From a virus: a stretch of DNA of 40,228 bases. Position 1 is the first letter of the stretch, and each line of letters begins with the position of its first letter. Below, piece by piece: positions 1 to 40,228 of the stretch. Location of the stretch: IMG/VR virus record IMGVR_UViG_3300037193_001849, positions 1 to 40,228 of that record. One strand, 5' to 3'. The position numbers and the translations under genes were made by a program. The notes below the pieces were generated by a model, which saw only the letters and a list, made by a program, of their open reading frames with translations, had not been told where the DNA came from and did not search any database.

Positions 1-141
1 GAAGGGTGCTGGCGAGACGCCGGCGGTACCCGACCCGAGCGAGGCCGTCGAGGACCTGGAGGACCGCGCCCAGGTCCCCGTGCCGATCCCCGGTCCTCGA
101 GGACCGAGAGGCGCGCCCGGTGAGCCTGGCACGCCAGGAGC
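1..141. repeat. Terminal direct repeat, left copy (circular overlap)
   Basis: These 141 bases are identical to 40088-40228. The repeat lies inside one open reading frame that continues in frame from the right end into the left end. This is what a circular molecule cut at an arbitrary point by a de Bruijn assembler looks like, and 141 is a common largest k-mer. It does not look like a biological terminal repeat, since it sits in the middle of a coding sequence. Confidence 0.95.
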
Positions 142-481
142 AACTGGTGCGCCAGGCCGGGCAGGACAGGATGGCGCCGATGGCAGGGACGGGAAGGACG
201 GCGTCGGTGAGACCGGCGCGACCGGACCGCCAGGGGCGCCTGGTCCTCCTGGAGCTCAGGGTGAGGCCGGCCCTGCAGGGCCACCCGGGCCTGCAGGGGA
301 GACCGGGCCTGCGGGGGAGCCCGGCCGTGATGGACAGAACTGCCCCGACGGGTACAGTCTCCAGACTCCGAGCTGGGACGAAGACGCGCTCGTGTGCCGC
401 AAGGACGACGCCGAGCCCGACGACCCAGAACCCTCGGTCCCGCTCGCTGCGGGCCTTGCCCCAGCACGACGCGAGGACTGA
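2..481 (+). CDS. Collagen-like membrane protein, C-terminal part (continues from 39900)
   Basis: This is the C-terminal 159 codons of a gene whose first 63 codons are at 39900-40088; the joined protein is 222 aa. Position 2 is the first full codon. Bases 92-199 encode 12 uninterrupted Gly-X-Y triplets, a two-residue Gly-Val break follows at 200-205, and 15 more triplets run over 206-340. After the repeats come two cysteines about 20 residues apart, in CPDGY and LVCRKDD, and an acidic, Pro-rich tail. The N-terminal part has a membrane segment. Collagen triplets are known from phage fibres and trimerising surface proteins. This copy sits behind the lysis genes and is membrane-anchored, so a role at the cell envelope is as likely as a virion role. 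Confidence in the fold is high and in the function low. Confidence 0.85.
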
Positions 482-483
482 CA

Positions 484-525
484 GAACGCCCCCTGTACGG
501 CCCACGAGCCGTACAGGGGGCGTTC
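484..525. terminator. Strong terminator hairpin after the collagen-like gene
   Basis: A perfect 18-bp stem (484-501 with 508-525) and a 6-nt loop start three bases after the stop codon at 479-481. It has no long T tract, which is usual for actinobacterial terminators. It probably ends the late/lysis transcript. Confidence 0.85.
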
Positions 526-541
526 ACGTATTGGGAATACG

Positions 542-569
542 TCGGCCCCCACCGTCCGGAGGGGGCCGA
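542..569. terminator. Second hairpin between late region and HTH gene
   Basis: A perfect 9-bp stem (542-550 with 561-569) and a 10-nt loop follow the 484-525 terminator. It may be a back-up terminator, or a structure in the leader of the regulator starting at 633. Confidence 0.5.
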
Positions 570-632
570 TCGTCGCACGCCCTGGAGCCGACCAGGGGTA
601 CCGTTCTGATGTCGAGCAGAACGGAGTTCAGC

Positions 633-1817
633 ATGCCACAGCGCATCGAAGAGCACACCGGCGCACGAATCAAATCGGCCCGCAAACGCCGTCGGCTGAC
701 CCAACGTGAACTGGCCGATCGGAGCCACGTCTCGTACAGCACCCTGACTAAGGTCGAGCAGGGCGCCATGCCTGCCAGCCCTTCCATCATCGGGGCGCTA
801 GCCCGCGCCCTGTCGGTCCCCGTCGCCGAACTGAACGGCCAGCCGTTCCACGACGAGCTCCAGCAGGATCAGTTGGACGGCCTGATTCAGCCGATCCGCG
901 AGGCCCTCAACGTGTACGACCTGGGCGCCGACCCAGACCTCGCCCCGCGCAGGCTCGTCGACCTGGCCGCCCGGGCCGACGAGATGTGCCGCCTGGTCCG
1001 GGCGACGGCCATCAAACAGGTTGCCGCCGAACTGCCGGCGCTTATCTGCGAGGCGACCACGGTCGCCCACACCGAGGGCAGCACCGAGGCGTGGCAGACG
1101 CTTGCCAGCAGTTACCGGACGGCGTACGACGTCGCCACCAAGCTCGGATTCATAGACCTGTCGGCGATCGCCCTGGACCGGCTTGAGTGGGCCGCGCAGC
1201 GTGCCTCCGATCCCATCCTCGGCGGGATGCGTCAGTACCTGCGGGCGCTCGCCTACCTCCGTGCGAGTGACTATCGCACCGGGCACCGGTTGATCCGGCT
1301 CGGGATGTCCACGCTGGAGCAGGCGGATCAGGGCCGGGAGCGTGACGTGGTGACGGGGCAGCTGCACCTCGGCGCTGCGGTGCTGGCCGGACGGGACAAG
1401 GACAGCGATGGCGCTGAGGTGCATCTCACCGAGGCCGGCCGGATCGCGAAGCGTACGGGGTCGGCAGAGCAGGTGCATTGGCTGAGCTTCGGGCCAACGA
1501 ACGTCGGCGTCCACCGCGTCAGCGTCCTAGCGGAGCTCGACGAGTACGGGCAGGCTGTCGAGAAGGCGCAGAAGATGCGGCTGCCGGAGGACTGGCCCCC
1601 CTCGAGGAAGGCCCACCACTATGCCGAGGTGGCCCGCGCGCAGATGTGGACCGGCCGCACAGAGGACGCGTTCAAGAACCTGCTGCAGGCGCGGAAGCTG
1701 GCACCGCAGCAGACGCGGTACCACCCGACGGTACGGGAGACCTACGCGGGGCTGGAGGCCGCGCGTCGCCAGATGCCCGATGACTTCATCAACTACGGCT
1801 CCTGGCTCAGCTCGTAA
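633..1817 (+). CDS. XRE-family HTH regulator with long helical C-terminal domain
   Basis: The 394-aa protein has an N-terminal Cro/CI-type helix-turn-helix (about residues 8-65) with the motif LTQRELADRSHVSYSTLTK. The remaining 320 residues are helical and resemble the TPR-like C-terminal regions of Streptomyces XRE regulators. The start at 633 has a GGAG six bases upstream; an in-frame ATG at 609 has a poorer site. The gene lies between two hairpins (484-569 and 1834-1869), so it is probably its own transcription unit. It stands away from the integrase and its paired repressors, so I read it as an accessory regulator sensing a ligand or peptide. It could also act on the small genes that follow. 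Confidence 0.85.
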   Translation: MPQRIEEHTGARIKSARKRRRLTQRELADRSHVSYSTLTKVEQGAMPASPSIIGALARALSVPVAELNGQPFHDELQQDQLDGLIQPIREALNVYDLGADPDLAPRRLVDLAARADEMCRLVRATAIKQVAAELPALICEATTVAHTEGSTEAWQTLASSYRTAYDVATKLGFIDLSAIALDRLEWAAQRASDPILGGMRQYLRALAYLRASDYRTGHRLIRLGMSTLEQADQGRERDVVTGQLHLGAAVLAGRDKDSDGAEVHLTEAGRIAKRTGSAEQVHWLSFGPTNVGVHRVSVLAELDEYGQAVEKAQKMRLPEDWPPSRKAHHYAEVARAQMWTGRTEDAFKNLLQARKLAPQQTRYHPTVRETYAGLEAARRQMPDDFINYGSWLSS

Positions 1818-1833
1818 CAGAACGTCAGGCTTT

Positions 1834-1869
1834 GGCCGGGGCTATCAGTCAGCTCTGATAGTTCCGGCC
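1834..1869. terminator. Terminator hairpin after the HTH regulator
   Basis: The arms 1834-1848 and 1855-1869 pair over 15 positions, two of them G-T, with a 6-nt loop, 17 bases after the stop codon of the regulator. Confidence 0.65.
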
Positions 1870-1924
1870 TTGCCATGTCGGCACCATGTGATGGTCAGCA
1901 CACCGTCTGTGCATGGAGCCGAAC

Positions 1925-2092
1925 ATGCCACAACGTCGTACTGGGCAGACTCGTGCCCGCCGCGCTGCCCTCGCCGATGCAGCCGCCGGCATCTGGCCCG
2001 AGGATCAGCCCTTTCTTCCTCTCTTGCCGGAAAAGGCCGCCGGAAGACGAATGGGAACAGAGCACCGTCGCCCCAGCGGGGAGGCCAGGTGA
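1925..2092 (+). CDS. Small basic hypothetical protein (55 aa)
   Basis: The ATG at 1925 has GGAG six bases upstream (1915-1918). The protein is rich in Arg and Ala, with the segment GIWPEDQPFLPLLPEKAAG in the middle. The stop TGA at 2090-2092 overlaps a GTG at 2089 that could start the next gene, which supports translation as part of a coupled chain. An in-frame ATG at 1913 is a less likely start. I do not recognise the family. Confidence 0.6.
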   Translation: MPQRRTGQTRARRAALADAAAGIWPEDQPFLPLLPEKAAGRRMGTEHRRPSGEAR

Positions 2093-2094
2093 TC

Positions 2095-2319
2095 ATGACC
2101 GCGCACAAGCCGGTCATCGGCGACACCGTCGAGGACACCGCCCTGCACAGGGTCGGCAAGGTTATGGGGCACGTGGGCCCGTATGTGCAGCTTCGCCCGC
2201 TCGGTGGCGGCCGGGAGTGGGACGCACGTCCCGACAACCTGAGGCGGCTCACGCTCACCGAGGCGTTGAGCGCGGGGGTGGCCGAGGCCAACGCGAGGTC
2301 TCGGGGCGAGAAGGCGTGA
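2095..2319 (+). CDS. Small hypothetical protein, Streptomyces-type (74 aa)
   Basis: The product has the central sequence RVGKVMGHVGPYVQLRPLGG followed by REWDA, a pattern I associate with small proteins encoded on Streptomyces chromosomes near XRE regulators. That gives family resemblance but no known function. The ATG at 2095 is used here; the in-frame GTG at 2089 overlaps the previous stop as GTGA and has GGGGAGG at 2078-2084, so it may be the true start, adding two residues. The stop overlaps the GTG of the next gene. Confidence 0.75.
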   Translation: MTAHKPVIGDTVEDTALHRVGKVMGHVGPYVQLRPLGGGREWDARPDNLRRLTLTEALSAGVAEANARSRGEKA

Positions 2320-2495
2320 GCGCCGAGAAGGCGGCGCGGCCCCGCTGGTGCAATTGGCATGGTGGTCTGTCCGGCAGCGCCCTCCTCGTCCGCATCCACG
2401 AGCAAGGGTCCGGCACTGGCGGCGGCATGCTGTACGCCTGCCAGAGCTGCCGCATCCAGCACGGTCTCAAGCCGCTGGCGGAGCGCACGGCATGA
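2316..2495 (+). CDS. Small Cys/Trp-containing hypothetical protein (59 aa)
   Basis: The GTG at 2316 overlaps the previous stop (GTGA), and the stop at 2493-2495 overlaps the next ATG (ATGA). The protein contains WCNWHGG near its start and a CQSC pair near its end. The C-x-x-C pair and nearby His could bind zinc. The family is unrecognised. Its placement indicates translational coupling in the 1925-2883 island. Confidence 0.7.
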   Translation: MSAEKAARPRWCNWHGGLSGSALLVRIHEQGSGTGGGMLYACQSCRIQHGLKPLAERTA

Positions 2496-2716
2496 CCCAG
2501 CGAACACTCCCCACCATGTGGGTTCTGACGCGCGCACAGCGAAGCAGGCAGCGGTGTGTCTGGTGCGCCAAGCTCTTGGGCGCTGACGCAGTCCCCGCAG
2601 GCATAGCCGTCGGTTACTGGGGAGCCCACAACCGCAGCGTCCCCGTCGACTCCTGCCCCGGCTGCGCGAACAGATACGACCTGGCCGACCGCTCCCAGGA
2701 GGTGGGGAACCCATGA
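2492..2716 (+). CDS. Small zinc-ribbon-like hypothetical protein (74 aa)
   Basis: It starts by ATGA overlap with the previous gene and ends by ATGA overlap with the next. Two Cys pairs, CVWC and CPGC, about 33 residues apart suggest a four-cysteine zinc ribbon; this is inferred from spacing only. A basic stretch precedes the first pair (RAQRSRQR). No function can be assigned. Confidence 0.7.
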   Translation: MTQRTLPTMWVLTRAQRSRQRCVWCAKLLGADAVPAGIAVGYWGAHNRSVPVDSCPGCANRYDLADRSQEVGNP

Positions 2717-2883
2717 GGACTTGCGGACGCTGCCACGAGCAGATCAAGCCCGGCGAGGACTACGACGAGCACACCCCGCACTCGGGAACTGGCGTCGCAC
2801 CCACCGAGTACCTCCACAAGAAGGCATGCAAGCCGGTGCTCCGCCAGACCGCACCCGATACCCCGATACACCGTCACTGGTAG
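2713..2883 (+). CDS. Small zinc-knuckle hypothetical protein (56 aa)
   Basis: The ATG at 2713 overlaps the preceding stop. The protein begins MRTCGRCHEQIKPGEDY, a C-x-x-C-H knuckle followed by an acidic segment, and has a second Cys further on (KKACKP), which resembles single-knuckle treble-clef peptides. It is the last gene of the island; three hairpins follow directly from 2887. Confidence 0.65.
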   Translation: MRTCGRCHEQIKPGEDYDEHTPHSGTGVAPTEYLHKKACKPVLRQTAPDTPIHRHW

Positions 2884-2886
2884 ACC

Positions 2887-2922
2887 CCCTGGCGCCGTTT
2901 CGTGAGTGTTCCGGCGCCAGGG
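2887..2922. terminator. Hairpin 1 of 3 between convergent genes
   Basis: A perfect 11-bp stem (2887-2897 with 2912-2922) and a 14-nt loop lie four bases after the stop of the 56-aa gene. Confidence 0.7.
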
Positions 2923-2925
2923 TGA

Positions 2926-2967
2926 GACCGCCCGATGGTGACCCCTGGCCTGAGGGGGTGGGCGGTC
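2926..2967. terminator. Hairpin 2 of 3 between convergent genes
   Basis: An outer 8-bp stem (2926-2933 with 2960-2967) encloses an inner 5-bp stem (2941-2945 with 2955-2959). Confidence 0.6.
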
Positions 2968-2969
2968 AG

Positions 2970-3004
2970 GTGACCCGCCGCTGTCCCCTGCAGCGGCGGG
3001 TCAC
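2970..3004. terminator. Hairpin 3 of 3 between convergent genes
   Basis: A perfect 14-bp stem (2970-2983 with 2991-3004) and a 7-nt loop. Its right arm includes the stop codon (3001-3003) of the minus-strand XRE gene, so it can terminate transcription from both sides. Confidence 0.8.
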
Positions 3005-3240
3005 CGCACGAGTTCCGCGAGGGACACGTCCAGGACACGGGCAATCGAGAGGAGCATGTCCAAGGTGGGATTGGCCCGGCCAGCCTCGACGTCCTGGTAG
3101 TAGCTCCGGTTCAGCGGGACCGCGAGGAACACCGCCTCCTGCGTGAGGTTTCGGTGGAGACGTGCGGCGCGAATCTGACCGCCGACTCGCTGTCGTTCTT
3201 GGAGGAGCCATTGATCGTCGTCGGGCCGGTCACTGAGCAC
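3001..3240 (-). CDS. Small XRE-family HTH protein (79 aa)
   Basis: The protein is little more than one Cro/CI-type DNA-binding domain, including GQIRAARLHRNLTQEAVF and RANPTLDMLLSIARVLDVSL. The GTG at 3240 starts just before the conserved part. A longer frame reaching an ATG at 3393 adds 51 residues of unlikely composition and crosses promoter-like DNA, so the short form is preferred; no clear ribosome binding site decides it. On the minus strand, TATGAT at 3270-3265 could be its -10 box. It is a possible Cro-type or accessory repressor reading out from the 3241-3781 regulatory region. Confidence 0.75.
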   Translation of the reverse strand: MLSDRPDDDQWLLQERQRVGGQIRAARLHRNLTQEAVFLAVPLNRSYYQDVEAGRANPTLDMLLSIARVLDVSLAELVR

Positions 3241-3264
3241 TCGACAGAGGCTGTGGCGCGCGTG

Positions 3265-3270
3265 ATCATA
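3265..3270 (-). promoter_or_regulatory. Candidate -10 box of the small XRE gene
   Basis: The minus strand reads TATGAT here, five of six matches to the sigma-70 type -10 consensus, about 25 bases before the GTG at 3240. I see no good -35 at 17 bp. Confidence 0.3.
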
Positions 3271-3373
3271 TGTCAGCCTGGTCAGAACAGGCTTTCTCTG
3301 ATCAACTCGGAGTGGGGCCCAGCGTTCGGGGGCAGACGGAGTTACGTCTCGCCTTCCGGAAGTTGTTGGAGAG

Positions 3374-3415
3374 CTGTAGCCCTGTGGCCGCATGGCATAT
3401 GCCGCAGGGCTACAG
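3374..3415. promoter_or_regulatory. Imperfect palindrome, possible operator
   Basis: An 11-bp perfect stem (3374-3384 with 3405-3415) extends inward by a T/G position and three more pairs to 15 positions, around a 12-base centre. It lies upstream of the small XRE gene, where an operator would be expected. A small RNA hairpin is the alternative. Confidence 0.4.
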
Positions 3416-3429
3416 GCGCTATGAGAGAA

Positions 3430-3445
3430 TCGAACGCCTGTTCAC
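3430..3445. promoter_or_regulatory. LexA (SOS) box-like site
   Basis: The site reads TCGAAC-GCCT-GTTCAC. The actinobacterial LexA box is TCGAAC-N4-GTTCGA, so 10 of 12 arm positions match. A match this good is expected about once by chance in 40 kb, so its location between integrase and XRE gene is the main support. Confidence 0.35.
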
Positions 3446-3459
3446 TCGAAAGAGTGAAC
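3440..3459. promoter_or_regulatory. 8-bp palindrome with GAAA centre
   Basis: GTTCACTC (3440-3447) and GAGTGAAC (3452-3459) are perfect inverse copies around GAAA. It overlaps the LexA-like site and could be an operator for one of the XRE proteins, or a GNRA-capped RNA hairpin. Confidence 0.4.
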
Positions 3460-3529
3460 GTGGAAAGAGCTTGTAATGCGGCAATAGAGCAGGGGTAAAA
3501 AAAAGTGGTGCCACCCCCTCACTGACGCC

Positions 3530-3560
3530 TCCGCTCCTGTCGCGCCCCGGCAGGAGCGGA
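3530..3560. terminator. Hairpin downstream of integrase, distal
   Basis: A perfect 10-bp stem (3530-3539 with 3551-3560) and an 11-nt loop lie six bases from the next hairpin. On the minus strand it follows the 3566-3602 hairpin. Confidence 0.55.
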
Positions 3561-3565
3561 AGGCA

Positions 3566-3602
3566 CGAGACCCCCCGGCCGAGCAGTGGCCGGGGGGTCT
3601 CG
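3566..3602. terminator. Strong hairpin, likely integrase terminator
   Basis: A perfect 15-bp G+C-rich stem (3566-3580 with 3588-3602) and a 7-nt loop lie about 180 bases beyond the integrase stop on the minus strand. Confidence 0.75.
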
Positions 3603-3666
3603 CTCTTCCGGAAGCGTTCCGGTCCGCCCCCAGGATTCCGCGAACCTTCCGCAGAACGACGGAAGG

Positions 3667-3689
3667 CGACGCAACGCAACGCAACGCAT
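3667..3689 (+). repeat. CAACG-rich 23-mer, copy A
   Basis: This 23-mer matches the reverse complement of 5900-5922 at 20 of 23 positions. It is built from three CAACG units at 5-bp spacing. The two copies lie in inverted orientation on either side of the integrase-repressor block. Confidence 0.6.
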
Positions 3690-3781
3690 TGAACGGTGCT
3701 CTGATGCAGGTCAGAGGCCACATGTGGCCATGACCTCGCTATCCGTTCTCCGCCTGGAACATCCAGTGATGAAGCTATGGA
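3690..3781. other. Candidate attP region
   Basis: Tyrosine integrases of actinomycete phages and integrative elements often have attP next to the 3' end of int. This stretch directly follows int and contains a 6-bp inverted pair (3700-3705 with 3711-3716) abutting a perfect 14-bp palindrome (3716-3729). I could not recognise a tRNA 3' end, so the core sequence is not identified. Confidence 0.3.
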
Positions 3782-5047
3782 CTACCTGTTGACCTGCGTC
3801 AGAGCTCCCTTCCGAGGGCGGGATTCCGGAATCCTTCCGGTGGTCCGAGAGAATTCCGCTGGCTTCGTCTGAGTGTCGCCCGAAGTGGCCCACGCCGCAT
3901 CCAGAACATCGCGCGTCTGCTCCTCGGCCTCGGCGAACAGGTGGGCATAGATGCGCATGGTGAATGCGACGTCCTTGTGCCCGAGCCTCTTGCTCACAAC
4001 CTTCGGATTCTCGCCACCCGCGATAAGCACCGAGGCGTAGTGATGGCGCAAGTCGTGCCAGCGGTACCGCTTTGCTCCAGCCTTGGAGCACATCGCCTTG
4101 AACGCCCAATCCAGGGTGCTCTCGCCAATCGGCTTACCCCTCGGCATGGTGAAGACCAGACCAGCGAACTCGCCCGACTTCGGAGGCGGATACTTCGCGA
4201 TGTACTCGGCGAGCAGATCCACCGCCCGCTGGTTGAGCGGAATCGTGCGGCGGCCGGCGCCGGTCTTCAGACCGTCGAAGTAGTAGCCCTTGCCTGCCTC
4301 GTACACCAGCTGCCGGTGCACGTCGAGAGTCCTGTGCAGCAGGTTCAGCTTGTCGAGGCACAGCCCGCGTATCTCACCCGAGCGCAGGCCGGTGAGAGCG
4401 TCCAGCTCCGTCATGACCGCCCACCGGTCATGGTGCGCCTCGCCGACGATGCGCCGGGCGGTGTCGACGTCCGGCGGGTCGATCTGTGGCTCGACCAGTG
4501 TGGGCGCCTTGACGCCTGCGAACGGGCTGATGGGGATCATGCGGTCGAGCACGGCGAGCGTGAAGACGCTGCGCACCAGCCGGGCAGTCCGGTTCGGTGT
4601 GGTGCCGGACAGCTCGTACTTGGTCGTCAGAAGGTTCTGCCAGGCGCCGGCCTCGCTCGGTCGGATGGAGCGGATCTCGCGTGACCCCCACTCGGGGATC
4701 AGATAGCGGTTCATCACTCCGCGGTATTCGCGCTTGGTGCGCTCGATGGTGGCTGTGGCAGGAAGCCAGATGTTGAAGACGACCGTCTCAATCTTCGTTT
4801 TCCCGCGGTCCGGATCGATCCATGAGCCGGTGAGCTTCGAGCCCTCCTGCTTGGTGATCTCGTTCTGAGCCTCGGTCAGGGTGCGCCACAGGGCTGTGCG
4901 CTCTTTGCCGTCCGGCCCGTCGTATCTGGACTGCCACCGTTTGCCCTTCCCGTGGGCAGCGGCGGCGACCTTGCCCTTGTGTTCTCCGCACTCCGGGGCC
5001 CCGTCGGGCGGCCGGGACAGATGCCAACGGTCAACGACGTATCCCAT
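3782..5047 (-). CDS. int: Tyrosine-family site-specific integrase
   Basis: The 421-aa phage integrase would catalyse integration at a chromosomal attB. Residues 1-95 form the basic arm-binding part, including KGKRWQSRYDGPDG; about 90-175 is the SAM-like core-binding domain; the rest is the catalytic domain. Visible catalytic residues are Arg222 (TGLRSGE), Lys261, His331 and Arg334 (HDLRHHYAS), His357 (RLGHKD) and nucleophile Tyr367 (RIYAHL). Length and motif order are complete. The ATG at 5047 has GAGG six bases upstream and lies inside the end of the 71-aa gene, a 17-nt overlap, so the two are probably co-expressed. Hairpins at 3530-3602 probably end the transcript. Confidence 0.96.
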   Translation of the reverse strand: MGYVVDRWHLSRPPDGAPECGEHKGKVAAAAHGKGKRWQSRYDGPDGKERTALWRTLTEAQNEITKQEGSKLTGSWIDPDRGKTKIETVVFNIWLPATATIERTKREYRGVMNRYLIPEWGSREIRSIRPSEAGAWQNLLTTKYELSGTTPNRTARLVRSVFTLAVLDRMIPISPFAGVKAPTLVEPQIDPPDVDTARRIVGEAHHDRWAVMTELDALTGLRSGEIRGLCLDKLNLLHRTLDVHRQLVYEAGKGYYFDGLKTGAGRRTIPLNQRAVDLLAEYIAKYPPPKSGEFAGLVFTMPRGKPIGESTLDWAFKAMCSKAGAKRYRWHDLRHHYASVLIAGGENPKVVSKRLGHKDVAFTMRIYAHLFAEAEEQTRDVLDAAWATSGDTQTKPAEFSRTTGRIPESRPRKGALTQVNR

Positions 5048-5246
5048 TCAGAACCTCGTGGATCGTTTCTTCCTGGACACCGGCGGCCGCCAGGACGCGA
5101 GCGGCCTCCTGGCCGACTGCCGGGTCACTCCGAGCGAGCTGGTGGACGACTACGACTGGAATGCCTTGCAGATCGGCAGTGAACGCAGCCACGTTGGCCG
5201 AACCAAGATCGGCAACCAGGACAACAGCTCTGCAGCGCGCGGGCAC
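5031..5246 (-). CDS. Small hypothetical protein coupled to integrase (71 aa)
   Basis: The GTG at 5246 is preceded on the minus strand by GGAGGAGG with a 6-base spacer, one of the best ribosome binding sites in the window. The sequence alternates hydrophobic strands and helices (VVLVADLGSANVAAF, IPVVVVHQLA) like a small Rossmann-type fold, with no visible HTH, so it does not look like a classical excisionase. It overlaps int by 17 bases. Its role may be linked to recombination control, but that rests on position only. Confidence 0.75.
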   Translation of the reverse strand: MPARCRAVVLVADLGSANVAAFTADLQGIPVVVVHQLARSDPAVGQEAARVLAAAGVQEETIHEVLNGIRR

Positions 5247-5291
5247 GGGCAGCCTCCTCCCCCATCCGGAACCTGACGATTCCGGGGAGAC

Positions 5292-5317
5292 ACGAGACTA
5301 AACCCGTTACGTCTCGT
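5292..5317. terminator. Weak hairpin after the repressor gene
   Basis: A 7-bp stem (5292-5298 with 5311-5317) and a 12-nt loop lie just beyond the minus-strand stop at 5320. It may slow rather than stop transcription into the integrase pair. Confidence 0.35.
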
Positions 5318-5319
5318 TG

Positions 5320-5772
5320 CTAAGCGTTTTGATTCGATTCGTTTTTGTGAGCATCGATCAGATCTGCCAGGTATCCGTGGCGGCGCATCTCGGCGACGGC
5401 CAACTCGGCCGCATGCCGGATCTCTGCACCTGTAGCCCCGTCGATTGAGCGGACCATCGCGTTCGTCATGATCGCCGCCACGTCCTCGTCAGCGATCTGC
5501 ACGCGAACGTCGTGCCAGCCGCCGGGCGGCTCGCCCCCGCTCAGCACTACCTCCACTGATCCAGCAGGCCAGCCCAGTGCTCGCGCGATGGGAGCCAGCG
5601 TCTGCGGCATGCGACTCTTCGGCACCCGGCCAGCTTCGGCACCCTGCACGGCGCCCTTCGAGACGCCGGCCGCGCTGGCCAGCTCCTCTTGGGACCAGCC
5701 GCGCCTCTCTCGTGCTTCCCTCAGTGCTCGCCCTAGGCGGCGCCACACTTCCGGATCCTTGTTCAGTTCCAC
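5320..5772 (-). CDS. XRE-family regulator, candidate immunity repressor (150 aa)
   Basis: The N-terminal HTH covers about residues 12-66, with REARERRGWSQEELASAAGV as its core. It is followed by a roughly 70-residue C-terminal part of helices (IADEDVAAIMTNAMVRS) that probably dimerises. There is no S24 peptidase domain, so it is not a self-cleaving CI protein. The GTG at 5772 has AAGGGG about six bases upstream. It faces away from the XRE gene at 5950 across a 177-bp divergent region with phased CAAC motifs, the classic arrangement of repressor and early gene. It reads toward the integrase. Confidence 0.85.
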   Translation of the reverse strand: MELNKDPEVWRRLGRALREARERRGWSQEELASAAGVSKGAVQGAEAGRVPKSRMPQTLAPIARALGWPAGSVEVVLSGGEPPGGWHDVRVQIADEDVAAIMTNAMVRSIDGATGAEIRHAAELAVAEMRRHGYLADLIDAHKNESNQNA

Positions 5773-5899
5773 GAAGCGCCCCTTCGTGTTCCGCGCCAGT
5801 CAACGACCGGCAACAACAGGCAACAGAGTACGGGCGGCATGCGCTTCCCTGCGCTCAAGAATGCGCCAGCTTTACTCCCGGTAAGCCTGTTCGACTTAG

Positions 5900-5922
5900 A
5901 TGCGCTTCGTTGTGTTGCGTCG
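5900..5922 (-). repeat. CAACG-rich 23-mer, copy B (inverted)
   Basis: Its reverse complement matches 3667-3689 at 20 of 23 positions. It overlaps the -35 region of the promoter for the XRE gene at 5950. Confidence 0.6.
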
Positions 5923-5943
5923 TTGTGCTTCGTTGGGTACGGT
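5915..5943 (+). promoter_or_regulatory. Promoter giving a probable leaderless mRNA
   Basis: TTGCGT (5915-5920) and TACGGT (5938-5943) are 17 bp apart and fit the sigma-70 type consensus well. Transcription would begin at about 5949-5950, at the ATG itself. No Shine-Dalgarno sequence precedes that ATG, which supports a leaderless transcript like that of lambda cI from PRM. Confidence 0.6.
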
Positions 5944-5949
5944 CGAGCC

Positions 5950-6216
5950 ATGCGAGTCGACGGACCGAGAATCCGCCGCCGGCGTGAGCTGAGTGGGCAC
6001 GGCCTTCGCGCCTTCGCGGACTCCGTCGGTATCTCGGCCAGCTACCTGTCCCGGATCGAACGTGGCCAGCGCGCCCCGCAGCCCGAGGTCCTGGCAGCCA
6101 TAGCTGGCCGCCTGCAGTGCCCCATCGAAGAGCTCGAGCAAAGGAGCCGACATGAGCGAGGCGGACACGAACTCGCCCTACATGACGACGAAGGAACTCG
6201 CGGCCCTCGTCCGTAA
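5950..6216 (+). CDS. XRE-family HTH protein, Cro-like position (88 aa)
   Basis: The HTH occupies most of the protein, with LRAFADSVGISASYLSRIER as a typical Cro/CI helix pair and QPEVLAAIAGRLQCPIEEL after it. It diverges from the 150-aa repressor and is first in the rightward early direction, so a Cro or early-switch role is likely. The ATG at 5950 lacks a ribosome binding site and coincides with the predicted transcription start. Its last 65 bases also encode the start of the next gene in another frame, and the C-terminal 20 residues there look disordered. Confidence 0.85.
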   Translation: MRVDGPRIRRRRELSGHGLRAFADSVGISASYLSRIERGQRAPQPEVLAAIAGRLQCPIEELEQRSRHERGGHELALHDDEGTRGPRP

Positions 6217-6370
6217 GTCGCCCGCGACCGTTCGCGGTTGGCGGCACCGCGGCGTTGGGCCGCGCGGGACGAAGCTCGGCAAGGACGTGCTGTACCACCG
6301 CGACACCGTCCGCAAGTGGCTGCTGGCCAAGGAGAACGCGGACGAGATCGGTCAGCGCGCGTCGGTCTGA
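6152..6370 (+). CDS. Excisionase-like MerR-type HTH protein (72 aa)
   Basis: The core MTTKELAALVRKSPATVRGW followed by RHRGVGPRG and YHRDTVRKWL is the pattern of small HTH_17/MerR-type DNA-binding proteins that include phage excisionases. The ATG at 6152 has AAAGGAG six bases upstream, so it is translated despite overlapping the preceding gene by 65 bases. With an integrase in the same module, directionality factor is the best guess, though such proteins also act as plain transcription factors. Confidence 0.8.
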   Translation: MSEADTNSPYMTTKELAALVRKSPATVRGWRHRGVGPRGTKLGKDVLYHRDTVRKWLLAKENADEIGQRASV

Positions 6371-6383
6371 CCCAACGAACAAC

Positions 6384-6395
6384 GGGGCCGGCCCC
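6384..6395. repeat. 12-bp perfect palindrome in early leader
   Basis: GGGGCCGGCCCC lies between the excisionase-like gene and the 386-aa gene. It could be an RNA hairpin or a protein site; nothing decides. Confidence 0.3.
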
Positions 6396-6455
6396 GGCCT
6401 CACCCGGAGCACGACCCCTCGGCACACCTCAACCAATCACCGAATCGAGGTCACC

Positions 6456-7616
6456 GTGACCGCATCATCCCATCTTCCGTTCTGGCACCCGGCGGACGGC
6501 CCCATGCCGAGCCCGGTACCGCTGCAGGACGTCCCCGCGCTACAGGCCTCCGTGTCCGCGCCGCCGGTAACGGCGCGACCGGAGCCGGTGTGGCCGATGT
6601 GCGCCGTCTGCGGCAACCGGCGCCACCCCCTGGCCCCCCGTAACCCCCAGGAGCGTTACCCCTCTGGTGCGCAGGTCCTCTTCTGCAAGGACGGCTGCCA
6701 GGTCGGCCCGGTGACGGCCGCGGCCGGTGTGATCGCCGCGGCGATGGACCACGGCTGCGTCACCCCGGCCGAGATCGCCCAGGCCGAGCAGGACGCCGGC
6801 CTGCTCTTCGACCCGGCGCAGGCGCAGGACATCGCCGACGCCGCGCGGGACCAGGCGCTCGCCGAGGTCGACGCCGAGCTCCGCCACGCACGCGATGCCA
6901 TCGAGAGCCGGGACTGGTTCCACCAGCGGTGGCTCGCCGTGCAACGGCTCACTCTCGGCCGTCCCGACACCGACCTGATGCTCGTGAGTGAGATCCTCGC
7001 CGCGACCGACCCGACCCGGGCCGCAGGCGCCCCGCTCGCGCTGGCCTGGGACGGCCTGGTGCTCGGCCCGTCCGGTGACACCGAGGGTGAGAACACCCTC
7101 GTCCCCTGCACCACCGAGCACGGCGCGCAGGCCTTCATGGTCCTCGACGACGCCCGGCGCCAGGAGCTCGGCGAGCTCCTGGTCACCGCCACCCACACCG
7201 GCGAGGCCTGCGCCACCCCCGGCTGCGGCATTTCCGCCGAGGACCTCGACGCGTCCGACCCGAGCGTGTGGGGGTGGATCTGCGTCGAGGTCGCCGGCAC
7301 CGAGCAGGGCCCGCGCTGGTGGTGTAACCCGCTGTGCGTGAACGCCGCGATGGCGGCCGCGCGCGCCGAACTCGCGGCCGGCGACCAGCTCGCCGCGATC
7401 GGCCCCGCCCAGCATGCCTCCGCCGTGCCGGCGGTTGTCGAGGACGACGTGGCGCGCTGCCAGCGCTGCGGCTGCACCGAGGACCGCGCCTGCGCGGGCG
7501 GCTGCTACTGGGTGCCCAACCCGCAGCACATCGACCTCTGCTCGGCCTGCGCCGAGCCGGAGGAGCTCGCCTACGCCGCGGTCCGGCCCCAGGGCGGTCA
7601 GGGGGCGACGTCGTGA
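6456..7616 (+). CDS. Early zinc-finger-like protein (386 aa)
   Basis: The GTG at 6456 has GAGG five bases upstream. Near the N-terminus is a Cys cluster (MCAVCGNRRHP with FCKDGC about 25 residues on); the middle is helical; the C-terminus carries CQRCGCTEDRACAGGCYWV and LCSAC. The latter pattern, C-x-x-C-G-C-T-x5-C-x-G-G-C-x-W, recurs in actinophage early proteins and probably folds around zinc. A second Cys set lies near residues 250-260. Function is unknown; binding nucleic acid or a host protein is possible. It heads a run of genes linked by stop/start overlaps. Confidence 0.8.
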   Translation: MTASSHLPFWHPADGPMPSPVPLQDVPALQASVSAPPVTARPEPVWPMCAVCGNRRHPLAPRNPQERYPSGAQVLFCKDGCQVGPVTAAAGVIAAAMDHGCVTPAEIAQAEQDAGLLFDPAQAQDIADAARDQALAEVDAELRHARDAIESRDWFHQRWLAVQRLTLGRPDTDLMLVSEILAATDPTRAAGAPLALAWDGLVLGPSGDTEGENTLVPCTTEHGAQAFMVLDDARRQELGELLVTATHTGEACATPGCGISAEDLDASDPSVWGWICVEVAGTEQGPRWWCNPLCVNAAMAAARAELAAGDQLAAIGPAQHASAVPAVVEDDVARCQRCGCTEDRACAGGCYWVPNPQHIDLCSACAEPEELAYAAVRPQGGQGATS

Positions 7617-7720
7617 TCGTGCTGATCCTCGGAGTGCTGGCCGGGTGGGCGCTGTTCCTGCTCGCGGCCTATCTCCTCGACGACCAGGCCCACGGCCGCC
7701 GGATCGGCGGTGTCCGATGA
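7613..7720 (+). CDS. Tiny membrane peptide (35 aa)
   Basis: It starts with GTG overlapping the previous stop (GTGA) and ends overlapping the ATG of the next gene. Residues 2-22 (VLILGVLAGWALFLLAAYLL is the core) form one membrane helix, followed by a charged tail. Its size and tight overlap on both sides support it as a real coupled gene. It could be an envelope-targeted early peptide. Confidence 0.65.
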   Translation: MIVLILGVLAGWALFLLAAYLLDDQAHGRRIGGVR

Positions 7721-8337
7721 CGACCGCGACGAGCACCTATGTGGGCTGGGATCTGCTGCAGCACTTCGACGGATGCGCGCGGCCCGAGTGGACGGTCGAC
7801 GTCCGTACCGAGGACGACGTGTTCCGGGCCCGCGAGGGCGGCGGGAAACACGAGTGCGCCAACGAGGAGTGCGAGCACCGCGGCGACCGCTTCCGGCAGA
7901 CCACGGTGCGGATCGTGTGCTTCTCCTGTACCCGGGCGCACACCCTCGCCAGCGAGGACTGTCTGTCGGTCGGCTCAGCTAAGACCCTCACGAAGGGCTA
8001 CGGGCAGCCGCCGCGCCGTATGGCGGGCCTGCTGCTGTGGCCGGGGGAGCCGTTCCTGTCCTTCGGCCGTCTGGCGACGGATGAGCCGTGGGACTACATC
8101 ATCACCCGGCCCGGCGTCACCCGGGTTACCGAGACGGACGTCGTCGGCTCCATCGGCCAGGGGCGCGGCAAGCGCGGCGGCGTGTGCTGGTCGGTGGCCG
8201 CGGTCCGTAGTGACGACGGCCCGTACGGCATCCGCCCCCTGCGGTTCGCGCACGCCGAGACGTCCCTGCGGACGGTGGCCGCCGCCGCGAAGTGGGCCGC
8301 CGCCCAGCTCGCCGAGGCGGGCGGTGGTGTGAAGTGA
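7717..8337 (+). CDS. Early hypothetical protein with Cys-rich segment (206 aa)
   Basis: The ATG at 7717 overlaps the membrane-peptide stop. It contains KHECANEECEHRGDRF and VCFSCTRAH, four cysteines with histidines that could form a zinc site at about residues 46-75. The rest is a mixed alpha/beta sequence ending in an Ala-rich helix. Unrecognised; part of the coupled early operon. Confidence 0.75.
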   Translation: MTTATSTYVGWDLLQHFDGCARPEWTVDVRTEDDVFRAREGGGKHECANEECEHRGDRFRQTTVRIVCFSCTRAHTLASEDCLSVGSAKTLTKGYGQPPRRMAGLLLWPGEPFLSFGRLATDEPWDYIITRPGVTRVTETDVVGSIGQGRGKRGGVCWSVAAVRSDDGPYGIRPLRFAHAETSLRTVAAAAKWAAAQLAEAGGGVK

Positions 8338-8846
8338 GTGCCATCGAGGGCGCCTCCTGTGCGGCGGGCGTGGCCGGGAAGGACACCCGCGGCGGCAGCC
8401 AGCCGCCGGCGGGCGACGTTCACCCGGCTCCTGTCTTCCCGCACCTGCTGTACGGCGACGCTGTCCACGCGGTGCTCGCCGAGGCGGGCCTGACGCCGGA
8501 CGTGCTGGAGGCCGGCCTGCGCGTCGAGGACCCGAAGCGAGGCCGGGAGCTTTTCCTCACTGTGTCCTGGCTGCCGGGCCACCCGGACGTGCACGAGCCG
8601 GAAGGGCTGGACCTGATCTGGTCCCACCTGACCGGGTGGGCGGCTCGCGTAGGCCTCGACGCCATGCCCCTGGTCGTCAGCGCGTTCGCCGCTCCGGGCA
8701 CCCTCGCCGACGCGGTGCTGCACCTGGCCACAGCGGGCCTGGACAGCACGTGGCGACCGGCAGACCCGCTCGCGGAGTGGGACGGCGCCCGCGCCCTCGA
8801 CCTCGCTCTGCAGGAAGCGGCTGAGCGGGGGGAGATCGCGTGGTGA
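8334..8846 (+). CDS. Early hypothetical protein (170 aa)
   Basis: The GTG at 8334 overlaps the previous stop. After a 38-residue low-complexity start, the protein has a regular alpha/beta pattern (YGDAVHAVLAEAGLTPDVLE, LFLTVSWLPGHPDV, DLIWSHLTGWAARVG), suggesting a compact soluble domain. The true start might be further in. No family recognised. Confidence 0.7.
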   Translation: MSAIEGASCAAGVAGKDTRGGSQPPAGDVHPAPVFPHLLYGDAVHAVLAEAGLTPDVLEAGLRVEDPKRGRELFLTVSWLPGHPDVHEPEGLDLIWSHLTGWAARVGLDAMPLVVSAFAAPGTLADAVLHLATAGLDSTWRPADPLAEWDGARALDLALQEAAERGEIAW

Positions 8847-9046
8847 CGCGGCCTGCGCTGGAGCTGTGCCCGGGCGACCAGGTCCGCCAGCCCTCCGGGG
8901 CGTGGCTGACCGTGGCCGCCCGGCCTCGGCCCAACCCCCGCGGCCCTCACATCACCTGGCCCTACCTCGGCGGCAGCACCGGCACCGCCGACTGGCTGGA
9001 CTGCGTGCCCTGCCGTCCCGCCCACGATCGCAAGGGAGCCTCATGA
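8843..9046 (+). CDS. Small hypothetical protein (67 aa)
   Basis: The GTG at 8843 gives a GTGA overlap; a second GTG at 8840 is in frame and would add one residue, and a GGGGGGAGA run lies upstream. The product has a beta-rich pattern (PGDQVRQPSGAWLTVAAR) like a small SH3-type barrel and one CVPC pair near the end. Unrecognised. Confidence 0.65.
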   Translation: MTRPALELCPGDQVRQPSGAWLTVAARPRPNPRGPHITWPYLGGSTGTADWLDCVPCRPAHDRKGAS

Positions 9047-9471
9047 GCATCGTCGAGACCGTGATGTCGATCTTCGCTGGCAGACCCCGCCCCGATGGCC
9101 TGCCCCCTGTCAGTCCGGAGACCATTACACGGGCTGAAGCCACCGCGTCCGAGGCGAGTCAAGCGGCGGCCGCCGTGGCCGCCCTCGGCCCGGCCCGGCC
9201 CGTGCCGACACCGGCCCTGCTCGCCAAGCCTCGCGTTCCCACGGCCCCGGCAGTGCGGGAGGAGGAGAGCCCGGCGGTGGCCGCGCTGCGCCTGGAGGTG
9301 CAGCAGCTGCGGCTGATCAAAACTCCGGATAACCAGCGTGCCCTCGCGGACCGGGTGTGCGAGCTGCAGGAAGCGAACGATGCCCTGAGCCGCGAGCTTC
9401 AGGACGCGGCCTTGCAGAACGAGCGCCTGGCCAACGAGCTGGTGGCTGCGCACGAGGCGGCGCGCAAGTGA
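9043..9471 (+). CDS. Coiled-coil early protein (142 aa)
   Basis: It starts by ATGA overlap. Residues 1-80 are Ala/Pro-rich and probably unstructured. Residues about 85-140 form a long heptad-like helix (RLEVQQLRLI, ELQEANDALSRELQDAALQN), so it probably oligomerises. Its start MSIVETVMSIFAGR may be an amphipathic helix. Function unknown. Confidence 0.7.
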   Translation: MSIVETVMSIFAGRPRPDGLPPVSPETITRAEATASEASQAAAAVAALGPARPVPTPALLAKPRVPTAPAVREEESPAVAALRLEVQQLRLIKTPDNQRALADRVCELQEANDALSRELQDAALQNERLANELVAAHEAARK

Positions 9472-9677
9472 GCCGCCGTCTGGGGCTGGTCGCGGACGCC
9501 ACTGTCGAGGTCCTCGCCGACCGGCTCGCCCGCGAGTTCCCCGGCCTGCCCCAGGACGACGTACGGCGCATCGCCATGGCCCAGGTCGAGCAGCTGCGCG
9601 CCGCCGGGTGGCGGATCACCGCCCCCGTGACCGCCCTGACCCACACCGGCCAGCCCAGCACAGGAGGCACCACGTGA
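9468..9677 (+). CDS. Small hypothetical protein (69 aa)
   Basis: GTGA overlap with the coiled-coil gene and with the next gene. Two helices (TVEVLADRLAREFPGLPQDD, VRRIAMAQVEQLRAAGW) are followed by a short polar tail. The helix pair resembles a small three-helix domain, but no family is recognised. Confidence 0.65.
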   Translation: MSRRLGLVADATVEVLADRLAREFPGLPQDDVRRIAMAQVEQLRAAGWRITAPVTALTHTGQPSTGGTT

Positions 9678-9946
9678 CGCTCACCGACGCCAGCACACAC
9701 ATCGCCGTCGTCCTGATGGGCCTCGCCAGTGGCGTCGCTGTGATCGCGGCTCTCGTCGCCACCCGCGGCCGCCGCTACCCGGCGGTCCCGTACGCCACGT
9801 TCCACCCCGGCGGCTCGCGCGTGCTGCTCACCGACTGCGAGGGCCGGTGCAGCGGGGCCACCGCGCACGAGACCGACGGCGCCGGCACCGCGACCTGCGT
9901 CACCTGCGGCACCCCCCGCACCGGCCTCGCGCCGGACGAGGCCTGA
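9674..9946 (+). CDS. Membrane-anchored Cys-knuckle protein (90 aa)
   Basis: The GTG at 9674 overlaps the preceding stop. Residues about 8-30 (HIAVVLMGLASGVAVIAAL) form one membrane segment, followed by basic residues. The soluble part contains CEGRC and CVTC, a possible zinc ribbon at the membrane face. It ends this run of overlapping genes; a large hairpin follows at 9963. Confidence 0.7.
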   Translation: MTLTDASTHIAVVLMGLASGVAVIAALVATRGRRYPAVPYATFHPGGSRVLLTDCEGRCSGATAHETDGAGTATCVTCGTPRTGLAPDEA

Positions 9947-9962
9947 CCGCCTCCCACGATCC

Positions 9963-10007
9963 GCCGGTCGGGCGGGACGTGACCACGACCCGTGCCGCCC
10001 GACCGGC
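9963..10007. terminator. Hairpin inside the early region
   Basis: A perfect 13-bp stem (9963-9975 with 9995-10007) and a 19-nt loop lie in the 89-base gap between the genes ending at 9946 and starting at 10036. It could attenuate read-through and so split the early region into two units. Confidence 0.6.
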
Positions 10008-10035
10008 CACTAACCACCTGAAAGCGAGACGAACT

Positions 10036-10677
10036 GTGCGTCGTCCCATCGTGCGTCGTACCGACCCACGCCTGCAGATCATCCGCGAGGCCATCGAGGG
10101 CCTCACCCCCGGCGCCACGCCCGCCTTCCTCAAGGCCGAGATCACCGAGACGTTCCCGCTGGCCCCCGACCGGGCGGGGAAGACCTGGAGCGGCGATCCG
10201 GCCGACATCGCGCAGACCGTTTTCACCGCCCTGTACGGCCGCCCCCGCACCGAGGCCGACCCGTCCCCGCTCGCCAAGTCCGACGCGGCCAAGGCCCGCC
10301 GCGACGTCGGCGCCATGGTCGACGTCCTCACCCACGCCGACCACCAGCTCACCCACGCCCCCTGGTACCCGGTCCGCCCGGGTGACCTGGTCCACGTCCA
10401 CTACGAGCCGGCCGGCGACATGCCCGCGTTCGGCGAGACATACATCGTCAGCAACGCCGGGGAACCAGGCGAGACGCCCCCGGACCTGCTGAGCATGGTC
10501 CTCCTCGCCCACACCCTGCCCGACTCCACGCCCGAGGACGACGTCAAGGCCATGACCGGCGCGTTCGAGGCCGAGGCCTGCGACGACCCGATCTACACGC
10601 CGTGGTTCGAGGCTGGCCCCCGGCGCCTGACGATCGTCCGGGACGGCCGTGTCGTGCACAACGGGGGTGCCCGGTGA
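10036..10677 (+). CDS. Early hypothetical protein (213 aa)
   Basis: Start choice is uncertain. GTG codons at 9979, 10036 and 10051 are in frame; 9979 lies in the loop of the hairpin at 9963-10007, so 10036 is preferred, but its ribosome binding site is weak. The protein has a basic start (RRPIVRRTDPRLQIIREAIE), a helical middle and a beta-rich part (YPVRPGDLVHVHYEPAGDMP, FGETYIVSN). No family recognised. Confidence 0.7.
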   Translation: MRRPIVRRTDPRLQIIREAIEGLTPGATPAFLKAEITETFPLAPDRAGKTWSGDPADIAQTVFTALYGRPRTEADPSPLAKSDAAKARRDVGAMVDVLTHADHQLTHAPWYPVRPGDLVHVHYEPAGDMPAFGETYIVSNAGEPGETPPDLLSMVLLAHTLPDSTPEDDVKAMTGAFEAEACDDPIYTPWFEAGPRRLTIVRDGRVVHNGGAR

Positions 10678-11525
10678 CCGAGCCCACCACGACCACCACG
10701 CCCGTGGTGCCTGTGCCGTCGCAGGAGGAGATCGACGCCGCGCTGCGCACCTTGATGCGCGCGTGGGCGCCGAGCATCCCGCTGCCAGGCGACCCCGAGC
10801 CCGAGGACGACGAGGACGACTACTACGACCCGTACGACGGCTGCGGCTGTGCCGGCGAGGACGAGGACGGCGAGCGGCGCGGCTGCAACTGCGGGCCTGG
10901 CTGCTGCTGCGAGTCGTGTGAGTACTTCGACTACGCCCGCTACAAGCGGTGCTGGGCCCGCCCGGACGGCAACGCCTGCGCCGGGACGCCGACGCTGCGG
11001 GTCGTCGCGTTCCAGATGCAGACCACGCACGTCACCGAACGGGTTGCGGACGGCGCCTCCTGCCCGCACGCCGAGGGTGAGCCCCACCAGTGCACCGAGC
11101 ACACCGTCTGGCACCGGGCCGGGCGCAAAGAGCAGGAGTGCTGGTTCCAGCCCGCGTGCAGCGTCGCCCACGCCCAGGCGCTCATCGCCCAGAACGACAG
11201 CGGCCTGGAGTACCGGATCGAGCGGTGGTCCTACACCCCGCACGACACCGAACTGCCCCACCCTCTGCCCGCCCTCCGTGAGCGGACCCAGGCCGCCCAC
11301 TCCGCGATGAAGTGGGTCCTCGACTCCCTCGGCAGCCCCGGCTGCCTCGACGTGTGGATGGCGGGCCTGCGCGAGCACCTCGCCTGCGCGGCCTGGAACG
11401 CCGCCCGCCCGCTCGACCGGCCTGGCGAGGACGACCAGGTCGACGATGAGCCGGCCACGCCGCCGCAGGAGGAGCCCGCCGACCCGTGGGGCGAGGACGA
11501 CGAGGTATCGGGCGGTGACCGGTGA
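10674..11525 (+). CDS. Cys-rich early protein (283 aa)
   Basis: GTGA overlap at the start. An acidic stretch (EPEDDEDDYYDPYDG) leads into a dense cysteine cluster (CGCAGEDEDGERRGCNCGPG and CCCESCEYF), and further Cys/His residues follow to about residue 170 (CPHAEGEPHQCTEH). It is the most cysteine-dense protein in the window and probably binds more than one zinc ion. The C-terminus is acidic and Pro-rich. Function unknown. Confidence 0.75.
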   Translation: MTEPTTTTTPVVPVPSQEEIDAALRTLMRAWAPSIPLPGDPEPEDDEDDYYDPYDGCGCAGEDEDGERRGCNCGPGCCCESCEYFDYARYKRCWARPDGNACAGTPTLRVVAFQMQTTHVTERVADGASCPHAEGEPHQCTEHTVWHRAGRKEQECWFQPACSVAHAQALIAQNDSGLEYRIERWSYTPHDTELPHPLPALRERTQAAHSAMKWVLDSLGSPGCLDVWMAGLREHLACAAWNAARPLDRPGEDDQVDDEPATPPQEEPADPWGEDDEVSGGDR

Positions 11526-11740
11526 GCGCCGTCGACCAGCCCGCCGAGAACGAGCCGCCGCGCCGGTCCCCGGACGCCGGGGACACCTCTGCCTGTGGCT
11601 GCGGCGGCGCCTGGCACGAGGCGCAGGACCACTGCGTCAGCTGGCCCTGCGCCGGCTGCGACCGGCTGTGCCCGGCTGAGCCGGGCGTGCCCGTCGACGA
11701 GGACGAGCCGGACATCGAGAGCTGGGGGAAGACCCCATGA
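11522..11740 (+). CDS. Small Cys-rich acidic protein (72 aa)
   Basis: It overlaps the genes on both sides by four bases. The middle has ACGCGGAWHEAQDHC and CAGCDRLCP, seven cysteines within 31 residues with histidines, and the C-terminus is acidic. It resembles a detached zinc-knuckle module like those in its neighbours. Confidence 0.7.
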   Translation: MSAVDQPAENEPPRRSPDAGDTSACGCGGAWHEAQDHCVSWPCAGCDRLCPAEPGVPVDEDEPDIESWGKTP

Positions 11741-12249
11741 CCGAACAGGAGCGGCATGCCGAGGCGCACCGGCTGAAGACTGAGTGCCGGTACAGCGAGC
11801 GGCGGATCTCGGCCGAGCTGGGCATCACCCGGTACGCCGTGAAGCAGCTGCTCGCGCGGCCGCTGCCTCAGCCAGTGGCCGACCAGAAACCACCGGTGGC
11901 CGAGCCCGTGGCCGAAGTGGCCGACCAGGAGCGGCCGGTGGCCGACCAACGGCCGTCCGTGGCTGAGGGCGTGGTCGTGGCGGCCGCGCCGGTCGGCCAC
12001 GTGGCCGGGGTGGCGCGGTTCCCACTTCCGGGGGCGCGGAGTCCGTGGCTGCGGATCGACCTGTCCCGCCGCCGGGGCCTGCTGCGCGACCTGGTGGCGC
12101 TGGCGCGTGTCGGCCTGCAGATCCCGCACGTGGTCGAGGACGTCATCCGCGCCTTCGCCGCCGCCTACCACCAGGCCGTAGCCACTGGGCAGTTGGCGCC
12201 GGGCCAGGCCTACGACATGCAGATCCGCGTGCGGCCCTGCCGCCACTGA
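11737..12249 (+). CDS. HTH protein with VADQ/VAE repeat linker (170 aa)
   Basis: The N-terminus (residues 5-40) has a resolvase-like HTH, RYSERRISAELGITRYAVKQ. Residues 46-78 are a degenerate repeat built on VADQ-x-x-PVAE. The C-terminal part (about 95-165) is helical (GLLRDLVALARVGLQIPHVV). The layout of DNA-binding head, flexible linker and helical body suits a small regulator or replication accessory protein. It starts by ATGA overlap. Confidence 0.7.
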   Translation: MTEQERHAEAHRLKTECRYSERRISAELGITRYAVKQLLARPLPQPVADQKPPVAEPVAEVADQERPVADQRPSVAEGVVVAAAPVGHVAGVARFPLPGARSPWLRIDLSRRRGLLRDLVALARVGLQIPHVVEDVIRAFAAAYHQAVATGQLAPGQAYDMQIRVRPCRH

Positions 12250-12253
12250 GACC

Positions 12254-12291
12254 GGCCGTCCGCCCCGTAGTTGGAGGCGGGGCGGGCGGCC
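12254..12291. terminator. Hairpin inside the early region
   Basis: A 14-bp stem (12254-12267 with 12278-12291, one G-T) and a 10-nt loop lie just after the HTH gene stop at 12249. Confidence 0.65.
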
Positions 12292-12321
12292 ACTGGCCGA
12301 CCACTGGCTGAGGAGGGACCC

Positions 12322-12510
12322 ATGGCGAAACACGACCTGGCCGCCGCGGCTGTCCGGCGGCGTAATCGCCGTCAGCCGTGCGACGTCCCGTCCCTCCCGC
12401 ACAGCCTCAACAGCCGCTTGTACCCGTGCGGCTGGCGCTGCGACCGGCACAGCCCTTGGGGCATGGCCGGCCACGACAGCCCCACCCCACCCGCGAAGGA
12501 GACACCTTGA
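12322..12510 (+). CDS. Small basic hypothetical protein (62 aa)
   Basis: The ATG at 12322 has GAGGAGGG about five bases upstream. An Arg-rich patch (RRRNRRQPCD) is followed by YPCGWRCDRHSPWG, a Cys/His arrangement that recurs in small actinophage proteins and may bind zinc. The stop overlaps the TTG of the next gene (TTGA). Confidence 0.65.
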   Translation: MAKHDLAAAAVRRRNRRQPCDVPSLPHSLNSRLYPCGWRCDRHSPWGMAGHDSPTPPAKETP

Positions 12511-12926
12511 CCACCACGAGAACCACTCCGGCCTCGGCGGCCGCCGCGATGCGGGCGATGGCCCCGGCCACCGACAGCACGGCCGCCCGGCCCGCGGCGC
12601 TGTTCGACCGGACGCGATGGGAGCAGGCCCTGATGTCGTCCGGGCTGCACCCGTTCGTCCGGCTGACCGGCCTGACCATCGCCCACTACGCCCCCGGGGG
12701 AGTGCTCGGCGCCGGCGGTATCCAGAACCCCGGCGGCCTGACCGGGCGTACCGGGATGCCCCAGCAGCGGGTACGGCAGTGCCTGCGCGACCTGGAGAAG
12801 GCCGGCCTCATCTCCCGGCCGCCCATCCAGGACTGGGAGCAGCGCGGCGTGCCGAGGCCGATCACGCTGACGATGCCTCCGGCCAACCCCCGTACGGAGC
12901 CACCCCATAGCGGGGAGCGCCCATGA
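12507..12926 (+). CDS. Winged-helix-like early protein (139 aa)
   Basis: The TTG at 12507 overlaps the previous stop and has AAGGAG upstream. After an Ala-rich start, residues about 45-115 (PFVRLTGLTIAHYA, MPQQRVRQCLRDLEKAGLIS) have the pattern of a winged-helix domain in which the second helix recognises DNA. It lies two genes before the replication-initiator-like protein, so a helper role in replication is possible. Confidence 0.7.
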   Translation: MTTTRTTPASAAAAMRAMAPATDSTAARPAALFDRTRWEQALMSSGLHPFVRLTGLTIAHYAPGGVLGAGGIQNPGGLTGRTGMPQQRVRQCLRDLEKAGLISRPPIQDWEQRGVPRPITLTMPPANPRTEPPHSGERP

Positions 12927-13162
12927 GCGAGCCCCTGTCACCGGGCCAGATGGCGTTACTGCCCGACGACCCACCGGCGTACGGGGGCCCGGCCGCCGTG
13001 CCCGTGACCCCGATCCGTACGTCCGGCCGCACCGAGTACTCGGTGCTCTGCGAGTCCGGCTGCGGCCAGTACCACCGCCACACCGGCCCCGGCGTACGCA
13101 CCGCGCCGTGCGGCACCACCTACACCGTGCCCCACCCCGACTCGGAGGAGTCCCCGACTTGA
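12923..13162 (+). CDS. Small hypothetical protein with a TTA codon (79 aa)
   Basis: ATGA overlap at the start. The sequence has SVLCESGCGQYHRHTG and a later Cys (TAPCGTTY), a possible zinc site. Codon 12 (12956-12958) is TTA, the rarest leucine codon in Streptomyces, read by the bldA tRNA, which becomes abundant late in development. I noticed no other in-frame TTA in the window, though I checked only by eye. Confidence 0.7.
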   Translation: MSEPLSPGQMALLPDDPPAYGGPAAVPVTPIRTSGRTEYSVLCESGCGQYHRHTGPGVRTAPCGTTYTVPHPDSEESPT

Positions 13163-13188
13163 CCTCGTACTGCCCGGACGGCGTCTGA
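13159..13188 (+). CDS. Possible nine-codon leader peptide
   Basis: A TTG at 13159 overlaps the stop of the 79-aa gene and opens a frame of nine codons (LTSYCPDGV), ending three bases before the ATG of the 468-aa gene. Chance is a fair alternative. If translated it would carry ribosomes to the initiator gene, which lacks a good ribosome binding site. Confidence 0.25.
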   Translation: MTSYCPDGV

Positions 13189-13191
13189 CCG

Positions 13192-14598
13192 ATGGCCCGT
13201 CCGCCCGCGCCCGCTGCTGAGCCCCGCCACCCCCGTGGCGGGGCTGGTGGCGTGGGGCGCGGGCAGTGGGTGCGCTACCCGCTGCGGGTCGTCGTCGACA
13301 CCGTCGCGTACGCGGACGCCGACACGAAGGTCTACGGCAAGGTCAAGGCCCTCTCGAAGAACCGTGCCTGCGAGGCCTCCGTGGCCAAGCTCGCCGAGTA
13401 CACCGGCCTGTCCGTTTCCGCCGTCGAGAAGGCGCTCACGCGTCTGTCGAGGCCCGCGAAGACCGACGGCGTGCGGGAGCTGACCCGCCGCCAGCGATCC
13501 CACAAGGGCACGGGAACGGGCCGTACGAACGAGCGCACCACCCGGTCCCTGGAGGACGACGAGCGGTACGTCTACGCGCCCGTGCGGGCCGCTGACACCC
13601 TGCGCGGCACCCTGCACCGCCTGTACCTCCTCCTGCGCTACACCACGCTCATCGAGCACCGTGACCTCACCCTCGCCGAGATCGGCGAGGCCCTGCGCCA
13701 CCACGGCGGCAGCCGCGTCGGCGAGGCTCTCCACGAGCGCACCGCCGCCCTCCTCCTGGACGAACTGGAGGCTGCTGGCTGGATCACCCAGGACAAGCGC
13801 GGCGGCTACCGCGGCCGCCACCAAGTCACCGTCCACGACGACCCCGTCCGCCTGGTCGACGACCCCGACGGCACCCCGCCCCCGCCCGGCACACCAGCGC
13901 CCTCGACTCCCGGTGATGAGTGCGGGGCGGCTCCCGATCTTGAGTGCGGGGCCCCCGCGTATAAGGAAGACCAGCAACTGACTGACGCTGAGAAGACGGA
14001 GCCGAGTGGGGGTGTCCGCCGTAGGCGAGGTGACCGTAAGTGGGCGCCCGAACCTGTGGATACCTTCGGTAACCCGATCGCGCGTGAAACTTTCCCCGCC
14101 GAAATTAAGCCCTGGCCACGCCCGTACGACGGGCCCGCGCTGACGCTCTCGCCTCGCGTCTGGTGGGTCCTGGAGCCCGTCCACGCGCTGCTTCCCGGCA
14201 TCAGCCCGTACCTGATGCGCCGCATCGCCCGCGACGTCGGCCGCCAGCTCGACGCCGGTGTCCTCGCCGAGGACCTCCGCGACCAGATCCAGCACCGCCG
14301 AGCCCGTACCGACACCGAGCAGATCACCGACCCCGGACGGTGGCTCCTCGGCGTCGCCGTCGCCCGCTGGCCCTCCCGCTGCGGCCTCGCCGACTGCACC
14401 GACGGATTCCTGCGCCACACCGGCCTGCCCTGCAAGGCCTGCGCCGACGCCCCACACGGCCCCGTACGCGGACACCCACCGCCCACCCCGGCCGCCACCG
14501 CCCTGCAGGAGTGCCCCAGCTGCCACGCCCCCTACCGGCCACCCCTGAGACACCCCAACTGCCGCCTCTGCCACCACCCGCTCACCACCACCGCCTGA
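13192..14598 (+). CDS. Replication-initiator-like winged-helix protein (468 aa)
   Basis: The largest early gene. Residues about 25-110 (VVDTVAYADADTKVYGKVKA, ASVAKLAEYTGLSVSAVEKA) form a winged-helix domain, and a second similar segment lies at about 145-220 (HRDLTLAEIGEALR, LLDELEAAGWITQD). A low-complexity linker (about 225-290) follows, then a helical C-terminal domain and two Cys pairs near the end (CKAC; CPSCHAP with CRLCHHP). This arrangement matches phage replication initiators such as lambda O in plan, not clearly in sequence. The ATG at 13192 has a weak ribosome binding site; a GTG at 13249-13251 region is too far in to keep the first domain whole. The linker DNA holds origin-like repeats. 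Confidence 0.75.
   Translation: MARPPAPAAEPRHPRGGAGGVGRGQWVRYPLRVVVDTVAYADADTKVYGKVKALSKNRACEASVAKLAEYTGLSVSAVEKALTRLSRPAKTDGVRELTRRQRSHKGTGTGRTNERTTRSLEDDERYVYAPVRAADTLRGTLHRLYLLLRYTTLIEHRDLTLAEIGEALRHHGGSRVGEALHERTAALLLDELEAAGWITQDKRGGYRGRHQVTVHDDPVRLVDDPDGTPPPPGTPAPSTPGDECGAAPDLECGAPAYKEDQQLTDAEKTEPSGGVRRRRGDRKWAPEPVDTFGNPIARETFPAEIKPWPRPYDGPALTLSPRVWWVLEPVHALLPGISPYLMRRIARDVGRQLDAGVLAEDLRDQIQHRRARTDTEQITDPGRWLLGVAVARWPSRCGLADCTDGFLRHTGLPCKACADAPHGPVRGHPPPTPAATALQECPSCHAPYRPPLRHPNCRLCHHPLTTTA
13917..14063. other. Candidate replication origin inside the initiator gene
   Basis: TGAGTGCGGGGC occurs twice (13917-13928 and 13941-13952), exactly 24 bp apart. The second copy runs into a 13-bp palindrome (13946-13958). 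A less GC-rich stretch follows to about 14115, with TGTGGATAC at 14055-14063, the complement of a DnaA-box-like sequence (8 of 9 to TTATCCACA). Position in the protein's linker mirrors the lambda origin in gene O. Confidence 0.45.
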
Positions 14599-14617
14599 CC
14601 CGGAAGGACCCCGTGCA

Positions 14618-14953
14618 ATGCCCTACAACGCCCCGCGCCCCGCCCCACGCAACGGCCCCGGCACATGCCCCAGATGCCACGAGCCGGTGATCTTCTGCCT
14701 CAACTCGAACGGCAACACCCAGGCCATCAACCGCGACCGCGTCGACTACGGCAACCAAGCCGTCCGCCAAGACTCCGCCGGCCGCTGGCACGTCCGCCAG
14801 CTCACCAAAGACCGCCCCACCCTCGAAGGCAGCGAGGCCCTGCACTACCCCCACGCCCCCACCTGCCTCAACCCCGCACCCAGACCCGCCACCCGCCGCC
14901 TCTCCTCAGCCAAAGTCAAGGTCGGCGTACGGCCCGTCAGGTGGCAGCGATGA
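14618..14953 (+). CDS. Early hypothetical protein with zinc ribbon-like start (111 aa)
   Basis: The ATG at 14618 has GGAAGGA about ten bases upstream. The sequence GTCPRCHEPVIFCLNSNG places three cysteines and a histidine together, followed by NTQAINRDRVDYGNQ and a likely beta-strand-rich body with RWHVRQLTKD. A Cys near residue 87 (APTCLNP) may complete a site. Unrecognised. The stop overlaps the next ATG. Confidence 0.7.
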   Translation: MPYNAPRPAPRNGPGTCPRCHEPVIFCLNSNGNTQAINRDRVDYGNQAVRQDSAGRWHVRQLTKDRPTLEGSEALHYPHAPTCLNPAPRPATRRLSSAKVKVGVRPVRWQR

Positions 14954-15567
14954 AGATCCGCGCCGACGTCGCCGAGCTCCTGCGCGCCGGCGTCCCCTAT
15001 CGCCAGATCCGCGCACAGCTCCGCGTCGGCAACCCCACGATCATCGCCACCCGCAAAGCCATCGGCATGCCCCCAGGCCGCCCCGGCGGCCACCCCATGA
15101 GCGACGAGGAACGGCGCACCGCCGCCCTCCAGCGCCACCCCGAAGCCGTCGCCATGCTCCGCGCCGGCGCCACCTACCGGCAGATCCGCGCCGCACTCGG
15201 AATCAGCCCGCCCACCATCAGCAAAATCCGCCGCGACCTCGACATCCCCGTCCGCGAACAGCACCGCCCCGCCCGCACCACCGCCCAGGCCCTCGCCGTC
15301 CACGCCCAGCCCCACACCGACGGCCACACCCACTGGACCGGCCCCCACACCAGCCGCATGCCCCAACTCTGGGCCGAAGGCCGCTGCCACAGCGCCCTCC
15401 GCGTCGCCTTCCACCTCCACCACGGCCGCGAACCCGTCGGCCCCGTACGCCGCGGCTGCACCGACCCCGACTGCATCACCGGCGCCCACCTCACCGACCA
15501 CACCATCCGCCAAGCCAACCACCGCGCCGACCAAGCATTCGAACGCATATTCGGCGACGCGCCGTGA
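14950..15567 (+). CDS. Double-HTH protein with HNH-like zinc loop (205 aa)
   Basis: Two related HTH segments occur in tandem: LLRAGVPYRQIRAQLRVGNP at about residue 10 and MLRAGATYRQIRAALGISPP at about 65. The C-terminal part (about 130-200) contains WAEGRCHSALRVAFHLHHGR and RRGCTDPDCITGAHL. The last follows the pattern C-x4-C-(I/V)-x-P/G-x-H-L of phage HNH_3-type zinc-loop nucleases. It may be a sequence-specific DNA nuclease or a regulator derived from one. The start overlaps the previous stop (ATGA). Confidence 0.75.
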   Translation: MKIRADVAELLRAGVPYRQIRAQLRVGNPTIIATRKAIGMPPGRPGGHPMSDEERRTAALQRHPEAVAMLRAGATYRQIRAALGISPPTISKIRRDLDIPVREQHRPARTTAQALAVHAQPHTDGHTHWTGPHTSRMPQLWAEGRCHSALRVAFHLHHGREPVGPVRRGCTDPDCITGAHLTDHTIRQANHRADQAFERIFGDAP

Positions 15568-15683
15568 CGGAAGTCCTCGCCTACATCGTCCTCGTCGTCA
15601 TCACCACCGGCCTCCCACTCGCCCACTGGTCACACCACCTCTGGACCCGCCGCACCACAGCCCACACCCGCAAGGAGCCCTGA
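15564..15683 (+). CDS. Tiny membrane peptide (39 aa)
   Basis: GTGA overlap at the start; the last base of its stop is the first base of the next ATG. Residues 4-22 (VLAYIVLVVITTGLPLAHW) form one membrane helix, followed by a His/Arg-rich tail. Second example, after 7613-7720, of a coupled membrane micro-gene in the early region. Confidence 0.6.
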   Translation: MTEVLAYIVLVVITTGLPLAHWSHHLWTRRTTAHTRKEP

Positions 15684-16180
15684 TGACCGAGCCCACCACC
15701 GACGACACCCTGACCGGCCCGTACGGCACCGCCCACCGCATCCCCCGCGACACCTACACCGACAGCCACCCCGCAGGCCTCGACGCCTGGATCATCACCG
15801 CGCCCATCTGGCACCCCCTGTGGTCCCAGTACAACCTCGGCGTCGTCTCCCTCGCCGACATCCCTGGCCTGCCCCCGGCCAACCTGCAGCGCCCCGGCGT
15901 CACACACGAACTCAGCGTCGTCGCCCTCAACCCCGAACACGGCCCCTACGACGCCCACAACCTCCCCACCACAGGCCTGCGCTTCCTCACCCCCGTCAAC
16001 ATCGCCGAACAGTTCACCACCACCGACGACCAGGCCCGACACCTCGCCCGCCTGTGCGCCCGCGCCGTCGTCGACGGCGTCCTCTGCCCCGAAACCGGCG
16101 ACGCCCCCGACCACATCCGCGCCCTCTGGCACTCCGTCATCCACCAGACCCTCGAACACCCCCACCACCAGGAGCGCTGA
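15683..16180 (+). CDS. Early hypothetical protein (165 aa)
   Basis: The ATG at 15683 overlaps the previous stop, and AAGGAG lies about eight bases upstream. The protein is rich in aromatic residues in its first half (WIITAPIWHPLWSQYNLGVV) and has a Pro/His-rich middle and a helical C-terminus (DQARHLARLCARAVVDGVLC). No motif gives a function. Confidence 0.7.
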   Translation: MTEPTTDDTLTGPYGTAHRIPRDTYTDSHPAGLDAWIITAPIWHPLWSQYNLGVVSLADIPGLPPANLQRPGVTHELSVVALNPEHGPYDAHNLPTTGLRFLTPVNIAEQFTTTDDQARHLARLCARAVVDGVLCPETGDAPDHIRALWHSVIHQTLEHPHHQER

Positions 16181-16183
16181 CCC

Positions 16184-16381
16184 ATGACGTACGTCTTCAC
16201 CGACTCCGACGGCGACCACCTCCACATCACCCCGACCACCCGCTACGGCCACCCCGCGATCAACCTCCGCACCGAACGCGGCGACGGCCAGGGCGGCGCC
16301 GCCGTCGACGTGCCCCTCAACCGCCTCGAGGAACTCGTCGCAGGCCTGCGCGACACCGGCCGCCAAGCCTCCACCCAGTAG
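16184..16381 (+). CDS. Small hypothetical protein (65 aa)
   Basis: The start lies three bases after the previous stop, with CCAGGAGCGCTGACC upstream giving AGGAG at a suitable distance. The sequence begins with a beta-rich part (TYVFTDSDGDHLHITPTT) and ends in a helix (PLNRLEELVAGLRDTG). Unrecognised. It closes a transcription segment before the palindrome at 16388. Confidence 0.65.
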   Translation: MTYVFTDSDGDHLHITPTTRYGHPAINLRTERGDGQGGAAVDVPLNRLEELVAGLRDTGRQASTQ

Positions 16382-16387
16382 CCCCGC

Positions 16388-16450
16388 CTCGCGCGCACGC
16401 GCGCGCCTGCGATTGCGCGCGCGGTAACCGCAGGCACGCGTGCGCGCGAG
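16388..16450. terminator. Large CG-alternating palindrome
   Basis: A perfect 14-bp outer stem (16388-16401 with 16437-16450) and a 7-bp inner stem (16405-16411 with 16429-16435) flank a 17-nt centre. Much of the arms is alternating C/A and G, prone to Z-DNA or cruciform. It lies in a 128-base gap and may terminate transcription, but its size leaves other roles open. Confidence 0.6.
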
Positions 16451-16509
16451 ACCAACACCCCTACCCACCAGTACGAATGGCCGCAGCGCCCCGGCAGGAA
16501 AGAACGATC

Positions 16510-16908
16510 ATGAGATTCGACTTCGAGCCCATCACAACCGCCTTCCAGGCCGACAACGTGGGCGTCACCCTCGCCACCCAGAGCAGATGCGAGCACGGTC
16601 ACCTCGCCTTCGGCCTCAACTTCCCCGGCCGCTGGATCGGCCAGAACACCAGCGGCCTGATCACACCGCTCCCGGTCATCCTGGCCCGCTGCACCGCCAG
16701 CCACATGATCGGAGCCATCAACGCCTTCATCGCCGCCACCGAAGGCCCCGAAGCCGCCACCGCCTTCAACCACGAAGCGATCGCCGCCTTCGACGAACTC
16801 GCCCCGGTCATCCACCAGCTCCACGCCCAGGGCCGGGACTGCTGCCAGGCCGCCTACCTCACCGGCGGCCGCGAACACACCTGCGCCCAGAACGGAACCC
16901 AGAAGTGA
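16510..16908 (+). CDS. Early hypothetical protein (132 aa)
   Basis: The ATG at 16510 has AGGAAAG about eight bases upstream and is the first gene after the palindrome. The sequence is helical, with five to six Cys/His-flanked positions (SRCEHGHLAF, ARCTASHM, GRDCCQAAYL, EHTCAQ). The run AAYLTGGREHTCAQ resembles a zinc-binding tail. No family recognised. Confidence 0.7.
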   Translation: MRFDFEPITTAFQADNVGVTLATQSRCEHGHLAFGLNFPGRWIGQNTSGLITPLPVILARCTASHMIGAINAFIAATEGPEAATAFNHEAIAAFDELAPVIHQLHAQGRDCCQAAYLTGGREHTCAQNGTQK

Positions 16909-17423
16909 CCGCCGACGACCACACCTGCTACATCCGGTCCACGATCGACCCCGAGACCCGCAAGGGCGCCTGCCTGCTTCGCTGGGGCCCCATCACCGCG
17001 CTCCTGGCGCCCGAAGAGGTCCTCACCACCGCACGCGACCTCATGGCAGCGGCGGCCGCCGCCGAGACGGACATCGCGCTCATCCACGCCTTCCGCCAGG
17101 AGCTCGGCCTCGACCTCAACACCATCGGCCACATGGTCCTCAACGTCCGGCGCCACCGCCCCACCCCCACGGGCAAGCCCGCGCTGCGGATAACCGCCGT
17201 CGCCGGCGCCAAGACCGGCCGCCCGTACGTCCACATCGCCCGCGGCTCCCAGAAAGGCGAACTCACCCCCGACGAGGCCCGCGAGATGGCCGTCCACTGG
17301 ACCGAGGCCGCCACCGCCGCCCAGATCGACGTCCGCCTCCGCTACGCCCTCGGCGAGTGGGGCCACCTCACCCCGGACCAGATCGAGGACCTCTTCGCAC
17401 TCCTGCAGAAAGCCCAGCGATGA
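16905..17423 (+). CDS. Early hypothetical protein (172 aa)
   Basis: GTGA overlap at the start and ATGA at the end. It has a beta-rich first part (CLLRWGPITALLAPEEVL), a long Ala-rich helix (ARDLMAAAAAAETDIALIHA) and a second alpha/beta half (KPALRITAVAGAKTGRPYVH). Sequence spacing suggests two related halves, one of them followed by HWTEAATAAQIDVRL, perhaps an internal duplication. Unrecognised. Confidence 0.7.
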   Translation: MTADDHTCYIRSTIDPETRKGACLLRWGPITALLAPEEVLTTARDLMAAAAAAETDIALIHAFRQELGLDLNTIGHMVLNVRRHRPTPTGKPALRITAVAGAKTGRPYVHIARGSQKGELTPDEAREMAVHWTEAATAAQIDVRLRYALGEWGHLTPDQIEDLFALLQKAQR

Positions 17424-18151
17424 ACACCTGCACCACCCCCGACTGCGGACGCACCCTCGACACCCAGAGAAGCCGCCGCCTGTGCCACCGCTGCGCCGAC
17501 CGCCTCACCGCCAAGCTTCACGAACTCCAATGGCAGCTCCCGCACCTGCGCGCCAGCCTGCAGCACGACCGCGCCCCCACCACCGGCACCATCCACGGCG
17601 GCCGCGCCCACTCACCCCTTCCCGCCCGCGCCGACGTCCTTAACCTCCTCGGCGCAGGCGCCAACACCACCCTCACTGACCCCTACAACGAGGCCCACGC
17701 CGACCAGACCGGCCCCCTGCCCATCGACACCATGCTCTGCGGCTGGGCCGAGATCCTCACCGACCACATCGGCCTCGCCGACACCCCCTGGCGACGCCCT
17801 GGCCACACCTGGGCCGCCTGGCACATCGCCTACCTCCCCTGGACGGTGAGCGCGGAGTGGGCCGGCCTCTTCCTCACCGAACTTGACGACATCGTGGGGC
17901 GCGTACGCCGCATCACCCACACCGAACCCCAGCGCCACCTGCAGGACGCACCCTGCCCCAACTGCGACGCCTTCGCCCTCGTCGACGAGGACTGGGCCCC
18001 GTACATCGAATGCGAAGTCTGCGAACGGCTCCTCACCCGCACCGAATACGCCGAACACGCTCGCCAGGTCCTGCCGCAGCTGTACCGCACCGCCCTCGCT
18101 ATCCACATGGCCCAGCAGGCCCCCGAGGCCGTACCGGTCCCGGAAGGATGA
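17420..18151 (+). CDS. Zinc-finger protein (243 aa)
   Basis: The N-terminus has CTTPDCGRTLDTQRSRRLC followed by HRC, a likely four-cysteine site at residues 4-26. The C-terminal part has CPNCDAFALVDEDW and CEVCERLLT, a second four-cysteine ribbon followed by a helix (RTEYAEHARQVLPQLYR). Between them is a Trp-rich helical region. This plan is familiar among actinophage early proteins, but the role is unknown. The start overlaps the previous stop (ATGA). Confidence 0.75.
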   Translation: MNTCTTPDCGRTLDTQRSRRLCHRCADRLTAKLHELQWQLPHLRASLQHDRAPTTGTIHGGRAHSPLPARADVLNLLGAGANTTLTDPYNEAHADQTGPLPIDTMLCGWAEILTDHIGLADTPWRRPGHTWAAWHIAYLPWTVSAEWAGLFLTELDDIVGRVRRITHTEPQRHLQDAPCPNCDAFALVDEDWAPYIECEVCERLLTRTEYAEHARQVLPQLYRTALAIHMAQQAPEAVPVPEG

Positions 18152-18158
18152 GACCCGG

Positions 18159-18461
18159 ATGCGAACACCGCCCCGCAACCCTCGCCCGAACGACGGCGAA
18201 CTCCGCTGCCACGCCCGCACCTGGCCCACAGACCCGCCCTGCCCGCACCCCGCCGCCTGGCACATCGCATGGCTCCTCGCACCACGCGGCCACTTCTCCC
18301 TCACCTGCGAGCAGCACACGGCCCAACTCGCAGCCGTGTACGACTGGGTGGACCGGCACCCAGCAGACATCATGTGCGCCATGCCCGGCACCGGCTGGCT
18401 GACTGGTACAGCGCCGAGCCGCTGCGTCCTCGCCCCGACGGCCCAACTCGCAGAAGGATGA
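18159..18461 (+). CDS. Small Cys/His-rich hypothetical protein (100 aa)
   Basis: The ATG at 18159 lies eight bases after the previous stop with GGAAGGA upstream. It contains CHARTWPTDPPCPHPAAWH and FSLTCEQHTAQLAAVYDWVD, a Cys/His pattern like small actinophage zinc-binding proteins. A second ATG at 18148 opens another frame of 84 codons over the same DNA, with a low-complexity Ser/Thr/Pro product; I prefer the 18159 frame. Confidence 0.7.
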   Translation: MRTPPRNPRPNDGELRCHARTWPTDPPCPHPAAWHIAWLLAPRGHFSLTCEQHTAQLAAVYDWVDRHPADIMCAMPGTGWLTGTAPSRCVLAPTAQLAEG

Positions 18462-18465
18462 CCCT

Positions 18466-18786
18466 ATGGAAGACCTCGCAGAATGGCTGCGTGCCCAGTT
18501 CGACGAGGACGAGCGGATCGCACGCGGTTGCAGCGGCATGGAGTGGTGGGAGCATCCGAAGAACTGGGTGAGCGCTCCACCGTTGAACCGCATTGCCGTG
18601 GTGGTGCATGACGGCGATCGCGGCCACATCGCCCGCCATGATCCAGCGCGGGTGTTGCGCGAGATCGACGCCAAGCGGCAGATCCTTGACACGCTGCACG
18701 AGGAAGGCGGCGACCGCATGTTCGCGGACATCTTCCGGCTGCTTGCACTGCCGTACCTGGACCGGCCCGGCTACCGCGAGGAATGA
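18466..18786 (+). CDS. DUF6221 family protein (106 aa)
   Basis: The sequence runs from MEDLAEWLRAQFDEDERIAR through HIARHDPARVLREIDAKRQI to LALPYLDRPGYREE, the layout of DUF6221, a family very common in Streptomyces genomes and phages. Its function is unknown. AAGGATG lies at 18454-18460, overlapping the previous stop, with the ATG at 18466. It is full length. It closes the main early run; a gap with two hairpins follows. Confidence 0.9.
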   Translation: MEDLAEWLRAQFDEDERIARGCSGMEWWEHPKNWVSAPPLNRIAVVVHDGDRGHIARHDPARVLREIDAKRQILDTLHEEGGDRMFADIFRLLALPYLDRPGYREE

Positions 18787-18904
18787 CGACCCTAGCCCGT
18801 AGCCCTGTGCCACACTGGCCGCAACGGCAGGACGCGCACGCCGGAGCCGCTCGACGGCCAAGGTCTCCCGGGGCCCGCGCATGGCCACCCACGGCCGCTT
18901 CACA

Positions 18905-18935
18905 CGGCCCGCCACGCCCCCGTCGTGGCGGGCCG
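18905..18935. terminator. Terminator hairpin after the early region
   Basis: A perfect 12-bp stem (18905-18916 with 18924-18935) and a 7-nt loop, about 120 bases after the DUF6221 gene. Confidence 0.7.
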
Positions 18936-19125
18936 CCGCGTTGCCGCTGGACAAAGATCCGGCCACGGTGTGAACATGACGACAGCACCACACGTGCGCC
19001 CACTTCACAGAACTCCCACATCGGGTGGCGCTCAGGGAAGGGTTGACCGGCCCCGGCCTACGGGCCGCAGCGCCGGCGGGCTACCGCGAGCCTCAAGAGC
19101 GGTCCCTGCCACCCCACCACAGAAA

Positions 19126-19164
19126 GCCGCAGCCCCAGACCTCTATCGGGCCTGGGGCTGCGGC
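19126..19164. terminator. Hairpin before the HTH gene at 19198
   Basis: A perfect 13-bp stem (19126-19138 with 19152-19164) and a 13-nt loop. It would end early transcripts or sit in the leader of the next gene. Confidence 0.65.
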
Positions 19165-19197
19165 GTGTTCACCGGGAGAGCAAGGGGGAACCTGCGC

Positions 19198-19446
19198 ATG
19201 GCCGAGCAGCTGTACACCGGCACCCAGGCCGCCGAGCTCGCGACCCAGTGGCGCCGCCGCGTCTCCGCCGGCGCCAAGACAGTGAGCCGCTCAGCGATCT
19301 GCAACTGGGTCGCCCGCGGCCACCTCCCCGTCGCAGGCCTCGACGAACGCCGCCGCCCCCTCTACAAGCTCGCCGACCTCGCCCGCGCCGAGAAAGCCAC
19401 CCGGGACATAGCCCTGCACCCCGAACTCGCCACCCGCCGCGCCTGA
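19198..19446 (+). CDS. Small MerR-type HTH protein (82 aa)
   Basis: The ATG at 19198 has AAGGGGGAA about eight bases upstream; upstream in-frame codons run through the hairpin and are unlikely. The core SRSAICNWVARGHLPVAGLD followed by YKLADLARAEK is a helix-turn-helix of the DNA-binding excisionase/MerR type. It may control late genes or be a second directionality factor candidate. It converges on the PH-SHOCT gene with only three bases between the stops. Confidence 0.75.
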   Translation: MAEQLYTGTQAAELATQWRRRVSAGAKTVSRSAICNWVARGHLPVAGLDERRRPLYKLADLARAEKATRDIALHPELATRRA

Positions 19447-19449
19447 CAC

Positions 19450-20001
19450 CTACAGGCTGTCGAGGATCTTCGTCCTCCGGTCCCGGTACTCCTCATCCGT
19501 GATCGCCCCAGCAGCCCGCAGCTGGTCCAGCGTCGCCAGCCGCGTACCGACGTCCTGAGCAACCGCCGCAGACGGCGCTGCGGCCGCCCCGGCGGGACCC
19601 GCAGGCGGCGTACCAGGCTGGGCGAGCCGGGCCCGCAGCGCATCGGCGAGGGCCTTGCCCTGGTCCTTCGGCATCTGCTTGATCTCAGCCTTGTTGCCCG
19701 ACGCGAACACGACCAGCGTCCCCGAGATCATCGATCCCGACCACTGCACCGAACTGATCCGCGCATACGGGAAGTCCTCGATCTGCTGGCCCAACATCCC
19801 ATGCCGGAAGAAGATCAGCCGCTGACTGGTCATCACCACCAGACCGTTCCCCTTGTCGTACAGCCCGGTCGCCAGCATCTCGACCGTCTCGCCCTCCCAC
19901 AGCACCTCGGGAAGACGCTGGATCTCCCGCTTCGCACCGAACGTGCTCTGCAGCCGCTCGGCCGCCGCATCGATGTCTGGCCGTACGTCGAACTTCGCCA
20001 T
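19450..20001 (-). CDS. PH-like and SHOCT domain protein (183 aa)
   Basis: Residues about 35-125 form a bacterial PH-like domain (VEMLATGLYDKGNGLVVMTS, RLIFFRHG, ARISSVQWSGSM). A Pro/Ala linker follows, and residues 155-181 are a SHOCT module (TLDQLRAAGAITDEEYRDRR). Both are common in actinobacteria, where SHOCT serves as an oligomerisation tail. GAGG lies six bases before the ATG at 20001; an in-frame GTG/ATG four codons earlier is less likely. It is the only minus-strand gene outside the lysogeny module, which is typical of a moron expressed from the prophage. The role could be envelope modification or exclusion; that is inference. Confidence 0.85.
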   Translation of the reverse strand: MAKFDVRPDIDAAAERLQSTFGAKREIQRLPEVLWEGETVEMLATGLYDKGNGLVVMTSQRLIFFRHGMLGQQIEDFPYARISSVQWSGSMISGTLVVFASGNKAEIKQMPKDQGKALADALRARLAQPGTPPAGPAGAAAAPSAAVAQDVGTRLATLDQLRAAGAITDEEYRDRRTKILDSL

Positions 20002-20154
20002 CAGGGACCTCACTTCACTTCACCAGGGCCGGAAGACGCGACCTGTGTGGGGCCATAGCCGCGAGCACAACGTGGGGGAACACCGAGCGTATCGGCGCAC
20101 ACCCGGAGCAGCGCCCGATCCGCACAAGACCACCCAGGGCCGGGTGGAGGGGAG

Positions 20155-20190
20155 GGTGCCGTCCGGGAGTTGGGGCTTCCGGACGGCACC
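20155..20190. terminator. Hairpin upstream of the HNH gene
   Basis: A perfect 12-bp stem (20155-20166 with 20179-20190) and a 12-nt loop separate the PH-SHOCT promoter region from the late genes. The 213-base gap 20002-20214 holds nothing else I can name; the cos site may lie here or at 20950-21144. Confidence 0.65.
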
Positions 20191-20214
20191 GCCGCACGAG
20201 AGGAGCCCGGTGCC

Positions 20215-20523
20215 ATGGCCGACCGCTCCGAACTCACCACGTACAAGTTCCGCCAGCTGCGCGCCCGCATCCTCGCCGACTCCGACGTCTGCATCGTGTG
20301 CGGCCACGGCGCCTCCGACGCCGTCGACCACATCCACCCCGTCGCCCGCGGCGGCGCCCGCCTCGACCCCGACAACCTCGCCCCCATCCACGGCACCAAC
20401 GGCTGCCCCACCTGCGGCCGCAAATGCAACAACGAGAAAGGCGACAAGCCCCTCTCCGAAGTGAGACGGCTCGTCACCTCCGTCGATTGGTACGCCGGAC
20501 CTGACGCCGCCGGCATTACCTGA
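20215..20523 (+). CDS. HNH endonuclease beside terminase (102 aa)
   Basis: The HNH fold is clear: zinc cysteines CIVC (26-29) and CPTC (64-67), the catalytic Asp38-His39 in VDHIHPVARGG, Asn54, and the third motif with HGTNG and CNNEKGDKP. HNH proteins next to terminase take part in DNA cutting during packaging of cos-type phages, stimulating the large terminase. The ATG at 20215 has AGAGGAG about ten bases upstream. Its position first in the late block supports the packaging role. Confidence 0.92.
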   Translation: MADRSELTTYKFRQLRARILADSDVCIVCGHGASDAVDHIHPVARGGARLDPDNLAPIHGTNGCPTCGRKCNNEKGDKPLSEVRRLVTSVDWYAGPDAAGIT

Positions 20524-20553
20524 CCCCGCCCCTCCGCCCCACCCGAGGCACCT

Positions 20554-20949
20554 ATGACGCAGCACACCGCCCACATCCGCCTCGGCGAACCCGGCCGCGC
20601 CACCATCGAGATCGACGGCCAGGACGTCACCGACGCCTGCCTCGGCTTCCGCCTCGACGGCCGCGTCGACCACGCCCACCAGCTCACCCTCGACCTGATC
20701 ATCGAGACCGGCGACGCCGAGGCCGAGGCGCGGGTCCACATCCCCGCCGCCACCGCCGGCACCCTGGTAGCCCTGGGCTGGACACCCCCTGACGACGGAC
20801 AGCCCGTCGACTTCACCCATGCCGCCCGCCACGACCAGATCATCAAGGTCATCAAGACCGAGGCACGCCGCGACCCCAATTGGTTCCTCACCCTGCTACG
20901 CCGCGAGGAGCGGATCCAGGGCAGGACACCACTACACCGACCGATGTGA
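20554..20949 (+). CDS. Hypothetical protein between HNH and terminase (131 aa)
   Basis: The ATG at 20554 follows a GAGG (20545 region). The first 70 residues are beta-rich (HTAHIRLGEPGRATIEIDGQ, DVTDACLGFRLDGRV, QLTLDLIIETG) like a small barrel; the rest is helical and basic (IIKVIKTEARRDPNWFLTLL). Similar short proteins occur in actinophages, without known function. A long gap with a strong hairpin follows. Confidence 0.75.
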   Translation: MTQHTAHIRLGEPGRATIEIDGQDVTDACLGFRLDGRVDHAHQLTLDLIIETGDAEAEARVHIPAATAGTLVALGWTPPDDGQPVDFTHAARHDQIIKVIKTEARRDPNWFLTLLRREERIQGRTPLHRPM

Positions 20950-20971
20950 TCCAGGCTTGCCCGATCAGCAG

Positions 20972-21021
20972 CGCTCTGACCTGCACAAACGCACTTCAAG
21001 GCAAACTCGCAGGTCAGAGCG
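20972..21021 (+). terminator. Long-loop hairpin followed by a T tract
   Basis: A perfect 13-bp stem (20972-20984 with 21009-21021) and a 24-nt loop are followed by GGTCTGTTTTTTA, one of the few real T runs in the window. This is the most classical Rho-independent terminator form here. The 195-base gap 20950-21144 is less GC-rich and also a candidate for cos. Confidence 0.7.
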
Positions 21022-21144
21022 GGTCTGTTTTTTAGGGCAAGATCCTTTCTCAACCCCGCGCCCAGCTTTCATTTTTCTCCCCGCGGGCTCCCCAGGGGGC
21101 CGCCAAGATCGCGGACCGGACCTCGGCGTATAGGGGAGGCGATC

Positions 21145-21684
21145 ATGGCGGCTCGTGCGATCCAGATTGGCGAGTGCGGCGAACACGTCGCCGCAGCCGT
21201 CGCCAGGCTCCGCCAGCGCCACGGGTGGGATCAGGCCCACCTCGCGAAACGGGTCACCGAGGCCGGCCGCGCGATGAGCGCCTCCGTCCTCGGCAAGGTC
21301 GAGTCGGGCACCCGCCGCGTCGACGTCGACGACCTGGTCGCGCTCGCGGCCGCGCTCGACGTCGACCCGGCCCAGCTGCTCCCCGCCACCGAGGGCGCCG
21401 ACGTAGCCGACCCGTTCGAGGCCGCCGCCACGCCCGGCATGGTCAAGGCCCGCGTCCTGGACGACCTGGAGGCCCTCGGCGACCTCGAAGCGCTCGGCCC
21501 CACCGCGCCGACGCTCGCCGCGGTCGCCGTACGCCTCGCCACCGAGATCGATGCGCCAGCCTCCCTCGGCAACTCCCTGCACTCGATGTCCAAGGAGCTG
21601 CGCCAGGTCCTCGCCGAGCTGCGCTCCCTCGCACCTGAGGAGCCGGAGGATGACGACCTCGACGACCTGGCGCGTCCCGACTGA
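21145..21684 (+). CDS. terS: Terminase small subunit with N-terminal XRE HTH (179 aa)
   Basis: Residues about 12-75 are a Cro/CI-type HTH (AVARLRQRHGWDQAHLAKRV, LGKVESGTRRVDVDDLVAL). The C-terminal part (about 105-160) has TAPTLAAVAVRLATEIDAPA, SLGNSLHSMSKELRQVLAEL, which resembles the helical region of actinophage small terminase subunits. Small subunits recognise the packaging site, and an HTH suits that task. The start has GGGGAGG about seven bases upstream. It overlaps the large-subunit gene by 35 bases. Reading it as a pure regulator is the alternative. Confidence 0.75.
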   Translation: MAARAIQIGECGEHVAAAVARLRQRHGWDQAHLAKRVTEAGRAMSASVLGKVESGTRRVDVDDLVALAAALDVDPAQLLPATEGADVADPFEAAATPGMVKARVLDDLEALGDLEALGPTAPTLAAVAVRLATEIDAPASLGNSLHSMSKELRQVLAELRSLAPEEPEDDDLDDLARPD

Positions 21685-23188
21685 GTTCACCGAGGACCTC
21701 CGCGACCGGTACGGGCTCACCTGCCCCCCGATGTGGGGAACTCCCCGCCGGCCGGAGTTCCCCACCCTCGGCGGCAAGGTCGCCAAGGTCATGGAGCGGC
21801 TCGGCTACACCCCGATGCCGTGGCAGCGGTACGTCTGGGACGTCGCCCTCGAGCTCGACCCCGTCACGATGTTGCCCTGGTACCGGCACGTCGGGCTGTC
21901 CGTCCCCCGCCAGCAGGGCAAGACCCAGGGCCTCCTGGCGGTGAAGGTCCACCGGGCGCAGGCCTTCAAGCGGCAGCGGATCATCTACGCCGCCCAGAAC
22001 CGGTCGATGGCCCGGGAGCGCTGGGAAGACGAGTTCTGGGTCACGATCGAGGAGTCCTCGCTCAGGCACCGGTTCGTCATCCGCAAGGCCAACGGGCACG
22101 AGGCGATCATCGCCCGCGCGACCCGGTCGAAGATCGGCATCACCTCGAACACCGAACGCGCCGGCCACGGGCCGCCGCTCGACCTCGGGATGATGGACGA
22201 ACTCTTCGCCGCCGAAGACGACCGCCTCGAGCAGGCTTTCTCCCCGGCCATGCTCACCCGGCCCTCGGCCCAGCTGTGGTGGGCGTCCGCCGGCGGCACC
22301 GAGAAGTCTGTCCCGCTGAACAAGAAGCGCAAGGCGGGGCGCGAGCTCATCGAGGCGCTCTGGCGTACAGGGGTGTTCGGGCACACCGCGTACTTCGAGT
22401 GGTTCGCCCCGGACGACATGGACCGCTCGGACCCGGCCACGTGGCGGGCGACGCTGCCGGCACTCGGCTACACCGTGACCGAGGCGACCATCCAGCACGA
22501 GCACGACACCATGGACCCTGCCGAGTTCGACCGCGCATACCTCAACCGAACACGTAAGAAGGTTCCACCGCCGGACGCGAACGTGCCGGTGAAGGCGTGG
22601 CCCGCGCTGGCCGACAAGGCCTCGCGGCCGCGCCCCCAGGTCGCGCTCGCCGTCGACGTCTCCCAGGACCGCAGCCACACCTCCATCGGGGTGGCCACGA
22701 TCCGCGAGGACGGGCGCGCGCACCTGGAGCTCGTCGACCGGCGCCCGGGCACGGAATGGGCAGTGCCCGCACTGAAGCGGCTGGCCGCTCTGTGGAAGCC
22801 GCTCGTCGTGGCGGTCGGCTCGACGGGCACCCCGGCAGGGTCGCTCATCGACGACATCGTCGCCGCCGGCATCACCACACCGCAGGACAAGGACAAGCCG
22901 CACCGCGGATGCCTGGTCGTCGTACGGACGAACGACTTCGTCGAGGCCTGCGGGCAGATGGCCGACGCGATGACCCAGGGCACCGCCGTGCACCGGGACC
23001 AGACCGACCTGACGGCCGCCGTGACCGGCGCCCGCTCACGCCGCGTCGGGGACGCGTGGGCGATCGACCGTACAGCCTCGCTCACGGACGCCTCGCCGTT
23101 CGTCGCGGTGATCCTCGCCCGGTGGGCACTGCTCGCCAAGGGACCGATGGTCCTCGACGACTACGACGTCCTCGACTCGATCTACTGA
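21650..23188 (+). CDS. terL: Terminase large subunit (512 aa)
   Basis: The packaging motor cuts concatemeric DNA and pumps it into the prohead. The Walker A-like motif is VPRQQGKT (85-92), Walker B is LDLGMMDE (177-184), the coupling motif is WASAGGT (211-217), and the RNase H-like nuclease begins at ALAVDVS (Asp336). Length is normal for the family. The ATG at 21650 has GAGGAG seven bases upstream, giving the 35-base overlap with the small-subunit gene. The HNH neighbour suggests cos packaging. Confidence 0.96.
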   Translation: MTTSTTWRVPTEFTEDLRDRYGLTCPPMWGTPRRPEFPTLGGKVAKVMERLGYTPMPWQRYVWDVALELDPVTMLPWYRHVGLSVPRQQGKTQGLLAVKVHRAQAFKRQRIIYAAQNRSMARERWEDEFWVTIEESSLRHRFVIRKANGHEAIIARATRSKIGITSNTERAGHGPPLDLGMMDELFAAEDDRLEQAFSPAMLTRPSAQLWWASAGGTEKSVPLNKKRKAGRELIEALWRTGVFGHTAYFEWFAPDDMDRSDPATWRATLPALGYTVTEATIQHEHDTMDPAEFDRAYLNRTRKKVPPPDANVPVKAWPALADKASRPRPQVALAVDVSQDRSHTSIGVATIREDGRAHLELVDRRPGTEWAVPALKRLAALWKPLVVAVGSTGTPAGSLIDDIVAAGITTPQDKDKPHRGCLVVVRTNDFVEACGQMADAMTQGTAVHRDQTDLTAAVTGARSRRVGDAWAIDRTASLTDASPFVAVILARWALLAKGPMVLDDYDVLDSIY

Positions 23189-23201
23189 ACGGAGGGGGCG
23201 T

Positions 23202-23378
23202 GTGCGCGAGCTCGTGACGACCGCGCTCGACGTCATCGGGCTGCTCCTGGTGGCGGCCGGCGCCGGGGCCGCAGCGTACGTGGTGATGGGCTGGGCGGCG
23301 CTCGCCGTGAGCGGCGGCGTGGTCCTGCTCGGCTCCGCACTCGCCGCCCGCCTGGACGCGAAGGGCGGCAAGCCGTGA
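23202..23378 (+). CDS. Small two-helix membrane protein (58 aa)
   Basis: The GTG at 23202 has GGAGG six bases upstream. Two hydrophobic segments (DVIGLLLVAAGAGAAAYVV and MGWAALAVSGGVVLLGSALA) form a membrane hairpin, with a basic C-terminus. The stop overlaps the GTG of the portal gene, so it is co-translated with the head genes. Small membrane proteins in this place are seen in actinophages; the role is unknown. Confidence 0.75.
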   Translation: MRELVTTALDVIGLLLVAAGAGAAAYVVMGWAALAVSGGVVLLGSALAARLDAKGGKP

Positions 23379-24553
23379 GCCTGTACTACCGCCGCCGCGA
23401 CTTCGCCGGGGCAACCGCCGACCAGATGATCCCACCGAGGCCTGCGACCCAGTCGGGCGCGGCCGCGATCACCAACGAGACTGCGCTTCGGCACTCGGCG
23501 GTGTGGGCGTGCCTGCGGCTGCGCGCCAACATGATCTCGACGTTCCCCGCCGATGTGTACCGGAAGGTCGAGGGCCTGGCCGTCGAGGTTCCCAAGCCTC
23601 CAGTGCTGGTCAAGCCAGGAGGGGAGCGCATCGAGCTGCCCGAGTGGATGTACTCCAGTCAGTTCGACCTGGACCGGGCGGGCAACTCGGTCGGCCTGAT
23701 CACCGCGAAGGACGGCCTCGGCCTGCCTGCCCGGATCGACCTGCAGCCGACCAGCGAGGTCACCGTGCGGATGCGTAAGGGTGAGCTGACCTACAAGATC
23801 GCGGGGAAGGTGTACCAGCCGGAGGAAGTCTGGCACGAGAAGCAGTACACCGTCTCCGGCCTCCATGTGGGGCTGTCCCCGGTGGCGTACGCGGCGTGGT
23901 GCATCGGCGAGTACCTGTCCATTCAGCAGTTCGCCCTGGACTGGTTCTCCGGCGGGGCCATCCCCAGCGCCCACCTGAAGAACACCGCCAAGACCATCAA
24001 CCCCGATCAGGCCGACGAGACCAAGCGCCGCTTCAAGGCCGCCGTGCAGGGGCGGGATCTCTTCGTCACCGGCAACGACTGGGAATACAAGATGATCCAG
24101 GCCGAGCAGGCCGGCGCCGAGTGGCTGGCCGCCAAGCAGGCCTCCGTCAGCGACATCGCCCGCTACTTCGACTGCCCGTCCGACCTGATCGACGCAGCCG
24201 TCTCCGGCAGCTCGGTGACGTACGCCAACCTGACCCAGCGCAACCTGCAGTTCCTGATCCTGTCGCTGGGCCCGGCGGTCAAGCGCCGCGAGGACGCACT
24301 CAGCCGCCTTACCTCCCGCCCGCGGTTCGTGAAGCTCAACACCGACGCGCTGCTGCGGATGGACCCGCAGACCCGGGCCCAGGTCCTCAAGCTGCGCATC
24401 GACTCGCGCACGCTCACCCCGTCGGAGGCCCGGGCCCTCGACGACATGCCGCCGCTGACGGACGCCCAGATCGCCGAGTTCGACCGGCTGTTCGGTAAGG
24501 GCACCCAGACGCAGCCCACCACAGCGATCCCGCAAGGAGGCACACCCTCATGA
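23375..24553 (+). CDS. Portal protein, HK97 type (392 aa)
   Basis: Portal proteins form the twelve-subunit ring through which DNA enters the head. The typical opening (ALRHSAVWACLRLRANMIST), the PDEVWHEKQ-like strand (YQPEEVWHEKQYTVSG), and the clip and wing parts with LDWFSGGAIPS and IARYFDCPSDLI all match the Phage_portal family. Length is normal. It starts by GTGA overlap and ends overlapping the protease gene, in the usual terminase-portal-protease-capsid order. Confidence 0.94.
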   Translation: MSLYYRRRDFAGATADQMIPPRPATQSGAAAITNETALRHSAVWACLRLRANMISTFPADVYRKVEGLAVEVPKPPVLVKPGGERIELPEWMYSSQFDLDRAGNSVGLITAKDGLGLPARIDLQPTSEVTVRMRKGELTYKIAGKVYQPEEVWHEKQYTVSGLHVGLSPVAYAAWCIGEYLSIQQFALDWFSGGAIPSAHLKNTAKTINPDQADETKRRFKAAVQGRDLFVTGNDWEYKMIQAEQAGAEWLAAKQASVSDIARYFDCPSDLIDAAVSGSSVTYANLTQRNLQFLILSLGPAVKRREDALSRLTSRPRFVKLNTDALLRMDPQTRAQVLKLRIDSRTLTPSEARALDDMPPLTDAQIAEFDRLFGKGTQTQPTTAIPQGGTPS

Positions 24554-25347
24554 CCGACATGGCGACCCTGCGGCAGCAGGCTGCCCAGGCCCGCGCCGGC
24601 GCGGCGGGCTCCACCTCGATGGCCGTACCCCGCGACCGTCCCGAGTCCCCCGAGGTCCGCTTCACGTCGCAGCTGCGCGCGAAGAAGGTACAGCGCAACG
24701 ACATGGAGTGGTACGAGGTCGAGGGCTACGCAAGCGCCTTCGAGCAGGGCTACGAGATGTACGACTGGTACGGGCCGTACACCGAGATCGTCAGCGTCGG
24801 CGCGGCCGACAAGACGCTGGCCGCCGACCCCGAGGTGGTGTTCCGCTTCAACCATGCGGGCACCCCGATGGCGAGCACCAGGAACGAGCGGCTGGAGCTG
24901 TGGGCCGACGAACACGGCCTGGGTCAGCGGGCGTGGCTGAACCCGAAGCGAGCGGACGTGCAGCTGCTCGTCCAGGCGATCGAGGACGCTGACGTGCGCG
25001 AGCAGAGCTTTATGTTCCGCATCACGTCGGGCCACTGGTCGCCGGATTACACCGAGTACCGCATCGACGCGTTCGACCTGGAGCGCGGCGACGTCGGCCC
25101 TGTCACGTACGGCGCCAACCCGCACACCTCCATCGCGGCCAGGAGCGGGGAGTTCCTGGACGCGATCCCCAACCTGCCCCCGCTGGTCGCCCGCGAGGCC
25201 TACGCCCGACTCGCCCAGCGCTCCGACCTGACTGCCCCCGCGCCTGCACTGCAGACGCCAGCGCCCGCACGGGCGGCAGAACCGCAGGGCCGCTCGATCG
25301 CCCTGCTGCGCACCCAGCTGCTCATCGACCGCGAACGCGACGAGTAG
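24550..25347 (+). CDS. Prohead protease, HK97 type (265 aa)
   Basis: It would mature the capsid by cleaving scaffold parts. The fold shows as WYEVEGYASAF, then FRFNHAGTPMAST with catalytic His102, and EQSFMFRITSG with catalytic Ser153, followed by the EYRIDAFDL strand. These are the conserved positions of the U35/S78 family. The last 60 residues are Pro/Ala-rich. It starts by ATGA overlap with the portal gene. Confidence 0.92.
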   Translation: MTDMATLRQQAAQARAGAAGSTSMAVPRDRPESPEVRFTSQLRAKKVQRNDMEWYEVEGYASAFEQGYEMYDWYGPYTEIVSVGAADKTLAADPEVVFRFNHAGTPMASTRNERLELWADEHGLGQRAWLNPKRADVQLLVQAIEDADVREQSFMFRITSGHWSPDYTEYRIDAFDLERGDVGPVTYGANPHTSIAARSGEFLDAIPNLPPLVAREAYARLAQRSDLTAPAPALQTPAPARAAEPQGRSIALLRTQLLIDRERDE

Positions 25348-25491
25348 CAGCGACACCCCTTCGACCTTCACTCAGCACGCCGTCCGGCAGATCGCCCGGA
25401 GGCGGGACACCGCGACGCGACCCGGCAGACGCTCGGGCATGCACGCGGGTCGCGCTGGACCACCCACCTGATCTACCGGAAGGACATCGTC
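25348..25491. other. Gap between protease and capsid genes
   Basis: These 144 bases hold no gene. A 9-bp inverted pair (25416-25424 with 25446-25454) could be an RNA-processing hairpin or partial terminator. The capsid ribosome binding site (CCGGAAGGACATCGTC) ends the gap. Extra promoter activity for the capsid is possible. Confidence 0.4.
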
Positions 25492-26916
25492 ATGCCCACG
25501 CGCACCATCGACGAGCTGATCGCCTCCATCGAGGTCGAGCTCGAAGCCGCGCAGAAGCGCCGCACGAAGTGCATGAAGGAAGCCGAGCTCATCCTGGCCA
25601 AGGCGCAGCAGGACGGCCGCTCCAACCTCACGCCGGAGGAGGACGAGCGCGTCGCCGAACTGTTCGCAGCGCGTGACCAGGCGAAGACCGACATCGAGGG
25701 AATCCAGCGGAAGCTGGACAACGCGAACAAGGTCAAGGCCGAGGAGCTGGAGCGGGCCGAGCAGGCCAAGCAGATCCGCGACACCCAGACCCGCAAGCCG
25801 TCGTACGACAAGGTCGCCCGGATCGGCCAGGAGGAGCGGACCTACCGCAAGGACCAGGACCCCCTCGGCAAGGGCTTCCTGATGGACATCTGCCGGCAGT
25901 ACTCCCACCAGGACATCGAGGCTGGCGGGCGCCTGGCCCGGCACATGCAGGAGGAGCGCGTCGAGCGGGCCGAGTACCTGCAGCGCGCGGTCGGTACGGG
26001 GGCGTTCACGGGCCTGACGGTGCCGCAGTACCTGACCGACATGTACGCCCCAGCGACCGCCGCTCTGCGTCCGTTCGCGGACATCTGCAACAAGCACCCG
26101 CTGCCCGAGGCGGGCATGTCCATCGAGATCTCCCGGATCACCACGCCGTCGGCGGCCGGTAACCAGGCCTCGCAAAACACGGCGGTGACCGAGCAGAACA
26201 TGGACGACACGCTGCTGTCGGTGCCGGTCAAGACGGCGGCCGGCCAGCAGACCGTGTCCCGGCAGGCGATCGACCGGGGCACGGGCATCGAGGACGTCAC
26301 GATGCAGGACCTGTTCACCCGGGTCGCCACCACCCTCGACAGCACCCTGCTGAACGAGGCCTCGACCGGCCTGACGAACGTGGCCACCGCGGTCGCCTAC
26401 ACCGACGCCACCCCGACCGGCGCCGAGCTGTACCCGAAGATCCTCGGGGCGGCGGCCGGCGTCGAGGCGGCCATGCTCGCCATGGGCGCCCCGACCCACG
26501 CGGTCATGCACTCGCGCCGCTGGTACTGGCTGTCCAGCCAGATGACCAGCACCTGGCCGATGGTGAACTTCACCAACATCCCGGTGCAGGCCTCCGGTAC
26601 TGCCGACGCGAACAGCTCCTACGCCTCCGGCCCGCGCGGTGTGCTGCCCTGCGGTCTGCAGGTCATCGTCGACAACAACATCGCCACCAACCTCGGCGCC
26701 GGCACCAACGAGGACGAGCTGTACGTCGTCCCCGCCAACGAGTGCCACCTGTGGGAGGACCCGAACGCACCGCTGTTCATCCGCGCCGAGCAGGCCGCCG
26801 CCGCATCTCTCGGCGTGGTCCTGGTCGCCTACGCCTACTACGCGTACACGCTGCAGCGTTACGCCAACGGCATGCAGAAGGTCGGCGGCACCGGCCTGAT
26901 CACGCCCAGCTTCTGA
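25492..26916 (+). CDS. Major capsid protein, HK97 fold (474 aa)
   Basis: Residues 1-105 are a charged coiled coil (IDELIASIEVELEAAQKRRT), typical of the built-in scaffold (delta) domain. The HK97-fold part follows: GAFTGLTVPQYLTDM, KHPLPEAGMSIEISRIT, the VPVKTAAGQQTVSRQAIDRG strand region, and the C-terminal VVLVAYAYYAYTLQRYAN. The ATG at 25492 has GGAAGGA about eight bases upstream. A strong terminator follows the gene. Confidence 0.95.
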   Translation: MPTRTIDELIASIEVELEAAQKRRTKCMKEAELILAKAQQDGRSNLTPEEDERVAELFAARDQAKTDIEGIQRKLDNANKVKAEELERAEQAKQIRDTQTRKPSYDKVARIGQEERTYRKDQDPLGKGFLMDICRQYSHQDIEAGGRLARHMQEERVERAEYLQRAVGTGAFTGLTVPQYLTDMYAPATAALRPFADICNKHPLPEAGMSIEISRITTPSAAGNQASQNTAVTEQNMDDTLLSVPVKTAAGQQTVSRQAIDRGTGIEDVTMQDLFTRVATTLDSTLLNEASTGLTNVATAVAYTDATPTGAELYPKILGAAAGVEAAMLAMGAPTHAVMHSRRWYWLSSQMTSTWPMVNFTNIPVQASGTADANSSYASGPRGVLPCGLQVIVDNNIATNLGAGTNEDELYVVPANECHLWEDPNAPLFIRAEQAAAASLGVVLVAYAYYAYTLQRYANGMQKVGGTGLITPSF

Positions 26917-26923
26917 CCCTCCC

Positions 26924-26959
26924 AGCGTGCGGCCCGGACGACTCCCCGGGCCGCACGCT
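26924..26959 (+). terminator. Terminator hairpin after the capsid gene
   Basis: A perfect 14-bp stem (26924-26937 with 26946-26959) and an 8-nt loop start eight bases after the capsid stop. Such terminators help give a capsid transcript in excess over the tail genes. Confidence 0.8.
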
Positions 26960-26990
26960 CCGACCACGGCACCCATGGGAGGTCTGAACG

Positions 26991-27377
26991 ATGGCAACCC
27001 TTTCCGCCCTCGGCGGCGAGCGGTACCCGAACACCGCCCGCCTGTCGGACGCGCAGACCGGCGACGGCGCCTCGACGAACATCGTCGACCGCGGTGCTGT
27101 GAGCGAACGCCCGGCGCTGCTCACGATCGTCACCACGGTCGGCGCGACGCCGACCTGCACCTACGCCATCGAGGGCTCGGCCGACGGCAGCGGATGGTTC
27201 CCCATCTCCTACGCCGAGACCGCCACCCCCGACACGGGCAGCGTGGCCACCTTCGCCATCACCACAGCGACCACCACCCGCAAGATCCTTCGGGCCAACC
27301 AGCCCTGGCGGTTCCTGCGGCTGACGTACTCCGCGAACACGAACGTCACGAACACCGCCGACGTGCACGTCTTCTGA
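26991..27377 (+). CDS. Structural protein, possible capsid decoration (128 aa)
   Basis: The ATG at 26991 has GGGAGG about eight bases upstream. The sequence is beta-rich (PALLTIVTTVGATPTCTYAI, GWFPISYAETA, PWRFLRLTYS) and looks like an immunoglobulin- or jelly-roll-type sandwich. The place after the capsid is usual for decoration proteins. The specific fold is inferred from pattern only. Confidence 0.7.
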   Translation: MATLSALGGERYPNTARLSDAQTGDGASTNIVDRGAVSERPALLTIVTTVGATPTCTYAIEGSADGSGWFPISYAETATPDTGSVATFAITTATTTRKILRANQPWRFLRLTYSANTNVTNTADVHVF

Positions 27378-27393
27378 GAAGGGACCAGATTCC

Positions 27394-27711
27394 ATGGCAC
27401 GCGATGACAACATGATCGCCGCGCTCAAGAGGGAGCGCGCCGTGTACGAGAGCCGCGGCGACACCGACCGCGTCCGCCAGGTCGACGAGCAGCTCGCCTA
27501 CTACCAGGGCGACGAAGCCGAGGCTCCTGTCGAGAAGCAGCCGTTGGGGCGCACGGGCCCCGAGGGCGCCCAGCAGACGGCGGATGCGGCCGCGGGCCGT
27601 GCCGCGAAGAAGACCGCCGCGAAGAAGACGGCCGCGAGCAAGCCGACCACCTCCGAGGACACGACCGGGCAGGGCGCCACCGAGCAGACGGCTACGCCGT
27701 CGGGCGACTGA
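27394..27711 (+). CDS. Small head-region protein with basic linker (105 aa)
   Basis: The first 45 residues are a charged helix pair (MIAALKRERAVYESRGDTDR) and the rest is disordered, with AAKKTAAKKTAASKPTTSED, a Lys/Ala repeat like histone tails. GAAGGGACC gives its ribosome binding site. Likely a minor head component that may touch DNA; function not established. Confidence 0.7.
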   Translation: MARDDNMIAALKRERAVYESRGDTDRVRQVDEQLAYYQGDEAEAPVEKQPLGRTGPEGAQQTADAAAGRAAKKTAAKKTAASKPTTSEDTTGQGATEQTATPSGD

Positions 27712-27718
27712 GCACGTC

Positions 27719-28327
27719 GTGGCCAACGAGTACGGCAACCTGGTAACACTGCGGAGGCGGGCGGGCCTGGAGGCCAGCGACACCAGCCAGGACACCGACC
27801 TGACAAGCGCGCTGTCCGCCGCCTCCCGCAGCATCGACAAAACGACCGGCCGCAGGTTCTGGCTGGACCCCGCCGTAACCCAGCGCGTCTACAACCCGCG
27901 CGGCAAAGTCGTGCGCGACGAGGACGGCGAGACCCTCCTCGTCGCCGACATCGGCAGCACCACCGGCCTGATCGTCGAGACCGGCCCGGCTGGCGGACCC
28001 TGGACAGCCGTGACCGGTTACGAGACGGTGCCGGACAACGCGCTCGGCGACGGCAAGCCGATCACCGGGCTGCTCCGCCCGAACGGCGTGTGGACGTGGG
28101 CGAGCGGCAGCACCACCCGCGTCCGCGTCACCGCCCGGCACGGATTCCCTGCAGAGCCGCCTGACATCACCGAGGCCTCTTACCTGCAGGCCACCCGCCT
28201 GTTCAAACGGAGGAACTCCCCCGAGGGCGTCATGGGTTCGGCCGAGTGGGGCGTGGTGCGGCTGTCGCGCCGGGATCCCGATGTGTGGAACCTGATCGAG
28301 CCGTTCATCCTGCCCGGCTTCGGATAG
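27719..28327 (+). CDS. Head-tail connector protein (202 aa)
   Basis: The GTG at 27719 has a weak ribosome binding site. The N-terminal helical part (LVTLRRRAGLEASDTSQDTD, LSAASRSIDKTTGRRFW) and the C-terminal helix (ITEASYLQATRLFKRRNSPE) fit the HK97 gp6-like connector family, which docks below the portal. The middle has a beta-rich insert. The order after the capsid genes agrees. Confidence 0.75.
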   Translation: MANEYGNLVTLRRRAGLEASDTSQDTDLTSALSAASRSIDKTTGRRFWLDPAVTQRVYNPRGKVVRDEDGETLLVADIGSTTGLIVETGPAGGPWTAVTGYETVPDNALGDGKPITGLLRPNGVWTWASGSTTRVRVTARHGFPAEPPDITEASYLQATRLFKRRNSPEGVMGSAEWGVVRLSRRDPDVWNLIEPFILPGFG

Positions 28328-28341
28328 AGGAGGGGGCACCC

Positions 28342-28791
28342 GTGCAGATCTCCCCGATCCGCTCCGCGATTGCCGACGCCGCACGCACCGTGGTCCTTCC
28401 CGACGGGATCGGCAAGCTGACCACGACGGGCTACGTGCCCGACTCCATCGCCGCGCCCGCGTTCTTCGTGGCCGAGGTCGAGGTCAACTACGACCGGGCG
28501 ATGGGCCGCAAGCTCGACGAGCTGCTGTTCACCTGCCGCGTCTTGGTCGGACGGACTGACGACCGCACCTCTCAGAAGATCCTCGACAGCCTGCTGTCCG
28601 GCAGCGGCACCGCGTCTCTCAAGGTCGCCATCGACGCGGCACGCGGGGCCCCGGGCCAAGCCGCGCTCGGCGGCCTGGCCGACGACCTGCACCTGCAGCG
28701 TGTGCAGGGCTACCGCTGGTACGAGCACGAGGGCACCCCCTACGTCGGCGCCGAGCTCGTCATCAAAGTCATCGGACCGGGAGACACCTGA
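28342..28791 (+). CDS. Head-tail joining or tail completion protein (149 aa)
   Basis: GAGGAGGGGG precedes the GTG at 28342. The alpha/beta sequence (SPIRSAIADAARTVVLPDGI, FFVAEVEVNYDRAMG, LFTCRVLVGRTDDRTSQ, YVGAELVIKVIG) fits the tail terminator/completion fold by pattern and by place between connector and tail tube genes. The stop shares one base with the next ATG. Confidence 0.65.
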   Translation: MQISPIRSAIADAARTVVLPDGIGKLTTTGYVPDSIAAPAFFVAEVEVNYDRAMGRKLDELLFTCRVLVGRTDDRTSQKILDSLLSGSGTASLKVAIDAARGAPGQAALGGLADDLHLQRVQGYRWYEHEGTPYVGAELVIKVIGPGDT

Positions 28792-29012
28792 TGAGAATCC
28801 GCATGCTGGTCGCCATGCCCGACGGCGCCACCCGCAACGGCCAACCGTGGCCGGCCAAGGGCGAGATCACCGAGCTGCCCACGGCCGAGGCCGCGCACCT
28901 GGTCGCCTCCGAGGTGGCCGAGGAAGTCACCGACACCGACAACGGCGCCCAGGCCGCCGAGCCCGAGCCTCGGCGCGGTCGCCGCAAGTCCGCGCCAGTT
29001 GAGGAGGGGTGA
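28791..29012 (+). CDS. Small hypothetical protein of the tail region (73 aa)
   Basis: It shares its first base with the preceding stop. The first half is a compact sequence (MRIRMLVAMPDGATRNGQPW, GEITELPTAEAAHLVASEVA) seen in small proteins of actinophage head-tail regions; the second half is acidic, then basic (EPRRGRRKSA). Function unknown. Confidence 0.7.
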   Translation: MRIRMLVAMPDGATRNGQPWPAKGEITELPTAEAAHLVASEVAEEVTDTDNGAQAAEPEPRRGRRKSAPVEEG

Positions 29013-29013
29013 C

Positions 29014-29751
29014 GTGGCCAAGAGTGTTCTGCTCAACGTGCGGTGCTTCGCCGTCGGCGCCGACCTGACGGGCAACAGCAACAAGATCGAGCTGACGGCC
29101 GAGGTTGAGGACAAGGACTCCACCAACTACGGCTCGAACGGCTACAAGGAGGTTCTCGGCGGACTCATCTCTGCGGAGATCTCCGCCGAAGGGCAGTGGG
29201 AGGCGGGCGACGACTCGAAGGTCGACAACGCATCCTGGTCGCAGCTCGGCGGGACCGGCCCATGGACGGTGAGCGCCAACAACAGCGCAGCCGTCGGTGA
29301 CCTCGCCTACCTGGTCAACGGGCTCCGCGCCGACTACAAGCTGTTCGACGCCGTCGGCGAGGTCGCGCCCTGGACCGGCACTGCCAAATCGACGTGGCCA
29401 ATGGCGCGGGGCCAGTTCGCCCACCCGCCCGGCACCGCCCGCACCGCCTCCGGCACGGGCACCGGTCTCAACCTCGGCGCCGTCGCCAGCGGCAAGCGCC
29501 TGTACGCCGCGCTGCATGTGCTGTCGGTGGCGGGCACCACGCCGTCGCTGACAGCCCGGGTGGAGTCGTCCGTCGACAACACCTTCGCCGCCCCGACGAC
29601 GAGGCTGACCCACACCGCGGCGACGGCGGTGGGCGGGCAGATCCTGCGCACCGACGGCACCGCCATCACCGACACCTGGTGGCGTGTGGCGTGGACGATC
29701 TCCGGCACCACGCCGAGTTTTCTGTTCGTCTCCTCGCTGGGCATCCAGTAG
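29014..29751 (+). CDS. Major tail protein-like, longer paralog (245 aa)
   Basis: GAGGAGGGG precedes the GTG at 29014. The first 75 residues are a tail-tube-like beta domain containing KIELTAEVEDKDSTNYGSNG and YKEVLGGLISAEISAEG. The same block recurs in the next gene (TVEVEDKDVTNYASAGWKEV), so the two are paralogs. The remainder is a beta-rich extension (SLTARVESSVDNTFAAPTTR) that may decorate the tube. Which paralog builds the tube is not decided by sequence. Confidence 0.75.
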   Translation: MAKSVLLNVRCFAVGADLTGNSNKIELTAEVEDKDSTNYGSNGYKEVLGGLISAEISAEGQWEAGDDSKVDNASWSQLGGTGPWTVSANNSAAVGDLAYLVNGLRADYKLFDAVGEVAPWTGTAKSTWPMARGQFAHPPGTARTASGTGTGLNLGAVASGKRLYAALHVLSVAGTTPSLTARVESSVDNTFAAPTTRLTHTAATAVGGQILRTDGTAITDTWWRVAWTISGTTPSFLFVSSLGIQ

Positions 29752-29826
29752 CCCCAGCCCACCGTTACTTCCCCCGGCCCGCCCTGGTGACCGGGCCCTT
29801 CGTCATGCCCTGAAAGGGGGCCCGCC

Positions 29827-30237
29827 GTGGCCAAGATGGTCCTGCTCGCCCAGTACCTGTCGATCAACGGAACCGTCCTGCACGAATACACCAAGAAGGC
29901 CGAGCTCACGGTCGAAGTTGAGGACAAGGACGTCACGAACTACGCCAGCGCCGGGTGGAAGGAAGTCCTCGGCGGCCTCAAGAGCGCCGAGCTTTCGGTG
30001 GAGTTCCTGCAGGACTTCGCCGCCACCAAACTCGACTCGATCATGTGGCCGTTGCTGGGCACAGTGGTCGCGTTCGAGGTCCGTGCCGACCAGGCCGCCG
30101 TCGGCACGTCGAACCCGAAGTACACCGGGAACATCCTGATCAACGGCTGGAACCCGATCGAGGGCAGCGTGGGCGACGAGGCCACCGTCAGCCACGGCTT
30201 CCCGACGTCGGGGGCAGTGACGAGGGCGACGGCCTGA
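29827..30237 (+). CDS. Major tail protein-like, shorter paralog (136 aa)
   Basis: AAAGGGGG lies seven bases before the GTG at 29827. The product aligns over its whole first half with the preceding protein (VEVEDKDVTNYASAGWKEVL, GGLKSAELSVEFLQDF) and ends with the usual tube-protein strands (NPKYTGNILINGWNPIEGSV). The compact size suits a tail-tube protein, so this copy is a good candidate for the main tube subunit. Its stop overlaps the next ATG by one base. Confidence 0.75.
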   Translation: MAKMVLLAQYLSINGTVLHEYTKKAELTVEVEDKDVTNYASAGWKEVLGGLKSAELSVEFLQDFAATKLDSIMWPLLGTVVAFEVRADQAAVGTSNPKYTGNILINGWNPIEGSVGDEATVSHGFPTSGAVTRATA

Positions 30238-30746
30238 TGGCCGGGCCGCCGTTCGAACTGCGCTCGGCCGAAACCCACGAAGGACTGCAGGCCCTCGTGC
30301 GGGCGCTGCGCCAGGAGGAGGACGGGCGCGAGCTGCGGCGGGACCTGGCGAAGAACATGCGTGCCGCGCTGCGGCCGGCCGCAGCCGAGGCCAAGTCGGC
30401 CATCATGTCGATGTCCTCGGCCGGGCCCGGTACCTCGCCCGCGTTGCGCTCCTCGGTCGCCAAGAAGATCCGTCCCGAGGTCAAGCTGGGCGGGAACTGG
30501 AGCGGCGCCCGGGTGAAGGCCTTCAAGACGAAGAACCTTCGCAACTTCCCCAACGCCCCCAAGCGCACCAACAGGCCCGGCGGCTGGCGCCACCCCGTGT
30601 TCGGGGACCGCGACCGGTGGGTCACCCAGCACGGCAAGTTGAAGTGGTTCGACCGGTCCTTCGAGGGCCGCGAGAACGAGTACCGCCAGGCCGTCCTCGA
30701 CGCCATGGAACAGATGGCCCGGCGGATCGCCGACCGGGCTGAGTAG
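30237..30746 (+). CDS. Minor tail/tail completion protein, HK97 gp10-like (169 aa)
   Basis: The ATG at 30237 uses the last base of the previous stop. The sequence has a helical start (THEGLQALVRALRQEEDGRE, LRRDLAKNMRAALRPAAAEA), a basic middle (GARVKAFKTKNLRNFPNAPK) with RHPVFGDRDRWVTQ, and a final helix. The HPVFG motif near the end and the place before the tail chaperone fit HK97 gp10-type proteins. Confidence 0.7.
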   Translation: MAGPPFELRSAETHEGLQALVRALRQEEDGRELRRDLAKNMRAALRPAAAEAKSAIMSMSSAGPGTSPALRSSVAKKIRPEVKLGGNWSGARVKAFKTKNLRNFPNAPKRTNRPGGWRHPVFGDRDRWVTQHGKLKWFDRSFEGRENEYRQAVLDAMEQMARRIADRAE

Positions 30747-30756
30747 GAGATGCACG

Positions 30757-31167
30757 ATGTACCTGGTCTACAAGCCCGAGGGCAGCGAGGAACCGAAGCG
30801 CTGGCGCTACGACCCGCGCAAACTCATGGACCCCGAGCGAGAGATGCTCGAGCGCAAGACCGGCAGGAACTTCTCCCAGTTCACACAGGACGTGCTGGAG
30901 GGAAACAGCCAGTGCCGACGTGCGCTGCTGTACATGTTCAAGAAGCGGGAACACCCCACCATCCGCTACGAGGACGTCGGCTTCGCGTGGGACGAGCTGG
31001 AACTGCAGTACTCCAAGGGCGAGCTGCGGCAGATCCGCGACCAGGTCGCCGAGACCCTCAACGGTGACCAGCTCGCCGCCGCCCTGGCCCAGCTCGACGA
31101 GCAGATCGAGCAGGCCTACGACGACGAAGAGGGCGAGGGAAAAGCCCAGCTGCCGATCGCCGGCTGA
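30757..31167 (+). CDS. Tail assembly chaperone, short form (gpG-like, 136 aa)
   Basis: Two nested products are made in this class of chaperone. The zero-frame protein starts at 30757 (MYLVYKPEGSEEPKRWRYDP) and ends in an acidic helix (QIEQAYDDEEGEGKAQLPIA). A GGGAAAA slip site lies at 31137-31143, eight codons before the stop. Place directly before the tape measure gene is diagnostic. It coats the tape measure protein during tail assembly. Confidence 0.88.
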   Translation: MYLVYKPEGSEEPKRWRYDPRKLMDPEREMLERKTGRNFSQFTQDVLEGNSQCRRALLYMFKKREHPTIRYEDVGFAWDELELQYSKGELRQIRDQVAETLNGDQLAAALAQLDEQIEQAYDDEEGEGKAQLPIAG

Positions 31168-31319
31168 GGCGCCTCGGCGACGCGGCCCACCTCCTCGGGA
31201 TCGTGGGCCGGGACTGGGACACCCTCACCGTCGAGGAGACGGACTGCTACCTCGACTGGCTTGACGCCTACGAGAAGGCGCAGCGCGAGGCGCACGAAGA
31301 ACTGAACAAGGGGCACTGA
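30757..31319 (+). CDS. Tail assembly chaperone, -1 frameshift fusion (gpGT-like, 187 aa)
   Basis: Ribosomes slipping back one base at GGGAAAA read 129 zero-frame codons and continue in the -1 frame from AGC at 31143 for 58 codons, ending with ELNKGH and TGA at 31317-31319. The -1 extension (HLLGIVGRDWDTLTVEETDC, YLDWLDAYEKAQREAHEELN) is a well-formed helical domain and has no start codon or ribosome binding site of its own. This agrees with the conserved G/GT mechanism of siphophages. Confidence 0.88.
31137..31143 (+). promoter_or_regulatory. Slippery heptamer G GGA AAA
   Basis: The sequence is a canonical X XXY YYZ -1 frameshift heptamer, correctly phased with the zero frame (GGA at 31138, AAA at 31141). 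A palindrome GAGGCGCCTC at 31166-31175, nested in a stem (31158-31162 with 31175-31179), could act as stimulator downstream. Confidence 0.88.
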
Positions 31320-31320
31320 C

Positions 31321-31352
31321 GACCGCCCCCTGACCCACGTTGGGGGGCGGTC
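31321..31352 (+). promoter_or_regulatory. Hairpin covering the tape-measure ribosome binding site
   Basis: A perfect 10-bp stem (31321-31330 with 31343-31352) and a 12-nt loop start two bases after the chaperone fusion stop. Its right arm contains the G-run that would serve as ribosome binding site for the ATG at 31355, so the hairpin could hold down tape-measure translation unless opened by ribosomes finishing the fusion frame. It might also act as a weak terminator. Confidence 0.6.
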
Positions 31353-31354
31353 GT

Positions 31355-34345
31355 ATGAGCGACACCTCGCTGGTGTTCAACCTGGTCGCGCGCGAGCGCG
31401 TCAGCCAGGTTCTCGAACAGCTCAAGGCGAAGGTCGCCACTGTCGGCAAGGGCATCGCCGCGGCGATGACGATGCCTGCCGGGGCATCCGTCGTCGCCGC
31501 GGCCGGGGGCCTCGCAGCAGGGGCGGTCGCTGCCGGCATCGCCTACCGCGCGTTCTCCGCCGCTGCTCAGCCTCAGCTGGAGGCGGTCGCCGAGGCGAGC
31601 ACCGCCGCCGAGGAGGCGGAGAAGGCCCACGAGAAGGCCACGCTCAAGGCGGCCCAGGCGCAAAAGCTCGCGGCCACCGGAGGCGAGGCCTACCAGGCGG
31701 CGCTGCGCGAGGCCGAGTCGGCGGCCAAGGCCGCACGCGACGCCGATGCCGCGCTGGAGCAGCAGCTCCAAGGGCTGCCCCCGGCGACCCGGGAGACCGC
31801 GAAGGCGTTCGCAGGGCTGAAGTCCGACTATCAGGACTGGTCCAACGCGCTCGCCCCGACGACGATGCCCCTGTTCACCCGGGGCATCGAGATCCTGCGG
31901 GATCTGCTGCCCACCCTCACCCCGTTCGTCCGGTCGGCGGCCGGGGCGATAGGGCAGTTCCTCGACGGCGTCGCCGTCGGCGTACAGTCCGCCGGCTTCA
32001 AGCAGTGGGCCGCGGACATGTCGGCGGCCGGCGGCCCGGCGCTGCTGAACTTCCTGACCGTCATCAAGAACCTCGCGATCGGGTTCATGGGCCTGCTGCA
32101 GGCCTTCCTGCCCGTCTCCGGCCAGATGACCGGCGGCCTGGTCGGGATGACGCAGGCCTTCGCCAACTGGGGTGCCAGCCTGCAGCACACCGAGGGATTC
32201 GCCCAGTTCCTCACCATGGCCGACAACGGCGGCGGCGCCCTGGTCAACCTCGCCACCGCTGGCGCCCACGTCGTCGTCGCGCTGTCGCCGCTGATCGGCA
32301 CCACCGCGATGCTGGCCAACGGCCTCGCCTCGATCATCTCCAGCACCCCGACCCCGGTACTGGAGGCCCTCGCCTACACGATCCTGGCCGTCAAGGTCGG
32401 GATGATGGGCTACCGGGCGACGACCGCCACGGTTGCTATCGCCCACCGGGTCCTGGCGTCGTCGACGTATCTGGCGATCGCCGGGTGGACCCGGATGCTC
32501 GCGTTCGGCGTCGCCACCTACACGCGGATCGCGGCGGCCGCGGTCGTCTCGGCGGCCCGGACCGGGGCGGCATGGGCCGCTACTGCGGTCCGGTCGATGG
32601 CGGTGTTCGTCGCCCAGATGATCCGCACGGCGGTCGTCGCCGTCGCGCAGTTCACGCTGATGGCCGCGAGAGCGGTCATCTGGGCCGCGACGATGGCGGC
32701 ACAGTGGCTGATCGCCATGGGCCCGGTCGGCTGGATCATCGCCGCCGTGATCGCCCTGGTCGCGCTGATCGTCGCGAACTGGGACACCATCAAGCGCTGG
32801 ACCATCGCCGCGTGGAACGCGATCTGGGGGTTCATCAAGGGCGCGGCCGCGAAGATCTGGCAGCTGTTCCTGAACTGGACGATCATCGGCTTGGTCATCA
32901 AGCACTGGTCGACGATCAAGTCGAAGACGATCGCCGTCTGGAACGCGATCGTCGCCTGGGTCAAGAAGATCCCGGGCTGGCTGTACAACGCGTTCCTGAA
33001 CTGGACCCTGTTGGGCTTGGTGATCAAGCACTGGTCCGCGATCAAGACGGCCACGGTCAAGAAGGCCTTGGAGATGGTCGCCTGGGTGAAGGGCCTGCCC
33101 GGGCGGATCGCCCGGGGGATCGGCTCGCTGCGCAGCCTGCTCACCTCCAAGGGCCGCGACGTCGTCACCGGTCTGTGGTCCGGCATCTCGGGCATGACCG
33201 GCTGGATCAAGGGCAAGATCATGGGCTGGGCGAAGAGCGCGATACCCGGCCCGGTCGCCAGGGCCCTCGGCATCAGCTCGCCGTCGAAAGTCACCACGGC
33301 GCAGGGGCGTTGGATCGCGCGGGGCCTGGTCGTCGGGCTGACCGGCTCGGGCAAGCAGGTACGCGCGGCCGCGGTCAAGCTGGCCGACATCGTCCGCGAC
33401 TCTCTCGCCTCCGGACGGCGGCGCTCCAAGGCCCTCGGGAAGATCAGCACCGGGGCGGCTCAGCTGATCAAGCTGGCGAACAAGGAGGTGGCGCTCGCGT
33501 CGCGGATCAAGGCCGCCAACAAGTCCCTCGCCGACCAGATCAAAGCGAGGGACAAGCTGGCTGCGGACGTCCGCAAGGGCATCCTCGACGCGGCGAACAT
33601 CACGTCGATGGGAGAGCAGGGCCAGCCGCACACGGCCGGCACGATCCTGTCCGGGCTGCAGGACCAGCTGGCCCGGGCCCGCCAGTTCGCCGCTGACCTG
33701 GCCGCGCTGCGCAAGAAGGGTGTGCGCGGGGACCTGGTCGCGCAGATCGCCCAGGCCGGTGTCGAGCAGGGCGGCGCCACCGCGATGGCACTGGCGAACG
33801 CCAGCAACGAGTCGATCAAGCAGATCAACTCCACACAGGCACAGCTCGTCAAGGCCGCCGGGAAGGCCGGCGCCTCGGCCGGGGACGCCATGTACGGGGC
33901 GGGCATCAACGCCGCCAAGGGCCTGGTCGCTGGGCTCAAGGCACAGCAGCGCGCGATCGAGGCGCAAATGCTCGTCATCGCCCGCGGTATGAAGACCGCG
34001 ATCAAGAAGGCCCTGGGGATCCGGTCGCCGTCAACGCTGATGGCCGACGAGGTCGGCCGGTGGATTCCCGCCGGTATCGCCGTCGGCGCCCAGGACAACC
34101 GGCGCGTCCTCGACCAGGCGATGGCCAGTCTCACCACTCCCGCCGCCGGCCAGCGCCCCATGGCGAGCGCCCCTCTGACGTCCGGTATGGCGCCGGTGCT
34201 CGGCGGCCAGGCGCCCGGCGGTGTGGTCATCGTCCGCTTCGAGGTCACCGGCGCCGAGGGCGAGTTCAAGAAGTTCATCAGCAAGATCGTCCGCGTGGAT
34301 GGGCGCGGCAGCGTGCAGACCGCGTTCGCCGGACGCCAGGGGTAG
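31355..34345 (+). CDS. Tape measure protein (996 aa)
   Basis: The longest-helix gene of the tail module sets tail length. The N-terminal third is Ala-rich coiled coil (AAEEAEKAHEKATLKAAQAQ). The middle has hydrophobic segments (MGPVGWIIAAVIALVALIVA) and a tandem 42-residue repeat with FLNWT-x2-GLVIKHWS-x-IK at 32867 and 32993. Two ALGI-x-SPS motifs followed by GRWI (33269 and 34013 region) are usual near the C-terminal part of such proteins. By the known rule of about 0.15 nm per residue, a tail near 150 nm is expected. ATG 31355 follows a G-run; a TTG at 31340 is in frame but less likely. Confidence 0.93.
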   Translation: MSDTSLVFNLVARERVSQVLEQLKAKVATVGKGIAAAMTMPAGASVVAAAGGLAAGAVAAGIAYRAFSAAAQPQLEAVAEASTAAEEAEKAHEKATLKAAQAQKLAATGGEAYQAALREAESAAKAARDADAALEQQLQGLPPATRETAKAFAGLKSDYQDWSNALAPTTMPLFTRGIEILRDLLPTLTPFVRSAAGAIGQFLDGVAVGVQSAGFKQWAADMSAAGGPALLNFLTVIKNLAIGFMGLLQAFLPVSGQMTGGLVGMTQAFANWGASLQHTEGFAQFLTMADNGGGALVNLATAGAHVVVALSPLIGTTAMLANGLASIISSTPTPVLEALAYTILAVKVGMMGYRATTATVAIAHRVLASSTYLAIAGWTRMLAFGVATYTRIAAAAVVSAARTGAAWAATAVRSMAVFVAQMIRTAVVAVAQFTLMAARAVIWAATMAAQWLIAMGPVGWIIAAVIALVALIVANWDTIKRWTIAAWNAIWGFIKGAAAKIWQLFLNWTIIGLVIKHWSTIKSKTIAVWNAIVAWVKKIPGWLYNAFLNWTLLGLVIKHWSAIKTATVKKALEMVAWVKGLPGRIARGIGSLRSLLTSKGRDVVTGLWSGISGMTGWIKGKIMGWAKSAIPGPVARALGISSPSKVTTAQGRWIARGLVVGLTGSGKQVRAAAVKLADIVRDSLASGRRRSKALGKISTGAAQLIKLANKEVALASRIKAANKSLADQIKARDKLAADVRKGILDAANITSMGEQGQPHTAGTILSGLQDQLARARQFAADLAALRKKGVRGDLVAQIAQAGVEQGGATAMALANASNESIKQINSTQAQLVKAAGKAGASAGDAMYGAGINAAKGLVAGLKAQQRAIEAQMLVIARGMKTAIKKALGIRSPSTLMADEVGRWIPAGIAVGAQDNRRVLDQAMASLTTPAAGQRPMASAPLTSGMAPVLGGQAPGGVVIVRFEVTGAEGEFKKFISKIVRVDGRGSVQTAFAGRQG

Positions 34346-34363
34346 GAAGGAGGGGCTGGGGCC

Positions 34364-37300
34364 GTGGCCTTCCCACAGACTCCGCTCGACGTCCTGATCG
34401 AGCTGTTCATCTCCGGTGCCTGGACGGACATCACCTCCGACGTGTACGCGCGCGACGGCATCCACATCGAGCGAGGCCGCCGCGACGAAGGAGCGCGCAC
34501 CGACCCGGGCAAGTGCACCCTCACCCTGAACAACAGGAGTGGCAAGTACAGCCCGCGCAACCCGCTGTCGCCGTATTACGGGCTGATCGGGAGGAACACG
34601 CCGCTGCGGGTGTCGGTGCGGGCGGGCAGCGTGTTCCTCGAGGTCCCCGAGGACACCATCGCCCGGGCCAGTACTCCCGACCACTCCAGCCTGGACATCA
34701 CCGGCGACATCGACGTCCGCGCCGACCTCACCCCGACCGGCTGGGCAGGCTCCTGGACCATCAACGGGTGGGAGGTGATGGGCAAGTACGACACTGTCAG
34801 CAACCAGCGCTCGTGGCGGTTCCTCGTCACCGCGGAGGGCAAGGTGGAGTTCACCTGGTCCACCACCGGTTCCAACTTCATCGTGAGCACATCCAGCGTG
34901 CCGGTTCCGTTCGGGCCGGGACAGCGGGGCGCCATTCGGGCCACCCTCGATGTCGACAACGGCAGCGGTGGCTACACCGTCACTTTCTACACCGCGCCCA
35001 CCCTGGCCGGCGCCTGGACCCAGCTCGGCTCTCCGGTCGTCACCACCTCCGGCATCACGTCGATCTTCAACAGCACAACGGCCATCCACGTCGGAGACAT
35101 CGCCAACCTCGCATTCGAAAACCTCGCCCGCCGCTACCACGCCGTCGAAGTCCGCAACGGCATCGGCGGAACCGTGGTCGCCAGCCCTGACTTCGCCGCC
35201 CAGGCATCCGGCACCACAAGCTTCGCTGACGGCGCCGGCCGCACCTGGACCCTGCAGAACGGGGCGGCGATCACCAACCGCAGGACGCGCTTCTACGGCG
35301 AGGTGTCCGCCTGGCCGTCGCGCTGGGACGTCTCGGGGCGGGACGTGTACGTACCGGTGGAGGCCGCGGGCATCCTGCGCCGCCTGGGCCAGGGGCAGAA
35401 GGCTCTGGAGTCCACGCTGCGCAGGCGCATACCCACCGGCGACCCTCTGGCCTACTGGCCGATGGAAGAGGGGGCGACCGCCACACAGGCGTCGTCCCCG
35501 ATCGCCGGCGTGCGGCCGCTGAGGGTGTCGGGTCTGAGCTTCGCGTCCGACGATTCACTGCCCGGGTCGAGCTCGCTGCCCACCCTGGGCCAGAGCTCCT
35601 CCATCACCGGGCGTGTCACGGGCGCCGCGGCGGGCGCCTGGCACGCTGAGATGGTCTACAAGCTCGATTCGCTGCCCTCGACCGAGCAGACCATGCTCAG
35701 CCTGGACCTCACGCCCGGCACGGGCGGCGTGGCCCAGGCCCGGGCGCGCGTCTCCACAGCCGGTATCCGCGTGCAGGGCCTGGACGCCGACGGCGCTGTG
35801 GTCGCCGAGTTCCTGCTCACCGACGCGGGCGCCCTCGCGTCCCTCACCGACGTGTGGAACAGATTCGCGATCTTCAGCGCGGTCGACGGTTCCCAGACGT
35901 ACATCAACGTGGCCTGGCGGGACGTCATCACGGGCATCTGGTGGTACGCCCGCACGGTCTACACCGGCACCCCCGGCACCGTCGTCGGCGTCCGCGGTTC
36001 CTGGGGCTCCGACTTTCAGGGCATGGGGATCGGGCACCTGGGCGTGTTCGACGTCGGCGGAACCACGGCCCCCGCCGCAGGGGTCACCATCTACAGCAGC
36101 GCCGACGACGGCTTCAGCGGCGAGACCGCCGGCACCCGCATGGTCCGCCTCGCCACCGAGGAAGCTCTGCCCTTCACCCTCCTGGGCGATGCCACCCTGC
36201 AGGAACGAGTCGGCTCGCAGCGCCCCGACACCCTCCTCAACCTCATCGAGGACGCCGGCGACGCCGACGGCGGCATCCTGGCCGAACGGCGCGACATCAC
36301 CGGCCTCGCCTACCGCGACCGCATCTCGCTGGAGGACCAGACCCCCGCACTCGAACTGGACTACACCGAGCCCGGGCACATCGCGCCCCCGCTCGAACCG
36401 GTCGACGACGACCAGCAGGTACGCAACGACGTCACCGTCCAGCGCACCGACGGATCCTCAGGCCGCGCTGTCCTCGACGACGGCCCCCTGTCCGTCCAGG
36501 CCCCGCCCAATGGGGTGGGCCGCTACGACTCCTCGGTCACCCTCAACCTGTACGACGACTCCCAGCCCGTCCGGCACGCCGCATGGAGACTGCACCTGGG
36601 GACCTGGGACGAAGAGCGCTACCCGGCCGTCAACTTGAACCTCGCTGCCGCCCCCGGCCTCATCGACGACGTCACGCAGCTGGAGTCCGGGGACCGCATC
36701 ACCATCGACAACCCCCCGGCATGGCTACCGCCGGGACCGATCGATCTGCTCGTCCAGGGCTACAGCGAAACCATCGGCCACCCCAACCACTGGGACCTGC
36801 AGCTGAACTGCACCCCCGCCGGACCCTGGGACGTCGGCGTCTACAACAGCAGCCACCGCCAGACAGCGGGCAGCGAACTCACCGCAGCCGTCGACAACGA
36901 CGACACCACCCTGACCGTCCTCACCACCACCGGACCGATCTGGACCACCCAGGCCGGGGACATGCCTTTCGACATCGAGGCCGGCGGCGAACGCATGACC
37001 GTCTCGGCGATCGCGTCGTTCATCAGCGACGCGTTCGGCCGGACCTCGGCGAGCAGCTGGGGCGACGCCGACAGCGGCCAGACGTGGCAGAACCTCGGCG
37101 GCTCCGCCTCCGACTTCGCGGTCGGCTCCGGCTACGGCAGCCACACCCTGTCCACCGTCGACGTCACCCGCCGCAACGCCATCACCGCAGCCGACCCCGA
37201 CTGTGACTTCTACGGCAGCATCACCACATCCGCCCTGGCTACCGGTGCCTCGCTATTCGGGGCGATCACCGCGCGCATGCTCGACTCCGGGACGATGTAC

Positions 37301-37741
37301 ATGGCCCGCTTGGAGTTCACGACGTCGAACACGATCGTGCTGGTACTACGCAAGTTGGTCGCGGACGTCGGCACCGACCTGGGCACCTACACCGTGCCGG
37401 TGACTCACGTCGCGGGCACGTTTATTCGCGTCCGTCTGCAGGCGACCGGATCGCTGCTGCGGGCGAAGGCGTGGCCGGCTGCGAGCACGGAGCCGGACCG
37501 GTGGCACATCGCCGCTACCGACACCAGCATCACCGCCGCCAACAACCTCGGCACCCGCAGCATCCGCACGACCGGCAACACCAACGCCGCCACGGTGCAG
37601 ATCCGTTACGACGACTTCGCCGTCGTCAACCCGCAGCGGTTCACGGTCGCGCGCTCGGCCAACGCCATCGTCAAGAGCCATGCCGCAGGCACTGCGGTGC
37701 TCATGTACCGGCCCGCCGTCCGGGCCCTGTCGAGGAGCTAA
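34364..37741 (+). CDS. Large minor tail protein with LamG-like segments (1125 aa)
   Basis: The N-terminal 100 residues (FPQTPLDVLIELFISGAWTD, KCTLTLNNRSGKYSPRNPLS) match the start of actinophage minor tail proteins that combine distal-tail and baseplate roles. Three beta-sandwich segments of LamG/concanavalin-A type follow at about residues 106-285, 384-570 and 888-1088; the last starts with DAFGRTSASSWGDADSGQTW, a repeated phage motif. Such domains bind sugars, so it is the prime candidate for host recognition. The GTG at 34364 has GGAAGGAGGGG upstream. Confidence 0.85.
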   Translation: MAFPQTPLDVLIELFISGAWTDITSDVYARDGIHIERGRRDEGARTDPGKCTLTLNNRSGKYSPRNPLSPYYGLIGRNTPLRVSVRAGSVFLEVPEDTIARASTPDHSSLDITGDIDVRADLTPTGWAGSWTINGWEVMGKYDTVSNQRSWRFLVTAEGKVEFTWSTTGSNFIVSTSSVPVPFGPGQRGAIRATLDVDNGSGGYTVTFYTAPTLAGAWTQLGSPVVTTSGITSIFNSTTAIHVGDIANLAFENLARRYHAVEVRNGIGGTVVASPDFAAQASGTTSFADGAGRTWTLQNGAAITNRRTRFYGEVSAWPSRWDVSGRDVYVPVEAAGILRRLGQGQKALESTLRRRIPTGDPLAYWPMEEGATATQASSPIAGVRPLRVSGLSFASDDSLPGSSSLPTLGQSSSITGRVTGAAAGAWHAEMVYKLDSLPSTEQTMLSLDLTPGTGGVAQARARVSTAGIRVQGLDADGAVVAEFLLTDAGALASLTDVWNRFAIFSAVDGSQTYINVAWRDVITGIWWYARTVYTGTPGTVVGVRGSWGSDFQGMGIGHLGVFDVGGTTAPAAGVTIYSSADDGFSGETAGTRMVRLATEEALPFTLLGDATLQERVGSQRPDTLLNLIEDAGDADGGILAERRDITGLAYRDRISLEDQTPALELDYTEPGHIAPPLEPVDDDQQVRNDVTVQRTDGSSGRAVLDDGPLSVQAPPNGVGRYDSSVTLNLYDDSQPVRHAAWRLHLGTWDEERYPAVNLNLAAAPGLIDDVTQLESGDRITIDNPPAWLPPGPIDLLVQGYSETIGHPNHWDLQLNCTPAGPWDVGVYNSSHRQTAGSELTAAVDNDDTTLTVLTTTGPIWTTQAGDMPFDIEAGGERMTVSAIASFISDAFGRTSASSWGDADSGQTWQNLGGSASDFAVGSGYGSHTLSTVDVTRRNAITAADPDCDFYGSITTSALATGASLFGAITARMLDSGTMYMARLEFTTSNTIVLVLRKLVADVGTDLGTYTVPVTHVAGTFIRVRLQATGSLLRAKAWPAASTEPDRWHIAATDTSITAANNLGTRSIRTTGNTNAATVQIRYDDFAVVNPQRFTVARSANAIVKSHAAGTAVLMYRPAVRALSRS

Positions 37742-37746
37742 CCCCG

Positions 37747-38217
37747 ATGCCCGACCTGAACGCAGGCTCGACCGTCAACGCACTCGACACACCGCCAACG
37801 GTGTTCGCGCAGGACACCACGACCATCAGCAACCTCGCCAACACCACCTACGACGCGCTGTCTCCCGAGGTCGGTGTCACCTTCGTCGCCCCGACCACCG
37901 GCCGCGTGAGCATCTCGATTGGCGGAAGTCTCCGCAACAACGCCGCGAACTCGGACCGGGTCGCGCTCGCCCCGCAGGTCTACCTCGGCAGCAACAGCAG
38001 CGGCAGCGAGGTCCTCGCACCGTCCGTGTTCCGGGGCATCTGCACGGACGGCATCCCCACCGCTGGCGACTACTGCACCTACGGCCACACCACCCTGCTC
38101 ACCGGACTCACCCCCGGCAGCACGTACTTCGCGAGGGTGATGGCCATCAAGTTCGGCAGCGCCGGCAGCACCGTCGACGTCGCTATGCGGGACATCCACG
38201 TCGCACCCGCCACCTGA
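37747..38217 (+). CDS. Small fibre or tip protein (156 aa)
   Basis: It starts five bases after the previous stop. The sequence is beta-rich (LSPEVGVTFVAPTTGRVSIS, RVALAPQVYLGSNSSG) with two cysteines, and ends with TYFARVMAIKFGSAGSTVDV. Jelly-roll-like small proteins of this type follow minor tail genes in Streptomyces phages and are taken as tail tip or fibre components; binding partner unknown. Confidence 0.7.
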   Translation: MPDLNAGSTVNALDTPPTVFAQDTTTISNLANTTYDALSPEVGVTFVAPTTGRVSISIGGSLRNNAANSDRVALAPQVYLGSNSSGSEVLAPSVFRGICTDGIPTAGDYCTYGHTTLLTGLTPGSTYFARVMAIKFGSAGSTVDVAMRDIHVAPAT

Positions 38218-38233
38218 CACCCCATCCCTGTCC

Positions 38234-38258
38234 GCCCCGGAGCCAGACGGTCCGGGGC
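38234..38258 (+). terminator. Hairpin between tail and lysis genes
   Basis: An 8-bp perfect stem (38234-38241 with 38251-38258) and a 9-nt loop, 16 bases after the tail gene stop, followed by TGTCTCGT. Confidence 0.6.
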
Positions 38259-38287
38259 TGTCTCGTACCCCGGAAAGGGGGGAACCC

Positions 38288-39214
38288 ATGGCCATACCCA
38301 TGTCCGCCGACCAGTTCGCCGCCGCCCTGCGTGCCGAGGGCGTCACCGTCGTCGAGGTCGGCGCCTGGCGCACCCACAACCGCAACAGCAAGGGGCCGTG
38401 GGGCCCCGTCCATGGGGTGATGATCCACCACACCGTCACCTCAGGATCCGCCCGTACGGTGGCGATCTGCCGCGACGGCTACACGAGCCTGCCCGGCCCT
38501 TTGAGTCACGGCGTGATCACCAAGGACGGCCGTGTGCACCTGGTCGGGTACGGCCGTGCCAACCACGCTGGCCTCGGCGACGACGACGTCCTCCGCGCGG
38601 TCATCGCCGAGCGTGCGCTGCCGGTCGATGACGAGGCCAACACCGATGGCAACCGTCACTTCTACGGGTTCGAGTGCGAGAACCTCGGTGACGGCGAGGA
38701 CCCCTGGCCCGTCGAGCAGCTGCTCGCGATCGAGCGGGTCGCCGCGGCGATCGCCAGGCACCACGGGTGGGGTGCCGAGTCGGTGATCCGGCATCTCGAC
38801 TGGCAGCCGGGCAAGGTCGACCCGCGGGGCCCGGGCATGGACTGGGCGGCGATGCGGAAACGTATAGCCGCGCGGCTCGGCTCCTCCGCTCCGGTCCCGT
38901 CACCGCCGGCACCGAGCACCCCGGCCGTCAGCCTCAAGAAGCTGCGCGCGGCCGCGCGCAGCGACCCCGGCGAGAGCGGGACGCCGGTGTCGTACAAGGG
39001 CGTCGCGGTCGTCGAGGCCGCGCTCGTCGACAAGGGGATGCTCGAAAAGCCGTACGTCGACGGGCACTACGGCAAAGCGACCGTACGTGCGTACACGCGG
39101 TGGCAGCGCTCGAAGGAGGGCGGGTCGTACCGCGGCGACGCCGCCGACGGCATCCCCGGCCGCGACAGCCTCAGGCGCCTGGGCCTGCAGGCCGGATTCA
39201 AGGTGGAGGACTGA
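38288..39214 (+). CDS. Endolysin, N-acetylmuramoyl-L-alanine amidase (308 aa)
   Basis: The amidase_2/PGRP domain spans about residues 15-200. HGVMIHHTVTS holds the first zinc ligand (His47 or 48), HLVGYGRANHAG the middle part, FECEN the catalytic acid region, and RHLDWQPGKVDPRG the second and third ligands (His169, Asp178). A Pro-rich linker (about 203-215) leads to a C-terminal peptidoglycan-binding-like domain (VDGHYGKATVRAYTRWQRS, GIPGRDSLRRLG). It cuts the bond between muramic acid and the stem peptide. AAAGGGGGG lies about seven bases before the ATG. Confidence 0.93.
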   Translation: MAIPMSADQFAAALRAEGVTVVEVGAWRTHNRNSKGPWGPVHGVMIHHTVTSGSARTVAICRDGYTSLPGPLSHGVITKDGRVHLVGYGRANHAGLGDDDVLRAVIAERALPVDDEANTDGNRHFYGFECENLGDGEDPWPVEQLLAIERVAAAIARHHGWGAESVIRHLDWQPGKVDPRGPGMDWAAMRKRIAARLGSSAPVPSPPAPSTPAVSLKKLRAAARSDPGESGTPVSYKGVAVVEAALVDKGMLEKPYVDGHYGKATVRAYTRWQRSKEGGSYRGDAADGIPGRDSLRRLGLQAGFKVED

Positions 39215-39216
39215 CC

Positions 39217-39603
39217 ATGAACAACCTCTTCACGAGCCTCATGCGGACCCTCGTACCGATCGTGGCCGGCCTCGTCCTCAGCTGGGCCGCGCGCCTCGGC
39301 CTGGACCTCGACGACGCGCAGCTGACGGTCTACGTCACCGCGGCGCTCACCGCTGGGTACTACGCCGCCTTCCGCCTCCTGGAGGAGCTCGCCGAACGGA
39401 TGGCGTGGCGGCCGCTGCAGCTGCTCGCCGGGGTGCTGCTGGGGTGGGCGCGGCCGCCCGCGTACGAGCGGCCGGTCGAGATGCGTGTGCGCATGAAGAT
39501 GGACAAGGCCGCCATGAAGCAGGACGTCGACGACTTCGTGCGTCACCTGGGCAACAGGCTCGGTGACGGGTCGGGCCAGCCGCGGAACGACCCGCGGCTG
39601 TAA
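39217..39603 (+). CDS. Holin-like membrane protein (128 aa)
   Basis: The ATG at 39217 lies two bases after the endolysin stop with GGTGGAGGA upstream. Two membrane segments (LVPIVAGLVLSWAARLGLDL and LTVYVTAALTAGYYAAFRLL) are followed by an amphipathic helix with LLAGVLLGWARPP and a charged tail. The position right after the endolysin makes holin the natural reading, though the next two genes are competing candidates. Confidence 0.75.
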   Translation: MNNLFTSLMRTLVPIVAGLVLSWAARLGLDLDDAQLTVYVTAALTAGYYAAFRLLEELAERMAWRPLQLLAGVLLGWARPPAYERPVEMRVRMKMDKAAMKQDVDDFVRHLGNRLGDGSGQPRNDPRL

Positions 39604-39612
39604 GGGAGCCTT

Positions 39613-39903
39613 GTGGACGCCACCAGCATCGGCGCGGTGCTCACGCTCGTCGGGGTGCTGTCGATGAGCGCGGTGGCGTACCTCGGCAAACGGGGCGAGA
39701 ACGCCAACGCCCGACTCACCAACGAGATCGACCAGATCCAAGAGGAGCGGAACCTGTTGCGCGATGAGCGCGACGGGCTGCGCACGCAGCTCACCGAGCG
39801 GGACGCCCGGATCGCCGAGCTGCTCGAACTACGGCTGACCGACCAGGTTGAGCTCGCCCGTCTGCGCGTCAGACTCGTCGAGCGAGGAGGCGACCCATCG
39901 TGA
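39613..39903 (+). CDS. Membrane protein with coiled-coil tail (96 aa)
   Basis: The GTG at 39613 has AAGGGAG about five bases upstream. Residues 5-25 (SIGAVLTLVGVLSMSAVAYL) form one membrane helix and about 30-90 a strong coiled coil (EIDQIQEERNLLRDERDGLR). This form resembles bitopic lysis accessory proteins or single-span holins of actinophages. Its stop overlaps the next GTG. Confidence 0.75.
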   Translation: MDATSIGAVLTLVGVLSMSAVAYLGKRGENANARLTNEIDQIQEERNLLRDERDGLRTQLTERDARIAELLELRLTDQVELARLRVRLVERGGDPS

Positions 39904-40228
39904 CCCGTACAGAGCGGGCCCTGGCCGGGCACTGGCGGTGGATCGCCGCCTTCTGCTGGCTCATCGCCCTCTCGGGGGCTGCCGTCATTGGTCTGTCCTG
40001 GTACGGCCAGCTCGCCGACGAGGCCGACCTTCGGGGCGAGGCCGTCACCACTCTCGCGCAGGACGTACGCATTCTGCGCGAGCAGGTGAAGGGTGCTGGC
40101 GAGACGCCGGCGGTACCCGACCCGAGCGAGGCCGTCGAGGACCTGGAGGACCGCGCCCAGGTCCCCGTGCCGATCCCCGGTCCTCGAGGACCGAGAGGCG
40201 CGCCCGGTGAGCCTGGCACGCCAGGAGC
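39900..40228 (+). CDS. Collagen-like membrane protein, N-terminal part (continues at 2)
   Basis: The GTG at 39900 overlaps the previous stop. Residues about 11-33 (WRWIAAFCWLIALSGAAVIG) form one membrane helix, followed by a short coiled-coil-like helix (LRGEAVTTLAQDVRILREQV) that could trimerise the chain, then a Pro/Glu-rich linker and the Gly-X-Y region. Bases 40088-40228 repeat 1-141, so the frame closes through the circular junction, giving 222 aa in all. The N-terminus is inside or across the membrane and the collagen part most likely outside. Confidence 0.85.
   Translation, partial: MTRTERALAGHWRWIAAFCWLIALSGAAVIGLSWYGQLADEADLRGEAVTTLAQDVRILREQVKGAGETPAVPDPSEAVEDLEDRAQVPVPIPGPRGPRGAPGEPGTPG
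40088..40228. repeat. Terminal direct repeat, right copy (circular overlap)
   Basis: Exact copy of 1-141. The unique circle is 40,087 bp. Confidence 0.95.

Follow-up and report, generated by a model that had tools for sequence, protein, structure and literature searches.

Introduction

Iteron origins that lie inside genes are already known. Streptomyces replicons of the pSLA2 rep1/rep2 type, associated with the work of Chang, Kim and Cohen in 1996, reportedly have their iterons inside a gene that encodes an essential DNA-binding protein. In this type, rep1 has been equated with the iteron and rep2 with the helicase (PMC13152386). In bacteriophage lambda, the origin is positioned within gene O (PMC7157519). 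There, four iterons and a less GC-rich stretch occupy the linker-coding part of the phage's own initiator gene. In the Streptomyces plasmids pFP1, pFP11 and pWTY27, Rep binds direct or inverted repeats adjoining rep, the pWTY27 iteron being a non-coding sequence beside repAB and not within it (PMC3583192). Finally, a 2.9-kb origin fragment of the linear plasmid SAP1 has been cloned as pHAQ61 (PMC3212956); its extent is not given, so we do not claim identity with the SAP1 locus described below.

Here we analyse a locus in a 40,228-bp virus contig from a Streptomyces phage, the whole of which we refer to as the window. As in lambda, repeats and a less GC-rich stretch fall in the linker-coding part of the phage's own initiator gene; unlike in lambda, there are two iterons, spaced by 24 bp, a DnaA box within the element, a winged-helix initiator with a C-terminal Cys-rich domain and no P-like loader recognised in the open reading frames scanned, and the element module is also found on plasmids. 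The locus reportedly shares with the pSLA2 type the placement of iterons inside the gene of a DNA-binding protein, but no helicase-like rep2 was recognised next to rep. It has in common with pFP1, pFP11 and pWTY27 the association of repeats with rep in Streptomyces, and with SAP1 a homologous Rep gene carrying the element, which in SAP1 is read in another frame and has a DciA-family gene downstream of rep. What appears to be new is a composite, frame-independent element that phages and linear plasmids have in common and that also exists in non-coding copies; some of this may already have been published.

Results

The initiator-like gene and its surroundings

The contig carries an integrase gene at 3782-5047, as well as terminase, portal, protease and tape measure genes. 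Its 468-aa initiator-like protein matches Pfam HTH_36 (E 5.6e-6) and, weakly, two PHROG families of replication initiation proteins (2.7e-5 and 1.6e-4). An AF2 model places two winged-helix units in tandem (residues 26-117 and 126-214), followed by a linker with pLDDT below 50 (residues 221-314) and C-terminal helices (321-390), the C-terminal domain being helical and Cys-rich. The original prediction had put the repeats in a linker, and the modelled residues 221-314 indeed lack a confident fold. Weak fold matches of the model include RepE and plasmid Rep-DNA complexes, the best with a non-significant E of 0.02; the protein has no Pfam match to the Rep_3 family, and its likeness to RepE/Rep_3 is one of weak fold similarity only.

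Among the open reading frames scanned, which are part of all those in the window, no helicase, primase or polymerase was recognised, nor a P-like helicase loader beside the initiator gene; likewise, no rep2-like helicase gene was recognised adjoining this initiator gene or the rep genes of pFRL4 and NBC_01267. The adjoining 111-aa protein has phrog_5984, of unknown function, as its sole family, and its gene (14618-14953) comes after rep in most close relatives, with 35-79% identity. The reading frame at 14950-15567 is WhiB-like by PHROGs and has only helix-turn-helix domains by Pfam.

A composite DNA element within the linker-coding region

The linker encodes a composite DNA element of about 160 bases within the initiator gene, with the following features:

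13192..14598, plus strand: gene of the initiator-like protein, 468 aa (HTH_36, PHROG families, AF2 model)
13907..13928, plus strand: iteron 1 (CTCCCGGTGATGAGTGCGGGGC), 24-bp period kept in relatives
13931..13952, plus strand: iteron 2 (CTCCCGATCTTGAGTGCGGGGC), 24-bp period kept in relatives
13946-13958, no strand: 13-bp perfect palindrome GCGGGGCCCCCGC, imperfect outside the window's close relatives
13954..13972, plus strand: purine-rich conserved box CCCGCGTATAAGGAAGACC, with CGCGTMTAAGGAAGAC conserved and a codon identity of 0.93 among same-residue pairs
13954..14081, no strand: less GC-rich stretch, 60-bp windows at 0.55-0.62, gene at 0.726
14016..14044, plus strand: core CCGCCGTAGGCGAGGTGACCGTAAGTGGG, the best-conserved piece, in two reading frames across the family
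14053..14064, minus strand: DnaA box (GGTATCCACAGG; in relatives TTATCCACA, TTGTCCACA and TTTTCCACA)

The order in relatives is two iterons, the CGCGTMTAAGGAAGAC box, an ACTGAC-type spacer, the core CCGCCGTAGGCGA..TGACCGTAAGTGG and the DnaA box. Two 12-bp direct repeats had been predicted at a distance of 24 bp, and TGAGTGCGGGGC is found exactly at 13917-13928 and 13941-13952, nested within a longer 24-nt repeat (13904-13927 and 13928-13951, 83% identical). The palindrome that had been noticed on the second repeat does overlap it and is perfect in the window, but in this perfect form it is restricted to close relatives; it is not a conserved feature and probably not a required part of the element. 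The purine-rich box could be a putative unwinding or initiator contact site. The core, the most conserved piece of all, had gone unmentioned in the original prediction. About 40 bp past its start lies the single DnaA box, whose predicted 9-mer GTATCCACA is present on the minus strand at 14055-14063 and whose placement is consistent in relatives; the 40 kb contain six sites with at most one mismatch from TTRTCCACA, of which this 9-mer is one. The high-affinity DnaA box of S. coelicolor is TTGTCCACA (PMC4285127). The less GC-rich stretch was likewise correctly anticipated (55-62% GC in 60-bp windows versus 72.6% for the gene), although as an unwinding stretch it is not strongly AT-rich.

Taken alone, the window provides weak evidence for origin-like repeats, because the ECGA..ECGA repeat encoded by the linker DNA largely explains the 12-bp repeat: the latter arose in none of 2000 dinucleotide shuffles of the 147-bp region and, when the shuffle kept the protein and the gene's codons, in the linker in 19% of trials. 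A search for further iterons in the window (at most two mismatches from TGAGTGCGGGGC) remained at chance level, with 11 sites found and 12.4 expected. The GC skew, put forward earlier as a check, has no sign change near 14 kb and gives no clear origin signal; relative to the remainder of the window, it is strongly negative over 14000-18500, where it falls to as low as -0.39.

Conservation of the DNA beyond the protein

The relatives compared come from viral contigs and Streptomyces genomes and include phage Kromp. Across 22 copies from phages, prophages and genomes, the core, the box and the iteron spacing are near-invariant and the DnaA box is kept in 21; since most of these copies were collected by a core-only pattern or by protein similarity, the iterons and the DnaA box were not selected for. 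A broader set of 41 loci, some of them found with a model that already includes the iterons and the DnaA box, gives a repeat with at least 10 of 12 matching bases at offset 24 in 34 loci, versus no more than one locus at each of the other offsets between 12 and 45. The iteron sequence itself varies by group (TGAGTGCGGGGC, GAAGGCGGGGC, TGACGGATC, TGGCGGATC and TGAGGGATC), with the period still at 24 bp. A TTNTCCACA-type DnaA box, variable in its first base, lies downstream of the core in 34 of the 41 loci versus 1 of 922 control windows from the same reading frames; it is absent from some copies, namely those of loci L002, L034 and L037 and of pFRL1.

The initiator of Kromp shares 36% protein identity with that of the window, and no DNA of the gene is better conserved between them than the linker, at 80% over 128 bp versus 35-60% for most other comparison windows. 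Where residues are identical, codon identity reaches 0.87-0.94 over most of residues 250-289, with one 10-residue block at 0.81, and is about 0.45-0.86 outside this range (Mann-Whitney p 4e-6); the rare codons CGT, AGG and CGA are fixed in 17 of 19. In most phages the core encodes RRRRGDRKW, but it encodes S[SP]AVGEV in the prophage-type copies L005 and L015 and in linear plasmids such as SAP1, pFRL4 and NBC_01267. The near-telomere copies of pFRL1 and NBC_00008 are not part of any rep gene, that of NBC_00008 having an in-frame stop in the linker frame, and NBC_00690 carries a similar copy with no Rep match within 11.6 kb. In pFRL1, the stand-alone element is some 8 kb from the recognisable Rep-like gene. 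The 833-aa product of this gene (L060:11045-14382) resembles SAP1 Rep in its C-terminal part, and the gene adjoins one of the DciA family. A repeat scan for a possible second origin at the plasmid's other Rep-like gene gave only one two-copy 18-nt repeat.

Because of the fixed synonymous codons, the use of two reading frames and the copies outside rep genes, what is conserved is, as judged from these comparisons, the linker DNA itself beyond the protein. Weighing repeat conservation against the linker protein had been suggested at the outset, and the outcome favours the DNA, which is kept in two frames and in non-coding copies.

Distribution in Streptomyces genomes and plasmids

A sequence-only model of the element has matches in 61 of 393 Streptomyces genomes (E at most 0.01, the weakest being borderline). 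The window's own 181 bp gave no blastn match among plasmids; a plasmid-type copy of the element matches 83 plasmid records, and the homologous Rep protein was matched in 74 and 93 plasmid records. SAP1 carries a homologous Rep gene with the same DNA element inside, followed by a gene of the DciA helicase-loader family, and in some related plasmids such a gene adjoins rep or lies near it. For the SAP1 rep reading frame (L057:3199-5058), the annotation starts only at 4309, the 5' part being overlapped by a gene on the opposite strand, and the putative origin element falls in the portion left unannotated. In many plasmids of Streptomyces and Kitasatospora, the similarity to SAP1 Rep is confined to its C-terminal half, suggesting that the C-terminal domain also exists apart from its N-terminal partner.

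Discussion

Comparison of the relatives establishes a composite element with frame-independent DNA conservation, defined spacing, a DnaA box and non-coding copies; that the element is bound by protein, is unwound, serves to load the helicase and acts as an origin is what we infer. An intragenic origin of the lambda kind, as originally predicted, is the best-supported reading, given DNA conserved beyond the protein, iterons fixed at 24 bp and a consistent DnaA box. We propose that the linker is very probably a cis-acting theta-type oriV common to phages and linear plasmids, at which the initiator's N-domains would bind the iterons, DnaA would be recruited and the helicase would be loaded. The tandem winged-helix domains at the N-terminus would engage the two 24-bp-spaced iterons in their own gene, while the purine-rich box, the core and the DnaA box would help to open the duplex and recruit host DnaA. 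The region between the iterons and the DnaA box would then open, and host DnaB helicase would be loaded via host DciA or the initiator's C-terminal domain, together with Pol III. One origin module would thus drive Streptomyces temperate phages and linear plasmids alike. Counting against an origin, well-known iteron origins have more such sites than the two iterons and single DnaA box seen here; the copies that lack a DnaA box, the unchanged sign of the GC skew, the non-significant fold matches and the 8-kb gap between element and Rep-like gene in pFRL1 also speak against it. Iteron distances correlate with N-domain distances once the C-domain is removed (partial Mantel r 0.35, p 0.0005), and less so with C-domain distances once the N-domain is removed (r 0.12, p 0.07); this fits iteron binding by the N-domain, although physical closeness may contribute in part.

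Iteron-binding proteins often autoregulate, and the initiator, possibly with DnaA, could bind the linker as a regulatory operator that controls rep transcription or plasmid copy number, the true origin being elsewhere. The stand-alone copies in pFRL1 and NBC_00008 could then be titration sites. We consider this unlikely, as the element is about 700 bp inside the gene and away from the promoter, unites iterons, box and DnaA box and is conserved across replicons with different gene order. It is more improbable still that the linker is a recombination junction, with the DNA conserved where N- and C-terminal modules are exchanged and maintained through repeated swapping of domains: N- and C-domain distances are only partly correlated (r 0.63) and locus L003 has the same N part with a different C part, but recombination alone would not keep a 24-bp period, a DnaA box and copies outside rep genes. 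Finally, we give almost no credence to a conserved protein or RNA feature, such as a disordered peptide motif or a structured mRNA, in place of a DNA element, since, although the KED peptide and the RRRRGDRKW motif are kept in most phage copies, the same DNA yields unrelated peptides in two frames and a stop in NBC_00008, and RNAalifold finds no useful covariation, with a term of only -0.62 kcal/mol.

Returning to the origin reading, a more far-reaching version is that a single origin cassette common to Streptomyces temperate phages and linear plasmids has been over-printed in two frames and has escaped to telomere-proximal non-coding sites, there to act as a free-standing origin driven by Rep in trans; we offer this tentatively and regard it as somewhat doubtful.

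Many Streptomyces phages, prophages and linear plasmids that are so far uncharacterised gain from this locus a candidate origin open to testing and a searchable sequence signature; new Streptomyces vectors would follow. A replication origin that persists in two frames and outside genes would represent an unusually clear split of DNA versus protein constraint, and would link phage and linear-plasmid replication within one genus.
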